From Flavobacteriaceae bacterium MAR_2010_72 (GTDB lineage: Bacteria > Bacteroidota > Bacteroidia > Flavobacteriales > Flavobacteriaceae), in the NCBI GenBank assembly GCA_003550275.1, contig QXCW01000002.1, positions 3,223,501 through 3,287,500 of the forward strand: a stretch of DNA of 64,000 nt. The letters run 5' to 3'. A model generated the notes under the pieces. The model made no database searches, had not been told where the DNA came from, and saw only the letters and a list, made by a program, of their open reading frames with translations. The position numbers and the translations under genes are program-made. Below are positions 1-64,000 of this stretch, one piece after another. Numbering within the stretch: position 1 is the stretch's first letter; each line of letters starts with the position of its first letter.

Positions 1-1499
1 GTATTTGTTTGGCGTCTCATATAAACTTTCCAAGCATCAGAGCCCGACTCGCGCCCACCGCCTGTTTCCTTTTCACCACCAAAAGCACCGCCGATTTCAG
101 CTCCAGAAGTTCCTATATTAACGTTTGCAATACCGCAATCAGAACCTGCAACAGAAAGAAAGCGTTCAGCTTCACGTAAATTATTCGTCATAATGGCCGA
201 TGATAAGCCTTGTGCTACTTCGTTTTGTATATCGATGCCATTTTGAACATCTCCTGAATATTTCAATAAATATAACACTGGAGCAAAGGTTTCATGCTGA
301 ACGATTTCAAAATGTGGTTGTGCTTCTGCAATTGCAGGTTTCACATAACATCCACTTTCATAACCTCCCCCAGAAAGCACACCTCCCTCAACTACGATTG
401 AACCCCCTTCTTCTACGACTTTAGTTAATGCATTTTGATACATTTTAACCGCATCTGTATCAATTAAAGGACCAACGTGGTTGTTTTCGTTAAGTGGATT
501 TCCTATTCGTAATTGCCCATAAGCATCAACAATCGCGTTTTTCACTTTATCATAAATACTTTCGTGAATAATTAAACGTCGTGTAGAGGTACAACGTTGC
601 CCACAAGTACCAACAGCGCCAAAAACTGCACCGATAACCGTCATTTTAATATCCGCATCCGGAGTAACAATAATGGCATTATTCCCGCCTAGTTCTAATA
701 ATGATTTCCCTAATCGTCCTGCGACTTCTTGAGCCACTATTTTACCCATTCTGGTGGATCCGGTTGCAGAGACTAATGGAATACGTTTGTCCTTGGTCAT
801 AAATTCTCCGACCTTGTAATCGCCATTGATTAAACAAGAAATTCCTTCTGGTAAATTATTAGCAGCAAATACTTCGGCAGCAATATTCTGGCAGGCAATA
901 CCACAAAGTGGTGTTTTTTCTGAAGGCTTCCAAACACAAACGTCCCCACAAATCCAAGCCAAAGCCGTATTCCAAGCCCAAACAGCAACAGGGAAATTAA
1001 ATGCCGAAATGATGCCTACAACTCCTAATGGATGGTATTGCTCATACATTCTATGCCCTGGGCGTTCAGAGTGCATCGTTAGTCCATGTAATTGTCTTGA
1101 TAAACCAACCGCAAAGTCGCAGATATCTATCATTTCTTGAACCTCTCCCAAGCCTTCTTGATAACTTTTACCCATTTCATAGGATACTAATTTGCCAAGT
1201 GCTTCCTTCTTTTCGCGGAGTTTATCTCCAAACTGTCGCACTATTTCACCTCGCTGTGGAGCTGGCATTGTTCGCCAAGTTTTGAATGCAGTAGTCGCAG
1301 CTTCCATGACACGATTAAAATCGTCTTTGGTTGTTGATTTTACTTTCCCAATTATCTGACCATCTACTGGGGAATAGCTTTCCAGAATTTCTCCATTAGA
1401 AAACCATCTAGAACCTGTCGAAGTCCCTTCATTAAGAGATTGAACACCTAAAGTTTTCAAAGCCTTTTCTATTCCGAAATTATCAATAACGACCTGCAT
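1..1499 (-). CDS. amaB: ALDH7-family aldehyde dehydrogenase (piperideine-6-carboxylate / aminoadipate-semialdehyde type), 3' end cut by window
   Basis: Reading leftward from the ATG at 1499, 499 codons stay open to the window edge, so only about 10-15 C-terminal residues are missing compared with the family's ~510. The sequence resembles antiquitin (ALDH7): it has the SERPGH segment, FNFPVAVWAWN, LELGGNNAI with general base Glu269, GQRCTS with nucleophile Cys303, and GGAFGGEKETGGGRESG near the end. ALDH7 enzymes oxidise alpha-aminoadipate semialdehyde (piperideine-6-carboxylate) to alpha-aminoadipate with NAD, in lysine catabolism. The family call is firm; the substrate is inferred. It is cytoplasmic, transcribed alone, and has a promoter-like sequence about 40 nt upstream. 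Confidence 0.9.
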   Translation of the reverse strand, partial: MQVVIDNFGIEKALKTLGVQSLNEGTSTGSRWFSNGEILESYSPVDGQIIGKVKSTTKDDFNRVMEAATTAFKTWRTMPAPQRGEIVRQFGDKLREKKEALGKLVSYEMGKSYQEGLGEVQEMIDICDFAVGLSRQLHGLTMHSERPGHRMYEQYHPLGVVGIISAFNFPVAVWAWNTALAWICGDVCVWKPSEKTPLCGIACQNIAAEVFAANNLPEGISCLINGDYKVGEFMTKDKRIPLVSATGSTRMGKIVAQEVAGRLGKSLLELGGNNAIIVTPDADIKMTVIGAVFGAVGTCGQRCTSTRRLIIHESIYDKVKNAIVDAYGQLRIGNPLNENNHVGPLIDTDAVKMYQNALTKVVEEGGSIVVEGGVLSGGGYESGCYVKPAIAEAQPHFEIVQHETFAPVLYLLKYSGDVQNGIDIQNEVAQGLSSAIMTNNLREAERFLSVAGSDCGIANVNIGTSGAEIGGAFGGEKETGGGRESGSDAWKVYMRRQTN

Positions 1500-1535
1500 A
1501 TTTCTATATTTTTTGCGAATTATTAAATTTTGACG

Positions 1536-1570
1536 CAAAGGTACTAATAAATTGTCGCTTTTGTGTCAAA
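1536..1570 (-). promoter_or_regulatory. Bacteroidota-type promoter for the aldehyde dehydrogenase
   Basis: On the minus strand TTTG (1570-1567) is followed by 23 nt and TACCTTTG (1543-1536). This fits the Bacteroidota sigma-factor consensus TTTG/TTG-N17-23-TAnnTTTG. It lies 37 nt upstream of the ATG at 1499. Confidence 0.6.
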
Positions 1571-1619
1571 CTTAATTTACAAATAGTGTAACTTTAAACC
1601 AGAAATTAATCTGATTAAA

Positions 1620-2693
1620 ATGAAAAAACTTTCACTTCTACTTCTTCTTTCTTTTGTCTTGTTATCTTGTAAAAATGAAAAAGAACTTGCGTTGTCCAAT
1701 GATAACTCAAAAGCAATCGATAGTATCCAACCAAAAGCAAATGATTTTGCGATAATTATCCATGGTGGTGCGGGGACCATCCTGAAAAAGAATATGACAC
1801 CCGAAATGGAAGCTGCTTATAAGGCTACTTTAGAGGAAGCGATCCGTGTTGGCTATAGTATTTTAAAAAATGGAGGCAGCAGCCTTGATGCTGTTGAAAA
1901 AACCATCAATGTTATGGAAGATTCTCCATTATTTAACGCAGGCAAGGGTGCGGTATTTACAAACGAAGGAACTAATGAATTAGATGCTTCCATCATGGAT
2001 GGAAAAACGCTCAATGCCGGAGCATCAGCTGGTACCACAACTGTTAGAAACCCTATTAATTTGGCTAGGGCTGTCATGGAGCGTTCAGAACATGTTATGT
2101 TGTCTGGGAAAGGCGCCGAAATCTTTGCCAAAGAGCAGGGTTTGCAACTTGTTGACCAAGGCTATTTCTATACTGAAAACAGATATAAATCTTTACAAAA
2201 AATAAAAGACTCTGAAAAAACGGAGTTGGATCACGATGATAAACAGGTTTTTTATGATCCAAACATCAAAGATTCAAAATTTGGAACAGTAGGGTGTGCG
2301 GCCCTTGATAAAAACGGGAATGTAGCTGCGGGGACTTCTACTGGAGGAATGACCAATAAGCGTTGGGGACGCATAGGCGATGCGCCAATAATTGGTGCTG
2401 GAACTTATGCTAATAATGCTACCTGTGCGGTATCAAGTACTGGATGGGGAGAATACTTTATTCGAGGTATGGTCGCCTATGATATTTCGGCACTAATGGA
2501 TTATAAAGGACTAACTTTAGAAGCTGCGGCTAAAGAGGTTATTCAAACAAAATTAACTACTTTAGGCGGTACAGGAGGTATTGTTGCTGTTGATAAAAAT
2601 GGTAATTTGGTGGCCGAGTTTAATACTGCTGGTATGTACAGAGCTTCAATGAATGATAAGGGTGAGTTAACCATCGGGATTTATAAGGAGTAA
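1620..2693 (+). CDS. Isoaspartyl peptidase / L-asparaginase (Ntn-hydrolase), lipoprotein
   Basis: A 357-aa plant-type asparaginase. Residues 1-17 are a lipoprotein signal (LLSC, acylated Cys17), so the protein is exported and membrane-anchored. IIHGGAG at 46-52 opens the Ntn fold. GTVG at 222-225 supplies Thr223, which in this family becomes the N-terminal nucleophile after autocleavage. STGGMTNKRWGRIGDAP follows as the substrate loop. The family hydrolyses beta-aspartyl peptides and asparagine. Length, motifs and order are complete, so it should be active. It is the first gene of a rightward group; the next start is 20 bp beyond its stop. Confidence 0.93.
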   Translation: MKKLSLLLLLSFVLLSCKNEKELALSNDNSKAIDSIQPKANDFAIIIHGGAGTILKKNMTPEMEAAYKATLEEAIRVGYSILKNGGSSLDAVEKTINVMEDSPLFNAGKGAVFTNEGTNELDASIMDGKTLNAGASAGTTTVRNPINLARAVMERSEHVMLSGKGAEIFAKEQGLQLVDQGYFYTENRYKSLQKIKDSEKTELDHDDKQVFYDPNIKDSKFGTVGCAALDKNGNVAAGTSTGGMTNKRWGRIGDAPIIGAGTYANNATCAVSSTGWGEYFIRGMVAYDISALMDYKGLTLEAAAKEVIQTKLTTLGGTGGIVAVDKNGNLVAEFNTAGMYRASMNDKGELTIGIYKE

Positions 2694-2712
2694 CCATTAA
2701 TAATTATTTATC

Positions 2713-3435
2713 TTGAAGGCTAGAGATATTTTAAAACAGGTAAAACATAGGCCTTTTGGTTACCCAACAAGGCCTTGGAAATTCTATCAAGAATGGAATA
2801 AAGCCGTTTTTTTTCACTGGGAAATTGATCCAAACTCAATACGGCCACTAATTCCAAAAGAATTAGAATTAGATGTTATTGACGGAAAAACATGGATTAG
2901 TCTTGTGGCTTTTGACATGAATCATATTGGTATTAGGAGTATTTTGAAAATCCCACATACGTCAGACTTCCATGAGATCAATATTAGAACTTACGTTAAG
3001 TTTAAAAATAAACCCGGTGTTTATTTTTTAAGTATGGAAGGTAGCAAACGGTCATCATGTAGAGTTTTAAAAACTTTGTCTAGATTTCCATACCGCTATT
3101 CTAAAATGAAGCGATCTGAAACTAATTATTCGTCTTTTAATCGAAAACTTGACAATTTATTCCACGCCAGCTATACATCATATAATCAACCAATTGTAAA
3201 AGATAAAACTGATATTTGGTTAACAGAACGCTATGCTGTATTTCAGGATTATAAAAAGAATATTATTGAATATGATGTGCATCATTTAGAATGGCCTTTA
3301 AATAACCTTCACCTTGACAATTTAGAAATTAACTATCCTAAATTTAATTCCTTTTTAAAGAATCAGCCGCAACGGGTTCATTATTCTCCAGGAGTTAAGG
3401 TTTTAACTTGGAGTAAAAAAAGGCATAGAATATGA
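2713..3435 (+). CDS. DUF2071 (YqjF-like) protein of unknown function
   Basis: A 240-aa protein of the DUF2071/YqjF family, recognised from the N-terminal WNKAVFFHWEIDP, the LIPKELELDVIDGKTWISLV strand pattern and the INIRTYVKF segment. No biochemical role is established for the family. The only plausible start is TTG at 2713, because an in-frame stop lies at 2701 and the next ATG falls inside the conserved domain. It has no signal peptide or membrane segment. It overlaps the next gene by 4 bp (ATGA), which suggests translational coupling. Confidence 0.8.
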   Translation: MKARDILKQVKHRPFGYPTRPWKFYQEWNKAVFFHWEIDPNSIRPLIPKELELDVIDGKTWISLVAFDMNHIGIRSILKIPHTSDFHEINIRTYVKFKNKPGVYFLSMEGSKRSSCRVLKTLSRFPYRYSKMKRSETNYSSFNRKLDNLFHASYTSYNQPIVKDKTDIWLTERYAVFQDYKKNIIEYDVHHLEWPLNNLHLDNLEINYPKFNSFLKNQPQRVHYSPGVKVLTWSKKRHRI

Positions 3436-3752
3436 ATTCAAAATTTAAATCGTATTATGCGGTTATTTTTACTTCAATACAAAAAAAGAACATTGAGGGC
3501 TATGCCGAAATGGCAAATAAAATGGAAGAACTTGCCAAAAAACAATTTGGATATTTAGGCATAGATAGCTCAAAAAGTGATATTGGTATAACCGTAAGTT
3601 ACTGGGAAAGTTTAGAAGCTATTAAAAATTGGAAGCAGCAGACAGAGCATCTTGAAGCTCAACAGCAAGGAAGAACTAAATGGTATAGTTGGTATAAGGT
3701 AAGAATATGCAAGGTTGAACGTGAGTATGAGTTTTCTTCAATAGACAATTAA
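3432..3752 (+). CDS. Antibiotic biosynthesis monooxygenase (ABM) domain protein
   Basis: A 106-aa dimeric alpha/beta-barrel-type protein. It has the ABM pattern: YYAVIFTSI, then MANKMEELAKKQFGYLGIDS, then ITVSYWESLEAIKNWKQ, close to Bacillus YqjZ. ABM proteins include small monooxygenases and heme-degrading enzymes, but many have no known reaction and no substrate can be named here. The ATG at 3432 overlaps the stop of the DUF2071 gene. In Bacillus subtilis the counterparts also carry neighbouring yqj names, so the pairing may be functional (inference). Confidence 0.75.
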   Translation: MNSKFKSYYAVIFTSIQKKNIEGYAEMANKMEELAKKQFGYLGIDSSKSDIGITVSYWESLEAIKNWKQQTEHLEAQQQGRTKWYSWYKVRICKVEREYEFSSIDN

Positions 3753-3793
3753 AATCATTACATTTGTGATACTAACTTTATCAAAAAATAACC

Positions 3794-4237
3794 ATGTACG
3801 AAACCGTTAAATTTTTGCACTCTTATTGGGCTTATCTGGTATTAATCATGCTGGTCATCGCCACTTTTAACGCCTTAATCAAATACTTTGGTAACAAAGA
3901 GTTTGGTGCGTTCGATTTTAGAATTTCACTGTTCACACTCATTGTTTCCCATATTCAGTTACTTATTGGTATCGTGTTGTTTTTTGCGGCTGATTATTTA
4001 ACTGTTATAAGTAATCTAGGAATGGGTGAAGTTATGAAAAACTCTCTTTTGCGTTCCAATATCATCGAGCATCCTTTAACCATGATAATTGCATTAGTAT
4101 TCATCACCATGGGGTATTCGAAGCATAAAAAGAAACTTACCTCTAAACCAAAGTTTAAATTATTGGCCATATTTTATACAATGGCTTTAATTTTGATATT
4201 GGCAAAAATACCATGGCAAATATGGTTGACTAAATAA
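3794..4237 (+). CDS. Small four-helix membrane protein, function unknown
   Basis: 147 residues with four hydrophobic stretches, roughly 10-27, 44-68, 91-108 and 123-142, separated by short charged loops. Three membrane-edge histidines (His9, His53, His93) would suit heme b binding. I recall similar flavobacterial proteins being labelled cytochrome-like, but nothing here proves that. It is followed at once by a strong terminator. A TACATTTG -7-like box at 3759-3766 suggests its own promoter, although no clear -33 element is present. Confidence 0.7.
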   Translation: MYETVKFLHSYWAYLVLIMLVIATFNALIKYFGNKEFGAFDFRISLFTLIVSHIQLLIGIVLFFAADYLTVISNLGMGEVMKNSLLRSNIIEHPLTMIIALVFITMGYSKHKKKLTSKPKFKLLAIFYTMALILILAKIPWQIWLTK

Positions 4238-4267
4238 CAAAAGAGGCTCCAAATGGAGCCTCTTTTG
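4238..4267. terminator. Bidirectional rho-independent terminator
   Basis: A 13-bp perfect stem (CAAAAGAGGCTCC / GGAGCCTCTTTTG) with an AAAT loop. A-rich and T-rich flanks make it usable from both sides, between the convergent genes ending at 4237 (+) and 4289 (-). Confidence 0.9.
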
Positions 4268-4288
4268 TTAAAAGTTATAGTGAAACAA

Positions 4289-5347
4289 TTAATTTCCAAC
4301 CATGGCTGCTCTTGGGCCTCCAGGTGCAAAAATTGCACGCATCCTATTTCGTTGACCGTCTGTAAACATATACATACATTGATCATAGGTGTAATCCATG
4401 TAATTCATAGTCATATCTGCAGACTTACAACTTACAGAAGGAAATGAAGGACACCCTCCATTAGACCCATCTGAATCTGGAGTGTCTAAAACGAAATCAT
4501 CTTGACGACATCTACCATCTCCCCAAATATGACGTAAATTCAAATAGTGACCAACTTCATGTGTTGTAGTTCTTCCTTGCCCATAAACTCCACTGGTTAT
4601 TCCAAAATAAGGTCCACCAACCACGATTCCGTCAGTAGATAAATTGCCGCCAGGAAATTGAGCATAACCTAAAATACCGCCTCCAATATTACACACCCAA
4701 ATGTTCAAATGCGTTTCTGGAGAAATTGGTGGGTATGCTGACTTTACAGAGTTGTTAGTCCCCCAAGACGATTTAGGATCATTATGTCTAAACGTTCCTG
4801 CTAATGTAAAATGAAAACCTGCATCTGTTGCATCGTTTGCAAAATTAGTACCGCTAGGAAGTAAATTTGTATTTGTATTTCTAAAGTCGGAGTTTAAAAC
4901 ATTTATTTGTGATTCAACTTGATCCTTTGAAATGACATTGTTATCAGGATAAACAATATGTACATATACAGGAATATCTATGATGCCAAGATTATCAGCA
5001 ATTGGAGCAACATCTACATCGGCATCTCCTGAATCTCCACCACCAGGTTTCCCACTACCACTAGGCTTACCTTTTGCTGCAATAAATTTTCTTGTATGAT
5101 ACTCAATATCGTACATCCTTTTTTCCAGCCCTGGATTTTCATTTAAATCTCGGTTAAGATTTACCATGGCATAACATGTTTTTGAGTTGTTTAATGATCT
5201 TCCGGACTCTTCAACGTCACTATCAGTATAAACATAAAAGTCGCTCATGTCGACTTCAGCATCTTGTTCTAACTTTTGATTTTGATCGCTCTCACATGAA
5301 GAAAACAGTAGGGCTAGGGTAGCCATACTAAAACATAATTTTTTCAT
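4289..5347 (-). CDS. Pappalysin-type M43 zinc metalloprotease, lipoprotein
   Basis: 352 residues. The N-terminus is a lipoprotein signal (LLFSSC, Cys18), followed by an acidic low-complexity stretch and a Gly/Ser/Pro-rich linker around 92-110. The catalytic domain runs from about 123 to the end: HEVGHYLNLRH at 263-273 gives the three zinc ligands and Glu264, and MNYMDYTYDQCMYMF is the Met-turn. M43 enzymes cleave secreted or surface proteins. With no C-terminal sorting domain, it is probably anchored by lipid to a membrane or the cell surface. The specific substrate is unknown. Confidence 0.88.
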   Translation of the reverse strand: MKKLCFSMATLALLFSSCESDQNQKLEQDAEVDMSDFYVYTDSDVEESGRSLNNSKTCYAMVNLNRDLNENPGLEKRMYDIEYHTRKFIAAKGKPSGSGKPGGGDSGDADVDVAPIADNLGIIDIPVYVHIVYPDNNVISKDQVESQINVLNSDFRNTNTNLLPSGTNFANDATDAGFHFTLAGTFRHNDPKSSWGTNNSVKSAYPPISPETHLNIWVCNIGGGILGYAQFPGGNLSTDGIVVGGPYFGITSGVYGQGRTTTHEVGHYLNLRHIWGDGRCRQDDFVLDTPDSDGSNGGCPSFPSVSCKSADMTMNYMDYTYDQCMYMFTDGQRNRMRAIFAPGGPRAAMVGN

Positions 5348-5432
5348 TTGTTTAAGATTTTAATTAAGATTTTGCCGAATATATAATTTTTTTAAGAAAA
5401 TTTTAACTTTTCGTAAAAAAACATATAATTTT

Positions 5433-5464
5433 TTCGATAAAGCGCAGTTGTTAGTTTTATCGAA
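5433..5464. repeat. 9-bp inverted repeat in the gap before the M43 gene
   Basis: TTCGATAAA (5433-5441) and TTTATCGAA (5456-5464) are exact inverted copies around a 14-nt loop. It lies about 85 nt upstream of the M43 start and 26 nt beyond the sufS stop. No T-run follows in either direction, so it does not look like a terminator; an operator or structured leader is possible. Confidence 0.5.
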
Positions 5465-5489
5465 TAGAAAAAAAGATTTAATAAAGAAT

Positions 5490-6704
5490 TTAGGAAAGCA
5501 TATTTTTGGCCTTTATAACACCATCAATCATACAATCAATTTCTTGAATGGTATTATAAAATGAAAATGAAGCTCTTACGGTTCCTGGAATTTCATAGAA
5601 GTCCATGATAGGTTGTGCGCAATGATGCCCGGTGCGAACTGCAATACCCATTTTGTCGAGAATTGTTCCGACATCATAAGGGTGAATACCTTCTAGATTA
5701 AATGAAACCACAGCCGTTTTTTGACTAGATGTGCCATAAATCTTTAGGCCCTCAATCTCTAGTAGTTTTCTTGTAGCGTATTCAAGCAGCTGGTGTTCAT
5801 AATTCGCAAGTGCAACAAAACCAATACTATTCATATAATCTAATGCCGCTCCAAATGCAATGCCACCACAAATATTAGGTGTTCCTGCTTCAAATTTGTG
5901 TGGTAAATCGGCATAAGTAGTTTTTTCAAAAGTCACTTCTGCAATCATTTCGCCACCTCCTTGATAAGGTGGCAATTTTCGTAGCCATTCTTCTTTACCA
6001 TATAGCATTCCGACACCTGTTGGACCACACATTTTATGAGCTGATGCTACATAAAAATCCACATCAAGATTTTGTACGTCAGGCTTAATATGTGGGCATG
6101 CCTGTGCGCCATCAATCAAAACAGCTGCTCCTGCCTTATGTGACTTTTCAATGATATAGGAAATTGGATTGATAGTTCCCAAAGCATTTGAAACATGGTT
6201 TACAAACACCAATTTTGTTTTGTTGGAAACCAGTTTGTCAAACTCGGCCATCACAAGCTCTCCCTCGAGATTCATTGGAATTACTTTCAATATTGCTCCA
6301 GTAGCCTCACATAACATTTGCCATGGGACAATGTTACTATGGTGTTCTAAAGCTGAAACCAAAACCTCATCACCATGCTTTAGAATAGATCCAAAACCAT
6401 GAGCTACCAAATTAATACCATGGGTAGTGCCAGAAGTTAAAATAATTTCATGGCTGTGTTTTGCGTTAAAATGATCTTTAATCTTTAAACGCGCCTCTTC
6501 GTATTTGTCCGTTGCTTCTTGACTTAAACTATGTACCCCTCTGTGGATATTGGCATTGTAATTACTATAATAATCAACAATAGCATCGATAACCTGTTTT
6601 GGCGTTTGAGAGGTTGCCGCATTGTCAAAATAAATCAAGGGTTTATTGTTGACTTTACGCGAAAGTATAGGAAAGTCTTGCCTTATACGTTGGACATTAA
6701 ACAT
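5490..6704 (-). CDS. sufS: Cysteine desulfurase SufS
   Basis: A 404-aa group II cysteine desulfurase that removes sulfur from cysteine for Fe-S cluster assembly. SAHKMCGPTG places the PLP-binding lysine at 224. RTGHHCAQP places the persulfide-forming Cys at 362. FDNAATSQTP and ANIHRGVHSLSQEAT are the usual N-terminal signatures. It is the last gene of the suf operon, 3 bp after sufD. No separate SufE-like sulfur acceptor is visible in the window. Confidence 0.97.
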   Translation of the reverse strand: MFNVQRIRQDFPILSRKVNNKPLIYFDNAATSQTPKQVIDAIVDYYSNYNANIHRGVHSLSQEATDKYEEARLKIKDHFNAKHSHEIILTSGTTHGINLVAHGFGSILKHGDEVLVSALEHHSNIVPWQMLCEATGAILKVIPMNLEGELVMAEFDKLVSNKTKLVFVNHVSNALGTINPISYIIEKSHKAGAAVLIDGAQACPHIKPDVQNLDVDFYVASAHKMCGPTGVGMLYGKEEWLRKLPPYQGGGEMIAEVTFEKTTYADLPHKFEAGTPNICGGIAFGAALDYMNSIGFVALANYEHQLLEYATRKLLEIEGLKIYGTSSQKTAVVSFNLEGIHPYDVGTILDKMGIAVRTGHHCAQPIMDFYEIPGTVRASFSFYNTIQEIDCMIDGVIKAKNMLS

Positions 6705-6707
6705 ACA

Positions 6708-8021
6708 TTACAAATCAAAACCAATTTTGACCCCTAATTTAGTGGCAATAATTTTCGTGATACGTTGCTTGATTTCTGGAATCTTTACAGAACTCAAAAC
6801 GTTATTACTAAATGCATACATTAGTAAGGCTTTTGCTTCTTTTTCGGGAATTCCGCGAGATCTCATATAAAACATAGCGCTTTCATCCAGCTGTCCAATG
6901 GTACAACCATGGGAACACTTTACATCATCCGCAAAAATTTCTAATTGAGGCTTTGTATTAATTGAAGCTTTGTCACTAATTAAAATATTGTTATTAGCCT
7001 GAAACGCATTGGTTTTTTGAGCTTCTTTGTTCACAATAACTTTACCGTTAAATACCCCAGTGGCAGAATCGCCAAAGATCCCTTTATAATCTTGGTGGCT
7101 TTCGCAATTAGGCTCTATATGATGCACTAAAGTGTTATGGTCTACATGTTGTTTGTTCCCAATTATAGTTACGCCTTTTAACGTAGAATCTATACGCTCT
7201 CCATTTTGGAAAAAATTAAGATTGTTTCGTGTCAGTTTACCACCAAACGAAAAGGTATGTACTGATGCAACACTTTCCTGTTTCTGATTAATAAAGGTAT
7301 TATCAATTAGCGAAGCATTTTCATTATCGTTTTGAACTTTATAATAGTCAACTATAGCTCTTTTATTGGCATAAATCTCGGTGACGCTATTGGTCAAAAC
7401 AGGGTTGTCCGTTAGACTTTGGTGGCGCTCAATAATTTGAACATGAGAATTCTCATCTACAACAATTAAATTACGAGGTTGTAACATTACTGCTGACTCA
7501 TTGCCTGTTGCAAAGTGAATAATCTGTATTGGTTTCTCAACCAATTTATTCTTAGGAATATGAATATATGCCCCTTCACTTGAAAACGCAGTGTTTAAAG
7601 ACGATAAACTGTCTTTAGTGGCTATTTTATTAAAATAGTTTTCAATAACTAATCGATACTTTGGTTTTGCGAGTGCTGCCGACATCAGGCAAACATCCAT
7701 ACTATCATGTGTGGTTTGTGACAGATGAGATGTGTATTTCCCATCAATAAATACTATTTTATAACTATCAATATCGTGAATGAAATACTTTTTTACATCA
7801 CTAAACTCCAAGGCATTTTCTTGCTTAGGGAAAACACTGTAATCATGTTTGAGAATTGTATTTAAAGAGGTGTATTTCCAAGCTTCTTCCTTTTTGGACG
7901 GAAACCCTTTTTCTTCAAACGTTTTTATGGCTTCACTTCTAACATCATGAATAGGCGAATCTACATCCACTTGGTTTTCGAATGCTAAAAATGAGGATAC
8001 TAATTTTTCTTTTAAATCCAT
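6708..8021 (-). CDS. sufD: Fe-S cluster assembly protein SufD
   Basis: 437 residues. The C-terminal half has the beta-helix core shared with SufB, including CSHGCTIGQLDE, which carries the conserved SufD histidine, and FYMRSRGIPEKEAKALLMYAF. The N-terminal part is the more variable helical domain seen in Bacteroidota SufD. SufD pairs with SufB and the ATPase SufC to form the scaffold. It is separated from sufC by 119 bp, the only sizeable gap inside the operon. Confidence 0.95.
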   Translation of the reverse strand: MDLKEKLVSSFLAFENQVDVDSPIHDVRSEAIKTFEEKGFPSKKEEAWKYTSLNTILKHDYSVFPKQENALEFSDVKKYFIHDIDSYKIVFIDGKYTSHLSQTTHDSMDVCLMSAALAKPKYRLVIENYFNKIATKDSLSSLNTAFSSEGAYIHIPKNKLVEKPIQIIHFATGNESAVMLQPRNLIVVDENSHVQIIERHQSLTDNPVLTNSVTEIYANKRAIVDYYKVQNDNENASLIDNTFINQKQESVASVHTFSFGGKLTRNNLNFFQNGERIDSTLKGVTIIGNKQHVDHNTLVHHIEPNCESHQDYKGIFGDSATGVFNGKVIVNKEAQKTNAFQANNNILISDKASINTKPQLEIFADDVKCSHGCTIGQLDESAMFYMRSRGIPEKEAKALLMYAFSNNVLSSVKIPEIKQRITKIIATKLGVKIGFDL

Positions 8022-8140
8022 TTTGTTCAGTTTTCAGTTTTTAGTCGCCGTGTTCAAGAGTTTTGAAAAAGCGATGAAAATCTGTATACTATATTAATTT
8101 ATTCCTTTCAGCTTTAGTGAGTGACTGAATACTGCCAACG

Positions 8141-8893
8141 TTACGCGTTCACTTCTTCCTTAATCCAATCATAGCCCTTTTCTTCAAGCTCATGCGCAAG
8201 TTCTTTGGTGCCTGATTTTACAATTTTTCCATTATGCAATACATGCACAAAATCTGGAACAATATAATCTAATAACCTTTGGTAATGGGTAATCACGATC
8301 ACCGCATTATCTTTACTTTTAAGTTTATTTACGCCGTTTGCTACAATTCTTAAGGCATCAATATCCAGTCCAGAATCGGTTTCATCGAGTATTGCCAATT
8401 TAGGTTCCAAAATTGCCATTTGAAAGATCTCATTTCGCTTCTTTTCTCCTCCAGAAAACCCTTCGTTAAGTGACCTTGATAAAAACTTTCTATCAATTTC
8501 TAAAAGTTCAGATTTTTCTCTGATGAGTTTTAGCATTTCATTGGCTGGCATATCTTCTAAACCTTTAGCTTTACGGGTTTCGTTAATAGCTGTTTTCATA
8601 AAATTCGTCACCGAAACTCCAGGAATTTCAACAGGATATTGAAATGACATAAATATGCCTTTATGAGCGCGTTCTTCAGCAGCTAATTCATCTATGTTTT
8701 CATTTTCAAAAAGGATTTCGCCTTCTTCCACATCATACTCTTCCTTTCCAGCTATAACTGCTGCCAAAGTGCTTTTTCCCGAACCATTTGGCCCCATGAT
8801 GGCATGTACTTCTCCAGCTTTTACCTCTAAATTTACGCCTCTTAAAATGGCTTTGTCCTCAACACTAGCGTGTAAATTGTTTATTTTTAACAT
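8141..8893 (-). CDS. sufC: Fe-S assembly ATPase SufC
   Basis: 250 residues, an ABC-type ATPase. Walker A GPNGSGKST lies at 34-42, the Q-loop near FQYPVEIPG, signature FSGGEKK at 146-152 and Walker B LAILDE at 166-171, followed by TDSGLDIDAL and the switch His in VITHYQRLL. These are all standard for SufC. It powers conformational change of the SufBCD scaffold in the cytoplasm. It lies 6 bp after a lipoprotein gene that interrupts the usual sufB-sufC order. Confidence 0.97.
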   Translation of the reverse strand: MLKINNLHASVEDKAILRGVNLEVKAGEVHAIMGPNGSGKSTLAAVIAGKEEYDVEEGEILFENENIDELAAEERAHKGIFMSFQYPVEIPGVSVTNFMKTAINETRKAKGLEDMPANEMLKLIREKSELLEIDRKFLSRSLNEGFSGGEKKRNEIFQMAILEPKLAILDETDSGLDIDALRIVANGVNKLKSKDNAVIVITHYQRLLDYIVPDFVHVLHNGKIVKSGTKELAHELEEKGYDWIKEEVNA

Positions 8894-8899
8894 ACGTAC

Positions 8900-9319
8900 T
8901 TATTCTGTTCCTAATTTTATAACCTCATCTTCAATTTGAGATCTATCAACTTTTAATATTTCTTTTATTTCTACCCTATATGGCCAGCCTTCTTCGTTTG
9001 CTGGTTTAGGAATAATTTTAGCTCTTACTTCTACATGAACATAATCTGTAGGTTCTTTTTTGTATGGTTGGGCCAAATCATTCAACTCATGCATTTTTGC
9101 ATCGATGACAACGCCGTAAATAGAATTCGAACTGGTTTGTAAAACTGCTGCATCAGCAAAATACACAAACTCGCCTTTCATTAAAACCAAGCCATCATTT
9201 TGCCTTTCGGTTTTTTCTTCTTGGACTTCACCAGGTTCTGAATTGTCTTTTGACTTTGAATCATTTTTACAGCCCAAAAAAGCCGTCAAAACCATTACTA
9301 AAAGAATTCCTTTTTTCAT
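8900..9319 (-). CDS. Small lipoprotein encoded inside the suf operon
   Basis: About 139 residues. I place the start at ATG 9319, because MKKGILLVMVLTAFLGC is then a clean lipoprotein signal and the gene follows the sufB stop by 7 bp; an ATG at 9334 would overlap sufB. After a charged linker, the FVYFADAAVLQT segment and the following strands recall the OB-like C-terminal domain of NlpE-type lipoproteins, which is a weak resemblance. The protein is exported, so a direct role in cytoplasmic Fe-S assembly is unlikely. Function unknown. Confidence 0.7.
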   Translation of the reverse strand: MKKGILLVMVLTAFLGCKNDSKSKDNSEPGEVQEEKTERQNDGLVLMKGEFVYFADAAVLQTSSNSIYGVVIDAKMHELNDLAQPYKKEPTDYVHVEVRAKIIPKPANEEGWPYRVEIKEILKVDRSQIEDEVIKLGTE

Positions 9320-9326
9320 AATGTAA

Positions 9327-10775
9327 TTATCCAACTGAACCTTCTAAACTTATTTCCAATAATTTTTGGGCCTCAACCGCAAATTCCATTGGTAGTTTGT
9401 TCAACACTTCTTTACTGAACCCATTAACTATTAACGCAATGGCTTTCTCGGTATCAATACCTCGCTGATTACAATAAAAAATTTGGTCTTCACCAATTTT
9501 GCTCGTAGTAGCCTCATGCTCAATTTGAGCTGTTTTATTTTTTGCTTCGATGTATGGAAACGTATGTGCGCCACATTCATTACCCATCAATAAACTATCA
9601 CATTGCGAAAAGTTACGTGCATTATCCGCTCTAGAATGGATTTGAACCAATCCTCGATACGAATTTTGAGATTTCCCTGCTGAAATTCCTTTGGAAATAA
9701 TAGTAGACTTCGTATTCTTACCTAAATGGACCATTTTTGTGCCCGTATCTGCTTGTTGAAAGTTATTGGTCACTGCAATAGAATAAAACTCTCCTACAGA
9801 ATTATCCCCTTTTAAAATGCAACTTGGATATTTCCATGTTATTGCACTACCAGTCTCTACTTGAGTCCAGGAAATTTTGGCATTGGTTTCACATAAACCG
9901 CGTTTGGTAACAAAATTATACACACCACCTTTACCTTCAGCATTTCCAGGATACCAATTTTGAACCGTTGAATATTTAATCTCGGCATCATCCAAGGCTA
10001 TCAATTCAACAACCGCAGCGTGCAATTGATTTTCATCTCTACTTGGGGCAGTACAACCTTCCAAATAACTCACATAACTTCCTTTATCGGCTATGACCAA
10101 TGTACGTTCAAATTGACCCGTACCAGCTTGGTTAATTCTGAAATATGTTGACAGCTCCATCGGGCAACGTACGCCTTTTGGAATGTAACAGAAACTTCCG
10201 TCACTAAACACCGCAGAATTTAATGCTGCATAAAAGTTGTCTTTTTGAGGCACTACCGTACCGATATATTTTTTTACGAGTTCTGGATGTTTTCTAATAG
10301 CTTCAGAAATTGAGCAGAAAATAATTCCTTTTTCTGATAACGTTTTTTTAAACGTAGTTGCTACCGAAACTGAATCGATGACAACATCCATGGCTACTCC
10401 AGCTAATTTTTTTTGTTCATCCAGAGAAATCCCCAGCTTTTTAAAAGTCTCCAAAAGCTCTGGATCAACTTCATCTAAACTATCGTATTTGGGTTTACTG
10501 TTTGGGGCTGAATAATATGAAATTCCCTGAAAATCTGGTTTGACATAGTTTACATTGGCCCATTCTGGTTCAATCATTTGTTCCCAATGGCGATATGATT
10601 CCAATCGCCAGTTGGTCATCCATTCGGGTTCTTCTTTCTTTTTGGAAATAGCCCGAACAATGTCTTCATTTAAACCAACAGGAAATGTATCTGATTGTAT
10701 ATCAGTATAAAAACCATATTCATATTCTTTGGTTTTAAGCTCTTCTCTTAAATCGTCTTCTGTATATTTACTCAT
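9327..10775 (-). CDS. sufB: Fe-S cluster assembly protein SufB
   Basis: A 482-aa scaffold protein. The start is set at ATG 10775 ([13 protein letters not shown]), which matches the usual SufB length; the reading frame continues upstream into sufA but shows no SufB-like sequence there. [19 protein letters not shown] and the preceding [16 protein letters not shown] are characteristic, and the Cys in GNECG corresponds to the cluster/persulfide-handling Cys of SufB. It is the second gene of the operon, 7 bp after sufA. The SufBC2D complex builds 2Fe-2S or 4Fe-4S clusters. Confidence 0.97.
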
Positions 10776-10782
10776 ATTGCTT

Positions 10783-11112
10783 TTATAATGAAAAACTTTC
10801 TCCGCAACCACAAGTACGATTGGCATTTGGGTTGTTAAACACAAAGCCAGAGCCGTTTAAGCCGCCTGAATATTCGAGTGTAGTACCGATAAGGTATAAA
10901 AAACTCTTTTTGTCTACAATGATTTTCACACCATTGTCTTCAAAAACCTTATCGCCTTCGAGTTCTTGTTTATCAAATTTTAAATCGTATGATAGCCCTG
11001 AACAACCTCCACTTTTTACACCAACGCGCACAAAATGTTGAGCTGCGTCAAAGCCATCATCTGTCATTAGTTCGATGACTTTCTTTTTAGCTGTTTCTGA
11101 AACTTTTATCAT
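10783..11112 (-). CDS. sufA: A-type Fe-S carrier (SufA/IscA/HesB family)
   Basis: 109 residues with the three family cysteines: Cys37 in [10 protein letters not shown], and Cys101 and Cys103 in the C-terminal TCGCGESF. A-type proteins carry Fe-S clusters from the SufBCD scaffold to apoproteins. It is the first gene of the suf operon, with a strong promoter 31 nt upstream of its ATG. The sufA name follows context; by sequence alone ErpA or IscA would fit equally well. Confidence 0.9.
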
Positions 11113-11142
11113 AATTAAATTAGATTGCTTCTAAATAGACTG

Positions 11143-11172
11143 CAAATATACAATATAAGTAGTGTTTTTCAA
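11143..11172 (-). promoter_or_regulatory. suf operon promoter
   Basis: Minus strand TTG (11172-11170), 19-nt spacer, TATATTTG (11150-11143). This is an excellent match to the Bacteroidota consensus, 31 nt before the sufA ATG. I see no IscR- or Fur-like operator that I can support. Confidence 0.75.
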
Positions 11173-11271
11173 TATAACCTAACATTAAATTAGGATATTC
11201 CTCTATAGGTGTTTCTTATTGAGAAATCCTTAAAAAACAAACGCTAATCTTGTTTAATTCAATAGTTTTGT

Positions 11272-11511
11272 TTAAGAATAAGTAACAGCACACCTCTTTC
11301 TGGTATTTAATAAAAACAACTTCCGAAACGCTTTGTGTAGTTCTAGATTTGAATGTGGGTATTCTTGATATTCGCCAAATACATTGGTTTTTACCTTTGT
11401 ATGGCATGTTGCACAGGTTAGTTCTGAACTGTTTCTATTTAGAAATTTGTCATGATATAAATTATGTCCAAAGACCGAGCAGGACAACTGACTGGTTAAG
11501 TTAGGTTTCAT
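11272..11511 (-). CDS. Small zinc-ribbon-like protein, paralog 1
   Basis: 79 residues, and the most divergent of three paralogs in this region. Shared features are a Cys before FGH (SCSVFGHNLYHDKFLN), then ELTCATCHTKVKTN, giving C-x4-H ... C-x2-C, a likely metal site. A conserved tail N--L-K-F-KLF follows. The pattern recalls the short DUF1660 proteins (Cys...GH...CxxC), but this link is from memory. It has no signal peptide and no known function. A second frame at 11216-11407 overlaps it and lacks the motif. Confidence 0.6.
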   Translation of the reverse strand: MKPNLTSQLSCSVFGHNLYHDKFLNRNSSELTCATCHTKVKTNVFGEYQEYPHSNLELHKAFRKLFLLNTRKRCAVTYS

Positions 11512-11666
11512 AAGTTAATAGATTTAGGGGACTTAAATATATAAAAAATAGTGCTCGAAGTGGTAAACGGTGTGTTTTTTCGATAAAGTGCAACTTAAAA
11601 AGCACTTTTTACTCTTTTATTTGAAATTAAAGGTGAGACACTAAAAAAGGTTTCTATTTTTGCAAA

Positions 11667-12719
11667 ATGATAGAAGATAAAAATCAATCGCGTACCTCAT
11701 TAAGTGATTTAGGTGAGTTTGGGCTCATAGAGCATTTAACCAAAAATTTTAAAATCAAGCAATCTTCAACAATTAAAGGTGTGGGAGATGATGCTGCTAT
11801 ATTGGATTTTAAGTCAAAACAAATAGTTGTTACTACCGATTTATTAGTGGAAAACGTACATTTTGATTTGAGTTATATGCCTCTAAAACACCTTGGATAC
11901 AAAGCAATAATGGTTAATCTCTCTGATGTGTATGCCATGAACGCTAATGCGACGCAAGTTACTGTATCGATTGCCATGTCTAATAGATTTCCGTTAGAAG
12001 CTATCGAGGAGTTATATGCTGGTATTGAAACCGCATCACAGATTTATAATGTTGATATTATTGGTGGCGACACAACTTCATCAACTAAAGGCTTGATCAT
12101 TTCAGTTACTGCCATTGGTGAAATCGACTCTAAAGATATTGTTTACAGAAATGGCGCCAAACCAAATGACCTTTTGGTGGTTACTGGTGATTTGGGTGCC
12201 GCTTATATGGGTTTACAAGTATTAGAAAGAGAAAAAGAAGTGTTTAAAGTAAACCCAAACAATCAACCCGATTTGGATGCTTACACTTATATCATTGAAC
12301 GCCAGTTAAAACCTGAAGCAAGAAAAGACATCGTTAAGCTTTTAAAAGAATTGAATGTTAAACCAACTGCCATGATCGATATTAGTGATGGATTGTCTTC
12401 CGAAATCATCCATATTTGTAAGCAAAGTGGTGTAGGTGTTGAACTCTATGAAAATAAAATCCCTTTAGATCCTCAAGTCATTTCAACTTGTGAGGAATTT
12501 AATATAGACAGTACAACAATCGCCCTGAACGGAGGGGAAGATTATGAATTGTTAATGACAATTTCTCAAGAAGATTTTCCAAAAATCAAAGGAAACCCAA
12601 ACCTTACCGTTATTGGGTATATAACTGAAAAAGAAAAAGGAATGCATTTAGTAACTCGAGGTGAAACCTTAATACCATTAATCGCAAAAGGCTGGAATGC
12701 CCTTAATAATCAAGAATAG
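11667..12719 (+). CDS. thiL: Thiamine-monophosphate kinase ThiL
   Basis: 350 residues. ThiL phosphorylates thiamine monophosphate to the active cofactor thiamine diphosphate. GVGDDAAILD near residue 35, TTDLLVENVHF, GYKAIMVNLSDVYAMNA and IIGGDTTSS are the ATP/Mg and substrate motifs of the AIRS-like fold, and IDISDGLSSEI and NGGEDYELL complete it. A TATTTTTG box at 11655-11662 sits only 4 nt before the ATG, so the mRNA may be almost leaderless. The 3' end overlaps a convergent gene by 17 bp. Confidence 0.95.
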   Translation: MIEDKNQSRTSLSDLGEFGLIEHLTKNFKIKQSSTIKGVGDDAAILDFKSKQIVVTTDLLVENVHFDLSYMPLKHLGYKAIMVNLSDVYAMNANATQVTVSIAMSNRFPLEAIEELYAGIETASQIYNVDIIGGDTTSSTKGLIISVTAIGEIDSKDIVYRNGAKPNDLLVVTGDLGAAYMGLQVLEREKEVFKVNPNNQPDLDAYTYIIERQLKPEARKDIVKLLKELNVKPTAMIDISDGLSSEIIHICKQSGVGVELYENKIPLDPQVISTCEEFNIDSTTIALNGGEDYELLMTISQEDFPKIKGNPNLTVIGYITEKEKGMHLVTRGETLIPLIAKGWNALNNQE

Positions 12720-12933
12720 GATCTGACTTTTTTTTACCTCTCCGTTTATTATAAACAGATTCTAATACGGAATTGATTTCTTTATATTTTGGAGTTAAAG
12801 GAGTCAATTTACCCTTTCCATTAGTGGTCATTTGGAAATCGCAATGTTTACATTTATACTCCTTTACATGATGAGTCACATCTTTAGAAACTAGAAGTTC
12901 ATGTCCAAAAATTGAACAATACATTTTTTTCAC
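12703..12933 (-). CDS. Small zinc-ribbon-like protein, paralog 2
   Basis: 76 residues: YCSIFGHELLVSKDVTHHVK, then EYKCKHCDFQMTTNGKGK and a charged helix (KYKEINSVLESVYNKRR). It aligns closely with the next gene upstream (13011-13274) across the whole length, with the same Cys/GH and CxxC positions, so the two are clearly a duplicated pair. The cysteines and histidines suggest a small zinc site; whether it binds nucleic acid or protein cannot be told. Its 3' end overlaps thiL. Confidence 0.7.
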   Translation of the reverse strand: MKKMYCSIFGHELLVSKDVTHHVKEYKCKHCDFQMTTNGKGKLTPLTPKYKEINSVLESVYNKRRGKKKSDPILDY

Positions 12934-13010
12934 GCTATTAATTTATTTAATTCAATAAAACGGGGAATGCCTAAATATATGAAAATGACATGAAAAGGTG
13001 TATTAAGGAA

Positions 13011-13274
13011 TTAATATATCGATGAACTGAACGCTTTTCCCTTTAAACGTAACATGCGTCTGGTATAAATTTCTTCCAAAATTGAATTAATCTCTTTAAA
13101 CTTGGGAGTTAACTCGGTTAAATGTCCGTTACTATTTGTTGTAAGTTGTTTTTTACAACATTTACATGTGTATTCCTTAACATGAGAAGTCACTTCTTTT
13201 GACACTTGATATTTGTGGCCAATAATATCGCAGATAAATTTTAGCGAATTTTGCTGATTAGTAGAGTTTTTCAT
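13011..13274 (-). CDS. Small zinc-ribbon-like protein, paralog 3
   Basis: 87 residues: FICDIIGHKYQVSKEVTSHVK, then EYTCKCCKKQLTTNSNGH and FKEINSILEEIYTRRM. The central part is near-identical in pattern to 12703-12933. The extra N-terminal residues (MKNSTNQQNSLK) and the C-terminal tail differ. Upstream DNA is also related to that of its neighbour (TGGAATCCTAATTTAATGAAAA against GGGAATGCCTAAATATATGAAAA), supporting recent tandem duplication. No function known. Confidence 0.7.
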   Translation of the reverse strand: MKNSTNQQNSLKFICDIIGHKYQVSKEVTSHVKEYTCKCCKKQLTTNSNGHLTELTPKFKEINSILEEIYTRRMLRLKGKAFSSSIY

Positions 13275-13335
13275 ATCTGGTAGATTTTGGAATCCTAATT
13301 TAATGAAAAAATCATCAAATAAACGTCAATATGCA

Positions 13336-14112
13336 TTATTTTTCGATGAAATACATTATTTTGTAGGTTATTTCTTCTTTGTTTTCAATATAACTCATGT
13401 GGCCATCTTCAAATTCTGCTAATTCAATGTTTGAATTTTTAGTTTGTTCTATAAGCGTATCATACTCTAAAACAGGATCTTTACGCCCAAGTATTAACAT
13501 CTTTTTAAAGGGTAAACTTTGAAATAATTGCACCCTATTCTTTCTAATTTTCATGCCTTCTAGAGCAGCTATAATTCCTTGTAGCGACATTTTTAGGGCT
13601 TCTTCTTTTAAAATCTGAATTTGTTGAGAAAAGCGTTTTCGATTTTTAGGTCTAAACAAATTTGAAATAGCAATACGTATAAAACTTTTATGATTTTGTT
13701 TGACAGCGGCTATTGCTCTATCTCTACTTTTTTGCTTCTCAATGCTATCATTTAAAGCTGTAGAATTCATAAGACATAAACCATTCAAAACATTTGGAAA
13801 AAGTTCTGCATATGCAAGTGCTACATATCCTCCCATGGAATGACCTACCATTGTACACTTCTGTATGTTCAAATGATTTAAAACAAAATGAACAGTATTT
13901 GCCATGTCTTCCATAGTATGAATGTAGCCAATACAACCCGTATTTCCGTGACCCAATAAATCAATACAAACTACTCGATATTTTTTGGATAAAGTTTTGG
14001 CCAAATCACTCCAAATACCACTGTGCTCTAAAAATCCATGTAATAGAACCACGGCCTGACCTTGACCACATTCCTTATAAAAAACAGGGGTGTTTTTGTA
14101 ATTCACAATCAT
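13336..14112 (-). CDS. Alpha/beta-fold hydrolase
   Basis: 258 residues. LLHGFLEHSG forms the oxyanion hole region, VGHSMGGY gives nucleophile Ser92, GRKDPVLEY gives Asp212 and EDGHMSY gives His238, a complete catalytic triad. A charged helical cap lies between about residues 120 and 200. There is no signal peptide, so it is cytoplasmic. The superfamily includes esterases, C-C hydrolases and haloperoxidase-like enzymes; the substrate cannot be assigned. It is a stand-alone gene, divergent from brnQ with 68 bp between starts. Confidence 0.88.
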   Translation of the reverse strand: MIVNYKNTPVFYKECGQGQAVVLLHGFLEHSGIWSDLAKTLSKKYRVVCIDLLGHGNTGCIGYIHTMEDMANTVHFVLNHLNIQKCTMVGHSMGGYVALAYAELFPNVLNGLCLMNSTALNDSIEKQKSRDRAIAAVKQNHKSFIRIAISNLFRPKNRKRFSQQIQILKEEALKMSLQGIIAALEGMKIRKNRVQLFQSLPFKKMLILGRKDPVLEYDTLIEQTKNSNIELAEFEDGHMSYIENKEEITYKIMYFIEK

Positions 14113-14180
14113 TTTTTAGCTTATATTGGGCAAAGATATTAATCGTATCGCGTTAAATGCGCTTATGATTATCTAAATTA

Positions 14181-15461
14181 ATGAAGATCAACAAACAGGT
14201 ATTTATATTTGGCTTTGCCATTTTTGCAGCTTTTTTTGGTGCCGGTAATCTCATTTTGCCTCCACAATTGGGGTTTAATGCTGGTCCTGATTGGTGGCTA
14301 GTTGCGCTTGGATTTCTAACTTCTGCTGTTATTATACCATTATTAGCTCTTTTTGCCCATGCAAAATTGCAGGGCACCATGTTAGATTTTGGGAATAAAG
14401 TGTCTCCTGTATTAAGTCTCCTGTTTTGCTTATGTGTGTATATTATTGCGGTAGCGCTTCCATGTCCAAGAACAGCCGCTGTAACCTACGAAATGGCCAT
14501 TGCGCCTTTTTTCGAAATGAGTTCATTGGCTGCTAGTAGTGTATATTTTGGGTTAGCCTTAGTTTTTGTTATTAATAGAAATAAAGTGTTGGATATTTTA
14601 GGAAAGTATTTAACCCCCATTATCGTTTTAATTTTAATTTTTATCATTTTTATTGGGCTTGTTTACCCTCCAAGCGATGCAATAAATGGGTCGGTTATTG
14701 AATCCCCTTTAGTTGGGGGTTTTCTTGAAGGCTATCAAACCTACGATGCCCTTGCCGGACTTTTAACAGGAGGAATTCTTGTGATTTCGGTCAAGAATCT
14801 AAACCTCGACATGTCTTTTGGTGAAAAAAAGCAAATGATTGCCAAGTCGGGTTTTATCGCCATGTTTGGATTATTCATCATTTACATGGGCTTAATCGCA
14901 ACTGGCGCAATGTTCAATACTGAATTCCCGGCAGATATTTCAAGAACAGCACTTCTTACTGGACTTTCAACTAAAACATTAGGAGGCTTGGGTACCACAA
15001 GCTTAAGTGTTTTGGTTGCTTTGGCATGTTTTACAACGGCTGTAGGGATAATAGTAGGCACAGCCGACTTTTTTCAAGGGCTGCTTAAGTCTAAAATGGC
15101 TTATTTAATTACTGCAATAATCTGTTGTGTTCTCGGGGTTTTAATTGGGCAATTTAACGTCGGACATATTATTGATGTGGCCTTACCTGCTTTAATGTTT
15201 ATTTACCCATTAACCATTATATTAATTCTGCTCAATGTTATTCCAGTTAAATTTGCGACAAAACTAGTGTTTAGAATGGTAGTGCTAACCACTTTTATTT
15301 TTAGTATACCAGACTTTTTAAAGTTTTTAATTCCCGTTGAAAATCTTCAATTTTTAATAGATACAATACCGTTTTCTAACAATAGCCTTGGTTGGGTGCT
15401 ACCTGCTCTTATTATTTTTGTATTAACTAATATAGTTGAAAAGTTAATGATTAAACGGTGA
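14181..15461 (+). CDS. brnQ: Branched-chain amino acid transporter BrnQ
   Basis: 426 residues with about 12 transmembrane helices. The N-terminal FGFAIFAAFFGAGNLILPPQ is the hallmark of the BrnQ/LIVCS family, followed by GFLTSAVIIPLLALFAHAKL and a LGGLGTTSLSVLVALACFTTAVG segment of the same family. It imports leucine, isoleucine and valine with Na+ or H+ across the inner membrane. It is a single gene; the start at 14181 gives the standard short N-terminus. No riboswitch or leader was seen upstream. Confidence 0.93.
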   Translation: MKINKQVFIFGFAIFAAFFGAGNLILPPQLGFNAGPDWWLVALGFLTSAVIIPLLALFAHAKLQGTMLDFGNKVSPVLSLLFCLCVYIIAVALPCPRTAAVTYEMAIAPFFEMSSLAASSVYFGLALVFVINRNKVLDILGKYLTPIIVLILIFIIFIGLVYPPSDAINGSVIESPLVGGFLEGYQTYDALAGLLTGGILVISVKNLNLDMSFGEKKQMIAKSGFIAMFGLFIIYMGLIATGAMFNTEFPADISRTALLTGLSTKTLGGLGTTSLSVLVALACFTTAVGIIVGTADFFQGLLKSKMAYLITAIICCVLGVLIGQFNVGHIIDVALPALMFIYPLTIILILLNVIPVKFATKLVFRMVVLTTFIFSIPDFLKFLIPVENLQFLIDTIPFSNNSLGWVLPALIIFVLTNIVEKLMIKR

Positions 15462-15520
15462 TTACAAATTGAACTTTTGTATTAAAAACAAAGATGATTA
15501 AAATTATTGCCTGCTTTCTA

Positions 15521-16810
15521 TTAATTCATCAAATCCTCAATTTCTTCGACTTCAATCGGTATGTTTTTCATCAAATTAAAAGGTTCGCCTTGTTCTTGAA
15601 TAACGACATCATCTTCCAAACGAATTCCAAATCCTTCGTCTGGTGTATAAATTCCTGGTTCAACTGTAAACACCATATTGGCCTGCATTGGTTCGGTTAA
15701 AATTCCGTAGTCGTGAGTATCCAATCCTATGTGATGTGATGTGCCGTGCATAAAGTATTTTTTATAGGCTGGCCAATCTTTACTTTCATTTTGAACATCA
15801 GCCTTATCCAACAAGCCAAGCCCCAACAACTCGGAGGTCATAAGCTTTCCTACCTCAACATGATACGCTTCCCACAGCGTTCCCGGAACAAGCATTTTTG
15901 TTGCTTCTTTTTTAACACGATTTACAGCATTGTAAACTTCTTTTTGTCGATCAGTATATCGCCCAGAAACTGGAATCGTTCTCGTCAAATCACTTGAGTA
16001 ATTAGCATATTCTGCCGCAGTATCTAATAATATCAAATCACCTGCTTGACATTGTTGGTTGTTCTGTACATAATGCAATACATTGGCATTAATCCCAGAG
16101 GCTATAATTGGCGTATAAGCAAATCCTTTTGAACGATTTCTTAAAAACTCATGCATCAATTCGGCCTCAATTTCATACTCCCAAACGCCTGGTTTTACAA
16201 AGTTTAAAAGTCGTCTAAATGCCTTATCAGTAATGTTACAGGCTTCTTGCATGAGTTCAATTTCGATAGGATCTTTTACAGAACGAAGTCGTTGCAAAAT
16301 AGGATTACTCTTTGCTACACCGTGTGCAGGATATTTATCTTTTAACCATTTTGTAAAACGATCTTCACGGGTTTCGGTTTCTACAGACGCACGATAGTGT
16401 TCGTTAGTGTTTATATAAACCGTATCGCATTGGGTCATCAGTTCAAACATAATCTTCTCCATGTCTTTTAACCAATACACAGTTTTTATTCCCGAGGTTT
16501 CAAAAGCAGCTTCCTTTGTTAACTTTTCACCTTCCCAAACAGCTATATGGTCATTGGTTTCCTTGAGAAACAAGAGTTCGCGGTGTTTCTGTTTTGGACA
16601 ATCAGGAAATAAAACCAGAATACTTTCTTCCTGATCAACACCACTTAAATAAAAAATATCTCGATGCTGTTGAAACGGCATAGTACTATCGGCACTAATG
16701 GGGTAGATGTCATTAGAATTAAAAACCGCCAAACTATTGGGCTTCATTTGAGCACTAAAATTTTTGCGGTTTTTTATAAAAAGTTGATTGTTTATGGGAT
16801 GATATTTCAT
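15521..16810 (-). CDS. pepP: Xaa-Pro aminopeptidase (M24B)
   Basis: 429 residues. The N-terminal creatinase-like domain (about 1-165) includes FYLSGVDQEESILVLFPD. The C-terminal pita-bread domain carries the dinuclear metal ligands: LLDTAAEYANYSSDLTRT (two Asp), HGTSHHIGLDTHD (His), FTVEPGIYT (Glu) and IRLEDDVV (Glu). It removes an N-terminal residue preceding proline. It has no signal peptide, so it is cytoplasmic. A TACTTTTG box lies at 16838-16831 on the minus strand, 20 nt upstream, without a clear -33 element. Confidence 0.94.
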   Translation of the reverse strand: MKYHPINNQLFIKNRKNFSAQMKPNSLAVFNSNDIYPISADSTMPFQQHRDIFYLSGVDQEESILVLFPDCPKQKHRELLFLKETNDHIAVWEGEKLTKEAAFETSGIKTVYWLKDMEKIMFELMTQCDTVYINTNEHYRASVETETREDRFTKWLKDKYPAHGVAKSNPILQRLRSVKDPIEIELMQEACNITDKAFRRLLNFVKPGVWEYEIEAELMHEFLRNRSKGFAYTPIIASGINANVLHYVQNNQQCQAGDLILLDTAAEYANYSSDLTRTIPVSGRYTDRQKEVYNAVNRVKKEATKMLVPGTLWEAYHVEVGKLMTSELLGLGLLDKADVQNESKDWPAYKKYFMHGTSHHIGLDTHDYGILTEPMQANMVFTVEPGIYTPDEGFGIRLEDDVVIQEQGEPFNLMKNIPIEVEEIEDLMN

Positions 16811-16905
16811 GTTGAATTATTTAATGATTTCAAAAGTACATATTTAGTTTATGGTAACGAAAAAGACATCAACTTTTCTCTTTCTGTTAAACTTTTCTGG
16901 ATTAT

Positions 16906-16936
16906 TTTGTGGCTTATGATTTAATAATTATTTTTC
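16906..16936 (+). promoter_or_regulatory. Probable promoter of the Asp-box protein gene
   Basis: TTTG (16906-16909), 19-nt spacer, TATTTTTC (16929-16936). One mismatch from the TAnnTTTG consensus; it lies 22 nt before the ATG at 16959. Confidence 0.45.
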
Positions 16937-16958
16937 AGCTAAATAAAATCCATCAATT

Positions 16959-19802
16959 ATGAAGTTTGTAAAACTACTTTTCCTTACTCTATTTTTTGTT
17001 TCTTTTATAAGTTTTGCCCAGCAACCGGCAACATCCTCTTCTACGGTAGAAGCTGCCTTGAAACAAAAGGCGCAACTTGAAAAGACTTCTTTAGTGAAAA
17101 ATGTCCCTTTTGAAAATATTGGCCCAAGTATTATGAGTGGTCGTGTAGTAGATTTGGCAGTAAACCCTGAAGATCCAACAGAATTTTATGCTGCCTATGC
17201 GTCGGGTGGCGTTTGGCATACCGTAAATAACGGAACTACTTTCACTCCCATATTGGACAATTCGCAAACTCAAAATGTAGGTGATATAGCAGTTGATTGG
17301 ACAACTAGAACGATTTGGGTTGGCACAGGAGAGAACAACGCTTCGCGGTCAAGTTATGCAGGTATTGGAATTTTGAAATCTTCAGATAATGGCAAATCTT
17401 GGCAACATATGGGACTTAAAGATTCCCATCATGTTGGCAGAATTTTAATCAACCCCAATAATCCAGACGAAGTGACCGTTGGTGTTACGGGGCATTTATA
17501 CTCGCCTAATAATGAACGTGGGGTTTATAAAACACTAGATGGTGGTAAAACATGGACCCAAACTTTATTTGTTGATGATATGAGCGGAATCATTGACCTT
17601 CAACATGCTCCAAACAATTACAACATTATGTTAGCTGCATCATGGACTAAAGACAGAAAAGCCTGGAATTTTGATGGGAACGGAAATAATTCTGCCATCT
17701 ATAAAAGTACAGACGCTGGACAGACTTGGACAAAAGTTTCTACTGAAAAAAGTGGGTTTCCTACTGGAGTTGGTGTTGGAAGAATAGGTTTGGCAATTTA
17801 TGATGACAATACAATTTACGCCATTCATGATAGTCAATTTAGACGTCCTGAAGAAGACAAGAAAGTTACATCTGAAGGTTTAACCAAGGAAGATTTTAAG
17901 ACCATGAGTGTTGATGCTTTTTTAAAGTTGGAGGATAAAAAGCTAAATGGGTTTTTGAAAATGAACGGTTTTCAAGAAAAATACCGTGCCGAAAGTGTAA
18001 AACAAATGGTTAGAAGTGGCAACGTAAAACCTATAGATCTTGCCAAATATCTTGAAGATGCTAATTCGCTGTTATTCGATACGCCTGTAATCGGGGCCGA
18101 AATTTATAAAAGCACAGATGGTGGTTTGTCATGGAAAAAAACTCATGATGGCTATCTGGATGATCTCTATTATAGTTATGGTTATTATTTTGGACATATT
18201 TATGTTGCTCCAAACAATAAAGATCATCTTTACACTTATGGAGTTCCTATTTTAAAATCTAAAGACGGCGGCAAAACATTTACCTCCATAGATGCCGAAA
18301 ATGTTCATGCAGACCACCATGCCCTTTGGATCAACCCAAATAATCCAAATCATTTAATAAATGGTAATGACGGCGGTGTTAATATTACTTATGATGATGG
18401 CGAAAATTGGATCAAAAACAATTCGCCTTCGGTAGGACAGTTCTATGCAATTAATGTCGACAATGAAAAGCCTTACAACGTTTATGGTGGATTACAAGAT
18501 AATGGTGTATGGGTAGGCACGCACAACTCCAAAGAAAATAAGCGATGGGAATCTAGCGGCCAATATCCTTGGAAAAGCATTATGGGAGGCGATGGCATGC
18601 AGGTACAGATAGATAGTAGAAATTCAAATATTGTTTATACTGGATTTCAATTTGGAATTTATTTTAGACTTAATCTAGAAACCGATGAACAAACATTTAT
18701 ACAGCCAAAACACCAATTAGGAGAAGCCCCTTATCGTTTTAACTGGCAAACGCCCATTTTGTTATCCCCTCACAACCAAGACATTCTTTATTTAGGAGGA
18801 AATAAATTAATGCGCTCAATGAACCAAGGTACAGATTGGACTGCAATTAGTGACGACTTAACCAATGGTGGCAAAAAAGGAAATGTCGCTTATGGAACAT
18901 TGACAACGATTAGTGAATCGCCATTTCAATTTGGATTGATTTATACCGGCAGCGACGATGGTTTAGTTCACATCTCCAAAAATTCAGGTGGTAGTTGGGA
19001 AACTATTTCGAATAGCTTCCCTAAAGATTTATGGGTTTCGAGGGTGGTTGCATCACAACACAAAAAGGAACGTGTTTATGTGACCTTAAACGGCTACCGT
19101 TGGGATAATTTTTCGATGTATGCCTACATGAGTGATGATTACGGGAAAACTTGGGAAAATATCAGTTCAAATATACCCGCCTCTCCTGTAAATGTAATTA
19201 AAGAAGATCCTAAAAACGAGCAACTCTTATATTTAGGAACAGACAATGGAGCATATGTAAGTTTTAATCAAGGGGAATCGTGGGAAGCATTTGATAATGG
19301 TTTTCCAGATGTGGCTATTCACGATATAGTGGTACAACCCGAAGCAAAACATTTGCTTTTAGGCACTCACGGAAGAAGTATTTACAAAGCCGATATTGGC
19401 CCATTACAACAAATGACTACTTCAAAAATGAATCAACCCATTGTACTTTTCAATATTGAAAGTATACGCCATTCTGGTCGTTGGGGAAGTTCATTTGGCT
19501 CATGGTCTCAAGCTTACGAACCGTCAACAACAATAGCATTCTACACGAATGCTTCGGCCGAAAAATCAATTAAAATTCTTTCTGAAGACAACATCGAATT
19601 AAACAGTGTTAAGGCAAATGCAGATAAAGGCTTTAATTATATTGATTTCGATTTAACAATGACTGAAGTAGGCAGAAAAGCCCTTTTAAAAGCCAATACG
19701 AGTATAGAAGTCAATAAAGCAGATAATGGGAAATATTATTTACCTAAAGGGAAGTATATCATAACGATTGGAAATGATAAAACAACTCTGGAAATAAAAT
19801 AA
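16959..19802 (+). CDS. Secreted Asp-box (BNR/VPS10-like) beta-propeller protein
   Basis: 947 residues with a cleavable signal peptide (MKFVKLLFLTLFFVSFISFAQ). At least ten Asp-box repeats of the S-x-D-x-G-x-T/S-W type are visible, for example SSDNGKSW, TLDGGKTW, STDAGQTW, STDGGLSW, SKDGGKTF, SDDYGKTW and SFNQGESW. They indicate a sortilin/VPS10-like propeller. A helical, charged insertion around residues 300-375 separates two groups of blades. The C-terminal ~100 residues form another domain. Such proteins are often called glycosyl hydrolases, but no sialidase catalytic residues are evident. Exported; ligand unknown. Confidence 0.85.
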   Translation: MKFVKLLFLTLFFVSFISFAQQPATSSSTVEAALKQKAQLEKTSLVKNVPFENIGPSIMSGRVVDLAVNPEDPTEFYAAYASGGVWHTVNNGTTFTPILDNSQTQNVGDIAVDWTTRTIWVGTGENNASRSSYAGIGILKSSDNGKSWQHMGLKDSHHVGRILINPNNPDEVTVGVTGHLYSPNNERGVYKTLDGGKTWTQTLFVDDMSGIIDLQHAPNNYNIMLAASWTKDRKAWNFDGNGNNSAIYKSTDAGQTWTKVSTEKSGFPTGVGVGRIGLAIYDDNTIYAIHDSQFRRPEEDKKVTSEGLTKEDFKTMSVDAFLKLEDKKLNGFLKMNGFQEKYRAESVKQMVRSGNVKPIDLAKYLEDANSLLFDTPVIGAEIYKSTDGGLSWKKTHDGYLDDLYYSYGYYFGHIYVAPNNKDHLYTYGVPILKSKDGGKTFTSIDAENVHADHHALWINPNNPNHLINGNDGGVNITYDDGENWIKNNSPSVGQFYAINVDNEKPYNVYGGLQDNGVWVGTHNSKENKRWESSGQYPWKSIMGGDGMQVQIDSRNSNIVYTGFQFGIYFRLNLETDEQTFIQPKHQLGEAPYRFNWQTPILLSPHNQDILYLGGNKLMRSMNQGTDWTAISDDLTNGGKKGNVAYGTLTTISESPFQFGLIYTGSDDGLVHISKNSGGSWETISNSFPKDLWVSRVVASQHKKERVYVTLNGYRWDNFSMYAYMSDDYGKTWENISSNIPASPVNVIKEDPKNEQLLYLGTDNGAYVSFNQGESWEAFDNGFPDVAIHDIVVQPEAKHLLLGTHGRSIYKADIGPLQQMTTSKMNQPIVLFNIESIRHSGRWGSSFGSWSQAYEPSTTIAFYTNASAEKSIKILSEDNIELNSVKANADKGFNYIDFDLTMTEVGRKALLKANTSIEVNKADNGKYYLPKGKYIITIGNDKTTLEIK

Positions 19803-19848
19803 TTGTCAGTAATTGGCGTTTGTTTTGATAATTGTAACCCCAGAATCT

Positions 19849-20706
19849 ATGAAAACAATAAGAATTATAATTGGTCTCGTTGCTTTAGTATTTGTGTCCT
19901 GTTCAGAGGATAGAGATGATAATCCTCAACCTAATTTAGTTATTAAACTAAAGTTCGATGAATCCCAGCCGCGGTTGAATAACCTTGGGCAACCTTCGTC
20001 GGTCGCAAGTGGTAATGCCGCACAATCTCCAAATGTGAACCGCATGAGCGCTAATTACATAGAGTTTGCGCAAACGGCTACAACCCTATTAGGTCAGGGT
20101 GAAATTGTTTTCAAAGGCCCTGAAACAACTGCTGGCGGAAGTAATGCTATCGATTTTCAAAATGCCGTATTTGCGGGTAATAACGAAACTTTTATAACCA
20201 CCCCTTTAAGTGAAGTTGCCAATGGTAACTATCAATGGGTGCGTGTATCTTTAGCGTATCAAGAAGGCACCATAAATTTACTGGTCAATGGTACTGATAT
20301 TATTGGAACTCTTGGAAGTTTTGTGGGATTCAACAATTATATCACTTCGTTTGATTTAAATGGTAATACTATTGACGTTAATGCTAATAAGCTCCAAGGT
20401 TTTTGGGCTTTTGAAGCTTTAGGCTTCACCTCTCAAGGTCAGGCTCCAGAGGGTGCAACTACGGTTCCTAACCCCTTATTTGATTCCTCACCGGTACCTC
20501 AAGGATCATGCGTGGTTACTGGGCAATTTGCAAATGGCCTAAACATCACAGGAAACGAAACCGAAGATGTTGTTGTTACTTTGTCGTTCTCCATAAATAA
20601 TAGTTTTGAATGGACAGAAGTCAATTCAGACGGAAAATTTGAACCTAGTGCAGGTGAGCAAGTTGTTGATATGGGATTACGGGGATTAATTCCAATTGTT
20701 AATTAA
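19849..20706 (+). CDS. Lipoprotein of unknown function, probably surface exposed
   Basis: 285 residues from the ATG at 19849, chosen because MKTIRIIIGLVALVFVSC is then a proper lipoprotein signal; a TTG at 19813 would only add a non-signal N-terminus. The acylated Cys is followed by SEDRDD, an acidic stretch like the lipoprotein export signal that sends flavobacterial lipoproteins to the outer surface. The rest is beta-rich with many Asn, Thr and Gly, and two regions rich in NG turns. No family recognised. It follows the Asp-box gene by 46 bp and may share its transcript. Confidence 0.72.
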   Translation: MKTIRIIIGLVALVFVSCSEDRDDNPQPNLVIKLKFDESQPRLNNLGQPSSVASGNAAQSPNVNRMSANYIEFAQTATTLLGQGEIVFKGPETTAGGSNAIDFQNAVFAGNNETFITTPLSEVANGNYQWVRVSLAYQEGTINLLVNGTDIIGTLGSFVGFNNYITSFDLNGNTIDVNANKLQGFWAFEALGFTSQGQAPEGATTVPNPLFDSSPVPQGSCVVTGQFANGLNITGNETEDVVVTLSFSINNSFEWTEVNSDGKFEPSAGEQVVDMGLRGLIPIVN

Positions 20707-20787
20707 TCAACTGTTTGTAAACTATAGTTGACCGTTTTCAATTTTCTAATTAAAATCATTCTAAATTCAAATTTAGTTTCTTAAGAT

Positions 20788-20819
20788 TTTGTCTATAATC
20801 GTATTGTAGCGTACTTTTG
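20788..20819 (+). promoter_or_regulatory. sdhCAB operon promoter
   Basis: TTTG (20788-20791), 20-nt spacer, TACTTTTG (20812-20819), a full match to the Bacteroidota consensus, 26 nt before the sdhC ATG. Confidence 0.7.
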
Positions 20820-20845
20820 TATGATTTTAAACTAACTTTGAAAAA

Positions 20846-21529
20846 ATGAGCGGAATTTTAAATTCTTCGATCGGAAGAAAGTTTGCCATGGCACTTTCGG
20901 CGTTCTTCCTAATGATTTTCTTACTACAACATTTTGCTATAAACGTCACCTCTGTATTTAGTGCGAATACGTTTAACGAAACGTCCCACTTTATGGGAAC
21001 AAATGCGTTGGTACAATATGTATTTCAACCTATTTTGTTGTTTAGTGTTGTTTTCCATTTTGTAATGGGATTTGTTTTGGAAATCAAAAACAGAAAAGCC
21101 CGTCAGATTCCTTATGCCAAAAACAATGGGGCTGCAAATTCTTCTTGGATGAGCCGTAACATGATCTGGACTGGACTGGCAATTTTGGCCTTTATGGGCC
21201 TTCATTTTTATGACTTTTGGTTTCCTGAAATCAACACTAAATATATTCAAGGCGATATGTCTGGACTGTTGGCAGATGGCAGTGGTTACCGTTACTTTGA
21301 AGAACTGCAACACAAGTTTTTAAGCCCAGTGAGGGTTGGGATTTATGTAGTTGCTTTCGTGTTTCTAGCTTTACACTTATTACATGGTTTTAACTCGGCT
21401 TTTCAGTCGGTTGGAGCTAATAATAAATATACAAAAGGATTGAAAGGCTTCGGAAAAGCTTACGCGATTTTAATTCCGTTAGGCTTTGTAATTATTGCAT
21501 TGTATCACCATTTCAATCACATTTCTTAA
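20846..21529 (+). CDS. sdhC: Succinate dehydrogenase / fumarate reductase cytochrome b subunit
   Basis: 227 residues with five hydrophobic helices and several membrane histidines (LLQHFAINV, VFHFVMG, MGLHFYDFW, LHLLHGF, YHHFNH). This fits the single large di-heme cytochrome b of type B succinate:menaquinone oxidoreductases, which need no separate SdhD. It anchors the complex in the inner membrane and passes electrons to menaquinone. It is the first gene of sdhCAB, with a strong promoter just upstream. Confidence 0.93.
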   Translation: MSGILNSSIGRKFAMALSAFFLMIFLLQHFAINVTSVFSANTFNETSHFMGTNALVQYVFQPILLFSVVFHFVMGFVLEIKNRKARQIPYAKNNGAANSSWMSRNMIWTGLAILAFMGLHFYDFWFPEINTKYIQGDMSGLLADGSGYRYFEELQHKFLSPVRVGIYVVAFVFLALHLLHGFNSAFQSVGANNKYTKGLKGFGKAYAILIPLGFVIIALYHHFNHIS

Positions 21530-21542
21530 GACTTAATACACT

Positions 21543-23555
21543 ATGGCTTTAGATTCTAAAATACCAAAAGGTCCAATTGCAGATAAATGGACTAATTATA
21601 AAAACCACATCGATTTAGTAAATCCTGCTAACAAGCGTAATATAGATGTTATTGTTGTAGGAACTGGATTAGCTGGTGGTTCTGCAGCAGCAACATTAGC
21701 CGAATTGGGATATAATGTCAAAGCATTTTGTTTCCAAGATTCACCGCGTCGTGCACATTCTATTGCCGCACAAGGTGGAATTAATGCAGCAAAAAACTAC
21801 CAAGGTGATGGTGATTCAACTTACAGATTATTTTATGATACTGTAAAAGGTGGTGATTATCGTTCTCGTGAAGCTAATGTATATCGATTAGCAGAAGTAT
21901 CTGCAAATATAATTGACCAATGTGTGGCTCAAGGTGTTCCTTTCGCCCGCGAATATGGCGGATTATTAGATAACCGTTCGTTTGGTGGTGTATTGGTGTC
22001 AAGAACATTTTACGCAGCAGGACAAACAGGGCAGCAATTATTATTAGGAGCATATTCGGCCATGAACCGTCAAATTGGTCGTGGAAAAATAAAAATGTAC
22101 AACCGTCACGAAATGTTGGATGTTGTTGTTGTTGGCGGAAAAGCTCGAGGAATTATCACACGTAACTTAATTACAGGAGAAATCGAAAGACATTCAGCTC
22201 ACGCTGTCGTATTGGGAACTGGGGGTTATGGAAATGTATTCTTCTTATCAACCAATGCGATGGGAAGTAATGTAACAGCAGCTTGGAAAGCGCATAAACG
22301 CGGTGCTTATTTTGCCAACCCATGTTACACACAAATTCACCCAACCTGCATTCCAGTTTCTGGAGATCATCAGTCTAAATTAACATTGATGTCTGAATCG
22401 CTACGTAATGACGGGCGTATTTGGGTGCCTAAAAAAATGGAAGATGTTTTAGCAATTCGAAATAAAACACTAAAACCTAAAGATCTTGCTGAAGAAGATC
22501 GCGATTATTATTTAGAGCGTCGTTATCCTGCTTTTGGCAACTTGGTGCCTCGTGATGTGGCTTCTCGTGCAGCAAAAGAGCGTTGCGATGCTGGCTTTGG
22601 AGTTAACGCTACTGGTGAAGCAGTGTTCTTGGACTTTGCTTCTGCAATTACACGTTACGGAAAAGAGCAAGCTACGGTTAGACATTTAGATGTAAACGAT
22701 GCCGCTTTAGTCAAGAAATTAGGGCAAGAAGTTGTTAAAAACAAATACGGAAACTTATTCCAAATGTATGAGAAGATAGTCGATCAAGATCCATACGAAA
22801 CGCCAATGATGATTTATCCTGCGGTACACTATACCATGGGAGGTGTGTGGGTTGATTACAACTTGATGACTACTGTTCCTGGATTGTATTGTATTGGTGA
22901 AGCTAATTTTTCTGATCACGGAGCAAACCGACTAGGAGCATCAGCCTTGATGCAAGGATTGGCTGATGGTTACTTTGTATTGCCTTATACTATTGGCGAT
23001 TATCTCTCTAAAGATATCCGAACTGGAAAAATCCCAACTAACACGCCAGAATTTGATGAAGCCGAAAAAAATGTAAGAGATCGCATCAACCATTTGATCA
23101 ATAACAACGGAACACATTCTGTAGATCATTTCCATAAAAAATTAGGAAAAATTATGTGGGACAAAGTTGGAATGTCTCGTAATGCACAAGGCTTAAAAGA
23201 AGCGATTTCAGAAATAAAAGCCCTTCGTGAAGAATTCTGGAAAGATGTAAAAGTTCCTGGAACGAATGAGGAATTCAATGAAGAATTGGCAAAAGCTGGT
23301 CGTGTAGCAGACTTTTTAGAATTAGGTGAATTGTTTGCCAAAGATGCCTTAATGCGTGAAGAATCATGTGGCGGTCACTTTAGAGAAGAATCAGTTGAAC
23401 AAGATGGTGAACAAAAAGGTGAAGCAAAACGTGATGATGAAAATTTTGCATTTGTAGCCGCATGGGAATATAAAGGCGAACCTAGCGATGCCGTTTTGCA
23501 TAAAGAAGAATTGGAATTTGTGGATATAGAATTGAAGCAGCGATCTTATAAATAA
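21543..23555 (+). CDS. sdhA: Succinate dehydrogenase / fumarate reductase flavoprotein subunit
   Basis: 670 residues. [19 protein letters not shown] is the FAD-binding motif and [13 protein letters not shown] contains His72, the expected site of covalent FAD attachment. [15 protein letters not shown] and [19 protein letters not shown] carry active-site residues, and [19 protein letters not shown] is the C-terminal FAD contact. It oxidises succinate to fumarate on the cytoplasmic face. Length is typical of the Bacteroidota/epsilonproteobacterial long form. It starts 13 bp after sdhC. Confidence 0.96.
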
Positions 23556-23672
23556 TTAAAGTATAGAAGAGAATAAAGATAAAAGAGCAAAGATTTTGTT
23601 AATAAATTGTATGTCTATTTTCTTTTCTCTCTTTTCTTTTTTTGAAGAAACAACATAAAATAAAAACACATT

Positions 23673-24419
23673 ATGAATCTTACACTAAAGATTTGGAGAC
23701 AGAAAAATAAAGACGATAAAGGAAAACTTGTTGATTACAAAATTAACGAGGTCTCTCCAGATATGTCTTTCCTTGAAATGCTAGATGTTTTAAACGAACA
23801 ATTGATAAATAAAGGAGAAGATCCCGTGGCGTTTGATCACGATTGTCGTGAAGGAATCTGCGGGATGTGTTCATTATTTATAAATGGTCAAGCGCACGGT
23901 CCTGATAGAGGTATAACAACTTGTCAGTTACACATGCGTATGTTTAAAGATGAAGACACTATTTTTATTGAACCATTCAGAGCGACAGCATTCCCAGTTA
24001 TAAAAGATTTGGTAGTTGACAGAACCTCTTTTGATCGTATTCAACATGCTGGTGGATTTATTTCGGTGAACACATCTGGTAACACGATTGACGCCAATGC
24101 TATTCCTGTAAACAAACATGATGCAGATGAAGCTTTTGAAGCAGCGACCTGTATTGGTTGTGGTGCCTGCGTAGCGAGCTGTAAAAACTCTTCAGCGATG
24201 TTGTTTGTAGGTGCTAAAGTATCCCAATTTGCATTATTACCTCAAGGTAAGGTAGAAGCAACAGACCGCGTGCTAAATATGGTTAAGCAAATGGACGAAG
24301 AAGGTTTTGGTAACTGTACAAATACTGGAGCCTGTGAAATAGAATGCCCTAAAGGCATCTCTTTAGAAAATATTGCGCGTATGAATCGCGAATACTTAAG
24401 TGCCAGCTTAAAAGGATAA
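23673..24419 (+). CDS. sdhB: Succinate dehydrogenase / fumarate reductase iron-sulfur subunit
   Basis: 248 residues. Cys58, Cys63, Cys66 and Cys84 bind the 2Fe-2S cluster. Cys160, Cys163, Cys166 and the later Cys225 fit the 4Fe-4S site, and Cys170, Cys215 and Cys221 the 3Fe-4S site, giving a complete electron wire from SdhA to SdhC. It follows sdhA by 117 bp of AT-rich, CT-rich DNA that contains no gene. A strong terminator follows its stop. Confidence 0.95.
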
Positions 24420-24440
24420 TCACAAAATAATTAACAAAAC

Positions 24441-24473
24441 AAAAACCCTTTCTGTTTCCAGAAAGGGTTTTTT
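24441..24473 (+). terminator. Terminator after sdhCAB
   Basis: Stem AAAACCCTTTCTG / CAGAAAGGGTTTT with a TTTC loop and a following T-run. Because both flanks are A/T-rich it could also stop the convergent rplU-rpmA transcript. Confidence 0.9.
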
Positions 24474-24500
24474 ATGTCTTATTCAAAAAGAATAGGTTTC

Positions 24501-24761
24501 TTAAGCTTCAAAAGGCTCAACTGAAACAAAGGATTTACCTCCTTTTTTCTTTTCAAATTTCACAATACCATCAACTTTGGCGTGTAACGTATGGTCTTTC
24601 CCGCCGTACACATTTTCACCTGGATGGTGTGTGTTTCCTCTTTGTCTAACGATAATGTTTCCTGCAATTGCAGCTTGACCACCAAAAATTTTAACGCCTA
24701 GACGTTTCGATTCTGATTCTCTACCGTTTTTCGAACTTCCGACTCCTTTTTTATGTGCCAT
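24501..24761 (-). CDS. rpmA: 50S ribosomal protein L27
   Basis: 86 residues, full length. [20 protein letters not shown] at the N-terminus, then LGVKIFGGQ and IIVRQRGN, are invariant features of bL27. The N-terminus begins directly with the mature form; it has no Firmicutes-type cleavable prepeptide. It lies 23 bp after rplU, the usual pair. Confidence 0.98.
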
Positions 24762-24784
24762 TTTATTTCGATTTTAGATTTTTA

Positions 24785-25315
24785 TTAACTTAAAGCTTCA
24801 ATTAATTCAGCCTTCTTCATTGAAGAATATCCTGAAATTTCTTTAGCCTTTGCCATTTCTCTTAATTCTGCAACAGTTAATTTACTTAAATCCTGTGTTG
24901 CTTCTTCTTTTTTAGCAGCTGCTGGTTTAGCTTCAGCTTTTGGAGCTTCTACTTTTGATTCTGCTTTTGATTCTGCTTTTGCCTTGGTAGCTTTTTTTGC
25001 TCCCGAAGCAACGATGCTTTCAATAACGATTTCAGAAAGTGCCTGACGGTGACCATTTTTCTTCTGGTAACCTTTACGACGTTTCTTTTTGAAAACGATC
25101 ACTTTATCACCTTTAAGGTGCTTTAAGACTTTTGCACTTACCTGTGCTCCGTCTATAGCTGGGGCGCCAACAGTAATATTGTTCCCATCGCCAATTAGAA
25201 GTACATTATCAAATGATACTGCTTTACCTTCATCGATGGCTAAACGGTGAACAAACACTTTTTGGTCTTTTACAACTTTAAATTGTTGCCCTGCTATCTC
25301 TACAATTGCGTACAT
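24785..25315 (-). CDS. rplU: 50S ribosomal protein L21 with C-terminal extension
   Basis: 176 residues. About 1-103 are ordinary bL21 (MYAIVEIAGQQFKVVKDQ, VIVFKKKRRKGYQKKNGHRQ). Residues 105-140 are a Lys/Ala/Glu-rich linker, and 141-176 (DLSKLTVAELREMAKAKEI then GYSSMKKAELIEAL) look like a Rho-N/SAP-type helix-extension-helix, a small nucleic-acid-binding fold. Usual bL21 is about 103 residues. Extended L21 seems common in this lineage, but I cannot confirm how widely. First gene of rplU-rpmA. Confidence 0.95.
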   Translation of the reverse strand: MYAIVEIAGQQFKVVKDQKVFVHRLAIDEGKAVSFDNVLLIGDGNNITVGAPAIDGAQVSAKVLKHLKGDKVIVFKKKRRKGYQKKNGHRQALSEIVIESIVASGAKKATKAKAESKAESKVEAPKAEAKPAAAKKEEATQDLSKLTVAELREMAKAKEISGYSSMKKAELIEALS

Positions 25316-25358
25316 AGCGTAACGTTTAAATTAGTTTAATTTCTTTAAAAAATGAGTG

Positions 25359-25389
25359 CAAATATACGCCTAAATAATTAAACTGCAAA
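25359..25389 (-). promoter_or_regulatory. rplU-rpmA promoter
   Basis: Minus strand TTTG (25389-25386), 19-nt spacer, TATATTTG (25366-25359): a perfect Bacteroidota promoter. It leaves a leader of roughly 40 nt before the rplU ATG, in which an L21 autoregulatory structure could lie, although I see no clear hairpin. Confidence 0.78.
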
Positions 25390-25393
25390 CGTT

Positions 25394-25849
25394 TTATGTT
25401 TTTTGAGAAAGATTGTGACTCTTTTTAAAAATTTGCATAAAAGTAAGAGTAAGTACAACGGTAGAGGCTAGGCCTTCAATAAGAATAATAAAAACAAGAA
25501 TGCCAGCGCCTTCCCCATAATTATCAAGCCATCTCCCCAAAAGCATTTTTGTAAACTCTGGATCTAAATGAAACATATAAATCGCCATAAACCCTGTAAA
25601 GACTATCGTGGCTATAAATCCTGTAAGCAAACCCGTTTTAAACCCATCAACATAGGTAAAAGTATTACCTCCTCTTAGTTTGAAGTTTTTGATGGCATAA
25701 TAAATTCCTGCAGCCATAGCAACACCATTGAATACGCGCAACCATGGATTTTCATGCAAATTAAACATTCTTAAAATTAAAAAATAGGCAATTAAAGATG
25801 CTGTTATAAAAAGACCATACCGTATGGCAACTATAAATGAGGTGTTCAT
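25394..25849 (-). CDS. DUF4199-type membrane protein
   Basis: 151 residues with four hydrophobic helices, about 8-24, 38-50, 70-92 and 118-141. The pattern (RYGLFITASLIAYFLI, GIYYAIKNFK, YVDGFKTGLLTGFIAT) matches the Bacteroidota DUF4199 family, which has no known function. The stop falls within a few bases of the rplU promoter, so transcription of this gene could run through the rplU control region. Confidence 0.75.
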   Translation of the reverse strand: MNTSFIVAIRYGLFITASLIAYFLILRMFNLHENPWLRVFNGVAMAAGIYYAIKNFKLRGGNTFTYVDGFKTGLLTGFIATIVFTGFMAIYMFHLDPEFTKMLLGRWLDNYGEGAGILVFIILIEGLASTVVLTLTFMQIFKKSHNLSQKT

Positions 25850-26035
25850 TAGTGTTTGTTTAAAAAATTGTGTTTTAAATTTCGTGAAAAATTGTCTATT
25901 TATATAATTTTAGACTCTTTTTTTGCATTTTATTAAGGGCTTCGTCTCATTCATTGCTTATTTTTGTAGGTATTGTAACATATCCCAATTAATTTAGACA
26001 TACAACTTTAGTAACAACATAATAAACTTAAACTC

Positions 26036-27358
26036 ATGATTAAAAAATGCTTATTTACTTTAAGTGCATTGGTATTCCTTATGCCTTTTGTAAACGCTCA
26101 ACAAGTAGAATTTGAGGAGTATGATCTCGATAATGGCATGCACGTTATTCTGCATCAAGATAATACTGCTCCTGTAGTAATAACTTCGGTGTTTTACCAT
26201 GTAGGTTCCAAAGATGAAAATCCTGAACGTACAGGTTTTGCGCATTTCTTTGAGCACCTTTTATTTGAAGGCACTAAAAACATCCCTAGAGGAGAATGGT
26301 TTACAATTGTAAGCTCTAATGGTGGATCTAATAATGCAACAACAGATTATGACAGGACTTATTATTATGAAATCTTCCCATCCAATAGTGTTGAAGTAGG
26401 TCTATGGATGGAGTCAGAACGCCTTATGCATCCAATTATCAATCAAATTGGTGTTGACACGCAAAACGAGGTTGTTAAAGAGGAAAAAAGATTAAGAGTT
26501 GATAACCAGCCTTACGGTAATATTTTAGCTGAAATAACAAAATTGGTGTTCAAAAATCACCCTTATAAAGGAACTGTTATTGGTGAAATGGCACATTTAG
26601 ATGCTGCAACTTTAGAAGAGTTTCAAGCCTTTAATAAAAAATATTACATCCCAAATAACGCAACCTTAGTGGTCGCTGGTGATATTGATAAAACAGCGGT
26701 TAAAAAAATGATTCAAAATTATTTTGGACCAATACCAAAAGGCCCAGAAATTGAAAGAAGCTATCCAAAGGAAGATCCAATTACCGAAACCATTTATGGA
26801 AAAGCCTATGATTCAAACATTCAAATTCCAGCAATAATTGCGGCTTACAGAACACCTTCATTTAAGGAAAGAGATGCTTATGTGCTAGATATGATTTCCA
26901 GCTATTTAAGTGGCGGTAAAAGTTCAGTCCTTTATAAAAAACTAGTCGATGAGCAAAAGCAAGCACTTGCAGTTCAAGCCGTTAATTTAAGCCTTGAAGA
27001 TTACGGTGTGTATGCGCTGTTCGGGTTGCCTCTCGGTGATGTACCTTTAAAAGACCTATTAGCTGAAATGGACGAAGAAGTCGTTAAAATTCAAAATGAA
27101 TTAATTTCAGAAAGAGACTATCAAAAACTTCAAAATCAATTTGAGAACCAATTTGTAAACTCAAATTCAAGCATTGAAGGTATAGCAAGTTCATTGGCAG
27201 AATACCATGTGTATTTCAAGGATACAAATCTCATCAATAACGAAATTGATATTTACAGGTCGATTACTAGAGAAGACATTCAAGCTGTAGCTAAAAAATA
27301 CTTGAACCCAAACCAACGGGTTGTTCTAGAATACTTACCAAAAAAAGATGATAATTAA
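26036..27358 (+). CDS. M16 zinc peptidase, catalytic subunit type
   Basis: 440 residues with a signal peptide (MIKKCLFTLSALVFLMPFVNAQ). The inverted zinc motif HFFEH lies at 70-74, and the third ligand lies in NEVVKEEKRLR around 149-150. An active-site Arg/Tyr-type second domain occupies the C-terminal half. M16 enzymes of this size work as heterodimers of an active and an inactive chain that close around short peptides. The next gene encodes the inactive partner. The pair is exported to the periplasm or outer membrane. Confidence 0.92.
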   Translation: MIKKCLFTLSALVFLMPFVNAQQVEFEEYDLDNGMHVILHQDNTAPVVITSVFYHVGSKDENPERTGFAHFFEHLLFEGTKNIPRGEWFTIVSSNGGSNNATTDYDRTYYYEIFPSNSVEVGLWMESERLMHPIINQIGVDTQNEVVKEEKRLRVDNQPYGNILAEITKLVFKNHPYKGTVIGEMAHLDAATLEEFQAFNKKYYIPNNATLVVAGDIDKTAVKKMIQNYFGPIPKGPEIERSYPKEDPITETIYGKAYDSNIQIPAIIAAYRTPSFKERDAYVLDMISSYLSGGKSSVLYKKLVDEQKQALAVQAVNLSLEDYGVYALFGLPLGDVPLKDLLAEMDEEVVKIQNELISERDYQKLQNQFENQFVNSNSSIEGIASSLAEYHVYFKDTNLINNEIDIYRSITREDIQAVAKKYLNPNQRVVLEYLPKKDDN

Positions 27359-27359
27359 G

Positions 27360-29423
27360 ATGAAATCCACTTCTATGAAAACAAAAATATTCGCACTGAC
27401 CCTAATGTTTCTAATGGCAGTTGGAGTGCAAGCACAAATAGACCGATCTAAACAACCAAAGCCTGGTCCAGCACCAAAAATAGCTTTAGATGTTCCGCAA
27501 GAATTTGAGCTTGAGAATGGCTTAAAAGTTTTGGTGGTTGAAAATCACAAACTTCCAAGAGTATCGTATTCCTTAACAATTGACAACAAGCCAATGACGG
27601 TTGGAGACAAAGCTGGCGTTGAGAGTCTGTTAGGTAGTATGCTAGGAAATGGCACAACCAATATCCCTAAAGATGAATTTAATGAAGAAGTTGATTTCAT
27701 GGGTGCTAGCCTTGGGTTCGGTTTTAGTGGTGGATTTGCAAGCTCCCTTTCTAAATATTCAAATCGAATTTTAGAATTAATGGCTGATGCCGCAATTAAC
27801 CCATTACTAACTGAAGAAGAGTTTGAAAAAGAAAAAGTTAAGCTTATTGAAAATTTAAAATCTAACGAGAAAAGTGTTGATGCTGTTGCAGGTCGTGTTG
27901 GAAGAGCGCTTTCCTATGGCACCAATCACCCTTATGGAGAATTCACTTCAGAAGCTACAGTAAAAAATGTTACATATGCTGATGTTTTAGCCTTTTATGA
28001 CAAATATTTTAACCCAAACAATGCCTATTTGGTTGTAGTTGGTGATGTTAAATTTGAAACCGTTAAGCAACAGATCGAGAAGCATTTTGGTTCTTGGAAA
28101 AAATCAGTTGAAATTGGCACTACAGTACCAGATGCAAACCCGAATGCCCAGTATACACAAATTAATTTTGTGGACATGCCTAATGCGGTGCAATCTAATA
28201 TTTCGTTGACCAATAATATTGATCTAAAAATGAATGATGCAGATTATCACTCAGTTTTAATTGCTAATAAAATATTAGGTGGCGGATTTAATAGCTATTT
28301 AAACATGAACCTTCGTGAAGCGCATGGTTACACTTACGGTGCTAGATCTAGTATTGATAGTGATAAATATGTTGGGCGATTTACTGCTGGAGCGGCGGTT
28401 AGAAATGCCGTTACTGACAGTGCTGTGGTTGAAACACTAAAAGAAATCAAACGCATTAAATCAGAACCAATAGATGCCGAAGCTCTTAAAAATGCCAAAG
28501 CTAAATATGTAGGTGACTTTGTGTTAGCTTTAGAGCGACCACAAACTATTGCCCGATATGCTTTAAATATAAAATTGAATGACCTACCTCAAGATTTTTA
28601 CTCAACATATTTAGAAAAAATCAATGCAGTTACTGCAGAGGACGTTAATAGAGTGGCTAATAAATACTTTAAGCCAGAAAATGCACGAATTGTGGTAGTT
28701 GGTAAAGGAAGTGAAGTTCTAGAGAATTTAGAAAAAACTGGAATTCCAATAAAGTACTTTGATCCCTATGCTAATCCTACCGAGAAACCCAATTATGAAA
28801 TTGCCATGCCAGCAGATATGGATGCCAACAAGGTTTTGCAAGCGTATATTGAAGCAATTGGAGGACGTACTGCTTTAGATAATGTAAACTCGGTTTCCTT
28901 AACTGCTGAAGCCGAACTACAACCAGGGGTAATGATGAATTTAGAGTTGAAAAAAACAATAAAAAATCAATTGGCTCAAGAAATCACAGCCATGGGACAA
29001 TCCATCATGAAAACAGTTGTAGATGGTGAATCTGGTTACGTAGTTATGCAAGGACAAAAAAGTGACATGAGTTCTGATGATTTGAAAAAATCATTGTCTG
29101 AAACTTCGCCTTTCCCAGAGATCAATTATCTAAATAGTGGTGTTACATTAGAAAGAATAGAAGATGTAGATGGCGAAAAAGCTTATAAAATTAAAATCGA
29201 TGATGCAACATCTAACTATTACAGTGTTTCTAGTGGCCTAAAAATTAAAGAAGTAAAATCTACCCCTATGGGAGAAAATTCAACATTCTTTACAGAATAT
29301 AAAGAAGTTTCTGGAATTAAGTTTCCATTTAAAATAGGACAAACATTTGGCCCTCGTAAAATGGACTTTATTGTAAAAGAAGTGAAAATCAATGAAGGTG
29401 TGACTGATGCCGATTTTGACTAA
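27360..29423 (+). CDS. M16-like protein without zinc motif, with C-terminal extra domain
   Basis: About 687 residues with a signal peptide (MKTKIFALTLMFLMAVGVQAQ). An ATG at 27375 is as good a start as 27360. In place of HxxEH it reads VESLLGSMLGNGT, so it is catalytically dead, but LREAHGYTYGARS keeps the Arg/Tyr substrate motif of inactive M16 subunits. After about residue 465 an additional ~220-residue beta-rich domain (MKTVVDGESGYVVMQG, SGLKIKEVKSTP) resembles LolA-like outer-membrane lipoprotein carriers. It starts 1 bp after the active subunit. Confidence 0.88.
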   Translation: MKSTSMKTKIFALTLMFLMAVGVQAQIDRSKQPKPGPAPKIALDVPQEFELENGLKVLVVENHKLPRVSYSLTIDNKPMTVGDKAGVESLLGSMLGNGTTNIPKDEFNEEVDFMGASLGFGFSGGFASSLSKYSNRILELMADAAINPLLTEEEFEKEKVKLIENLKSNEKSVDAVAGRVGRALSYGTNHPYGEFTSEATVKNVTYADVLAFYDKYFNPNNAYLVVVGDVKFETVKQQIEKHFGSWKKSVEIGTTVPDANPNAQYTQINFVDMPNAVQSNISLTNNIDLKMNDADYHSVLIANKILGGGFNSYLNMNLREAHGYTYGARSSIDSDKYVGRFTAGAAVRNAVTDSAVVETLKEIKRIKSEPIDAEALKNAKAKYVGDFVLALERPQTIARYALNIKLNDLPQDFYSTYLEKINAVTAEDVNRVANKYFKPENARIVVVGKGSEVLENLEKTGIPIKYFDPYANPTEKPNYEIAMPADMDANKVLQAYIEAIGGRTALDNVNSVSLTAEAELQPGVMMNLELKKTIKNQLAQEITAMGQSIMKTVVDGESGYVVMQGQKSDMSSDDLKKSLSETSPFPEINYLNSGVTLERIEDVDGEKAYKIKIDDATSNYYSVSSGLKIKEVKSTPMGENSTFFTEYKEVSGIKFPFKIGQTFGPRKMDFIVKEVKINEGVTDADFD

Positions 29424-29446
29424 ATTCTAATAATTTTTTAAAAAAT

Positions 29447-29478
29447 AATAAGCCTGAAACTACAGTTTCAGGCTTATT
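29447..29478 (+). terminator. Terminator after the M16 pair
   Basis: Stem AATAAGCCTGAAAC / GTTTCAGGCTTATT with loop TACA, 23 bp after the stop codon at 29423. Confidence 0.88.
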
Positions 29479-29571
29479 TATGCAACCTCCTGAAAATCAT
29501 AAAATTCGTTAAATATCCAGTTCATAACCTCAATATTTATTAGATTTGTTCAAAATTAAACTACTAATTCA

Positions 29572-29964
29572 ATGAATGCATTTAAAAATATACTGCTAGT
29601 TATTGTGACATTTGCTCTTATGGTTGCCTGTAAAAATGAGGCCAAACCAGAGTTAAAGACAATTGAAACAGAAGAAACCAGTATGGTGGCTAATACACTT
29701 GATCAAGATGCTGTATATACTAAAGCAGAGTTTGGTATTGAAGGTATGTCTTGCGCTATTGGGTGTGCCAAAACCATTGAAAAAAAACTTGCAAAATTAG
29801 ATGGTGTAAAATCCGTAAAGGTTGATTTTAACAAGGAACTTGCAATGGTTGAATATGACCAAGCAAAAGTTACTCGTGCAGCGTTAACGGCCACAGTTAC
29901 CAAAGCTGGTGAGGTTTACAAGGTAAAAAACATGAAAACGGTTGATGCCTTTTCAAACGAATAA
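29572..29964 (+). CDS. Heavy-metal-associated (HMA) domain lipoprotein
   Basis: 130 residues. MNAFKNILLVIVTFALMVAC is a lipoprotein signal. An HMA ferredoxin-like domain spans about 52-122: FGIEGMSCAIGCAKTIEKKL, then LDGVKSVKVDFNKELAMVEYD. The metal loop is Cys-x3-Cys, not the classical Cys-x2-Cys, so one residue is inserted. HMA domains bind Cu(I), Zn(II) or similar; here the exported form suggests periplasmic metal binding. No partner ATPase lies nearby. A TAGATTTG box at 29541-29548 may be its -7 element. Confidence 0.85.
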   Translation: MNAFKNILLVIVTFALMVACKNEAKPELKTIETEETSMVANTLDQDAVYTKAEFGIEGMSCAIGCAKTIEKKLAKLDGVKSVKVDFNKELAMVEYDQAKVTRAALTATVTKAGEVYKVKNMKTVDAFSNE

Positions 29965-29993
29965 ATTATCAGGTCAAATCTGATCTCGAAAGC

Positions 29994-30019
29994 AAAGCCA
30001 CTCCAATTGAAGTGGCTTT
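29994..30019. terminator. Bidirectional terminator between convergent genes
   Basis: Stem AAAGCCACT / AGTGGCTTT with an 8-nt loop and T-run, between the HMA gene (+) and the YCII gene (-). Confidence 0.85.
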
Positions 30020-30023
30020 TTTA

Positions 30024-30572
30024 TTATCTTAACGCAAACCCTTTGGCGGCCCACCAAGGATGGATTTCAATAACCAACCGTCCTGATTTTACCATTGGGT
30101 CGGCATTAGCCAAGCTATCTGCCATTTTTAGTGTAGGCACATTATAAATGGTAATACCTCTAATTTCACCATCGTCTCCAAATGGGCCAGAAATATCAGC
30201 ATAACCCAACTCATACATTCTTCCTAAATGTGCCAAATGCTCTTTTTGAAGCCTTGCTGCTTCCTCCTCATTTTGATTACGAACTGTTCCTCTCTTTAAA
30301 AAAGCGATGAAATATTGCTGCATTAAAATGGTATCCTTCGTTTTTTCATCGACATAATCAAATGTCTGAAAGCCTTTTCTTGTAAGTTCTTGCTTTAGTT
30401 CTGCCATTGTTTTTAATGGCTTTGTTGGTGATGGAGTTTCAATTTCTACAGAATCCAAGCTCATTTCAGGTAGTGCTTCAACAGAAGTGTTCAGGTCACT
30501 TTCAACCTTATTTGGTTCGCCCTTACAGGATACTAAACATACTAAAACTAGAAGACTTAATATATTTCTCAT
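30024..30572 (-). CDS. YCII-domain lipoprotein
   Basis: 182 residues from ATG 30572, which gives the lipoprotein signal MRNILSLLVLVCLVSC and an exact ATGA overlap with the upstream CYTH gene. After a Ser/Thr/Glu-rich linker, the C-terminal ~95 residues (YFIAFLKRGTVRNQNEEEA, EHLAHLGRMYELGYADISGP, GITIYNVPTLKMADSLANAD) are a YCII/dimeric alpha-beta barrel domain. YCII domains are usually cytoplasmic; a lipid-anchored form is unusual. Reaction unknown. Confidence 0.78.
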   Translation of the reverse strand: MRNILSLLVLVCLVSCKGEPNKVESDLNTSVEALPEMSLDSVEIETPSPTKPLKTMAELKQELTRKGFQTFDYVDEKTKDTILMQQYFIAFLKRGTVRNQNEEEAARLQKEHLAHLGRMYELGYADISGPFGDDGEIRGITIYNVPTLKMADSLANADPMVKSGRLVIEIHPWWAAKGFALR

Positions 30573-31042
30573 TGGTGCCAAGTGTTAAATGGTTGTTTAC
30601 TTAATTGGGAGTTGTAATATTTTATATTTCCTGTGACTTCTTCGCCAAGCCAGCTAGGTTTTTTAAATAATTCTGAAATATGCTTCAACTCGATTTCTGC
30701 TAAAATCAGTCCTTCATTGTCTCCAAAAAACTCATCTACTTCAAAGATATGATCATCAACCTTAATTTCATAGCGCACCTTATCTATCACTCCTTTTTCA
30801 CACAATTTTAATAGGTTTTCAGCGTCTTGTTTCGAAATTTCGCTTTCCCATTCATAACGTGTCAATCCTTCTTGACTAGACAGCCCTTTTACCGTTAAAT
30901 ACCCCTTACTTTCTCTTAATCTTACCCTAACCGTGCGTTCTTTATGTGAGTTTAAAAAACCCTGCAATATTCTTGTCTGATTAAACGCTTCCTTCTTAAA
31001 GTCGGTAGAAGTCACTAAAAATTTACGTTCTATTTCAACCAT
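30569..31042 (-). CDS. CYTH-domain phosphatase/cyclase-like protein
   Basis: 157 residues from ATG 31042, chosen because the family begins directly with the ExExK strand, here EIERK at 3-7. Further tunnel residues follow: RVRLRESKGYLTVKG, EWESEI, DEFFGDNEGLILAEIEL. CYTH enzymes bind triphosphates in a beta-tunnel; most small bacterial ones are inorganic triphosphatases rather than adenylate cyclases. Cytoplasmic. It is translationally coupled (ATGA) to the YCII lipoprotein downstream. Confidence 0.88.
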   Translation of the reverse strand: MVEIERKFLVTSTDFKKEAFNQTRILQGFLNSHKERTVRVRLRESKGYLTVKGLSSQEGLTRYEWESEISKQDAENLLKLCEKGVIDKVRYEIKVDDHIFEVDEFFGDNEGLILAEIELKHISELFKKPSWLGEEVTGNIKYYNSQLSKQPFNTWHQ

Positions 31043-31048
31043 ATTAAT

Positions 31049-31066
31049 TTCCCGAGCAAACGGGAA
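31049..31066. repeat. Short palindrome of the TTCCCG...CGGGAA type
   Basis: TTCCCG-AGCAAA-CGGGAA followed by TCTG, directly upstream of the CYTH start. A related palindrome with the same GGGAATCT edge occurs at 41554-41573. Such elements are common between genes in many genomes. Confidence 0.4.
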
Positions 31067-31121
31067 TCTGTTTATTAAAATTTGTGGTTCCTGCATTCGT
31101 AGGAATTTATAAATTTACAGT

Positions 31122-32231
31122 ATGTCAATCGATTTACCAATACGAAAAATTATTCATGTGGATATGGATGCATTTTATGCCTCCGTTGAACAACTTGACA
31201 ACCCTTCTCTCAAAGGAAAACCAATAGCTGTAGGCGGAAGCAGTAAACGTGGTGTGGTAAGTGCTGCTAGTTATGAAGCTCGAAAATTTGGAGTTAGAAG
31301 TGCTATGAGTGGCACGCAGGCAAAACGGAATTGCCCAGGTCTTATTTTTGTGCGCCCTCGATTTGATCGCTATCATGAAATTTCTAAAAATATCAGGCGT
31401 ATTTTTCATGATTATACTGACCTAGTTGAGCCGCTTTCTTTAGACGAAGCTTATTTGGATGTAACCGAAAATAAAAAAGGAAATCCGAGTGCTACTCTAA
31501 TTGCAAAAGAAATTAGGGAACGTATTTTTAATGAACTTGGATTGACGGCCTCTGCTGGAATATCAATTAATAAATTCGTTGCTAAAGTGGCTAGTGACTT
31601 CAATAAACCCAACGGACAAAAAACCGTAAATCCTGAAGACGTTTTAGCCTTTTTGGAGCAATTAGATATTCGAAAGTTTTATGGTGTTGGCAAAGTAACT
31701 GCCGAAAAAATGTATCAGCTAGGAATTTTTACCGGTAAAGACCTTAAATCAAAATCATTGGACTATCTGGATGAAGCTTTTGGAAAGTCTGGTAGGTATT
31801 ATTATCATGTGGTTAGAGGCATTCATAAGAGCGAAGTTAAGCCAAATCGCGTTAGGAAAAGTCTGGCTGCAGAACGAACGTTTAATGAGAATTTATCTTC
31901 AGAGATTTTTATGCTTCAGAAATTAGATCATATTGCAGAAGAAGTTTCAAAACGCTTAAAAAAAGGCGAAGTTGCCGGAAAAACTGTAACACTTAAAATA
32001 AAATACAGTGATTTCACACTACAAACCCGTAGCAGAACCATGCCTTATTTTTTAAGTGATAAAGCACTCATTTTAGAAGTTGCCAAAGATTTGCTGTTTC
32101 AGGAAAAATTAAATAATTCTGTTCGATTGTTAGGCATCTCATTATCTAATTTAAATACCGAAAAACCCAACAAACCAAAATCTGAAGAAGAACAAAAAAC
32201 CATTAGCGTTCAGCTAAAATTTGAATTTTAA
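31122..32231 (+). CDS. dinB: DNA polymerase IV
   Basis: 369 residues, a Y-family polymerase for bypass of damaged template. HVDMDAFYASVE contains Asp14, and SLDEAYLDV contains Asp108 and Glu109, the metal-binding triad. The thumb helix-hairpin-helix (IRKFYGVGKVTAEKMYQLGI) and the little-finger domain complete it. The C-terminus (KTISVQLKFEF) shows no clear QL[S/D]LF clamp-binding box, although the final QLKFEF could serve. No LexA-type operator was recognised. Single gene. Confidence 0.95.
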   Translation: MSIDLPIRKIIHVDMDAFYASVEQLDNPSLKGKPIAVGGSSKRGVVSAASYEARKFGVRSAMSGTQAKRNCPGLIFVRPRFDRYHEISKNIRRIFHDYTDLVEPLSLDEAYLDVTENKKGNPSATLIAKEIRERIFNELGLTASAGISINKFVAKVASDFNKPNGQKTVNPEDVLAFLEQLDIRKFYGVGKVTAEKMYQLGIFTGKDLKSKSLDYLDEAFGKSGRYYYHVVRGIHKSEVKPNRVRKSLAAERTFNENLSSEIFMLQKLDHIAEEVSKRLKKGEVAGKTVTLKIKYSDFTLQTRSRTMPYFLSDKALILEVAKDLLFQEKLNNSVRLLGISLSNLNTEKPNKPKSEEEQKTISVQLKFEF

Positions 32232-32289
32232 ATCCTTCAACAAATAACTTTAAAAAAGTTAGACTAACTTAATTTAAGATTAACGAATT

Positions 32290-33732
32290 CTAAAAACTAC
32301 AACTTGTAATTTCAGTAACCCGTAAGGTATTTACCATACCTTTATCCTGTATAGGCATTGCAGCTAAACTAATAAGCATGTCGCCGACATCCAAATATCC
32401 TTTTTTACAGGCCATTGAGTTAACATCATCGATAGTTTCATCAGTACTCACGAACTTATCATAATAAAAGGATTCAACCCCCCAAAGCAAACTCAATTGG
32501 GTTAAAATACGCCTGTTGGAAGTAAACACCAAAATATGGGCTGATGGTCGCCATGCCGAAATTTGAAAAGCAGTATAACCGCTATTCGTTAAAGTTGAAA
32601 TCGCTTTGGCGTTAATCTCGTTTGCCATGTGAGCCGCATGAAAGCAAATAGCTTTAGTGATATACCGTTTAGTTTTAATGTGAGGTGGCGAATGAGGCAC
32701 TTGTATCAGGGTAGAGTCTTCAACACTTCTGATAATATTTGCCATTTGCCTAATCACCTGAACAGGATATTGCCCGACAGAAGTTTCTCCAGACAACATA
32801 ACTGCATCTGCTCCATCCATTACCGAATTGGCCACATCATTAACTTCAGCACGAGTTGGTGTTAGGCTGGAAATCATGGTCTCCATCATTTGCGTGGCAA
32901 TAATTACTGGGATTCGCGCGCGCTTGGCTCTTAATACCAATTGCTTTTGAATTAAAGGTACTTCTTCGGCTGGAATTTCAACTCCTAAATCGCCTCTAGC
33001 TACCATTAACCCATCACAATAGGCCACAATTTTATCAATATTCTCAACTGCTTCTGGTTTTTCTATTTTGGCTATGATAGGAATTTTATGGTCGCTATGC
33101 TCTTTAATTAAATCCTGAAGTTGAATTAAGTCTTCGGCATGCCGCACAAATGAAAGTGCCATCCAATCAACCCTTTGACCTATCGCAAAAATAGCGTCTT
33201 CAATATCTTTCTCTGTAAGTGCAGGTTGCGAAATATTTGTGTTTGGAAGATTGACTCCTTTTTTAGATTTTAATGGTCCTCCTTGAATAACCCGGGCTTT
33301 TACTTCAGATTTTTTATCGGTCGAAACCACTTCAAAAATCAATTTGCCATCGTCTAAAAGGATCCGTTCTCCTGGTTTGGCATCTTGCGGAAAATTATCG
33401 TAGGTCATGTAAACGCGCTCCTTTGTGCCTTCAAAGCGTTTGCCCGTAACAAACACAATTTCGTCGCCTTCATTAACTACAACTTCCTCTTTCATGACCC
33501 CTACTCTTAATTTAGGGCCTTGTAAATCTCCTAAAATAGCCGCGTTGTAACCAAATTCTTCATTGAGTTCGCGTATCATTTTTATACGTTCGGCAACAGC
33601 ATCATAATCGGCATGTGAAAAGTTAATACGAAACACGTTCACCCCTTCATCGAGCATTCCTTTTAGGACTTCCTTTGTGCTTGTTGCTGGACCCAAAGTG
33701 GCCACTATTTTTGTTTTCTTTCTTTTTAACAT
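32290..33732 (-). CDS. pyk: Pyruvate kinase
   Basis: 480 residues, complete. KIVATLGPATST, FRINFSHADY, MVARGDLGVEIP, IIATQMMETMI and TRAEVNDVANSVMDGADAVMLSGET are the catalytic and cation-binding motifs. It makes ATP and pyruvate from phosphoenolpyruvate and ADP. It follows the IPExxxVDY gene by 3 bp, a pairing typical of Bacteroidota. Confidence 0.97.
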   Translation of the reverse strand: MLKRKKTKIVATLGPATSTKEVLKGMLDEGVNVFRINFSHADYDAVAERIKMIRELNEEFGYNAAILGDLQGPKLRVGVMKEEVVVNEGDEIVFVTGKRFEGTKERVYMTYDNFPQDAKPGERILLDDGKLIFEVVSTDKKSEVKARVIQGGPLKSKKGVNLPNTNISQPALTEKDIEDAIFAIGQRVDWMALSFVRHAEDLIQLQDLIKEHSDHKIPIIAKIEKPEAVENIDKIVAYCDGLMVARGDLGVEIPAEEVPLIQKQLVLRAKRARIPVIIATQMMETMISSLTPTRAEVNDVANSVMDGADAVMLSGETSVGQYPVQVIRQMANIIRSVEDSTLIQVPHSPPHIKTKRYITKAICFHAAHMANEINAKAISTLTNSGYTAFQISAWRPSAHILVFTSNRRILTQLSLLWGVESFYYDKFVSTDETIDDVNSMACKKGYLDVGDMLISLAAMPIQDKGMVNTLRVTEITSCSF

Positions 33733-33735
33733 TAA

Positions 33736-34215
33736 TCAAAAAATTAAATTGTCTTTGGATTTTAATTCCTCTACATCTATGCTGTAAGAGGTAATTACCT
33801 GCGGTATGGACTGAATTTTGTTTAGTACATGTTTCTCTTTGAACCTTAAGGTTTCGTCAGAAATCTTTAATAAATAGTCTACATTTTTAAACTCGGGAAG
33901 CAAATAAAAGGTTTTTAAAATCTTGTTCTGATTTGTAAATAATGACCCCGAACTCTGTAAACTATCTTCTTCTCTTTTACACACATTTGAAACCAAATTC
34001 CAAGAGGTTTCACTTTCATTATCTTGCCATTCATAAATAGAATACGATGCTGCAAAATATTTATAATCTAAATCTCTTTCCATTCGAGAAAGGTTTAAAT
34101 CTAAATGTTTATTAAGCAAATAGGCCAACCTATAATCCTCTAGCTTGCAATGAATCGCCAAAAGGGAAAAAGAAGTGTCGTAAAAATCGTCAACAACTAA
34201 TTTGTGCAATGCCAT
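33736..34215 (-). CDS. IPExxxVDY family protein
   Basis: 159 residues. FYLLPEFKNVDYLLKI contains the family's naming motif (here LPEFKNVDY). Another recurrent feature is the early LAIHCKLEDYRLAYLLNK. The family is restricted to Bacteroidota, has no assigned function and usually sits just upstream of pyk, as here. Soluble, no signal. The 121-bp gap upstream to rnc holds no gene; a TATATTTA box there (about 34233-34243, minus strand) may be a local promoter. Confidence 0.85.
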   Translation of the reverse strand: MALHKLVVDDFYDTSFSLLAIHCKLEDYRLAYLLNKHLDLNLSRMERDLDYKYFAASYSIYEWQDNESETSWNLVSNVCKREEDSLQSSGSLFTNQNKILKTFYLLPEFKNVDYLLKISDETLRFKEKHVLNKIQSIPQVITSYSIDVEELKSKDNLIF

Positions 34216-34336
34216 AATACCGCAATGAGGTGTAAATATACTATATTATTGCTATTTTGAAGTGAAGTTTTAACTATAATGGGGCTAGTTTTCTACGAAA
34301 ACGTTATAGTTTAAAGTAGCTTGATTGTTATTCGAA

Positions 34337-35083
34337 CTATTCGTTAAACGATCTTGTAATTCTAGATTGAAATGCAAAAAAGGCACGTTTTGACGCTTTT
34401 TCTTCTGCCTTTTTTTTCGATGTGGCCCTAGCCTTTGCAACAACTTTGTCATTGATGGAGAGTTTAACAGAAAAGTGTTTAAGTTCATCATTTCCGGTGT
34501 CTTCATAAACCTGATAGTCAAAGGTTTTCTTTTCCTTTTGACACCACTCAATAAGCAAGCTTTTATAACTAATAACCTTTCCTTCTAACTTCTCAATATC
34601 AACATGTGGATCAATGACTCGATTGTATATGAACTTTTCGCAATACTTATAACCTTTATCCAAATAGATGGCTCCAACAAGCGCTTCAAAAAGGTTGCCA
34701 TGAATATTGTTACCAAAATTACTTTTAGGAATTTTGCTTTCGACTAGATCAATAAGTCTTAATTCCCTTCCTAATTCATTGAGGTGCTCTCTACTCACAA
34801 CTTTAGATCTCATTTTGGTCAAATAACCTTCGTCACCATGGGGCACTTTACTGAATAGATATGACGCTATAACGGCGCTTAACATAGCATCCCCAACAAA
34901 CTCAAGGCGCTCATAATTAACAGCATTACCCTTTATGTCCTTGATATTCATCGATCTATGGGTAAACGCCTTTAGATAGAGTTCCTTATCCTTGGGTTTA
35001 AATTTTAAAATTTTTCTTAATTGCAAAAAAAAATCCCCGTTAGGAATTGAACGGGAATTAAATATGTTGCGAATGTAATTCAT
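34337..35083 (-). CDS. rnc: Ribonuclease III
   Basis: 248 residues. NYERLEFVGDAML carries the signature acidic residues Glu58, Glu61 and Asp65, and NLFEALVGAIYLDKG carries the second acidic set. The double-stranded-RNA-binding domain occupies about 170-245 and ends in KARATSKKKAEEKASKRAFF. It processes rRNA and structured RNA. It lies 6 bp after fabF, the conserved acpP-fabF-rnc order of many bacteria. Confidence 0.97.
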   Translation of the reverse strand: MNYIRNIFNSRSIPNGDFFLQLRKILKFKPKDKELYLKAFTHRSMNIKDIKGNAVNYERLEFVGDAMLSAVIASYLFSKVPHGDEGYLTKMRSKVVSREHLNELGRELRLIDLVESKIPKSNFGNNIHGNLFEALVGAIYLDKGYKYCEKFIYNRVIDPHVDIEKLEGKVISYKSLLIEWCQKEKKTFDYQVYEDTGNDELKHFSVKLSINDKVVAKARATSKKKAEEKASKRAFFAFQSRITRSFNE

Positions 35084-35089
35084 TCGAGA

Positions 35090-36340
35090 TTAATCAATTT
35101 TTTTAAATAAGACACAAGCATTGTGGCCACCAAACCCAAAGGTATTACTCATGGCTACTTTTACGTCTCGTTTTTGCGCTTTGTTTAAAGTTAAGTTTAA
35201 ATTGGAATCAATATTCTCATCAACAACCTCATGATTTATGGTTGGTGGAACAATTCCGTGTTCCATAGCCAATATAGCTGCAATGGCCTCAATAGCACCA
35301 GCTGCACCCAGTAAGTGTCCTGTCATGGACTTTGTTGAATTGATATTAATGTTTTTGGCATGGTCGCCAAAGACTTCCTTAATAGCCTTAAGTTCTGCAA
35401 CATCTCCAAGTGGAGTTGAAGTCCCATGAGTATTGATATGGTCTACTTCTTCAGGTTGAATTCCTGCGTTTTCCAAGCAGTTTTTCATCACTGCAATCAC
35501 CCCAATACCATCAGGATGCGGTGCTGTCATGTGATAAGCGTCAGACGATAGTCCACCACCTAATACTTCGGCATAAATTTTTGCCCCTCTTGCTTTGGCA
35601 TGTTCATAATCTTCAAGAATAATAGCACCTGCACCTTCACCTAAAACAAATCCGTCTCGCGTAGCGTCAAAAGGTCTTGAAGCCGTCTCTGGACTTTCAT
35701 TTCTGGTAGATAGTGCATGCATTGCATTGAAACCTCCCATACCTGCGATGGTAACAGCAGCCTCACTTCCTCCAGTTACAATAACATCACAATGCCCAAG
35801 ACGAATATAATTTAAAGCGTCAATCATAGCATTAGCTGAAGAGGCACAAGCAGATACGGTTGTATAATTTGGCCCCATAAATCCATTTTTAATGGAAATG
35901 TTTCCAGGAGCAATGTCGGCAATCATTTTTGGGATAAAGAATGGGTTAAACCTTGGTGTTCCATCACCCGCTGCAAAATTCAATACTTCATCTTGAAAAG
36001 TTTCAAGGCCGCCTATACCGGCTCCCCAAACAACGCCCACTCTTAATTTGTTAACCTTGTTAAGATCCAATTTAGCATCAATAATGGCCTCATCCGAGGC
36101 CACCATTGCATACTGTGTAAATCTGTCCATTTTACGCGCTTCCTTTCTGTCCAGAAAATCTGTCGCCTCAAAGTTTTTCAATTCACAAGCGAATTTTGTT
36201 TTGAACTTTTCAGTATCAAAATACGTTATGGGCGCCGCACCACTTTTACCACTTATGAGACCATACCAGTACTCATCTTTAGTGTTTCCAATGGGTGTGA
36301 GTGCGCCTAAACCGGTTACTACAACTCGCTTTAATTCCAT
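35090..36340 (-). CDS. fabF: Beta-ketoacyl-ACP synthase II
   Basis: 416 residues. The catalytic triad is Cys165 in TVSACASSANAM plus the histidines in NTHGTSTPLGD and KSMTGHLLGAAGA. It elongates fatty acids by condensing malonyl-ACP with acyl-ACP. C-terminal NTFGFGGHNA is the usual closing motif. It follows acpP by 12 bp. Confidence 0.97.
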   Translation of the reverse strand: MELKRVVVTGLGALTPIGNTKDEYWYGLISGKSGAAPITYFDTEKFKTKFACELKNFEATDFLDRKEARKMDRFTQYAMVASDEAIIDAKLDLNKVNKLRVGVVWGAGIGGLETFQDEVLNFAAGDGTPRFNPFFIPKMIADIAPGNISIKNGFMGPNYTTVSACASSANAMIDALNYIRLGHCDVIVTGGSEAAVTIAGMGGFNAMHALSTRNESPETASRPFDATRDGFVLGEGAGAIILEDYEHAKARGAKIYAEVLGGGLSSDAYHMTAPHPDGIGVIAVMKNCLENAGIQPEEVDHINTHGTSTPLGDVAELKAIKEVFGDHAKNININSTKSMTGHLLGAAGAIEAIAAILAMEHGIVPPTINHEVVDENIDSNLNLTLNKAQKRDVKVAMSNTFGFGGHNACVLFKKID

Positions 36341-36352
36341 AAATTTGTTTGC

Positions 36353-36586
36353 TTATTTTGCAGCTTCTATATATGATATAGCTTGACCAACTGTTGCAAT
36401 GTTTTCAGCTTGATCGTCAGGAATTTGGATATCAAATTCTTTTTCGAATTCCATGATTAATTCCACAGTGTCTAATGAATCTGCGCCTAAATCGTTTGTG
36501 AAGCTAGCTTCAGTTACAACTTCGTTTTCATCAACACCTAATTTGTCTACGATAATCGCTTTTACTCTTGATGCAATGTCTGACAT
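36353..36586 (-). CDS. acpP: Acyl carrier protein
   Basis: 77 acidic residues, the standard size. [10 protein letters not shown] gives Ser37, the site for phosphopantetheine attachment, followed by the recognition helix [11 protein letters not shown]. It heads the acpP-fabF-rnc-(IPExxxVDY)-pyk group. On the minus strand a TATTTTTG box at 36624-36617 lies 30 nt before the ATG; its -33 element is weak. Confidence 0.98.
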
Positions 36587-36858
36587 AATCTTTAATTTTA
36601 AGTTTTAATTAGTTGGCAAAAATAAAAAACTTTATTTTGAAAACACACCTTTACTATAAAAATGTGATTGTAATTTACTAAAATTACTGCGAAGTAATTC
36701 TATTTTACCTTCTAATTGTTAATAATTATTCTTTTTTTTGTCCGAACAATTTAACATTATATGAGGCGAAACGACATTAGCTTGAAAATTGGCTCTACAC
36801 TCTTTTAAAATTATGATTGCAAATGACATTTGACCTTAATATAATTAAAAAATAGCAG

Positions 36859-37431
36859 ATGAAGCATATTGTAATTTTTGCCTCCGGAAGTGGTACAAAT
36901 GCCGAAAATTTAATTCGGTTTTTTCGAGATAGCGATCATGCGTCTGTTGTGCTTGTATTAACAAACAATCCACATGCCAAGGTATTAGACCGATGCAAAC
37001 AATTGCAAGTTAGCGCCTTATCGTTCAATAAAACTGCTTTCACCAAAACTAATGATGTTTTGAATATTCTAAAGGCTTCACAACCGGATTTAATTATATT
37101 GGCTGGCTTTTTATGGAAATTTCCTGAAGTTATTTTGAACGAATTTCCAAACAAAGTTATAAATGTACATCCTGCCTTATTGCCAAAATATGGAGGCAAA
37201 GGCATGTATGGCATGCATGTACATGAAGCTGTTGTTGCCAATCATGAAGCCGAAACGGGAATTACCATTCATTATGTAAATGAACATTACGATGAAGGCG
37301 CTATCATTTTTCAAGCCAAATGCGCAGTAGATTCTGAAGATTCTGCTACTGATGTTGCCACAAAAATCCATCAATTGGAAATGGAACATTTCCCAAAAGT
37401 TGTTGAAAAACTCCTATTAAATTCAAATTAA
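36859..37431 (+). CDS. purN: Phosphoribosylglycinamide formyltransferase
   Basis: 190 residues. FASGSGTNAENLIRFF is the phosphate-binding N-terminus. VINVHPALLPKYGGKGMYG includes the catalytic Asn and His, and HYVNEHYDEGAIIFQ includes the catalytic Asp. It transfers formyl from 10-formyl-THF to GAR in purine synthesis. It is the first gene of a rightward group with RNase H and a sugar kinase. The 272 bp upstream contain no gene or clear promoter. Confidence 0.96.
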   Translation: MKHIVIFASGSGTNAENLIRFFRDSDHASVVLVLTNNPHAKVLDRCKQLQVSALSFNKTAFTKTNDVLNILKASQPDLIILAGFLWKFPEVILNEFPNKVINVHPALLPKYGGKGMYGMHVHEAVVANHEAETGITIHYVNEHYDEGAIIFQAKCAVDSEDSATDVATKIHQLEMEHFPKVVEKLLLNSN

Positions 37432-37459
37432 AAGATTTCCATTTTCACCGAAACTAAAG

Positions 37460-38098
37460 ATGAGCAAAAAGAAAAAAAAATACTATACTGTTTGGAAAGG
37501 CCATCATCCTGGAGTTTTTGAATCCTGGGATGATTGCAAAGCGCAAATTAATGATTTTCAAGGTGCTCAATACAAATCGTTTGAAACTTTTGACGCCGCC
37601 AAAAAAGCTCTAAAAGGAAACTATAAAGACTACATTACAAAAGGGAAATTTAAAAGTGAACTTTCGGAATCGCAACTCAAAAAAATAGGCAACCCAAACT
37701 ATAATTCCATCTCCGTTGATGCTGCTTCAAGCGGTAATCCAGGGAAAATGGAATACCAAGGTGTAGACACCAAAAGCAAAAAGCAACTATTCAAACAAGG
37801 CCCTTTTGAAGAAGGCACCAATAATATTGGTGAATTTCTTGCCATTGTTCATGGCTTGGCCTTACTTAAAAAAAATAAAAGTGATCGAATTATTTATACA
37901 GATTCTAAAACGGCTATAAGTTGGGTTAAGAAGAAAATATGTAACACAAAATTAGAGCGCACTCCAAAAAACGAAAAACTTTTTGAATTGGTTGATCGTG
38001 CTGTTCATTGGCTTAAAACAAATACATATACCACGGTAATCGTTAAATGGGAAACCAAGGCTTGGGGAGAAATACCCGCAGATTTTGGCCGAAAATAA
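37460..38098 (+). CDS. rnhA: Ribonuclease H with N-terminal viroplasmin domain
   Basis: 212 residues. The N-terminal ~50 (YYTVWKGHHPGVFESWDDCK, YKSFETFDAAKKAL) form a viroplasmin/caulimovirus-type hybrid-binding domain. The RNase HI domain follows with the four acidic residues Asp87 (SVDAASSGNPG), Glu125 (NNIGEFLA), Asp148 (YTDSKTA) and Asp208 (PADFGRK). It degrades RNA in RNA:DNA hybrids, and the hybrid-binding domain resembles that of eukaryotic RNase H1. Cytoplasmic, all catalytic residues present. It lies 28 bp after purN. Confidence 0.93.
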   Translation: MSKKKKKYYTVWKGHHPGVFESWDDCKAQINDFQGAQYKSFETFDAAKKALKGNYKDYITKGKFKSELSESQLKKIGNPNYNSISVDAASSGNPGKMEYQGVDTKSKKQLFKQGPFEEGTNNIGEFLAIVHGLALLKKNKSDRIIYTDSKTAISWVKKKICNTKLERTPKNEKLFELVDRAVHWLKTNTYTTVIVKWETKAWGEIPADFGRK

Positions 38099-38124
38099 AT
38101 TCGTTTTTTAGCACTTAAAAACCT

Positions 38125-38132
38125 TATATTTG
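38125..38132 (+). promoter_or_regulatory. Possible -7 box of the PfkB kinase gene
   Basis: TATATTTG matches the Bacteroidota -7 element exactly and sits 21 nt before the ATG at 38154. No good TTTG element was found at 17-23 nt upstream, so support is partial. Confidence 0.35.
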
Positions 38133-38153
38133 CAGCAAATTTGAAACCCATCT

Positions 38154-39095
38154 ATGAACAAGCTTGTTGCTGTAGGAACCGTAGCCTTTGACGCCATTGA
38201 AACTCCTTTTGGAAAAACCGATAAAATACTTGGAGGTGCCGCAACATTTATAGGTTTGGCCGCATCTCAATTTGAAATCGATACGGCTTTGGTTTCTATT
38301 GTTGGAGACGATTTCCCGAGTGACTATCTTGATCTGCTTTCAAACAAGGGTATTGATGTTTCTGGTATTGAAATTGTTAAAAACGGCAAGACATTCTTTT
38401 GGAGCGGTCGTTATCACAACGATATGAATTCTCGGGACACACTGGTCACAGAACTCAACGTTTTGGCCGATTTCAATCCTATTGTGCCAGAGAGTTATAG
38501 AGATGCCGAAATTGTAATGCTTGGTAATTTGCACCCTTTAACACAATTAAGCGTGTTGGATCAAATGGATGAAAAACCAAAATTAGCAGTACTTGACACC
38601 ATGAATTTTTGGATGAACTCTGCATTGGATGATTTACATAAAGTTATTAAAAGAGTAGATGTCATTACTATAAATGATGAAGAAGCTAGGCAATTAACTG
38701 GTGAATATTCATTGGTTGTTGCAGCTAGAAAGATTCATGAAATGGGCCCAAAATATGTTGTGATCAAAAAAGGTGAGCATGGCGCATTATTGTTTCATAA
38801 TGACAATGTATTCTATGCACCTGCATTACCTTTAGAAGAAGTTTTCGATCCAACCGGCGCAGGAGATACCTTTGCTGGAGGGTTTGTAGGCTATCTTGCC
38901 AAAACAGGAGACACCTCATTTGAAAACATGAAGAATGCTATCATTTTTGGTTCAACATTAGCTTCTTTTTGCGTTGAAAAATTTGGAACTGAACGCATGA
39001 TAAATCTTTCTAAACAAGAAGTACATAAGCGCTTGCTTCAATTTAAACAATTAACGCAATTTGATATCGTTTTAAGTAGCACTTTAAAAAAATGA
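38154..39095 (+). CDS. PfkB/ribokinase-family sugar or nucleoside kinase
   Basis: 313 residues. GGAATFIGLAASQFE is the N-terminal substrate region. VITINDEEARQLTG and DPTGAGDTFAGGFVGYL are PfkB signatures, the latter with catalytic base Asp238. The substrate is unclear; the sequence is nearest in look to adenosine/ribokinase-like members rather than phosphofructokinase. Cytoplasmic. Its stop overlaps the ATG of a possible 22-residue protein. Confidence 0.88.
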   Translation: MNKLVAVGTVAFDAIETPFGKTDKILGGAATFIGLAASQFEIDTALVSIVGDDFPSDYLDLLSNKGIDVSGIEIVKNGKTFFWSGRYHNDMNSRDTLVTELNVLADFNPIVPESYRDAEIVMLGNLHPLTQLSVLDQMDEKPKLAVLDTMNFWMNSALDDLHKVIKRVDVITINDEEARQLTGEYSLVVAARKIHEMGPKYVVIKKGEHGALLFHNDNVFYAPALPLEEVFDPTGAGDTFAGGFVGYLAKTGDTSFENMKNAIIFGSTLASFCVEKFGTERMINLSKQEVHKRLLQFKQLTQFDIVLSSTLKK

Positions 39096-39160
39096 GAAAA
39101 CGATACCATATAGTAATTATAAAAAAGACAAAATCGGCCTATAAAGTTGAATTAGCATAA
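39092..39160 (+). CDS. Possible 22-residue basic protein coupled to the PfkB kinase
   Basis: The ATG at 39092 overlaps the kinase stop as ATGA. The frame reads 22 codons with a strongly basic product (MRKRYHIVIIKKTKSAYKV and three more residues) and ends 5 nt before the terminator at 39166. The ATGA junction and the tight fit to the end of the transcript favour a real small gene, but a peptide this short cannot be proven by sequence alone. Confidence 0.4.
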   Translation: MRKRYHIVIIKKTKSAYKVELA

Positions 39161-39165
39161 AACAG

Positions 39166-39190
39166 CGCGCTCAAATAGAGCGCGTTTTTA
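39166..39190 (+). terminator. Rho-independent terminator
   Basis: CGCGCTC / GAGCGCG stem, AAATA loop, then TTTTTA. It ends the purN-rnhA-kinase group and precedes the PurF-like gene. Confidence 0.88.
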
Positions 39191-39214
39191 AATTAAATAA
39201 ATCAAACATCAACA

Positions 39215-41113
39215 ATGAGCGATGCTTTAAAACATGAATGCGGAATTGCACTCATACGACTTTTAAAACCTCTTGAATATTATAAAGAGAAATATGGAAG
39301 TGCCTTTTATGGCGTAAACAAAATGTATCTCATGATGGAAAAACAGCACAACCGAGGTCAAGATGGTGCTGGTTTTGCCAGTATTAAGTTAGATACTAGA
39401 CCAGGTGAACGCTATATAAGTAGAGTACGTTCCATAGCTCAACAACCAATACAGGATATTTTTGCTCAAATCAACGAGCGAGTTAATAAAGAATTTGCTG
39501 AACACCCTGAATACGTTGATAATGTTGATTTGCAGAAACGCTATATTCCTTACGTTGGTGAATTGCTTTTAGGCCACGTTCGTTATGGGACCTTTGGGAA
39601 AAATAGCGTCGAAAATGTACATCCTTTTTTAAGACAGAACAATTGGATGCATAGAAACCTCATCGTTGCGGGGAATTTTAACATGACCAATGTTAATGAA
39701 TTATTCGATGGTTTGGTCCGGCTTGGTCAGCATCCAAAAGAAAAGGCTGACACCATTACTATTATGGAAAAAATTGGACACTTTTTAGATGATGCTGTTG
39801 CCAAGAAATACAAGCAACTAAAAAAAGAAGGTTATAACAAAAATGAATGCAGCCCTTTGATTGCTGAACGTTTAAACGTTGCCAAAATACTAAAGCGAGC
39901 TTCCAAAAACTGGGATGGTGGCTATGCCATGGCTGGGCTTTTAGGTCATGGTGATTCCTTTGTGCTACGCGATCCTGCAGGAATTAGACCCACTTATTAT
40001 TACAAAGATGATGAAATTGTAGTGGTTGCTTCAGAACGCCCAGTAATTCAAACCGTATTTAATGTCAACTTTGATGATGTAAAAGAGCTTGCGCCAGGTC
40101 ATGCTATTATCACAAAAAAATCTGGCGAAACCTCAATCACACAAATCATTGAGCCTTTAGAACGCAAAGCCTGTTCATTTGAACGTATTTACTTTTCGCG
40201 TGGTAGCGATGCCGAAATTTATCAAGAGCGAAAAGAACTTGGAAAACTTTTAATGCCTAGAGTATTAAAAGCCATTGATAACGATACAAAAAACACCGTG
40301 TTCTCATATATTCCAAATACTGCGGAAACTTCCTTCTACGGCATGATAGAGATGGTTGAAAAACATTTGAATGAGAAAAAAACACAAGCCATCCTAAGTG
40401 GTAACGGTAAATTATCTGCCGAAAATGTAAAGCAAATATTGTCTGAACGTCCACGGATTGAAAAGGTCGCTATTAAGGATGTAAAGTTACGAACCTTTAT
40501 TACTGAAGACAGCAGTAGAGACGACTTGGTCGCTCATGTTTACGATGTAACCTATGGAATTATAAAACCTGAAGACAATCTTGTTATTATCGATGATAGT
40601 ATTGTTAGAGGAACAACTTTAAAAAAGAGTATTATTAAAATGATGGATCGTTTGCATCCTAAAAAAATAATTGTTGTGTCATCGGCGCCACAAATTAGAT
40701 ACCCTGATTGTTATGGAATTGATATGGCAAGATTAGAAGACCTCATCGCCTTTAGGGCTATGTTAGAGTTGCTTAAAGAAAACAACAAGTATCATTTAAT
40801 TGAGGAGGTTTATCACAAATGTAAAGCCCAGGTGGACATTGAAGATAAAAACGTGAAGAATTTTGTAAAAGAATTGTACGACCAATTTACAGATGAGGAC
40901 TTAGAAAATAAAATTTCAGAACTAATCTGTGATGAAAGTGTAAAGGCTAAAGTTGAAACTATTTTCCAGCCAGTTGAAAATTTGCATAAAGCTTGCCCAA
41001 AAAATCTGGGTGATTGGTATTTTACTGGTGACTATCCAACCGATGGAGGTAACCGTGTGGTTAACAGAGCTTTCATTAATTTTTTCGAAGGAAATAAGGA
41101 GCGTGCTTATTAA
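39215..41113 (+). CDS. Long PurF-like amidophosphoribosyltransferase homolog
   Basis: 632 residues against about 480-505 for ordinary PurF. HECGIALIRL places the Ntn nucleophile at Cys9, and LGHVRYGTFG is the glutaminase core. The PRPP loop VIIDDSIVRGTTLKK and the DCYGIDMA segment are intact. However, the glutaminase loop that normally reads HNGNL/TN is here AGNFNMTN. Extra sequence lies in the N-terminal half (residues 70-110 and 185-215) and at the C-terminus. It may make phosphoribosylamine or may be a relative with another role. Cytoplasmic single gene. Confidence 0.82.
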   Translation: MSDALKHECGIALIRLLKPLEYYKEKYGSAFYGVNKMYLMMEKQHNRGQDGAGFASIKLDTRPGERYISRVRSIAQQPIQDIFAQINERVNKEFAEHPEYVDNVDLQKRYIPYVGELLLGHVRYGTFGKNSVENVHPFLRQNNWMHRNLIVAGNFNMTNVNELFDGLVRLGQHPKEKADTITIMEKIGHFLDDAVAKKYKQLKKEGYNKNECSPLIAERLNVAKILKRASKNWDGGYAMAGLLGHGDSFVLRDPAGIRPTYYYKDDEIVVVASERPVIQTVFNVNFDDVKELAPGHAIITKKSGETSITQIIEPLERKACSFERIYFSRGSDAEIYQERKELGKLLMPRVLKAIDNDTKNTVFSYIPNTAETSFYGMIEMVEKHLNEKKTQAILSGNGKLSAENVKQILSERPRIEKVAIKDVKLRTFITEDSSRDDLVAHVYDVTYGIIKPEDNLVIIDDSIVRGTTLKKSIIKMMDRLHPKKIIVVSSAPQIRYPDCYGIDMARLEDLIAFRAMLELLKENNKYHLIEEVYHKCKAQVDIEDKNVKNFVKELYDQFTDEDLENKISELICDESVKAKVETIFQPVENLHKACPKNLGDWYFTGDYPTDGGNRVVNRAFINFFEGNKERAY

Positions 41114-41188
41114 TAAAATTTCTGTTTTTGTAACAGATAATCCATAAAATCACACTTTTTATCTGAAAAAAATGCATTTCATCTAGTA

Positions 41189-41223
41189 TTTGTAAATCGA
41201 TAAACAAAATACATATACATTAG
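41189..41223 (+). promoter_or_regulatory. Predicted promoter of small-RNA candidate 1
   Basis: TTTG (41189-41192), 23-nt spacer, TACATTAG (41216-41223, one mismatch). It ends 4 nt before the conserved block at 41228. Confidence 0.5.
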
Positions 41224-41227
41224 CATT

Positions 41228-41300
41228 ACCATAACATAAGTAGGTTAAGTTCATGGTAGATTTGGGGCAAAAAAAGGTGAACACTCGTTCACCTTTTTTT
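41228..41300 (+). ncRNA. Candidate small RNA, copy 1
   Basis: A 73-nt block almost identical to 41475-41545. It can fold into a first hairpin (ACCAT...AAC with GTT...ATGGT, one bulged base), then a single-stranded AGATTTGGGGCAAAAAAA, then a perfect 8-bp terminator (AGGTGAAC / GTTCACCT, loop ACTC) and a T7 run. It lies in a 531-bp gene-free stretch after the PurF-like gene, with its own promoter-like sequence. The body contains a short ATG frame, but a one-base length change between copies shifts it, which argues against translation. The remaining DNA of 41114-41644 shows no gene. Confidence 0.65.
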
Positions 41301-41474
41301 ATTGAAAATCACTTCAACTAGTCAAGCCAAAACCAAAATTGGAATCGATTCACTCTCTTTAACTTTTTGTAAGGAATTTAACTAAAAACCTCTCAATAAT
41401 CCTTTTAAGCCAATTTATAAGTCGTTTGTCTAAAAAATTAAACAAAAAGAAATAAGACCTTATATATTTGTTTC

Positions 41475-41545
41475 ACCATAACATAAGTAGGTTAAGTTTA
41501 TGGTAGATTTGGGGCAAAAAAGGTGAACACTCGTTCACCTTTTTT
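41475..41545 (+). ncRNA. Candidate small RNA, copy 2
   Basis: A 71-nt block differing from copy 1 by one C-to-T change, at the bulge of the first hairpin, and by A-run/T-run length. The terminator hairpin is identical. A perfect -7 box TATATTTG at 41463-41470 ends 4 nt before the block, the same spacing as in copy 1; its -33 element is poor. Flanking DNA is unrelated between copies, so selection appears to have kept the 70-nt unit. An Rfam family known only from Bacteroidota (for example Flavo-1) could include it; this was not checked. Confidence 0.65.
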
Positions 41546-41553
41546 CATTTCTA

Positions 41554-41573
41554 ATTCCCACTTTCGTGGGAAT
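41554..41573. repeat. Short palindrome ATTCCCAC...GTGGGAAT
   Basis: An 8-bp perfect stem with a TTTC loop, followed by CTACTTTT. It has the same edge as the palindrome at 31049-31066 (GGGAATCT). It could end transcription leaving small-RNA copy 2, but looks more like a dispersed repeat. Confidence 0.4.
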
Positions 41574-41600
41574 CTACTTTTATAATCCTAAAAACAAAAA

Positions 41601-41623
41601 AAGCGAACCTTTACAGTTCGCTT
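41601..41623 (-). terminator. Terminator of the superoxide dismutase gene
   Basis: Stem AAGCGAAC / GTTCGCTT; on the minus strand it is followed by a long T-rich run (41600 leftward). It is 21 nt past the stop at 41645. Confidence 0.88.
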
Positions 41624-41644
41624 CTTGTTAAATTAATCTTCTAA

Positions 41645-42253
41645 CTATTTAGCCAGAGCATATCGTCTTTCAACTTCATTCCAGTTAATGACATTAAAAA
41701 ATGCACTAATATAATCTGGTCTTCGGTTTTGATAATTTAAATAGTAAGCGTGTTCCCAAACATCCAATCCTAAAATTGGTGTTCCACCACAGCCAACACC
41801 TGGCATTAATGGATTGTCTTGATTTGGTGATGAACATACTTCTACTTTTCCGCCCTTATGTACACATAACCAAGCCCAACCCGAACCAAATCGAGTTGCT
41901 GCTGCTTTACTGAATGCTTCTTTAAAAGCGTCAAAGTTTCCGTAAGCTGCTTCAATAGCGTCCTTAAGTTCTCCTGATAACCTTCCTTTTCCTTCTGGAT
42001 TCATCACATCCCAAAACAAGGAATGGTTATAAAATCCGCCACCATTATTTCTAACAGCGCCATTATTCATATCTAGATTTATAAGGATATTATCTATGGT
42101 TTTTCCTTCTAAATCGGTGCCCTCAATAGCAGCATTAAGATTATTTGTGTAACCTTGGTGGTGTTTAGAGTGATGTATTTCCATCGTACGCGCATCTATA
42201 TGAGGTTCTAACGCATCGTAAGCATATTTTAATTTCGGTAATTCGAAAGCCAT
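41645..42253 (-). CDS. sodA: Superoxide dismutase [Mn/Fe]
   Basis: 202 residues. Metal ligands are His27 ([13 protein letters not shown]), the His in [11 protein letters not shown], and Asp/His in [18 protein letters not shown] in the N-terminal half and the Gln in [11 protein letters not shown] resemble manganese or cambialistic enzymes more than iron enzymes, so the metal is probably Mn, though this cannot be settled here. No signal peptide, so cytoplasmic. A TAAATTTG box at 42296-42289 lies upstream on the minus strand. Confidence 0.95.
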
Positions 42254-42374
42254 ATTTATTGTGTTTTGATGTTAATATTTAATTCCTTCAAATTTACGTA
42301 TAATACACCGCAATTAAAAATAATAAATTGCTATGAAATCATTGATTGTTTCTATCTTGTATTAAATTTTAGCA

Positions 42375-45300
42375 ATGTCAAAAACTAGCGCCTTTACCAT
42401 TTATAACGCTTCGGCAGGAAGTGGAAAGACACATACTGTTGTAAAGAATTATTTAAAAATTCTCTTTCAATCAAAATCTGCCCTTCCATTTAAAAATATT
42501 TTAGCCTTAACCTTTACCAATAAAGCTGTTGGTGAAATGAAAGAGCGCATTATTGAGACTTTAAAAACATTTTCAAATGAATCCATTTTAGAATCTGGTA
42601 ATACGATGTTCAATGAATTGGCCAAAGAGTTGGAAATGGACACTACATTATTACATAAAAAATCCCAACGCTTATTGCTTTCCATAGTTCATAACTATGC
42701 TGCTTTTGACATCTCAACTATTGATAAATTTAATCACAAGCTTATAAGAACTTTCGCCTATGACCTGAAACTACCGTTGAATTTTGAAGTGGAACTTGAC
42801 ACACACGAGATGCTTGCAAAAGCCGTTGATTCACTTATTGATAAGGCAGGGACAGATGAAGAACTTACTAAAGTGTTAGTTGAATTTGCTATTGAAAAAG
42901 CCGATGACGATAGAAGCTGGGACGTAACTTACGACTTTAATGCCATTGCTAAACTTTTAATAGATGAGAACGAGATTCCGTTTGTTGAACTCATTGCCGA
43001 TAAAACCCTTGAAGATTTTAAAAATCTTAAAAACATCATCAATGAACGATTGAAAACCATTGCATCTCATGTCGTTCAAATCGCTAAAAAAACCCTCACT
43101 TTAATTGAAGAATGTGGTTTAGAACACAATGATTTTTCTGGCCAAAATGGCTATGTCCCGAGTTACTTTTTAAAACTAACCCAAAACGATTTCACTGTCA
43201 CTTATGATAAGGTTTGGATGGAGAAAATCGAAACTGACCCGCTATATCCAAAAACTTCAACTCCAGAGGATATCAAATCGATTATAGATCGTATTCAGCC
43301 ACAAATTGTTTCAAGCTTCACTACAACCAAAAAGCAGATCATTCAATATAAATTTTTAAAAAATACCCAAAGAAACCTGACACCTGTTTCTGTCTTAAAT
43401 GAAATCAACAAAACGCTTAAAGTAATTAAAGACGACGAAAATAAAGTTCTCATTTCAGAATTTAACTCCATTATTTCGAAGGAAATAAACCAACAACCCG
43501 CACCCTTTATTTATGAACGCATTGGCGAAAAGTTTAAGCACTATTTTATTGATGAATTTCAAGACACTTCAGTCTTGCAATGGCAAAATTTGGTACCGTT
43601 AATTGATAATGCTTTAGCCGGTGAAACCCTAAAAGGCGAAACCGGTTCGGTAATGTTAGTGGGTGATGCAAAACAAGCTATTTACCGCTGGCGAGGTGGA
43701 AGAGCAGAGCAGTTTATTGAGCTTTATAATAAAACGAATCACCCTTTAGTCATTGAGCAAAATATTGAAAACTTGCCAAAAAACTATAGAAGCACCAAAC
43801 AAGTTGTGCAATTCAACAATTCGTTTTTTAAACATATTTCTGGATTTGTGTTTTCAAACCCAGAACATCAACAGATCTTTGAGGCAAGCTCCCAAAATAA
43901 ATCCAAAGATGAAGACGGCTATGTAGAACTTCATTTTTTAGACACAACAAACGAAGACACCGAGCTTTTATATTGTGAAAAAATTCTAGAGACTTTAAAC
44001 CGTGTGCAAGCCAATGGATTTAGTTTGAACGACATTTGCATTGTCACACGAAAAGTCAAGGAGGGTATTGCCATAGCAGAATTTTTAAGTTCCCAAAACA
44101 TTGCTATTGTGTCTTCAGAAACGCTCCTCCTGAAGAATTCCCCAGAGGTAGCGTTCATTGTCAATGTCATGACATTGGTGCTACAACCTTCAAACAAGAA
44201 AGTTAAGATGGAAGTGCTTACGTATTTAGACAGGTATCTCTTAAATGTTGATGATAGCCATTCATTTTACGAAGAGTTAGTGGTATTGGAAGGTTTCAAA
44301 TTCTTTAAAGCATTAGAGTCGCGTGGGTTTTATTTTAATCTTGATGTGTTTATAACATTTCCTATATATGAAGCTGTTGAAACCATTGTTAGAGCATTCC
44401 ACCTTAACAAAGATTCAAATGCATACATTCAATATTTTTTAGATGAAGTATTAGATTACAGTCTTAAAAACGATGTCGATTTAGCTAGTTTTCTTGAGTT
44501 TTGGGAACGTAAAAAAGAAAAATTAAGTGTGGTTTCCCTAGAAAATAATGGTGCTGTTACCATAATGACCATTCACAAGTCTAAAGGTTTAGAGTATCCA
44601 ATAATTATTTTTCCTTTTGCTAATCAAGACATTTATTTTGATAAGAGCCCTAAAGTTTGGTTTCCTGTAGACGAACAACAATTCAATGGTTTCAATTATC
44701 TCTATCTAAATTTAAACAAGGACCTTGAAAGCTACAGTATATTGGGCGCCCAAATGTATCATAGTTACCGCGCACAATTGGAGCTTGATAGCATTAATTT
44801 ATTGTACGTAGCTCTTACTAGAGCTGCCCAACAATTATATGTCATTTCAGAACTTGACCTTACTAGTAAAGGCAGTGAAAAGCAAAATCTTTATTCTGGT
44901 TTATTGATTCATTATTTAAAAGAACATGAGCTATGGGATATCAACCAGAGTACCTATAGTTTTGGAAATCCAAACCAAATTGAAGTGGAATCTGAAAAAG
45001 TGAAAACCGACCATTTTATTCCTTTTATTTCTACAGCAAGGCAGCAACACAATTTAAACATTGTTACCAGCGCTGGTTATTTATGGGATACTTCACAAGA
45101 AAAAGCTATTGAAAGAGGCAATTTGATTCACCTCATCATGTCACAAATAAAAGTGAGTAGTGATGTTGATTTTGTCTTTGATACCCTAATAAGTTTGGGC
45201 CATATAAATTCATCTCAATCAGAAATATTAAGACCGTTTATAATGAACATTGTTCAGCACGAAAAACTAATAGTTTATTTTGATCATGAGCTCACCATTT

Positions 45301-45530
45301 ATAACGAAAGAGATATTATTACTGATGACGGTAAAATTGTTAGACCTGACCGTATTGTTATCAATAAGACTAATGAAGCTGTTGTTATTGACTACAAAAC
45401 AGGTCATGAAGATAAAACACATGAAAGTCAACTTGAGGATTACAAACAAGTCATTGAAAATATGGGTTTAAAAGTCCTAAAAAAAATACTTATTTATATT
45501 GATGATGAAATTCAAGTAAAAGAACTTTAA
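42375..45530 (+). CDS. AddA-like UvrD-family helicase-nuclease
   Basis: 1051 residues. Helicase motifs: ASAGSGKT at 12-19 (Walker A), IDEFQDTS (motif II), GDAKQAIYRWRGG (III), KNYRST (IV), TIHKSKGLEYP (V), LLYVALTRAAQQLYV (VI). A C-terminal RecB-type nuclease follows, with RGNLIHLI, VRPDRIV and VIDYKTG. This is the organisation of AddA/RecB, which resects double-strand breaks for RecA. Its partner is probably the AddB-like gene at 48284, with kbl and ompA between them. Confidence 0.9.
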   Translation: MSKTSAFTIYNASAGSGKTHTVVKNYLKILFQSKSALPFKNILALTFTNKAVGEMKERIIETLKTFSNESILESGNTMFNELAKELEMDTTLLHKKSQRLLLSIVHNYAAFDISTIDKFNHKLIRTFAYDLKLPLNFEVELDTHEMLAKAVDSLIDKAGTDEELTKVLVEFAIEKADDDRSWDVTYDFNAIAKLLIDENEIPFVELIADKTLEDFKNLKNIINERLKTIASHVVQIAKKTLTLIEECGLEHNDFSGQNGYVPSYFLKLTQNDFTVTYDKVWMEKIETDPLYPKTSTPEDIKSIIDRIQPQIVSSFTTTKKQIIQYKFLKNTQRNLTPVSVLNEINKTLKVIKDDENKVLISEFNSIISKEINQQPAPFIYERIGEKFKHYFIDEFQDTSVLQWQNLVPLIDNALAGETLKGETGSVMLVGDAKQAIYRWRGGRAEQFIELYNKTNHPLVIEQNIENLPKNYRSTKQVVQFNNSFFKHISGFVFSNPEHQQIFEASSQNKSKDEDGYVELHFLDTTNEDTELLYCEKILETLNRVQANGFSLNDICIVTRKVKEGIAIAEFLSSQNIAIVSSETLLLKNSPEVAFIVNVMTLVLQPSNKKVKMEVLTYLDRYLLNVDDSHSFYEELVVLEGFKFFKALESRGFYFNLDVFITFPIYEAVETIVRAFHLNKDSNAYIQYFLDEVLDYSLKNDVDLASFLEFWERKKEKLSVVSLENNGAVTIMTIHKSKGLEYPIIIFPFANQDIYFDKSPKVWFPVDEQQFNGFNYLYLNLNKDLESYSILGAQMYHSYRAQLELDSINLLYVALTRAAQQLYVISELDLTSKGSEKQNLYSGLLIHYLKEHELWDINQSTYSFGNPNQIEVESEKVKTDHFIPFISTARQQHNLNIVTSAGYLWDTSQEKAIERGNLIHLIMSQIKVSSDVDFVFDTLISLGHINSSQSEILRPFIMNIVQHEKLIVYFDHELTIYNERDIITDDGKIVRPDRIVINKTNEAVVIDYKTGHEDKTHESQLEDYKQVIENMGLKVLKKILIYIDDEIQVKEL

Positions 45531-45554
45531 ATTTGTATCAAATAAAAAACGATT

Positions 45555-46748
45555 ATGTACGGAGCAATACAACAACATCTACAAAAAGAACTGAAAGAAA
45601 TTAAAGATGCCGGATTATTTAAAAGTGAACGTATTATCACTTCTCCTCAAGGCGCAGAAATTACCTTGAATACTGGTCAGACCGTTTTAAACTTTTGTGC
45701 CAATAACTATTTGGGCTTATCCTCACATCCTGAAGTTGTTCAAGCTGCTAAAGACGCTTTAGATTCTCATGGTTTTGGCATGTCTTCGGTTAGATTTATT
45801 TGTGGGACTCAAGATATTCACAAACAACTTGAAGCTAAAATCGCTTCTTTCTATGGTACTGAAGACACCATTTTGTATGCGGCAGCTTTTGATGCCAATG
45901 GCGGCGTATTTGAACCTTTATTAGGCCCAGAAGACGCCATAATCTCTGACTCTCTAAACCATGCTTCAATCATAGACGGTGTACGATTATGCAAAGCTGC
46001 AAGGTATCGTTACAAAAACAATGATATGGCTGATTTGGAACAACAACTAATTGCAGCCAACAAAAATGAGGCACGCTTTAAAATTATAGTTACAGATGGT
46101 GTATTCTCTATGGATGGTCTTGTCGCACCACTTGACAAGATATGTGATTTAGCAGATAAATATGATGCTCTGGTAATGATTGATGAATGCCATGCTGCAG
46201 GTTTTATTGGAGAAACTGGTCGAGGAACACTGGAAGAAAAAGGTGTTCTTGGACGTATAGATATTATAACTGGAACTCTTGGTAAAGCCTTGGGGGGTGC
46301 CATGGGAGGCTATACAACCGGTAAAAAGGAAATCATTGAGATTTTACGACAGCGATCAAGGCCTTACCTGTTTTCAAATTCTTTAGCGCCAGCCATTGTT
46401 GGCGCGTCTATTAAAGTCTTTGATATGCTAGCTAATGATACATCGCTACGCGATAAATTGGCATGGAATACCCAATACTTTAAAGAGGGCATGAAAAAAG
46501 CTGGTTTTGATATTATTGATGGTGATTCTGCCATAGTGCCAGTGATGCTTTATGATGCAAAATTATCACAAACAATGGCCAATATGTTATTGGAAAAAGG
46601 CATTTATGTTATTGGGTTCTTTTTTCCTGTTGTACCTAAAGAAAAAGCCAGAATCAGAGTTCAACTTTCTGCTGCACATGAAAAAGAACATTTAGACAAA
46701 GCAATTAATGCTTTTATAAGTGTTGGTCAAACTTTGAATATTATTTAA
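45555..46748 (+). CDS. kbl: Glycine C-acetyltransferase (2-amino-3-ketobutyrate CoA ligase)
   Basis: 397 residues, alpha-oxoamine synthase family. [12 protein letters not shown] gives the PLP lysine Lys244; [27 protein letters not shown] and [12 protein letters not shown] are typical. It cleaves 2-amino-3-ketobutyrate with CoA to glycine and acetyl-CoA, in threonine breakdown. Close relatives (BioF, SPT) differ in these regions, and length and N-terminus favour Kbl. No tdh lies next to it. Confidence 0.92.
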
Positions 46749-46871
46749 AATCATTCCAAAGTCCCCTATTTTAGTAGAATTATTCAATATTTTTATATAT
46801 TTGTCTTTGTTAATAAAATTTAACAACTTACTTTTGCTTACAATTAACACTTAAAAATTAAATTTTAGAAT

Positions 46872-48224
46872 ATGAAAAATCTTAGCAGATTATTTTTCGC
46901 TATGTTGCTTTTATTGAGCTTCAACGCTAATGCACAAGATAGTAACAATCCTTGGGCGATTGGAATTGGCGTAAACGCAGTTGACTTTTATCCAACGGGG
47001 GAGGATGCTCCGCTTGGTGATTATTTTGATGAATTTTTCAACTTTGGTGATCACTATAACGTGTTGCCATCTTTGTCGTCTATTTCTGTATCTAGATACT
47101 TAAGTGACGGATTCACATTAACTGCTGCTGGAACGATTAACAAAATAGAAAATTTCGGTGACGCTTCTGTCGAGGATCTATCTTACTACGGATTAGACGG
47201 TACCATTAAATACAATTTTCTTAAAGCTTCAACTTTTGACCCTTATTTAGGTGTTGGTGGTGGTTACACTTGGGTTGATGATATAGGTGCCGGTACTTTA
47301 AATGGTACATTAGGTTTCAACCTTTGGTTTTCTGAAAACGTTGGCTTTAACATACAAACTAGTTACAAGCATGCTTTCGAAGATTACTTGTCTTCACACT
47401 TTCAACACTCTGCTGGTTTAGTTATTAAATTTGGCGGAAAAGATACTGATGGTGATGGTATTTATGACAAAGATGATGCATGTCCAGATGTTCCTGGTTT
47501 AGAAGCATTCAACGGATGTCCTGATACTGACGGTGACGGTATTGAAGATTCTAAAGACGACTGTCCTAACGAAGCTGGTTTAGCTGAATTTAACGGATGT
47601 CCTGATACTGACGGTGACGGTGTTGCTGACAAAAATGACGATTGTCCAACAGTTGCTGGTCTTAAAGCTTTAGCTGGTTGTCCAGATGCTGACGGTGACG
47701 GTGTTGCTGACAACAAAGATAACTGTCCTAATGTTGCTGGTCCAGCTGCAAACAATGGTTGCCCTTGGCCAGATACTGACGGTGATGGTATTTTAGATAA
47801 AGACGATAAATGTCCTAATGAAGCTGGTACAGTTGCAAACAATGGTTGCCCAGAAGTACAGCCAACTCCAGAAGTTATGAAAACTTTAAATGAGTATGCT
47901 AGAACTATCTTATTTGATACAGGAAAAGCATCATTCAAACAAGAGTCTTTACAAACTTTAGCTTCAATGCAAGCTATCTTCAAAGAATACCCACAAGCTG
48001 ATTTCACTATTGCTGGTCACACTGATAGCGTAGGTTCAAAATCATCTAACCAATTGTTATCTGAGAGAAGAGCAAATGCGGTTAGAGACTGGTTAATTGC
48101 TAATGGCATTAACGGTGACAGATTAACTGCTGCAGGATTTGGTGAAGAAAAACCAATTGACACTAACGCTACTGCATTTGGCAGAAAAAATAACAGAAGG
48201 GTTGAGGTTACACTTAACAATTAA
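46872..48224 (+). CDS. OmpA-family outer-membrane protein with calcium-binding TSP3 repeats
   Basis: 450 residues. A signal peptide ([21 protein letters not shown]) and an eight-stranded-type N-terminal barrel (to about 190) come first. Five ~27-residue thrombospondin type 3 repeats follow ([45 protein letters not shown] and two more), with Ca-binding Asp and paired Cys. The C-terminal OmpA domain ([31 protein letters not shown]) binds peptidoglycan. A major outer-membrane protein by type. A TATATTTG box lies at 46796-46803. Confidence 0.93.
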
Positions 48225-48242
48225 GTTTTAAAAATAAAGTTT

Positions 48243-48272
48243 AAAAACGCTCCGTATATCGGGGCGTTTTTT
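48243..48272 (+). terminator. Terminator after the OmpA-family gene
   Basis: ACGCTCCG / CGGGGCGT stem (one G-T pair), loop TATAT, then T6. It separates ompA from the AddB-like gene. Confidence 0.85.
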
Positions 48273-48283
48273 ATTTTTATACT

Positions 48284-51043
48284 ATGACAAGTTTTTTAGA
48301 AGATGTTATAGTTGACCTACAGAATCAAGCCCTTGATATTTCAGAAATAACTTTTATACTACCAAGCAAACGCGCTGGGTTTTTTTTACGTAACCATATT
48401 GCTCAATGCACGCCTAAAACCATATTTGCCCCTGAAATTTTATCAATAGAAACATTTATTGAATCTGTTGCCGATATTACCTATGCCACAAATACAGAGC
48501 TTCTATTTGAGTTTTACGAAGCATATCTAGTCGCTACCCCCAAAGACAGCGTTGAGCCATTTGATGATTTCTCTAAATGGGCGCAGCTCTTAATTCAAGA
48601 TTTCAACGAGATCGACCGGTATTTAATTCCTCCAGATTCCATTTTTAATTATCTAGGAGCTATTAAAGAGCTTAATCATTGGTCTCTAGATCAGGAACAA
48701 ACGCCATATATAAAAAACTATATTTCATTCTGGAAAAGGCTTCCTGTTTTATATAATACATTTAAAAATCTTCTTCTAGAAAAAAAGAAAGGATATCAAG
48801 GCCTAGTCTATAGAGAGGCCGTTACAAACCTTGAACAGTATATCGCTGCAAAACCTAAAATTAAATATGTTTTTGTTGGTTTTAATGCCTTAAATAAGGC
48901 TGAAGAAATTATAATTCAAGAGTTGTTGCAGCAGGATTTGGCTTTAATATATTGGGACATCGATGAAACCTTTATAAATGACCCCTTACATGACGCCGGG
49001 TTATTTACAAGACAATATAAAACCGAATGGCCATATTTTAGAAAACACCCATTTACATGGACAACTAAAAACTATTCAACACCAAAAAACATACAAGTTA
49101 TAGGCGTTCCTAAACAGGTTGGTCAAGTCAAACAAATTGGCGCTTTGTTGAATCAATTAGATGAAAGCAAGAAAAACCTATCTAATACAGCCGTGATTTT
49201 AGGAAATGAACATCTTTTGATTCCGTTGTTAAACTCCATTCCTGAACAAATAAATACCATAAATGTTACCATGGGATTACCTTTACGTTCTATCCCAATG
49301 ACATCATTGTTTGAATCCCTTTTTAAAATCCACAAAACCTCCAATTCAACTATTTATTATAAAGATGTTAATGCTTTACTCTCTAATTCATACATAAAAC
49401 CCTTGCTTTTTGAAGGCTCAAAAAATTATGCCGATGCATTAATAAAACATATTCAAGAGAATAATATCGCATATTTGAATCTGTCAATGTTAAATTCATT
49501 CAGCCCAACTCATTCAGCGCTTTTTAATCTACTTTTTAGCAACTGGAACAATGATGCTGAAATCGCTATTGATAACACTATAAAACTTATTTTATTAATA
49601 AAGGAAAATTTGCAACAGCAAGCGAGAAAAAACACACTCGATATGGAATATTTATATCGATTTAATGTTGTTTTTACAGAGCTTCAAAATTTAAATACAA
49701 CCTACAAGCATATAAACTCTGTTAGTGCACTTTTTGGACTTTACAAAGAAATTATCGCTAATGAAACATTAGATTTTAAAGGAGAACCTTTACAGGGCTT
49801 ACAAATTATGGGGATGCTAGAATCTAGAGTTCTGGATTTTGAAACCATAATTATTTCCTCCGTAAACGAAGGCATATTGCCTGCTGGAAAAAGCACAAAT
49901 TCGTTTATACCTTTCGATGTTAAAATTGAACATGGATTACCTACTTACAAAGAAAAGGATGCAGTTTATACCAATCATTTTTACAGATTGTTACAACGTG
50001 CAAAGCAGGTTTATATACTCTATAATACCGAGCCTGACGTACTAAAAGGTGGAGAAAAAAGCAGGCTTATTAGTCAGTTAGAAATTGAAAACATACATGA
50101 CATCACACCAGTGGTGGTTGGTCCAAAAGTAAAACCAACAGTGATTACATTAAAGCAAATTGAAAAAACTGATGCTATAATGGAGCGTCTTAAAGCAGTT
50201 GCTTCAGATGGGTTTTCACCATCTTCCTTAACCAATTATATAAGAAACCCTATTGATTTATATTACGAAAAAATCCTCGGTATAAAACCTTTTGAAGAAC
50301 TAGAAGAAACGGTTGCCGCCAATACTTTGGGAAGTGTGATTCATCATACTTTAGAAACCCTTTATACGCCTATTATAAATCAATTTTTGTCAAAGGATTA
50401 TATTACCTCCCTAAAACCATTAATTGCCCCAACCGTCAAAGCACATTTTAAGAGTCTATTTAAAGATGGTGATTTTAGTAAAGGCAAAAACCTAATCGTT
50501 TTTGAAATCGCCAAACGCTATGTCTCCAACTTTTTAGAGAAAGAATTAGAAGCTATTAATGCTGGTAACACCATAAAAATTATTGGCCTTGAAGTCCCTT
50601 ATGGTACATATCTAAATCTTCCAGAACTGGATTTCCCTGTCCGATTAAAAGGTACAGTTGACAGAATTGATGAATTTAACGGTGTAACTCGAATCATAGA
50701 CTACAAATCCGGAAAGGTTATCCAAAGTCAAATTGAAATAGTAGATTGGGAAGACCTTTTAACGGATTACACCAAATTCAGCAAAAGTTTTCAGGTATTA
50801 AGCTATGCCTATCTGCTTCATCAACAAGACACAAATTGCCTTCCAGTTGAAGGTGGAATCATTTCCTTTAAAAATTTACAGGGTGATTACTTTTTAAAAT
50901 TTGGAAAAAAAGACTCAAGTCGCAGTCGAACCAAAGATCAATTGATAAATCAAGATACATTGGAGGCGTTTTTTATTCAGCTTAAAAAATTAATACTTGA
51001 GTTGTGTAATCCAAAAATTCCTTTTGTAGAAAAACCACTATAA
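48284..51043 (+). CDS. AddB-like PD-(D/E)XK nuclease / inactive helicase
   Basis: 919 residues. The helicase-like part lacks a usable Walker A (the site reads LPSKRAGFF). The C-terminal nuclease is complete: TLGSVIHHTLE, VRLKGTVDRIDE, IIDYKSGKV. This is the AddB plan, which with AddA processes DNA ends. The motif SPSSLTNYIRNPIDLYYE has Asn where Fe-S AddB proteins have Cys, so the cluster is probably absent. It begins 11 bp after the ompA terminator. Confidence 0.85.
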   Translation: MTSFLEDVIVDLQNQALDISEITFILPSKRAGFFLRNHIAQCTPKTIFAPEILSIETFIESVADITYATNTELLFEFYEAYLVATPKDSVEPFDDFSKWAQLLIQDFNEIDRYLIPPDSIFNYLGAIKELNHWSLDQEQTPYIKNYISFWKRLPVLYNTFKNLLLEKKKGYQGLVYREAVTNLEQYIAAKPKIKYVFVGFNALNKAEEIIIQELLQQDLALIYWDIDETFINDPLHDAGLFTRQYKTEWPYFRKHPFTWTTKNYSTPKNIQVIGVPKQVGQVKQIGALLNQLDESKKNLSNTAVILGNEHLLIPLLNSIPEQINTINVTMGLPLRSIPMTSLFESLFKIHKTSNSTIYYKDVNALLSNSYIKPLLFEGSKNYADALIKHIQENNIAYLNLSMLNSFSPTHSALFNLLFSNWNNDAEIAIDNTIKLILLIKENLQQQARKNTLDMEYLYRFNVVFTELQNLNTTYKHINSVSALFGLYKEIIANETLDFKGEPLQGLQIMGMLESRVLDFETIIISSVNEGILPAGKSTNSFIPFDVKIEHGLPTYKEKDAVYTNHFYRLLQRAKQVYILYNTEPDVLKGGEKSRLISQLEIENIHDITPVVVGPKVKPTVITLKQIEKTDAIMERLKAVASDGFSPSSLTNYIRNPIDLYYEKILGIKPFEELEETVAANTLGSVIHHTLETLYTPIINQFLSKDYITSLKPLIAPTVKAHFKSLFKDGDFSKGKNLIVFEIAKRYVSNFLEKELEAINAGNTIKIIGLEVPYGTYLNLPELDFPVRLKGTVDRIDEFNGVTRIIDYKSGKVIQSQIEIVDWEDLLTDYTKFSKSFQVLSYAYLLHQQDTNCLPVEGGIISFKNLQGDYFLKFGKKDSSRSRTKDQLINQDTLEAFFIQLKKLILELCNPKIPFVEKPL

Positions 51044-51118
51044 CTTTTTCTGGTTAGGCAAATTTTAGGGAAGCTTAAAATTGAGAATGAAAAATTACTA
51101 TCTTTTCTTTTTTATTTT

Positions 51119-51655
51119 ATGTTTACAATCCCTGTTGAAAATGACCTCATAAAACATTGTGAGTCATTGATTGAATCGTATAATTTTGGCCAACGCTATA
51201 CAGCCAATGGCAACAAAGAACAGCAATTAACCGGAATTATTGGTCAATCGGTGATTGCTCATCTTTTTGGTCTTGGCTATGTGGACGGTTCTTCAGGGTT
51301 TGATCAGGGTATTGATTTGATCTATGGAAACAAGACCATAGATGTTAAAACGATGGGAAGGACCACTGATGTCAAAATTAGTTATACCAACAACTTCCTT
51401 AAATTACAAGATCATTTTAAAACGGATATTTACATTTTTTGTAGTTATCATAAAATCAAACAGGAACTAACCGTTTGTGGTTGGGTTTCAAAGCGTGAAT
51501 TTATCTCAAAAAGACGGTTTTATCCAAAAGGAAGCACAAGAACACGATCTGACCAAAGTAAATTTGTAACCTTTGCCGACCTTTATGAGATAGACAATCG
51601 TGACCTTATTCCTGTTAAAAATTTTGAAGATTTAAAACAACAATTAGCTGAATAG
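51119..51655 (+). CDS. Unknown protein with PD-(D/E)XK-nuclease-like core
   Basis: 178 residues, no signal. GIIGQSVIAHLFG, then GFDQGIDLIYGNKTIDVKTMG, looks like a restriction-endonuclease fold: helix, then Asp, strand, and Asp-Val-Lys as the (D/E)xK. The usual Glu of GxxGE is Gln. The C-terminal half is basic (SKREFISKRRFYPKGSTRTR). I do not recognise the family; small phage and plasmid proteins share this look. It lies beside AddB and close to the 3' end of a tRNA gene. It could act on DNA, but this is unproven. Confidence 0.65.
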   Translation: MFTIPVENDLIKHCESLIESYNFGQRYTANGNKEQQLTGIIGQSVIAHLFGLGYVDGSSGFDQGIDLIYGNKTIDVKTMGRTTDVKISYTNNFLKLQDHFKTDIYIFCSYHKIKQELTVCGWVSKREFISKRRFYPKGSTRTRSDQSKFVTFADLYEIDNRDLIPVKNFEDLKQQLAE

Positions 51656-51669
51656 ATTTTGCCAATAAA

Positions 51670-51695
51670 AAAAGCAACGCTTACGCATTGCTTTT
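51670..51695 (-). terminator. Terminator of the tRNA-Gly transcript
   Basis: On the minus strand AAAAGCAA / TTGCTTTT stem with a 10-nt loop, followed by more T, 4 nt beyond the tRNA 3' end. Confidence 0.7.
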
Positions 51696-51698
51696 AAG

Positions 51699-51772
51699 TG
51701 GAGAAGATGGGGCTCGAACCCACGACCTTTTGGCTGCCAGCCAAACGCTCTAGCCAACTGAGCTACATCCCC
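51699..51772 (-). tRNA. tRNA-Gly(GCC) with alanine-like acceptor stem
   Basis: 74 nt and a full cloverleaf: D stem GCTC/GAGC, anticodon stem TTTGG/CCAAA with loop CTGCCAG, T stem GTGGG/CCCAT, T loop TTCGAGC. With U33 fixed, the anticodon is GCC, glycine. The acceptor pairs are G1-C72, G2-C71, G3-U70, G4-C69, A5-U68, U6xU67 (mismatch), G7-C66, and base 73 is A. G3-U70 and A73 are the main alanine identity marks. CCA is not encoded beyond the first C. Confidence 0.9.
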
Positions 51773-51778
51773 AAAATA

Positions 51779-52576
51779 TTATTTAAGTTCACTCAATACC
51801 AAAACTGGTAACTTAGAACTATTAAAATCTTTCTTCAGAATAGTGTTCTTTTCCCAAAGCTTAGTAAAGAATCCTCTCTTACGTCTTACAACACACAAGA
51901 GATCTGGATTGTTTTCTTTGTAATGCTCCAAAACACCTTGAAAAGTAGTTGCACTTTCAGCAAAAATAGTGTTTTTTATCAACTGTGAAAGTTCTTCATT
52001 AACATTAAAATCTCCTTCGTTATAAAACGGTGTTTTTACCAATAGCAAATTTACAACCGCATTAAAATGAGACTTAATTTCTTTTAACGGATTAAGCACA
52101 TTATCCTTTTTAATAATAGCTGATTTAAGAGCAATCAAAATCCCTTTTATAGGTCGATATGAGTAACCTTCTGGAACAATCAGAGCAGGTATATTGGTTT
52201 GTTTGACAATCTTTCCTGAAGTTTTACCCAAATACACCTCATCTCTAATAGAATTTGTTCTAGGCTCTAATAAAATTAAATCAATATCCAAGCTTCTACA
52301 AACCAATTCAATAGTATCAACCAACTTTCCTTTAAACGTTTTTACAAAAACCTCAACGCCTGTTGTGTCCACCTTTTCAACATGGGATTTTAAAAACGCT
52401 AAACTCTCACGTTCTAAAATATGATCTACTTTAACCATGGTGCCTGCCTTGGTGTAAACATTGTAGATTTGTACAACATATAATCTAGCTCCAAAACTCC
52501 TTGCAAAGTCAACCGCGTACTGTAAATGACTTTCGGCGTTTTTTGAAGACCCTACAGGAACTAATATATTCTTCAT
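51779..52576 (-). CDS. Universal stress protein, two UspA domains
   Basis: 265 residues. The first domain (about 1-137) has ILVPVGSSKNAESHLQYAVD, LILLEPRTNSI and GKIVKQTNIPALIVPEG. The second (about 140-265) is degenerate: GILIALKSAII at the start and LPVLVLSELK at the end. The ATP-binding loop G-x2-G-x9-G(S/T) is modified (GKTSGKIVKQT), so nucleotide binding is uncertain. Cytoplasmic. The tRNA-Gly gene begins 6 nt beyond its stop on the same strand, so read-through is possible. A TATTTTTG box lies at 52611-52604. Confidence 0.87.
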   Translation of the reverse strand: MKNILVPVGSSKNAESHLQYAVDFARSFGARLYVVQIYNVYTKAGTMVKVDHILERESLAFLKSHVEKVDTTGVEVFVKTFKGKLVDTIELVCRSLDIDLILLEPRTNSIRDEVYLGKTSGKIVKQTNIPALIVPEGYSYRPIKGILIALKSAIIKKDNVLNPLKEIKSHFNAVVNLLLVKTPFYNEGDFNVNEELSQLIKNTIFAESATTFQGVLEHYKENNPDLLCVVRRKRGFFTKLWEKNTILKKDFNSSKLPVLVLSELK

Positions 52577-52621
52577 GTTTAATATTTTAAACTAAATTTA
52601 CGGCAAAAATAAGGATTATTA

Positions 52622-53122
52622 ATGATACGTAAAGCAACAATTTTAGATGTAGATTCTGTTTTACAGATTACCAAAGCTTGTGCAAAGCACATGATCGATC
52701 AAAACATATTTCAATGGAATGAACATTATCCTAATGCTGCAGCCTTTGAAACAGACATTAAGCGTGGCGAACTATTTGTACTTGAGGAAGATTCTAAAGT
52801 TTTGGCGTGTATTGTGATTTCAACTTTTATGGATGATATTTATAAACCAGTTGCCTGGTTAACTCCAAATAATAATAATCTTTACATACACAGATTGGCG
52901 GTTCATCCTGATGTTCAAGGGAGAGGATATGCTCAACAGCTTATTAGTTTTTCTGAAGAATTTGGACGAAAAAAAAAGTTCCTTTCTATTCGTTTAGACA
53001 CCTTTTCCAAAAACCCTAGAAACCAAAGATTTTATGAATGTAGAGGCTATAAACGTTTAGAATCTATTTATTTCCCGAAACAAAGTGAACATCCTTTTTA
53101 CTGCTACGAACTCATGTTGTGA
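52622..53122 (+). CDS. GNAT-family N-acetyltransferase
   Basis: 166 residues. Motif A is IHRLAVHPDVQGRGYAQQLI, the acetyl-CoA pyrophosphate loop (QGRGYA). The region near ISTFMDDIYKPVAWL and the C-terminal RLDTFSKNPRNQRFYECRGY complete the fold. The substrate is unknown. Cytoplasmic. Its stop overlaps the GTG start of the MATE transporter, so the two are probably co-translated. Confidence 0.9.
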   Translation: MIRKATILDVDSVLQITKACAKHMIDQNIFQWNEHYPNAAAFETDIKRGELFVLEEDSKVLACIVISTFMDDIYKPVAWLTPNNNNLYIHRLAVHPDVQGRGYAQQLISFSEEFGRKKKFLSIRLDTFSKNPRNQRFYECRGYKRLESIYFPKQSEHPFYCYELML

Positions 53123-54453
53123 ATCCAAGCTTAAGTTTTAAACATATTAACAAACTCGCCATTCCTGCATTAATTTCAGGAGTATCAGAACCCATTTTGT
53201 CTTTAACTGATGCCGCAATTGTTGGAAATGTTGAATTGAACCCTACAGAATCTTTAGCGGCCGTAGGCATTGTAACCACATTTTTATCTATGCTAATTTG
53301 GATTCTTGGCCAAACCCGAAGCGCCATTTCGTCCATTGTGTCACAATATCTTGGAGCAAATAAGTTAGAAGAAGTTAAAAACCTTCCAGCTCAAGCTATC
53401 TTTTTGATTACTTCTTTAAGCTTATTGATTATTGTGGCAACCTACCCTTTTGCTCAATCCATATTTAAACTTTATAACGCTTCCGAACTCATTCTCGATT
53501 ATAGTGTTGACTACTATAAAATAAGAGTATTTGGCTTTCCTTTTACCTTATTTACCATAGCAATTTTTGGAACGTTTAGAGGTCTCCAAAACACCTATTA
53601 CCCAATGATTATTGCCATTGTAGGGACGCTTTCAAACATTGTTTTAGATATAGTTTTGGTTTATGGAATAGAGCATTATATCCCTGCCATGCATATTAAG
53701 GGTGCCGCTTATGCTAGTGTTATTGCGCAACTTTTAATGGCTATCTTATCGGCCTATTATCTGTTGAAGAAAACCGATATCTCTTTAAAGTTTCAGCTCC
53801 CTCTTAATAAAGAAATTGGCAAATTCATAGGAATGATTCTTAACTTGTTTGTAAGAACTATAGCTTTAAATATTACGCTCTACTTTGCCACAAGCTATGC
53901 CACAGGGTATGGAGCCGCATATATTGCTGCCTACACCATTGGAATCAATCTATGGTTCTTTGGGGCTTTTTTTATTGATGGCTATGCCAGTGCTGGAAAC
54001 ATATTATCAGGGAAGTTATTTGGCGCAAAAGACTACAAATCGTTAATTGAATTAAGCAACAAGCTAATTACCTATGGCATTGTTATTGGCTTTTGTTTAG
54101 GGCTTTTAGGAAGCTTAATTTATTTTCCATTGGGGAAATTGTTCTCTCAAGATGAGAAAGTATTAGGTCAATTTTATAAGGTGTTTTGGGTAATATTAGC
54201 CATGCAGCCATTATGTGCCTTAGCCTTTATTTTTGATGGTGTTTTTAAAGGTCTGGGGGAAATGAAAACCTTAAGAAATCTTTTAATTATTTCTACTTTT
54301 CTTGTATTTATACCTATCCTTTTATGGCTAGACCATTTAGATTACAAATTATATGCAATTTTTATTGCTTTAACCTTTTGGATTGTTGCCAGAGGCTTCC
54401 CATTGATTATAATTTTCAGGAGAAAATTTATTCCACTTTCTCAAAAAGAGTAA
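53119..54453 (+). CDS. MATE-family multidrug efflux transporter (DinF-like)
   Basis: 444 residues with 12 hydrophobic helices. ALISGVSEPILSLTDAAIVG at the N-terminus, then AAVGIVTTFLSMLIWILGQT, is DinF/MATE-like, and GTFRGLQNTYYPM follows. Start is GTG at 53119 with a 4-bp overlap (GTGA) with the GNAT gene; an ATG at 53114 is out of frame. It exports cationic drugs or metabolites using H+ or Na+. Inner membrane. Confidence 0.92.
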   Translation: MNPSLSFKHINKLAIPALISGVSEPILSLTDAAIVGNVELNPTESLAAVGIVTTFLSMLIWILGQTRSAISSIVSQYLGANKLEEVKNLPAQAIFLITSLSLLIIVATYPFAQSIFKLYNASELILDYSVDYYKIRVFGFPFTLFTIAIFGTFRGLQNTYYPMIIAIVGTLSNIVLDIVLVYGIEHYIPAMHIKGAAYASVIAQLLMAILSAYYLLKKTDISLKFQLPLNKEIGKFIGMILNLFVRTIALNITLYFATSYATGYGAAYIAAYTIGINLWFFGAFFIDGYASAGNILSGKLFGAKDYKSLIELSNKLITYGIVIGFCLGLLGSLIYFPLGKLFSQDEKVLGQFYKVFWVILAMQPLCALAFIFDGVFKGLGEMKTLRNLLIISTFLVFIPILLWLDHLDYKLYAIFIALTFWIVARGFPLIIIFRRKFIPLSQKE

Positions 54454-54479
54454 CTTTATAGTATTAAAATTCAATATGT

Positions 54480-54554
54480 ATGAATAGGTTGTTTCTTATT
54501 TTAGCGATAGTATTAATTATTATCTACTTCTACAATAAGTATAAAAAGCGTTAA
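54480..54554 (+). CDS. Possible 24-residue single-helix membrane protein
   Basis: An ATG at 54480 gives 24 residues: MNRLF, about 13 strongly hydrophobic residues (Leu, Ile, Ala, Val), then a basic tail YNKYKKR. This is a classic small inner-membrane protein layout. It sits 26 bp after the MATE stop and ends 1 bp before the convergent 2OG gene. The amino-acid order is meaningful, but length makes chance occurrence possible. Confidence 0.4.
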   Translation: MNRLFLILAIVLIIIYFYNKYKKR

Positions 54555-54555
54555 T

Positions 54556-55197
54556 TTATCTGGTTTTTAACCATCCTGTAATACTTAAGCGTTCGGTATT
54601 TACTGGCTTGACCTCGTGCTCGATAATTTGGCTTTCAAAAATCACGACGCGACCAGGAAATGGATAGATTGCCTTTTCTTCGTGTTGACCATTGGCGTTT
54701 AAATAGAGCACTAATTCTCCGCCATTTTCAACCTGCCAATCCTCATCATTTAAATAACAAACAAATGAAAGCTTACGTCTATCATCATTTTGAAACGTAT
54801 CTATATGCCGTTTATAAAATGTGCCCGTTGGGTATATGGCGTAATGAAACTCCTTATTTGATATCCCTAAAAAACAGGTTTTGTTAAGATAGGCCACCAA
54901 ATCATTAATCTTATTGAAAAACAGTGCTTCGGGTGCGTTTGCTTTGCTTTCGTCTATCCACAAAATCACATCGCCACGTATGGATTTAACAATAGTTTCG
55001 TTAAGGTGATTGCCAATAGCGGCTTTTTTGAAACGGTCTTCTTCGTATTTATAGAGCAATGACTGTCTTAATACAGCAACTTCTTCCAATGAAAAGAAAT
55101 CCTCGACGATACTGTACTGTTTGGCCAGAATATCTTCTATAATCCTTTCATAAAGAGGGTTTTCAACAAAAGCTATGGATTCAAAAAGTTGATTCAT
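54556..55197 (-). CDS. 2-oxoglutarate/Fe(II)-dependent oxygenase
   Basis: 213 residues from ATG 55197, chosen because the preceding 10 codons add a hydrophobic stub outside the fold. FYKRHIDTFQNDD is the HxD iron motif, and IIEHEVKPVNTERLSITGWL gives the distal His and the 2OG-binding Arg. This arrangement is that of prolyl-4-hydroxylase-type proteins. The substrate (protein or small molecule) is unknown. Cytoplasmic. No partner is evident nearby. Confidence 0.88.
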   Translation of the reverse strand: MNQLFESIAFVENPLYERIIEDILAKQYSIVEDFFSLEEVAVLRQSLLYKYEEDRFKKAAIGNHLNETIVKSIRGDVILWIDESKANAPEALFFNKINDLVAYLNKTCFLGISNKEFHYAIYPTGTFYKRHIDTFQNDDRRKLSFVCYLNDEDWQVENGGELVLYLNANGQHEEKAIYPFPGRVVIFESQIIEHEVKPVNTERLSITGWLKTR

Positions 55198-55299
55198 AAG
55201 AATAAAAATAGTGCTGATTTTCAACAAAAGCGAGCAAAAGTAATCTAAAAACCAATTGCTTTTACAAATTCAATATCTTTGCGAAGAAATTTATACGTA

Positions 55300-55752
55300 A
55301 TGAGTACGATTAGAATTACAAAACAATTCTCTTTTGAGACCGGACATGCGCTCTACGGCTACGATGGTAAATGTAAAAATGTGCATGGGCACAGTTATAA
55401 GCTTTCGGTTACCGTAATTGGTAATCCTATTGAAGACACCTCGAATGTTAAGTTTGGAATGGTAATCGACTTTAGCGATCTTAAAAAAATCGTGAAAAGC
55501 GAAATTGTTGATGTTTTTGACCACGCTACGGTATTTAACAAAAATACACCGCATGTAGAACTCGCACAGGAATTAGAGCAAAGAGGCCATAATGTTCTAT
55601 TGGTTAATTATCAACCAACTAGCGAAATGATGGTGATTGATTTTGCTAAAAAAATCAAGAAGCATTTGCCTCAAAATATACAATTGCATTCTCTAAAATT
55701 ACAAGAAACTGAAACTAGTTTCGCGGAATGGTATGCCAGCGATAATGAATAA
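55300..55752 (+). CDS. queD: 6-pyruvoyl-tetrahydropterin synthase / QueD family
   Basis: 150 residues from ATG 55300 (MSTIRITKQFSFETGHAL); an upstream in-frame ATG at 55279 adds 7 non-family residues. Zinc ligands are the His in ETGHAL and the two in NVHGHSYKL. FDHATVFNK and LQETETSFAEWY complete the active site. In most bacteria this family (CPH4 synthase) serves queuosine synthesis, but pterin synthesis is also possible. A TATCTTTG box is at 55274-55281. It overlaps lpxH by 8 bp. Confidence 0.9.
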   Translation: MSTIRITKQFSFETGHALYGYDGKCKNVHGHSYKLSVTVIGNPIEDTSNVKFGMVIDFSDLKKIVKSEIVDVFDHATVFNKNTPHVELAQELEQRGHNVLLVNYQPTSEMMVIDFAKKIKKHLPQNIQLHSLKLQETETSFAEWYASDNE

Positions 55753-56524
55753 CACGCATCACATATCTATTCAACAAGGAAAGAAAGTCTATTTTGCTTC
55801 AGACAACCATCTGGGTGCACCATCTAAAGAAGCCTCATTACCTAGAGAGAAAAAATTTGTGGCCTGGTTAGATCACATTAAGCAGGATGCTGCTGCTATT
55901 TTTCTGCTGGGTGACCTGTTCGATTTTTGGATGGAATATAGAAAAGTGGTTCCAAAAGGGTTTACAAGAACTTTGGGTAAGTTAGCTGAAATTAGTGATT
56001 CTGGCATTCCTATTTATTATTTTGTAGGCAATCATGACCTTTGGATGAACGGTTACTTTGAAGAGGAACTCAACATCCCGGTTTACCATACCCCTCAAGA
56101 GTTTACATTTAACAATACTCATTTCTTTATTGGACACGGTGATGGCCTAGGACCTGGAGACAAAGGCTACAAACGCATGAAAAAAGTGTTTACTAACCCT
56201 ATGTGTAAGTGGCTATTCAAACGCTTGATCCATCCTGATTTTGGGATGCGTTTAGGGCACTACCTGTCAGTAAAAAACAAACTGATTTCTGGAGATGAAG
56301 ATGCTAAATTTTTAGGTGAAGAGAATGAATGGTTAGTTCAATATTCAAAACGGAAGCTAGAAGAAAAGCATCGCGATTACTTCGTGTTTGGGCATCGCCA
56401 TCTGCCATTGAATATCGATCTTGGCAATAATGCAAAATACATCAACTTGGGCGATTGGATTAGTCATTACACTTACGGTGTTTTTGATGGAGAACAAATG
56501 GAGCTTAAAACCTACCCTTCCTGA
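55745..56524 (+). CDS. lpxH: UDP-2,3-diacylglucosamine hydrolase LpxH-type
   Basis: About 259 residues from ATG 55745. Calcineurin-like metal motifs run in order: SDNHLG, LLGDLFDFWM, VGNHDLW, FIGHGDG, VFGHRHLP. GYKRMKKVFTNPMCKWLFK is the lipid-binding insertion of LpxH. It cleaves UDP-2,3-diacylglucosamine to lipid X in lipid A synthesis at the inner membrane. An ATG at 55733 would overlap queD more deeply. Its 3' end overlaps the convergent MFS gene by 13 bp. Confidence 0.9.
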   Translation: MNNTHHISIQQGKKVYFASDNHLGAPSKEASLPREKKFVAWLDHIKQDAAAIFLLGDLFDFWMEYRKVVPKGFTRTLGKLAEISDSGIPIYYFVGNHDLWMNGYFEEELNIPVYHTPQEFTFNNTHFFIGHGDGLGPGDKGYKRMKKVFTNPMCKWLFKRLIHPDFGMRLGHYLSVKNKLISGDEDAKFLGEENEWLVQYSKRKLEEKHRDYFVFGHRHLPLNIDLGNNAKYINLGDWISHYTYGVFDGEQMELKTYPS

Positions 56525-57783
56525 TTTTCGTGTGCTTCTAAATCTTTGGTTAAATCCAATTTTCTGAATGCTGGTGATACAATTCCAGTAGTAACTACCG
56601 TAATCAGTGTCATTGTGCCTCCAAACACCACAGCAGTTACTGTTCCCATGAGTTTGGCAGTAACACCACTTTCAAAAGCACCCAATTCATTCGAAGACCC
56701 AACAAACATAGAGTTAACCGATGCTACTCTACCACGCATATGATCAGGCGTTTTAAGTTGCAAGATCGTCTGCCTAATCACCATTGACACGCCATCAGTC
56801 ACACCACTAAAGAACAAAGCGGCTACCGATACCCAGAAAATGGATGAAAGTCCAAAGACAATTATACAAACCCCAAACCCAAAAATAGCTGCCAATAATT
56901 TCATACCAGCATTTTTACTAATAGGAATATACGCTGTTACCAACATGGTTAAAAATGCACCAACCGCTGGTGCCGCACGCAATACTCCAAAACCTTCAGA
57001 TCCCACCTTTAAAATATCTTGGGCAAATATGGGTAATAGGGCAACAGCACCTCCAAAGAGAACAGCGACCATATCTAAAGTAATAGCACCCAAGATGGCT
57101 TTTGTTTTAAAAACATATCGGACACCTTCCTTTAAACTTTGCATTACCGGCTCTCCAATTTTAGGGTTAAGTATTGGTTTTTTCTTGACCTGAAACAATA
57201 ATACAAAGGCAATCATAATAAGAATAAAAATCAAACAAAGCGTCCAATGTACACCAATATCACTAATCAAAAGTCCGCCAAAAGCAGGGCCTAAAACAGA
57301 GGCCATTTGCCAGGTTGAGCTGTTCCAAGTCGCCGCATTGGGATAAATTTTCTTTGGAACGATAAGCGCGACCAACGAAAAAATAGTGGGGCCAAAAAAG
57401 GAGCGTAAAAACCCTCCAAAAAACACTAAAGCATAGATAGAATACAAAATGGTATTTGTAGACCAATCGGCCACAATTCTTGGCCACGTGAGTAAAAATA
57501 ATCCAAAGCTTATTAATGAAAACGCTCCAATACAGGTGGCCAAAAGATTGCGTTTTTCTTTTTGATCAACTATGTGACCAGCAAACAAAGCCATGGTGAA
57601 CGCTGGTATAATTTCCATTAGCCCAATAATACCCAATGACAACGGGTCTTTAGTTAAGGTATACACTTGCCATTCTATGACTATAAACTGCATGGACCAG
57701 CCAAAAACAAGCACAAAACGCACTAACAAAAAAATATTGAATTCTTTTATTCGAAGTGCAGCATATGGATCTTTTTTTGCCAT
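56512..57783 (-). CDS. MFS transporter
   Basis: 423 residues with about 12 helices. LVRFVLVFGWSMQFIVIEWQ, PLSLGIIGLMEIIPAFTMAL and GHIVDQKEKRNLLAT (loop 2-3 motif) identify the EntS/MFS_3-like group of bacterial exporters. The substrate is unknown. Its ATG lies 4 bp after recJ, so it is the last gene of the osmC-recJ-MFS operon. Confidence 0.88.
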   Translation of the reverse strand: MAKKDPYAALRIKEFNIFLLVRFVLVFGWSMQFIVIEWQVYTLTKDPLSLGIIGLMEIIPAFTMALFAGHIVDQKEKRNLLATCIGAFSLISFGLFLLTWPRIVADWSTNTILYSIYALVFFGGFLRSFFGPTIFSLVALIVPKKIYPNAATWNSSTWQMASVLGPAFGGLLISDIGVHWTLCLIFILIMIAFVLLFQVKKKPILNPKIGEPVMQSLKEGVRYVFKTKAILGAITLDMVAVLFGGAVALLPIFAQDILKVGSEGFGVLRAAPAVGAFLTMLVTAYIPISKNAGMKLLAAIFGFGVCIIVFGLSSIFWVSVAALFFSGVTDGVSMVIRQTILQLKTPDHMRGRVASVNSMFVGSSNELGAFESGVTAKLMGTVTAVVFGGTMTLITVVTTGIVSPAFRKLDLTKDLEAHENQEG

Positions 57784-57787
57784 TAAA

Positions 57788-59479
57788 TTAACCTTTTATA
57801 TCCCGTAGTTTTAATTGAAGTGAAACATTGCCGTTCCACTCATTTTCATCAATGGAATACACCGCCTTAAACGGTTTTCGGTTAGAAACAATTTCTAATT
57901 TATCGCCTAGACCAAATCCTATGCATACCAACTTTTCATTTCCTGTTTGTGATACGGTAATCCGTAAATGCTTATCGTCTTCACCAACACATTTTCCGTA
58001 TCCGGTATCCTTTAAGTTTTCAGTCATAAAAACAGGTGTCATATTCCCGGGACCAAATGGAGCAAACTGCCGTATTATTCTGTAAAATTTTGGCGTAATA
58101 TCCTTTAAATCAATTTTAGCATCTACTTTTATTTCTGGCACTAACAATGATTTGTCTATAGTTTTGGATACCTCATCTTCAAAAGCTTGTTTGAAGGCTT
58201 CATAATTTTCTCTTTTCAAAGTAAGCCCAGCAGCGTATTTATGTCCTCCAAATTGTTCAATGTATGAACTACAGGCTTCCAACGCATTATAGACATCAAA
58301 CCCACTCACCGATCGAGCCGAAGCCGCTAACATATCCCCGCTCTTTGTAAATACAAGAGTAGGACGATAGTACGTTTCCGTCAATCGAGAAGCCACAATA
58401 CCAATAACACCTTTATGCCAAGTTTCATTGTAAACAACAGTAGTAAAACGTTCCTGTTCCTTTTGGTCTTCAATTTGCTGTAAAGCTTCTTCAGTAATTC
58501 GTTGATCGGCATCACGTCGTTCGGTATTAAATTGGTCAATGTCTATCGCATAATTTGCTGCTAAATTATAATCGGTTTCTGTTAACAAGGTCACTGCATG
58601 ATTTCCATGTTTCATACGTCCCGCAGCATTGATTCTTGGCGCAACAATGAAAACGACATCGGTAATAGTAAATTCTTCTTTCTTAATCTGCGCCAAAATT
58701 GCTTTAATTCCGGGTCTAGGATCAGAATTTATAATCTGAAGCCCAAAATAGGCCAAGGCTCTGTTTTCACCAGTAATAGGAACAATGTCAGCTCCAATAG
58801 CCGTGGCAACCAAGTCTAAATATTCAACCAAATCTTCAGCTGTTTTTCCTTCTTTTGAAGCTATAGCCTGTATCAATTTAAATCCAACACCACAACCACA
58901 TAGTTCCTTGTAAGGATATTCACAATCTTCCCGTTTTGGGTCTAAAATAGCAATCGCATCAGGCAATACTGAACCTGGCCGATGGTGATCACATATTATA
59001 AAGTCAATCCCTTTTTCTTTGGCGTACACCACCTTTTCAACAGCTTTTACGCCACAGTCTAAAGCAATAATCAAGGAAAAACCATTATCCTCGGCAAAAT
59101 CAATGCCTTTATACGACACTCCATAACCTTCATCATATCGGTCTGGAATATAAGTCGCTACTTGGTTTGTTTTCGTTTTGAGGTAAGAAGACATCAGTGC
59201 CACAGAAGTTGTACCATCAACATCATAATCTCCAAATACGAGAATATTTTCATTGTTGGAAAGGGCTAATTCAATTCGCTCAACAGCCTTGTCCATATCT
59301 TTCATCAAGTATGGATCATGCAAATCATCCAAGCTAGGCCTAAAAAATGTTTTGGCTGCATCATAGGTTTCGATGCCACGTTGCAATAACAGTTTTGCAA
59401 CCGTATCGTCAACTTGAAGTGCTTGTTTTAAAGCATCAATGCGATGGGTTTCGGGGTTGGGTTTGAGCGTCCAGCGCAT
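57788..59479 (-). CDS. recJ: Single-stranded-DNA exonuclease RecJ
   Basis: 563 residues. DHH-family motifs: VFGDYDVDGTTSVALM (I), LIIALDCGVKA (II), ICDHHRPG (III), GCGVGFKL (IV), then the DHHA1 part with PRINAAGRMKHG and an OB-like end. It degrades 5' ends of ssDNA in recombination and mismatch repair. It lies 2 bp after osmC and 4 bp before the MFS gene. Confidence 0.96.
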   Translation of the reverse strand: MRWTLKPNPETHRIDALKQALQVDDTVAKLLLQRGIETYDAAKTFFRPSLDDLHDPYLMKDMDKAVERIELALSNNENILVFGDYDVDGTTSVALMSSYLKTKTNQVATYIPDRYDEGYGVSYKGIDFAEDNGFSLIIALDCGVKAVEKVVYAKEKGIDFIICDHHRPGSVLPDAIAILDPKREDCEYPYKELCGCGVGFKLIQAIASKEGKTAEDLVEYLDLVATAIGADIVPITGENRALAYFGLQIINSDPRPGIKAILAQIKKEEFTITDVVFIVAPRINAAGRMKHGNHAVTLLTETDYNLAANYAIDIDQFNTERRDADQRITEEALQQIEDQKEQERFTTVVYNETWHKGVIGIVASRLTETYYRPTLVFTKSGDMLAASARSVSGFDVYNALEACSSYIEQFGGHKYAAGLTLKRENYEAFKQAFEDEVSKTIDKSLLVPEIKVDAKIDLKDITPKFYRIIRQFAPFGPGNMTPVFMTENLKDTGYGKCVGEDDKHLRITVSQTGNEKLVCIGFGLGDKLEIVSNRKPFKAVYSIDENEWNGNVSLQLKLRDIKG

Positions 59480-59481
59480 TA

Positions 59482-59904
59482 TTACTTATTATGATAATGA
59501 ATTGTTGTTTTTACATTGGCAAATTTCCGAAACATTTCCATAACTCCGCAATATTTTTCTACAGAGAGATTAACGGCTTTTTTGATTTTGTCTTCTTTTA
59601 ATTTATCACCATAAAAATGGTATTCAACGGTTACAGTATGGTAATATTTTGGGTGCTCTTCTGTTAATTCACCTACAACAATCATTTTAAAGTCGTCAAT
59701 CTTCACTTTCATTTTATTCAAAACCATAATCACATCTAAACCCGAACAACCAGCCAGAGAAGACAGCATCATGGCTTTGGGTGCCATGCCCGAATTTGTG
59801 CCTCCAAAATCTTTGGAAGCGTCCATCATTATCGAGGGCCATCTCGGATTATCAGATTCAAAGACCATGTTTCCTTTCCATTGTGTTGTGATTTTATCTG
59901 CCAT
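59482..59904 (-). CDS. OsmC/Ohr-family protein
   Basis: 140 residues from ATG 59904 (MADKITTQWKG); an upstream in-frame ATG at 59970 adds sequence that does not look like the family. Catalytic cysteines are Cys53 (LAGCSGLDV) and Cys119 (EKYCGVMEM). OsmC-like thiol peroxidases detoxify organic hydroperoxides. The family is sometimes labelled stress-induced; no regulator is visible here. First gene of osmC-recJ-MFS, 2 bp before recJ. Confidence 0.9.
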   Translation of the reverse strand: MADKITTQWKGNMVFESDNPRWPSIMMDASKDFGGTNSGMAPKAMMLSSLAGCSGLDVIMVLNKMKVKIDDFKMIVVGELTEEHPKYYHTVTVEYHFYGDKLKEDKIKKAVNLSVEKYCGVMEMFRKFANVKTTIHYHNK

Positions 59905-60048
59905 TTCTAAACTATTTTTTGTTTCTTGTGTAATCAAATTTTTAATACGTAGGACACAAGAAACATCCAAATAATGAACTAACTTTGATTGAATTCCTCA
60001 TTGAGGATGTTTCTTGTAAATTCAAAAATAGCACTAAAAAATATAATT

Positions 60049-60639
60049 ATGCCATTAGTAACGCCATTATCTGCCGACCATGATTTAGAAACAAAAGAGT
60101 TGGCAGAATTCTTTAATGAAACCCTCGGGTTTTGTCCAAATTCGGTACTTACCATGCAACGTCGCCCTGCGATTTCAAAAGCATTTATTAATTTAAATAA
60201 AGCTGTGATGGCCAATGAAGGACGCGTAACCTCGGCCTTAAAACGTATGATTGCTTGGGTTAGTAGTAATGCTACAGGTTGTAGATATTGCCAAGCACAT
60301 GCTATTAGAGCGGCTGAACGCTATGGAGCCGAACAAGAGCAGTTAGACAATATATGGGAATATCGAACTCATCCCGCATTTAATGAAGCCGAAAGAGCTG
60401 CTTTGGATTTCAGTCTCGCTGCATCACAAGTTCCTAATGCGGTGGATGAAGCTATCAAAACACGTTTATATGCCCATTGGAATGAAGATGAAATTGTAGA
60501 AATGTTAGGTGTTATTTCGCTATTTGGATACCTTAACCGATGGAATGATAGTATGGGAACCAGTATTGAAGATGGGGCTGTTGAGAGTGGTTCGCAGTAT
60601 TTAGGAAAACATGGGTGGAATAAGGGGAAGCATGTTTAA
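60049..60639 (+). CDS. Carboxymuconolactone decarboxylase / AhpD-like protein
   Basis: 196 residues from ATG 60049 (MPLVTPLSAD); an in-frame ATG at 59989 would add 20 non-family residues. NATGCRYCQAHAIRAAERYG is the AhpD-type active site with Cys78, Cys81 and His84. The CxxC pair suggests a peroxidase or reductase role rather than decarboxylation. Cytoplasmic. It converges with the M28 gene with 4 bp overlap. It is adjacent to the OsmC gene, a possible oxidative-stress link (inference). Confidence 0.88.
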   Translation: MPLVTPLSADHDLETKELAEFFNETLGFCPNSVLTMQRRPAISKAFINLNKAVMANEGRVTSALKRMIAWVSSNATGCRYCQAHAIRAAERYGAEQEQLDNIWEYRTHPAFNEAERAALDFSLAASQVPNAVDEAIKTRLYAHWNEDEIVEMLGVISLFGYLNRWNDSMGTSIEDGAVESGSQYLGKHGWNKGKHV

Positions 60640-62351
60640 TTTTTGAGTTTTTCAATTATATTATCTGAAAGCGTTTGAATCCCTCTTTTTGATTCTGTAA
60701 TTTGTTCTTTTATCAATGCTTCATCGACAACTATATCTTTAGTGGTTTCGATCGCTTTTAGGTACCAATCTTCCCAAGCCTTTATAATCTCTATTTGGGA
60801 GTTTATAGTGGCACCGTTTTCAATAGCTATTTGACTATGTAATAGTTCTTCATTTAAACGACTTAATGCGGCGGCTTCAAGGATTTTGATAATATTCTTT
60901 GCGGTGTTTTCATTCCCATTTAATAAGGTATAAGCCGAAATCAAAGCGGCTGTCCCTACGTTTTTTAAAGTACTTTTTGAAACCTTATCCAATCGGTCGT
61001 TATCCGTGTGGTAAAACTGATCTGTAAAATGCCAAAACAGCACACTAGGAATATTGTTTCTTAAAAAAGGCACATGGTCGCTCCCGCCTTCATAAGGATT
61101 CGTACTGACTTTCCAATTCGCACGTTTACCTTGAGCTTCAAATTGTGAAATCAAAAAATCATTTAAATAATGCGGTTGCATATCCGCCAGAGTAAGCACT
61201 TTTCCGCCCCATTCGGTATGTTGATCCTTGCCCCGTGTCCATATAGCACTTGGGTCAGGCATTTTTTCAATTAAAAAAGTGGCGCCAGTGATTTCTGTAT
61301 TTTCCCCCACCATGTCTAAACTTATGCCCCACTTAATTGATTTGGCTCTAATACTATCTTCTTTTACATAACGCCCAGTAGAAACAATTTCATCTCCCCA
61401 TAAAAAGGTCAATGTTCGATCAAGTTTTAGCTGATTGTTAGTTATGAGTTGAGCGGTTAAACTTGCCATTTCCAAGGCCAATCCTACCCCAGAAGCATTA
61501 TCGTTAGCTCCTGGCTCCTGAACATGCGCACTAAAAACCAAGCGTTCTTCTGGACGGGTTGCTCCTTTGATATCGGCTATAATTGTAAGTTCTTCGGAAG
61601 GATAGCTGTTGGTTTGAATGTTTACAAATAATTCAACCTTGCCTTGTGCCAACTTCGTTTTAAGTCGTTCTTTCGCTTCATATGAAAGTGCAATAGCCCA
61701 TGGTTTTTGATCCTCATCATAAGGAATAGAACGAAACTGAATGGAAGTCCTATTCTTTTCTGGTTGTAAATAATCGGGATTGTTATAAGTCACAATACCA
61801 AGTGCTCCAGCACCCAAAACACCATTCCTCATCAGTTGCGCCGGACTTGTCTCGGCAAATACAATTTTTCCATGAACATCAAGGTCTTTTAGTGCCTTTA
61901 TATCTTCAACATAAATCACTTCAGCTAAAACACCTTCCTCCGGAGTGCTAAAGGAATTGAGCACAATCATATTCCGGTTGGATGCAAATTCCAATAGTGG
62001 GAATTCATCATTATTAATTTTTACAACGGCGTTAACAGGTTCCCAAGTAGGACGCTCAAGAGGGCGCTTTTCAATTCTGTAGGTAAATAAATCGTTTGGT
62101 TTAGCATTTGCTTCGTTTACAAACCCTACTTTTTTTAATTGTTCTTCTATTTTATAAATGCTCTTGTTGAAACCTGTATTGCCAACAACACGCCAATACT
62201 GTTCGACAAAGGCAGTGGTTTCATAAGCCAAATCTCCTGTAAATTTTGAAGAAACAGGTGCTGAATAGTTTTGCTGAAACTCTTTAGGTCGTTCAGTCTT
62301 ACATCCTAGATATAACAATGAAACAATAAATAAAATACGGAAGCTGTACAT
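60636..62351 (-). CDS. M28 zinc aminopeptidase, lipoprotein
   Basis: 571 residues from ATG 62351, which gives the lipoprotein signal MYSFRILFIVSLLYLGC; the frame extends upstream into the next gene without family features. FSAHVQEPGANDNASG supplies His and Asp, FLWGDEIVST the Glu ligand, and SLDMVGENTE and GGSDHVPFLR further zinc ligands. A PA-like insert lies at about 130-230. It is exported and probably lipid-anchored, releasing amino acids from peptides. It follows the UDG gene by 5 bp. Confidence 0.88.
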   Translation of the reverse strand: MYSFRILFIVSLLYLGCKTERPKEFQQNYSAPVSSKFTGDLAYETTAFVEQYWRVVGNTGFNKSIYKIEEQLKKVGFVNEANAKPNDLFTYRIEKRPLERPTWEPVNAVVKINNDEFPLLEFASNRNMIVLNSFSTPEEGVLAEVIYVEDIKALKDLDVHGKIVFAETSPAQLMRNGVLGAGALGIVTYNNPDYLQPEKNRTSIQFRSIPYDEDQKPWAIALSYEAKERLKTKLAQGKVELFVNIQTNSYPSEELTIIADIKGATRPEERLVFSAHVQEPGANDNASGVGLALEMASLTAQLITNNQLKLDRTLTFLWGDEIVSTGRYVKEDSIRAKSIKWGISLDMVGENTEITGATFLIEKMPDPSAIWTRGKDQHTEWGGKVLTLADMQPHYLNDFLISQFEAQGKRANWKVSTNPYEGGSDHVPFLRNNIPSVLFWHFTDQFYHTDNDRLDKVSKSTLKNVGTAALISAYTLLNGNENTAKNIIKILEAAALSRLNEELLHSQIAIENGATINSQIEIIKAWEDWYLKAIETTKDIVVDEALIKEQITESKRGIQTLSDNIIEKLKN

Positions 62352-62356
62352 GAAAA

Positions 62357-62929
62357 TTAAAAAATAAGGTTGTGGACTTTGGTTTTTAAAACAGGCAATA
62401 CCTCTGTATTGAACCATGGATTTTTAGATAACCAAAATCGGTTTCTAGGTGAGGGATGGGGTAAAGGGAAATAGTCTGGCAAATAGGTTTTATAATTGGC
62501 AACGGTTTCGGTTAAGTTTGCTTTTGTTTTTTCCTTTAAATAATAGTTTTGCGCATAGGTTCCTATGAGTAGTGTTAGCTTTACTTTTGGCATGTGCTCA
62601 AAAAGACGTTGATGCCATTGTGGTGCGCATTCTGGTCGTGGCGGCAAATCTCCTGATTTACCTTTTCCAGGGTAGCAAAACCCCATTGGAATAATGGCAA
62701 TTTTTGTAGTGTCATAAAACACCTCGTCGGATACGTTGAGCCAGTTGCGAAGCTGCTTGCCACTAGCATCGTCCCATGGCACACCAGAAGCATGAACTTT
62801 AGTCCCTGGTGCTTGACCGATAATGACAATTTTTGACTCTATATGGGCTTCGGCGACAGGTCGTGGCCCAAGTGGCAAATGTTTGGTGCAAATCGAGCAT
62901 TGTCTTATGTCATTTAGTAATGCCTCCAT
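62357..62929 (-). CDS. Uracil-DNA glycosylase, four-cysteine (Fe-S) family type
   Basis: 190 residues. GQAPGTKVHASGVPWDD is the water-activating/uracil motif, and LPHPSPRN the DNA-intercalating motif with conserved His. Cys11, Cys14, Cys85 and Cys101 (CxxC, about 70 residues, C, 15 residues, C) match the 4Fe-4S pattern of family 4-type glycosylases. It would remove uracil from DNA. It overlaps rsmI by 1 bp (TAATG), so translation is coupled. Confidence 0.87.
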   Translation of the reverse strand: MEALLNDIRQCSICTKHLPLGPRPVAEAHIESKIVIIGQAPGTKVHASGVPWDDASGKQLRNWLNVSDEVFYDTTKIAIIPMGFCYPGKGKSGDLPPRPECAPQWHQRLFEHMPKVKLTLLIGTYAQNYYLKEKTKANLTETVANYKTYLPDYFPLPHPSPRNRFWLSKNPWFNTEVLPVLKTKVHNLIF

Positions 62930-63600
62930 TATTTTTTGCCTCCAACCACAATCACGATTTCACCTTTAGGTGGCTTTTTAGTGTAATGTCCCAAAACTTC
63001 CTTTGCAGTTCCTCTGATGGTTTCTTCATATAATTTAGTCAATTCCCGAGACACTGAAACTGGTCTATCTTCACCAAAATACTCGCAAAAATTGGTGAGT
63101 GTTTTGAGAAGTTTGTGAGGTGATTCGTAGAAGATAATCGTTCGGGTTTCTTCAGAAAGCAGTGTTAATCTCGTTTGTCTTCCTTTTTTTACAGGTAAAA
63201 ATCCTTCAAACACAAATTTATCGTTCGGCAAGCCACTATTCACCAATGCTGGAACAAACGCAGTGGCACCGGGAAGACAATCCACCTCAATGCCATGTTC
63301 AATACATGCTCGTGTTAACAAAAATCCAGGATCTGAAATGGCTGGCGTGCCAGCATCGCTTATTAAAGCAATTGTAGTTCCATTTTTTAGCTTGTTAATT
63401 AAGCCTTCAACGGTTTTATGTTCATTATGCATGTGATGGGACTGTGCAGGTGTACTGATCTCAAAATGTTTGAGTAATTTCCCAGAAGTTCGGGTGTCTT
63501 CGGCCAAAATTAAATCGGCTTCTTTTAGAACTTCTATAGCCCTAAATGTGATATCTTTTAAATTACCAATAGGTGTGGGAACAATGTAAAGTTTGCTCAT
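62929..63600 (-). CDS. rsmI: 16S rRNA (cytidine(1402)-2'-O)-methyltransferase RsmI
   Basis: 223 residues, SAM-dependent. VPTPIGNLKDITFRAIEVL, EDTRTSGKLLKHF, ISDAGTPAISDPG and GATAFVPALVNSGLP are the signature blocks. It methylates the ribose of C1402 in the decoding centre. It is the first gene of the rsmI-UDG-M28 group. The gap upstream is the GC-rich element at 63601-63703. Confidence 0.96.
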   Translation of the reverse strand: MSKLYIVPTPIGNLKDITFRAIEVLKEADLILAEDTRTSGKLLKHFEISTPAQSHHMHNEHKTVEGLINKLKNGTTIALISDAGTPAISDPGFLLTRACIEHGIEVDCLPGATAFVPALVNSGLPNDKFVFEGFLPVKKGRQTRLTLLSEETRTIIFYESPHKLLKTLTNFCEYFGEDRPVSVSRELTKLYEETIRGTAKEVLGHYTKKPPKGEIVIVVGGKK

Positions 63601-63703
63601 GTGTTAGCGATTGAACGGTTTGTTTGAGCTCTCCAAACGGAAACCGTTTGGAAGCGAGTAGTGAAAGCGCGACCGCGACTTTGGAGCGGAAACACCATAA
63701 CAC
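63601..63703. repeat. GC-rich intergenic element with nested inverted repeats
   Basis: It fills the gap between rsmI and the next gene. CCAAACGG (63633-63640) and CCGTTTGG (63644-63651) form a perfect hairpin. CTCCAAA (63631-63637) and TTTGGAG (63680-63686) pair at longer range, and GTGTTA (63601) and TAACAC (ending 63703) bound it. Base composition (AGCGCGACCGCGAC) is unlike the AT-rich surroundings. No second copy was seen here. Confidence 0.5.
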
Positions 63704-64000
63704 TAATCGAACTTACTTTCAACGATTTGTAAAAAGCGTGCCTCGACCTCTTCTTTGCCTGCCCAATTATTATAATCTGGTTTTACAATAGTTTGGATGA
63801 GATTGGAGGCCTCTTTATAAGTGCTTGCGGTGTTTATCTGTGAAAGTACGCGTTCGTAATCCTCTATTTTACCGTTGAACAAGTGTTTAATAAAGGCCAA
63901 CTTATCGTTGAGGCCGATATTTAAGCCGCCGTTTTTGAGTTTGTCATTTAAGGATTTTTTAAAGTTCTCTCGAATTTTGGCCTCGGAAACGGGCTCAAAC
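63703..64000 (-). CDS. Conserved flavobacterial protein of unknown function, C-terminal part only
   Basis: From the right edge, 98 codons are open on the minus strand to the TAG at 63703; the true start lies outside the window. Visible sequence: ISREN-type helices, then LKNGGLNIGLNDKLAFIKHL and FNGKIEDYERVLSQINTA, ending VKPDYNNWAGKEEVEARFLQ. I recall this ending from many Flavobacteriia next to rsmI, where the function is not known. A TTG at 63900 is internal and should not be used as the start. Confidence 0.7.
   Translation of the reverse strand, partial: FEPVSEAKIRENFKKSLNDKLKNGGLNIGLNDKLAFIKHLFNGKIEDYERVLSQINTASTYKEASNLIQTIVKPDYNNWAGKEEVEARFLQIVESKFD

Follow-up and report, generated by a model that had tools for sequence, protein, structure and literature searches.

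Two short, near-identical blocks in the genome of Flavobacteriaceae bacterium MAR_2010_72, at positions 41228-41300 and 41475-41545 of the 64,000-nucleotide stretch analysed here (the window), are probably two genes of one trans-acting small RNA (sRNA), which provides the best explanation of the locus as a whole. Sequence features strongly support, for each block, a sigma-A type promoter and a non-coding transcript of about 72 nt that consists of a 5' hairpin, the single-stranded GAUUUGGGGCAAAA and an intrinsic terminator. Taken together, the sequence evidence suggests that a two-component regulator turns on expression of this sRNA, which would silence certain messages for small proteins by acting at their start codons and would itself be titrated by a decoy RNA. 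Base-pairing sRNAs characterised to date are, to our knowledge, few in Bacteroidota and next to none in Flavobacteriaceae. A near-invariant, multicopy sRNA found in ~80% of the genomes of a family, together with an operator, a candidate target and a candidate sponge, makes for a directly testable circuit.

Probable twin genes between purF and sodA

The elements of the locus, all within the window, are the following.

41228..41300, + strand: sRNA copy 1, 73 nt (model R2, 88.0 bits)
41475..41545, + strand: sRNA copy 2, 71 nt (model R2, 90.0 bits)
41216..41223, + strand: -7 box of copy 1, TACATTAG, at -12 to -5 (column conservation)
41463..41470, + strand: -7 box of copy 2, TATATTTG, at -12 to -5 (column conservation)
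41228..41257, + strand: 5' hairpin of copy 1 (ACCAUAAC..GUU-C-AUGGU; 97% of cells paired across 101 distinct copies)
41475..41504, + strand: 5' hairpin of copy 2 (folding and alignment)
41249..41268, + strand: candidate seed of copy 1, GUUCAUGGUAGAUUUGGGGC, made up of the start-codon-complementary part and UAGAUUUGGGGC (near-invariant in 121 copies)
41496..41515, + strand: candidate seed of copy 2, GUUUAUGGUAGAUUUGGGGC (near-invariance and pairing tests)
41269..41300, + strand: intrinsic terminator of copy 1 (folding; compensatory changes at 6/6 counted pairs)
41516..41545, + strand: intrinsic terminator of copy 2 (folding; a terminator-like site is called here)
39215..41113, + strand: purF-like gene (amidophosphoribosyltransferase), the upstream anchor, adjoining the copies in 87/89 relative loci
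41645..42253, - strand: sodA-like gene (superoxide dismutase), the downstream anchor; both anchors are present in 79/89 relative loci

The blocks lie where the earlier note, made from the letters of this stretch, had placed them, and they are distinguished, as it had reported, by a single substitution at the hairpin bulge (C25 in copy 1, U25 in copy 2) and by the lengths of the A-run (7/6) and the T-run (7/6), being otherwise equal. Both -7 boxes stop 4 nt upstream of their blocks; with the first A of the block counted as +1, they occupy positions -12 to -5, the position reported for the TAnnTTTG box of Flavobacterium psychrophilum (PMC9723704). Each block folds into two hairpins (z = -4.7 for copy 1 and -4.1 for copy 2, relative to shuffled sequence), and the DNA between the blocks shows no folding beyond that of its shuffles (z = 0.4 and 0.9). 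The terminator is common to both blocks, as had been proposed, and its stem measures 13-14 bp once the A-U part is counted, in place of the 8 bp first given. Likewise, the GGGGC-A-run singled out before as a shared single-stranded region does form part of the likely seed, the limits of which have to be redrawn: the seed reaches 5' through UAGAU into the 3' arm of the hairpin (UUYAUGG).

Conservation across the family and a double operator

A BLAST search with a 72-nt query gave matches to the block in 239 of 299 Flavobacteriaceae genomes, and all of the divergent genomes that were re-examined (40/40) carry it. Zobellia, Maribacter, Winogradskyella, Aquimarina, Lacinutrix, Salegentibacter and many Flavobacterium species are among the named relatives. 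The usual setting is a tandem array between purF and sodA, and family-wide membership in such arrays of 1-7 copies is strongly supported by the sequence comparison. The block is kept in most members of this family of marine and soil bacteria while its flanks diverge, and the terminator bears compensatory changes at all six counted pairs; a lack of such conservation in relatives had been named beforehand as grounds for giving up the sRNA interpretation, and the comparison provides no such grounds. With the models used, other Flavobacteriales families yielded no convincing member, weak matches outside Flavobacteriaceae (E > 0.005) being taken as chance. The published sRNA lists of F. psychrophilum (PMC9723704) and F. 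columnare (PMC5395568) may contain the same transcript under another name.

A structural alignment of 121 copies, 101 of them distinct, shows pairing of 99.5% in the terminator helix and of 97% in the 5' helix, the latter chiefly through invariance and through A-to-G changes in the 5' arm that preserve G-U pairs; double compensatory changes are almost absent from hairpin 1 in this alignment. One diverged copy in a GC-rich genome (L361, G165:C16), adjoining a normal copy, has CCAC/GUGG in place of CCAU/AUGG and still folds the hairpin, with TAGATTGGGG retained, and another (L358) has a replaced loop, with the outer arms and the seed retained. The 3' arm of the 5' hairpin, running into UAGAUUUGGGGC, is almost invariant. 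This fixed arm and the fixed single-stranded UAGAUUUGGGGC suggest that the letters themselves are read by something else, most simply through RNA pairing. Both the A-run length and a GGTA(A)GATT indel vary among copies, which rules out a conserved reading frame.

A cis-acting role of the blocks, as leaders, attenuators or a repeated DNA element in place of independent sRNA genes, is extremely improbable. Such elements could account for the tandem repetition and the fixed place between two genes, but the next + strand gene starts only at 42375, ~830 bp on, in agreement with the 800 bp free of + strand genes noted before; moreover, each copy has a promoter, an operator and a terminator of its own, the terminator covariation is an RNA-level signature, extra copies occur at unrelated loci, and no copies were found in phages, plasmids or viral contigs. 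A mobile-element origin was rejected on this last count. An own promoter, an intrinsic terminator, the lack of coding potential and conservation as RNA are all seen at the sequence level, and the duplicated trans-acting sRNA that the earlier note had envisaged remains the best reading of the blocks.

The genome of MAR_2010_72 has a third copy outside the array, at C2:1751403-1751476. This and other lone copies away from the purF-sodA locus (L364, L366, L365 and L367) have neighbours that differ among genera; for L364 and L366, the neighbourhood is kept within one genus.

Alignment of 156 non-redundant upstream regions revealed a direct repeat, GYANTTYATC, whose two half-sites (C at 88%) lie at roughly -74 to -63 and -54 to -43, a period of exactly 20 bp. 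With a matrix (PWM) score of >12 as the cut-off, this double operator is found in 146/156 GGGGC-type copies, 27/32 GGGGA-type copies and 0/20 GGGACG-type copies, compared with 3/201 control windows, and a matrix trained on one half of the data recovers it in 90/109 of the held-out half. Both copies in the window carry it.

41151..41188, + strand: double operator of copy 1, half-sites ACTTTTTATCT and GCATTTCATCT, 20 bp apart (PWM 24.8)
41398..41435, + strand: double operator of copy 2, half-sites CCTTTTAAGCC and GTCGTTTGTCT, 20 bp apart (PWM 27.0)

The architecture resembles that of LytTR sites, in which a pair of short direct repeats, spaced by roughly two turns of the helix, precedes the promoter. 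In published LytTR sites, spacers of 11-13 nt separate two repeats of 9-11 nt, and the GGCATTTCAT repeat bound by the LytTR protein YpdB is similar to the half-site GCATTTCATC (PMC4847170); the spacer here is 11 nt if the half-sites are taken as 9 nt and 9-10 nt if they are taken as 10-11 nt, at or just below the published range. From this site architecture we infer a LytTR-family response regulator. A parallel exists in Staphylococcus aureus, in which the LytTR regulator AgrA drives a regulatory RNA, RNAIII, from two direct repeats centred near -60 (PMC4227749), against near -58 here; by contrast, RNAIII is long, single-copy and peptide-encoding, and the regulator of the flavobacterial sRNA is a putative one.

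The GGGACG/GGGATG subtype, in which this motif replaces GGGGC, is often last in its array (L039:661-731, L051:2667-2737, L085:567-637 and similar loci). It has a conserved upstream CAATACCAGTAWTTTAG of its own and may be constitutive or under different control.

Candidate targets, a candidate sponge and the proposed circuit

A scan with the operator matrix covered ~0.86 Mb of the MAR_2010_72 genome, sampled as stretches (about a quarter). Among its matches were two paralogous genes in the window for small Cys-rich proteins, spA and spB, the products of which have a weak similarity to DUF1660 that lies below its cut-off.

11272..11511, - strand: candidate target spB, 79 aa, Cys-rich (translation and pairing)
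11506..11530, - strand: anti-seed site of spB, CCCCTAAATCTA..ATGAAA, over the start codon (duplex -19.2 kcal/mol, percentile 0.014)
11557..11594, - strand: double operator upstream of spB (PWM 13.4)
13011..13274, - strand: candidate target spA, 87 aa, Cys-rich (translation; best-ranked of 35 window genes)
13269..13292, - strand: anti-seed site of spA, CCAAAATCTACCAGATATGAAA (duplex -17.1 kcal/mol, percentile 0.033)
13320..13357, - strand: double operator upstream of spA (PWM 22.4)

At the spB start, the duplexes predicted for three genera have energies of -19.2, -19.6 and -23.0 kcal/mol, placing them at percentiles 0.014, 0.008 and <0.002 among 643 gene starts, with the relatives as the only independent test, since the targets were first spotted via AAATCTA and the percentiles of the own genome are therefore partly selected. 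In the two other genera, the spacer between the CCCCTAAATCTA-type part and ATGAAA is altered and both parts are kept. spA came first among 35 window gene groups (each with at least two relatives) in a ranking blind to the operator, and it pairs weakly in two relatives, at percentiles 0.09 and 0.14. A conserved complementary site is thus seen in the sequences of spB from three genera, and a weaker one in those of spA.

Compared with shuffles, gene starts across the genome sample seemed to pair with the seed significantly well; internal ATG windows, however, gave a similar mean shift, with only the strongest tail being start-specific (z about -2.2). Because the mean shift is mostly lost in this comparison, the gene-start excess was not used as proof. 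A full anti-seed search (<=3 mismatches) returned no match at any gene start in the genome, which led us to reject a long perfect target, and signal-peptide enrichment among predicted targets was discarded as not robust past the top 30. Given the weak start-specific signal and the lack of a long perfect target, spB stands as the one strong candidate, and pairing of the sRNA with its start region is supported by the sequence conservation.

Three further genes were recorded in the course of these searches. Directly after spA lies a second spA-like small Cys-rich gene (12703-12924, - strand) with no anti-seed site (rank 0.56). A lipoprotein gene (19849-20706, + strand) with ACCCCAGAATCTATGAAA at its start is a further candidate target, with a rank of 0.034 in the own genome and mixed results in relatives. 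The highest operator score in the sampled genome, 31.6, belongs to a site (L206, minus strand, index 19785, within G000:C2:3140001-3160000) upstream of a gene for a 46-aa membrane-anchored small protein, MKKNLLSAIVIFFVTVAF, a possible further member of the regulon.

The operator also occurs (PWM 19.9) between CoA-transferase B and Opp-type ABC genes at C2:79.6 kb, where an anti-sRNA transcription unit is supported by its sequence elements.

L009:1600-1970 (G000:C2 ~79.6-79.97 kb), + strand: candidate sponge, with the operator, three anti-sRNA sites and a terminator

Duplexes of this RNA with the sRNA are predicted at -33, -45 and -48 kcal/mol, one for each site. The same intergenic place in another genus (L359) has anti-seed sites and similar boxes, the arrangement being known from these two genomes only. 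The combination of anti-seed sites with a promoter and a terminator of its own makes the RNA from C2:79.6-79.9 kb a probable sponge of the sRNA. Three seed-like cores on the minus strand of the locus could also be read as a relic array of sRNA seeds on that strand, with no sponge involved. This seems rather improbable, given that the minus strand lacks the 5' hairpin and any terminator past the cores, that the double operator and the terminator belong to the plus strand, and that the arrangement recurs at the equal place in a second genus.

These findings also bear on whether the blocks might instead specify a protein-binding decoy RNA (CsrB- or 6S-like), in which the invariant GUUYAUGGUARAUUUGGGGC would bind an RNA-binding protein that the copies titrate. 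The loop and 3' arm are indeed conserved far past the needs of a hairpin, up to seven copies occur, and UAGGUUAAG is invariant yet lies outside the best target duplexes. However, no match to RRM_1 (PF00076, the RbpB type) was found in the own genome, with Bacteroides ihuae positive as the control, and no Hfq in 60 Flavobacteriaceae genomes, which leaves no known candidate protein; furthermore, an RNA three times complementary to the invariant stretch, with its own operator and terminator, points to base pairing, as does the complement retained at the spB start in three genera. We therefore judge a protein decoy quite unlikely and retain the base-pairing sRNA.

For this sRNA, we infer LytTR activation, toehold pairing with hairpin opening over the AUG, translational repression and sponge action from the sequence elements described above. 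A LytTR-family response regulator would bind the two direct repeats at ~-74 to -43 and activate transcription of the sRNA. Pairing would begin with the single-stranded UAGAUUUGGGGC as the toehold, at CCCC(U)AAAUCUA some 9-19 nt before the start, and the 3' arm of the hairpin (UUYAUGG) would open and cover the AUG; GAUUUGGGG of the sRNA is proposed to pair with CCCCUAAAUC of the target, and the pair with the G of the AUG would be preserved with either the C or the U that distinguishes the copies. Placed on the start region, the sRNA would block ribosome entry and so repress translation, with the small Cys-rich proteins spB and spA as likely direct targets. spA and spB share their operator with the sRNA, so the activator would induce both the targets and their repressor, an incoherent feed-forward loop; the candidate sponge, under that operator as well and with its three anti-sRNA sites, would keep the sRNA in check.

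Relation to FopS and other regulatory RNAs

No family of Rfam 15, Flavo-1 included, reaches its gathering score on the blocks, a tRNA being the sole match in the window. The best score with FopS (RF04319) is 21.3-21.7 bits, against a gathering score of 56 and 72-82 bits for true FopS loci, and this sub-threshold match covers UUCAUGGU..AGAUUU; other sub-threshold matches (STnc40, MicX and others) were dismissed as mostly terminator matches. The flavobacterial sRNA shares with FopS/GibS of Bacteroides (RF04319, RF04182; PMC11697453, PMC7366714) a multicopy, short format, an intrinsic terminator, a setting in which no Hfq is found and the core UUCAUGGUA..AGAUUU ahead of the terminator, and start-codon binding has been published for the Bacteroides RNAs. 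FopS blocks translation of the susC message near its start codon, its R1' pairs with start regions, and it is antagonised by the RRM protein RbpB (PMC11697453). Conversely, the flavobacterial sRNA has a 5' hairpin, GGGGC in place of AAGGUUAA, tandem purF-sodA arrays and the double operator. The FopS R1 seed, UUCAUGGUAUUAGAUUU in a single-stranded 5' end, is not reproduced here: the core is shared, the UU insertion is absent and the 5' hairpin precedes it. Class-wide matches to a loose pattern of the core were, FopS excepted, rejected as mostly chance.

A divergent FopS branch that regulates SusC-type transporter messages as in Bacteroides would be in keeping with the common core, with the exact TTCATGGTATTAGATTT carried by confirmed FopS loci of four Bacteroidales families, with the multicopy state of both RNAs and with the pairing of R1' to start regions. 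It is nevertheless unlikely in view of the score of 21.7 against 56 bits, the single-stranded 5' end of FopS with neither 5' hairpin nor GGGGC, the absence of the partner RbpB (RRM_1) from the own genome and the lack of any intermediate found in other Flavobacteriales families; the shared core, moreover, is antisense to AUGAA starts and could on that account have arisen by convergence. On account of the 5' hairpin, GGGGC, the operator, the missing RRM_1 protein and the score below gathering, we do not file the sRNA as FopS, although its mode of action is probably similar. That both RNAs have this seed core suggests that the targeting of start codons by sRNAs may go back a long way in the phylum.

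Going further, one may envision a family-wide circuit in which one LytTR regulator acts through the 20-bp-period operator to drive the array, the small-protein targets and the sponge, with neither Hfq nor an RRM protein and with a common ancestor shared with FopS. This extended scheme is possible but doubtful; if true, it would constitute a complete and previously undescribed circuit of a whole bacterial family. The Qrr sRNAs of Vibrio similarly comprise several near-identical copies under one response regulator, but are dispersed, sigma-54/LuxO-driven and Hfq-dependent, with no sequence relation to the sRNA described here. Rfp18 of F. psychrophilum is likewise a flavobacterial sRNA that acts on mRNAs and is conserved beyond one species; its description, in which a third stem-loop pairs with protease mRNAs (PMC9723704), sets it apart from the present sRNA with its two stem-loops.

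FopS loci from several Bacteroidales families (L156-L186) share an upstream GTTGCATAACATAAA-like box, and the flavobacterial sRNA likewise has CATAACATAA close to its 5' end, perhaps by chance.
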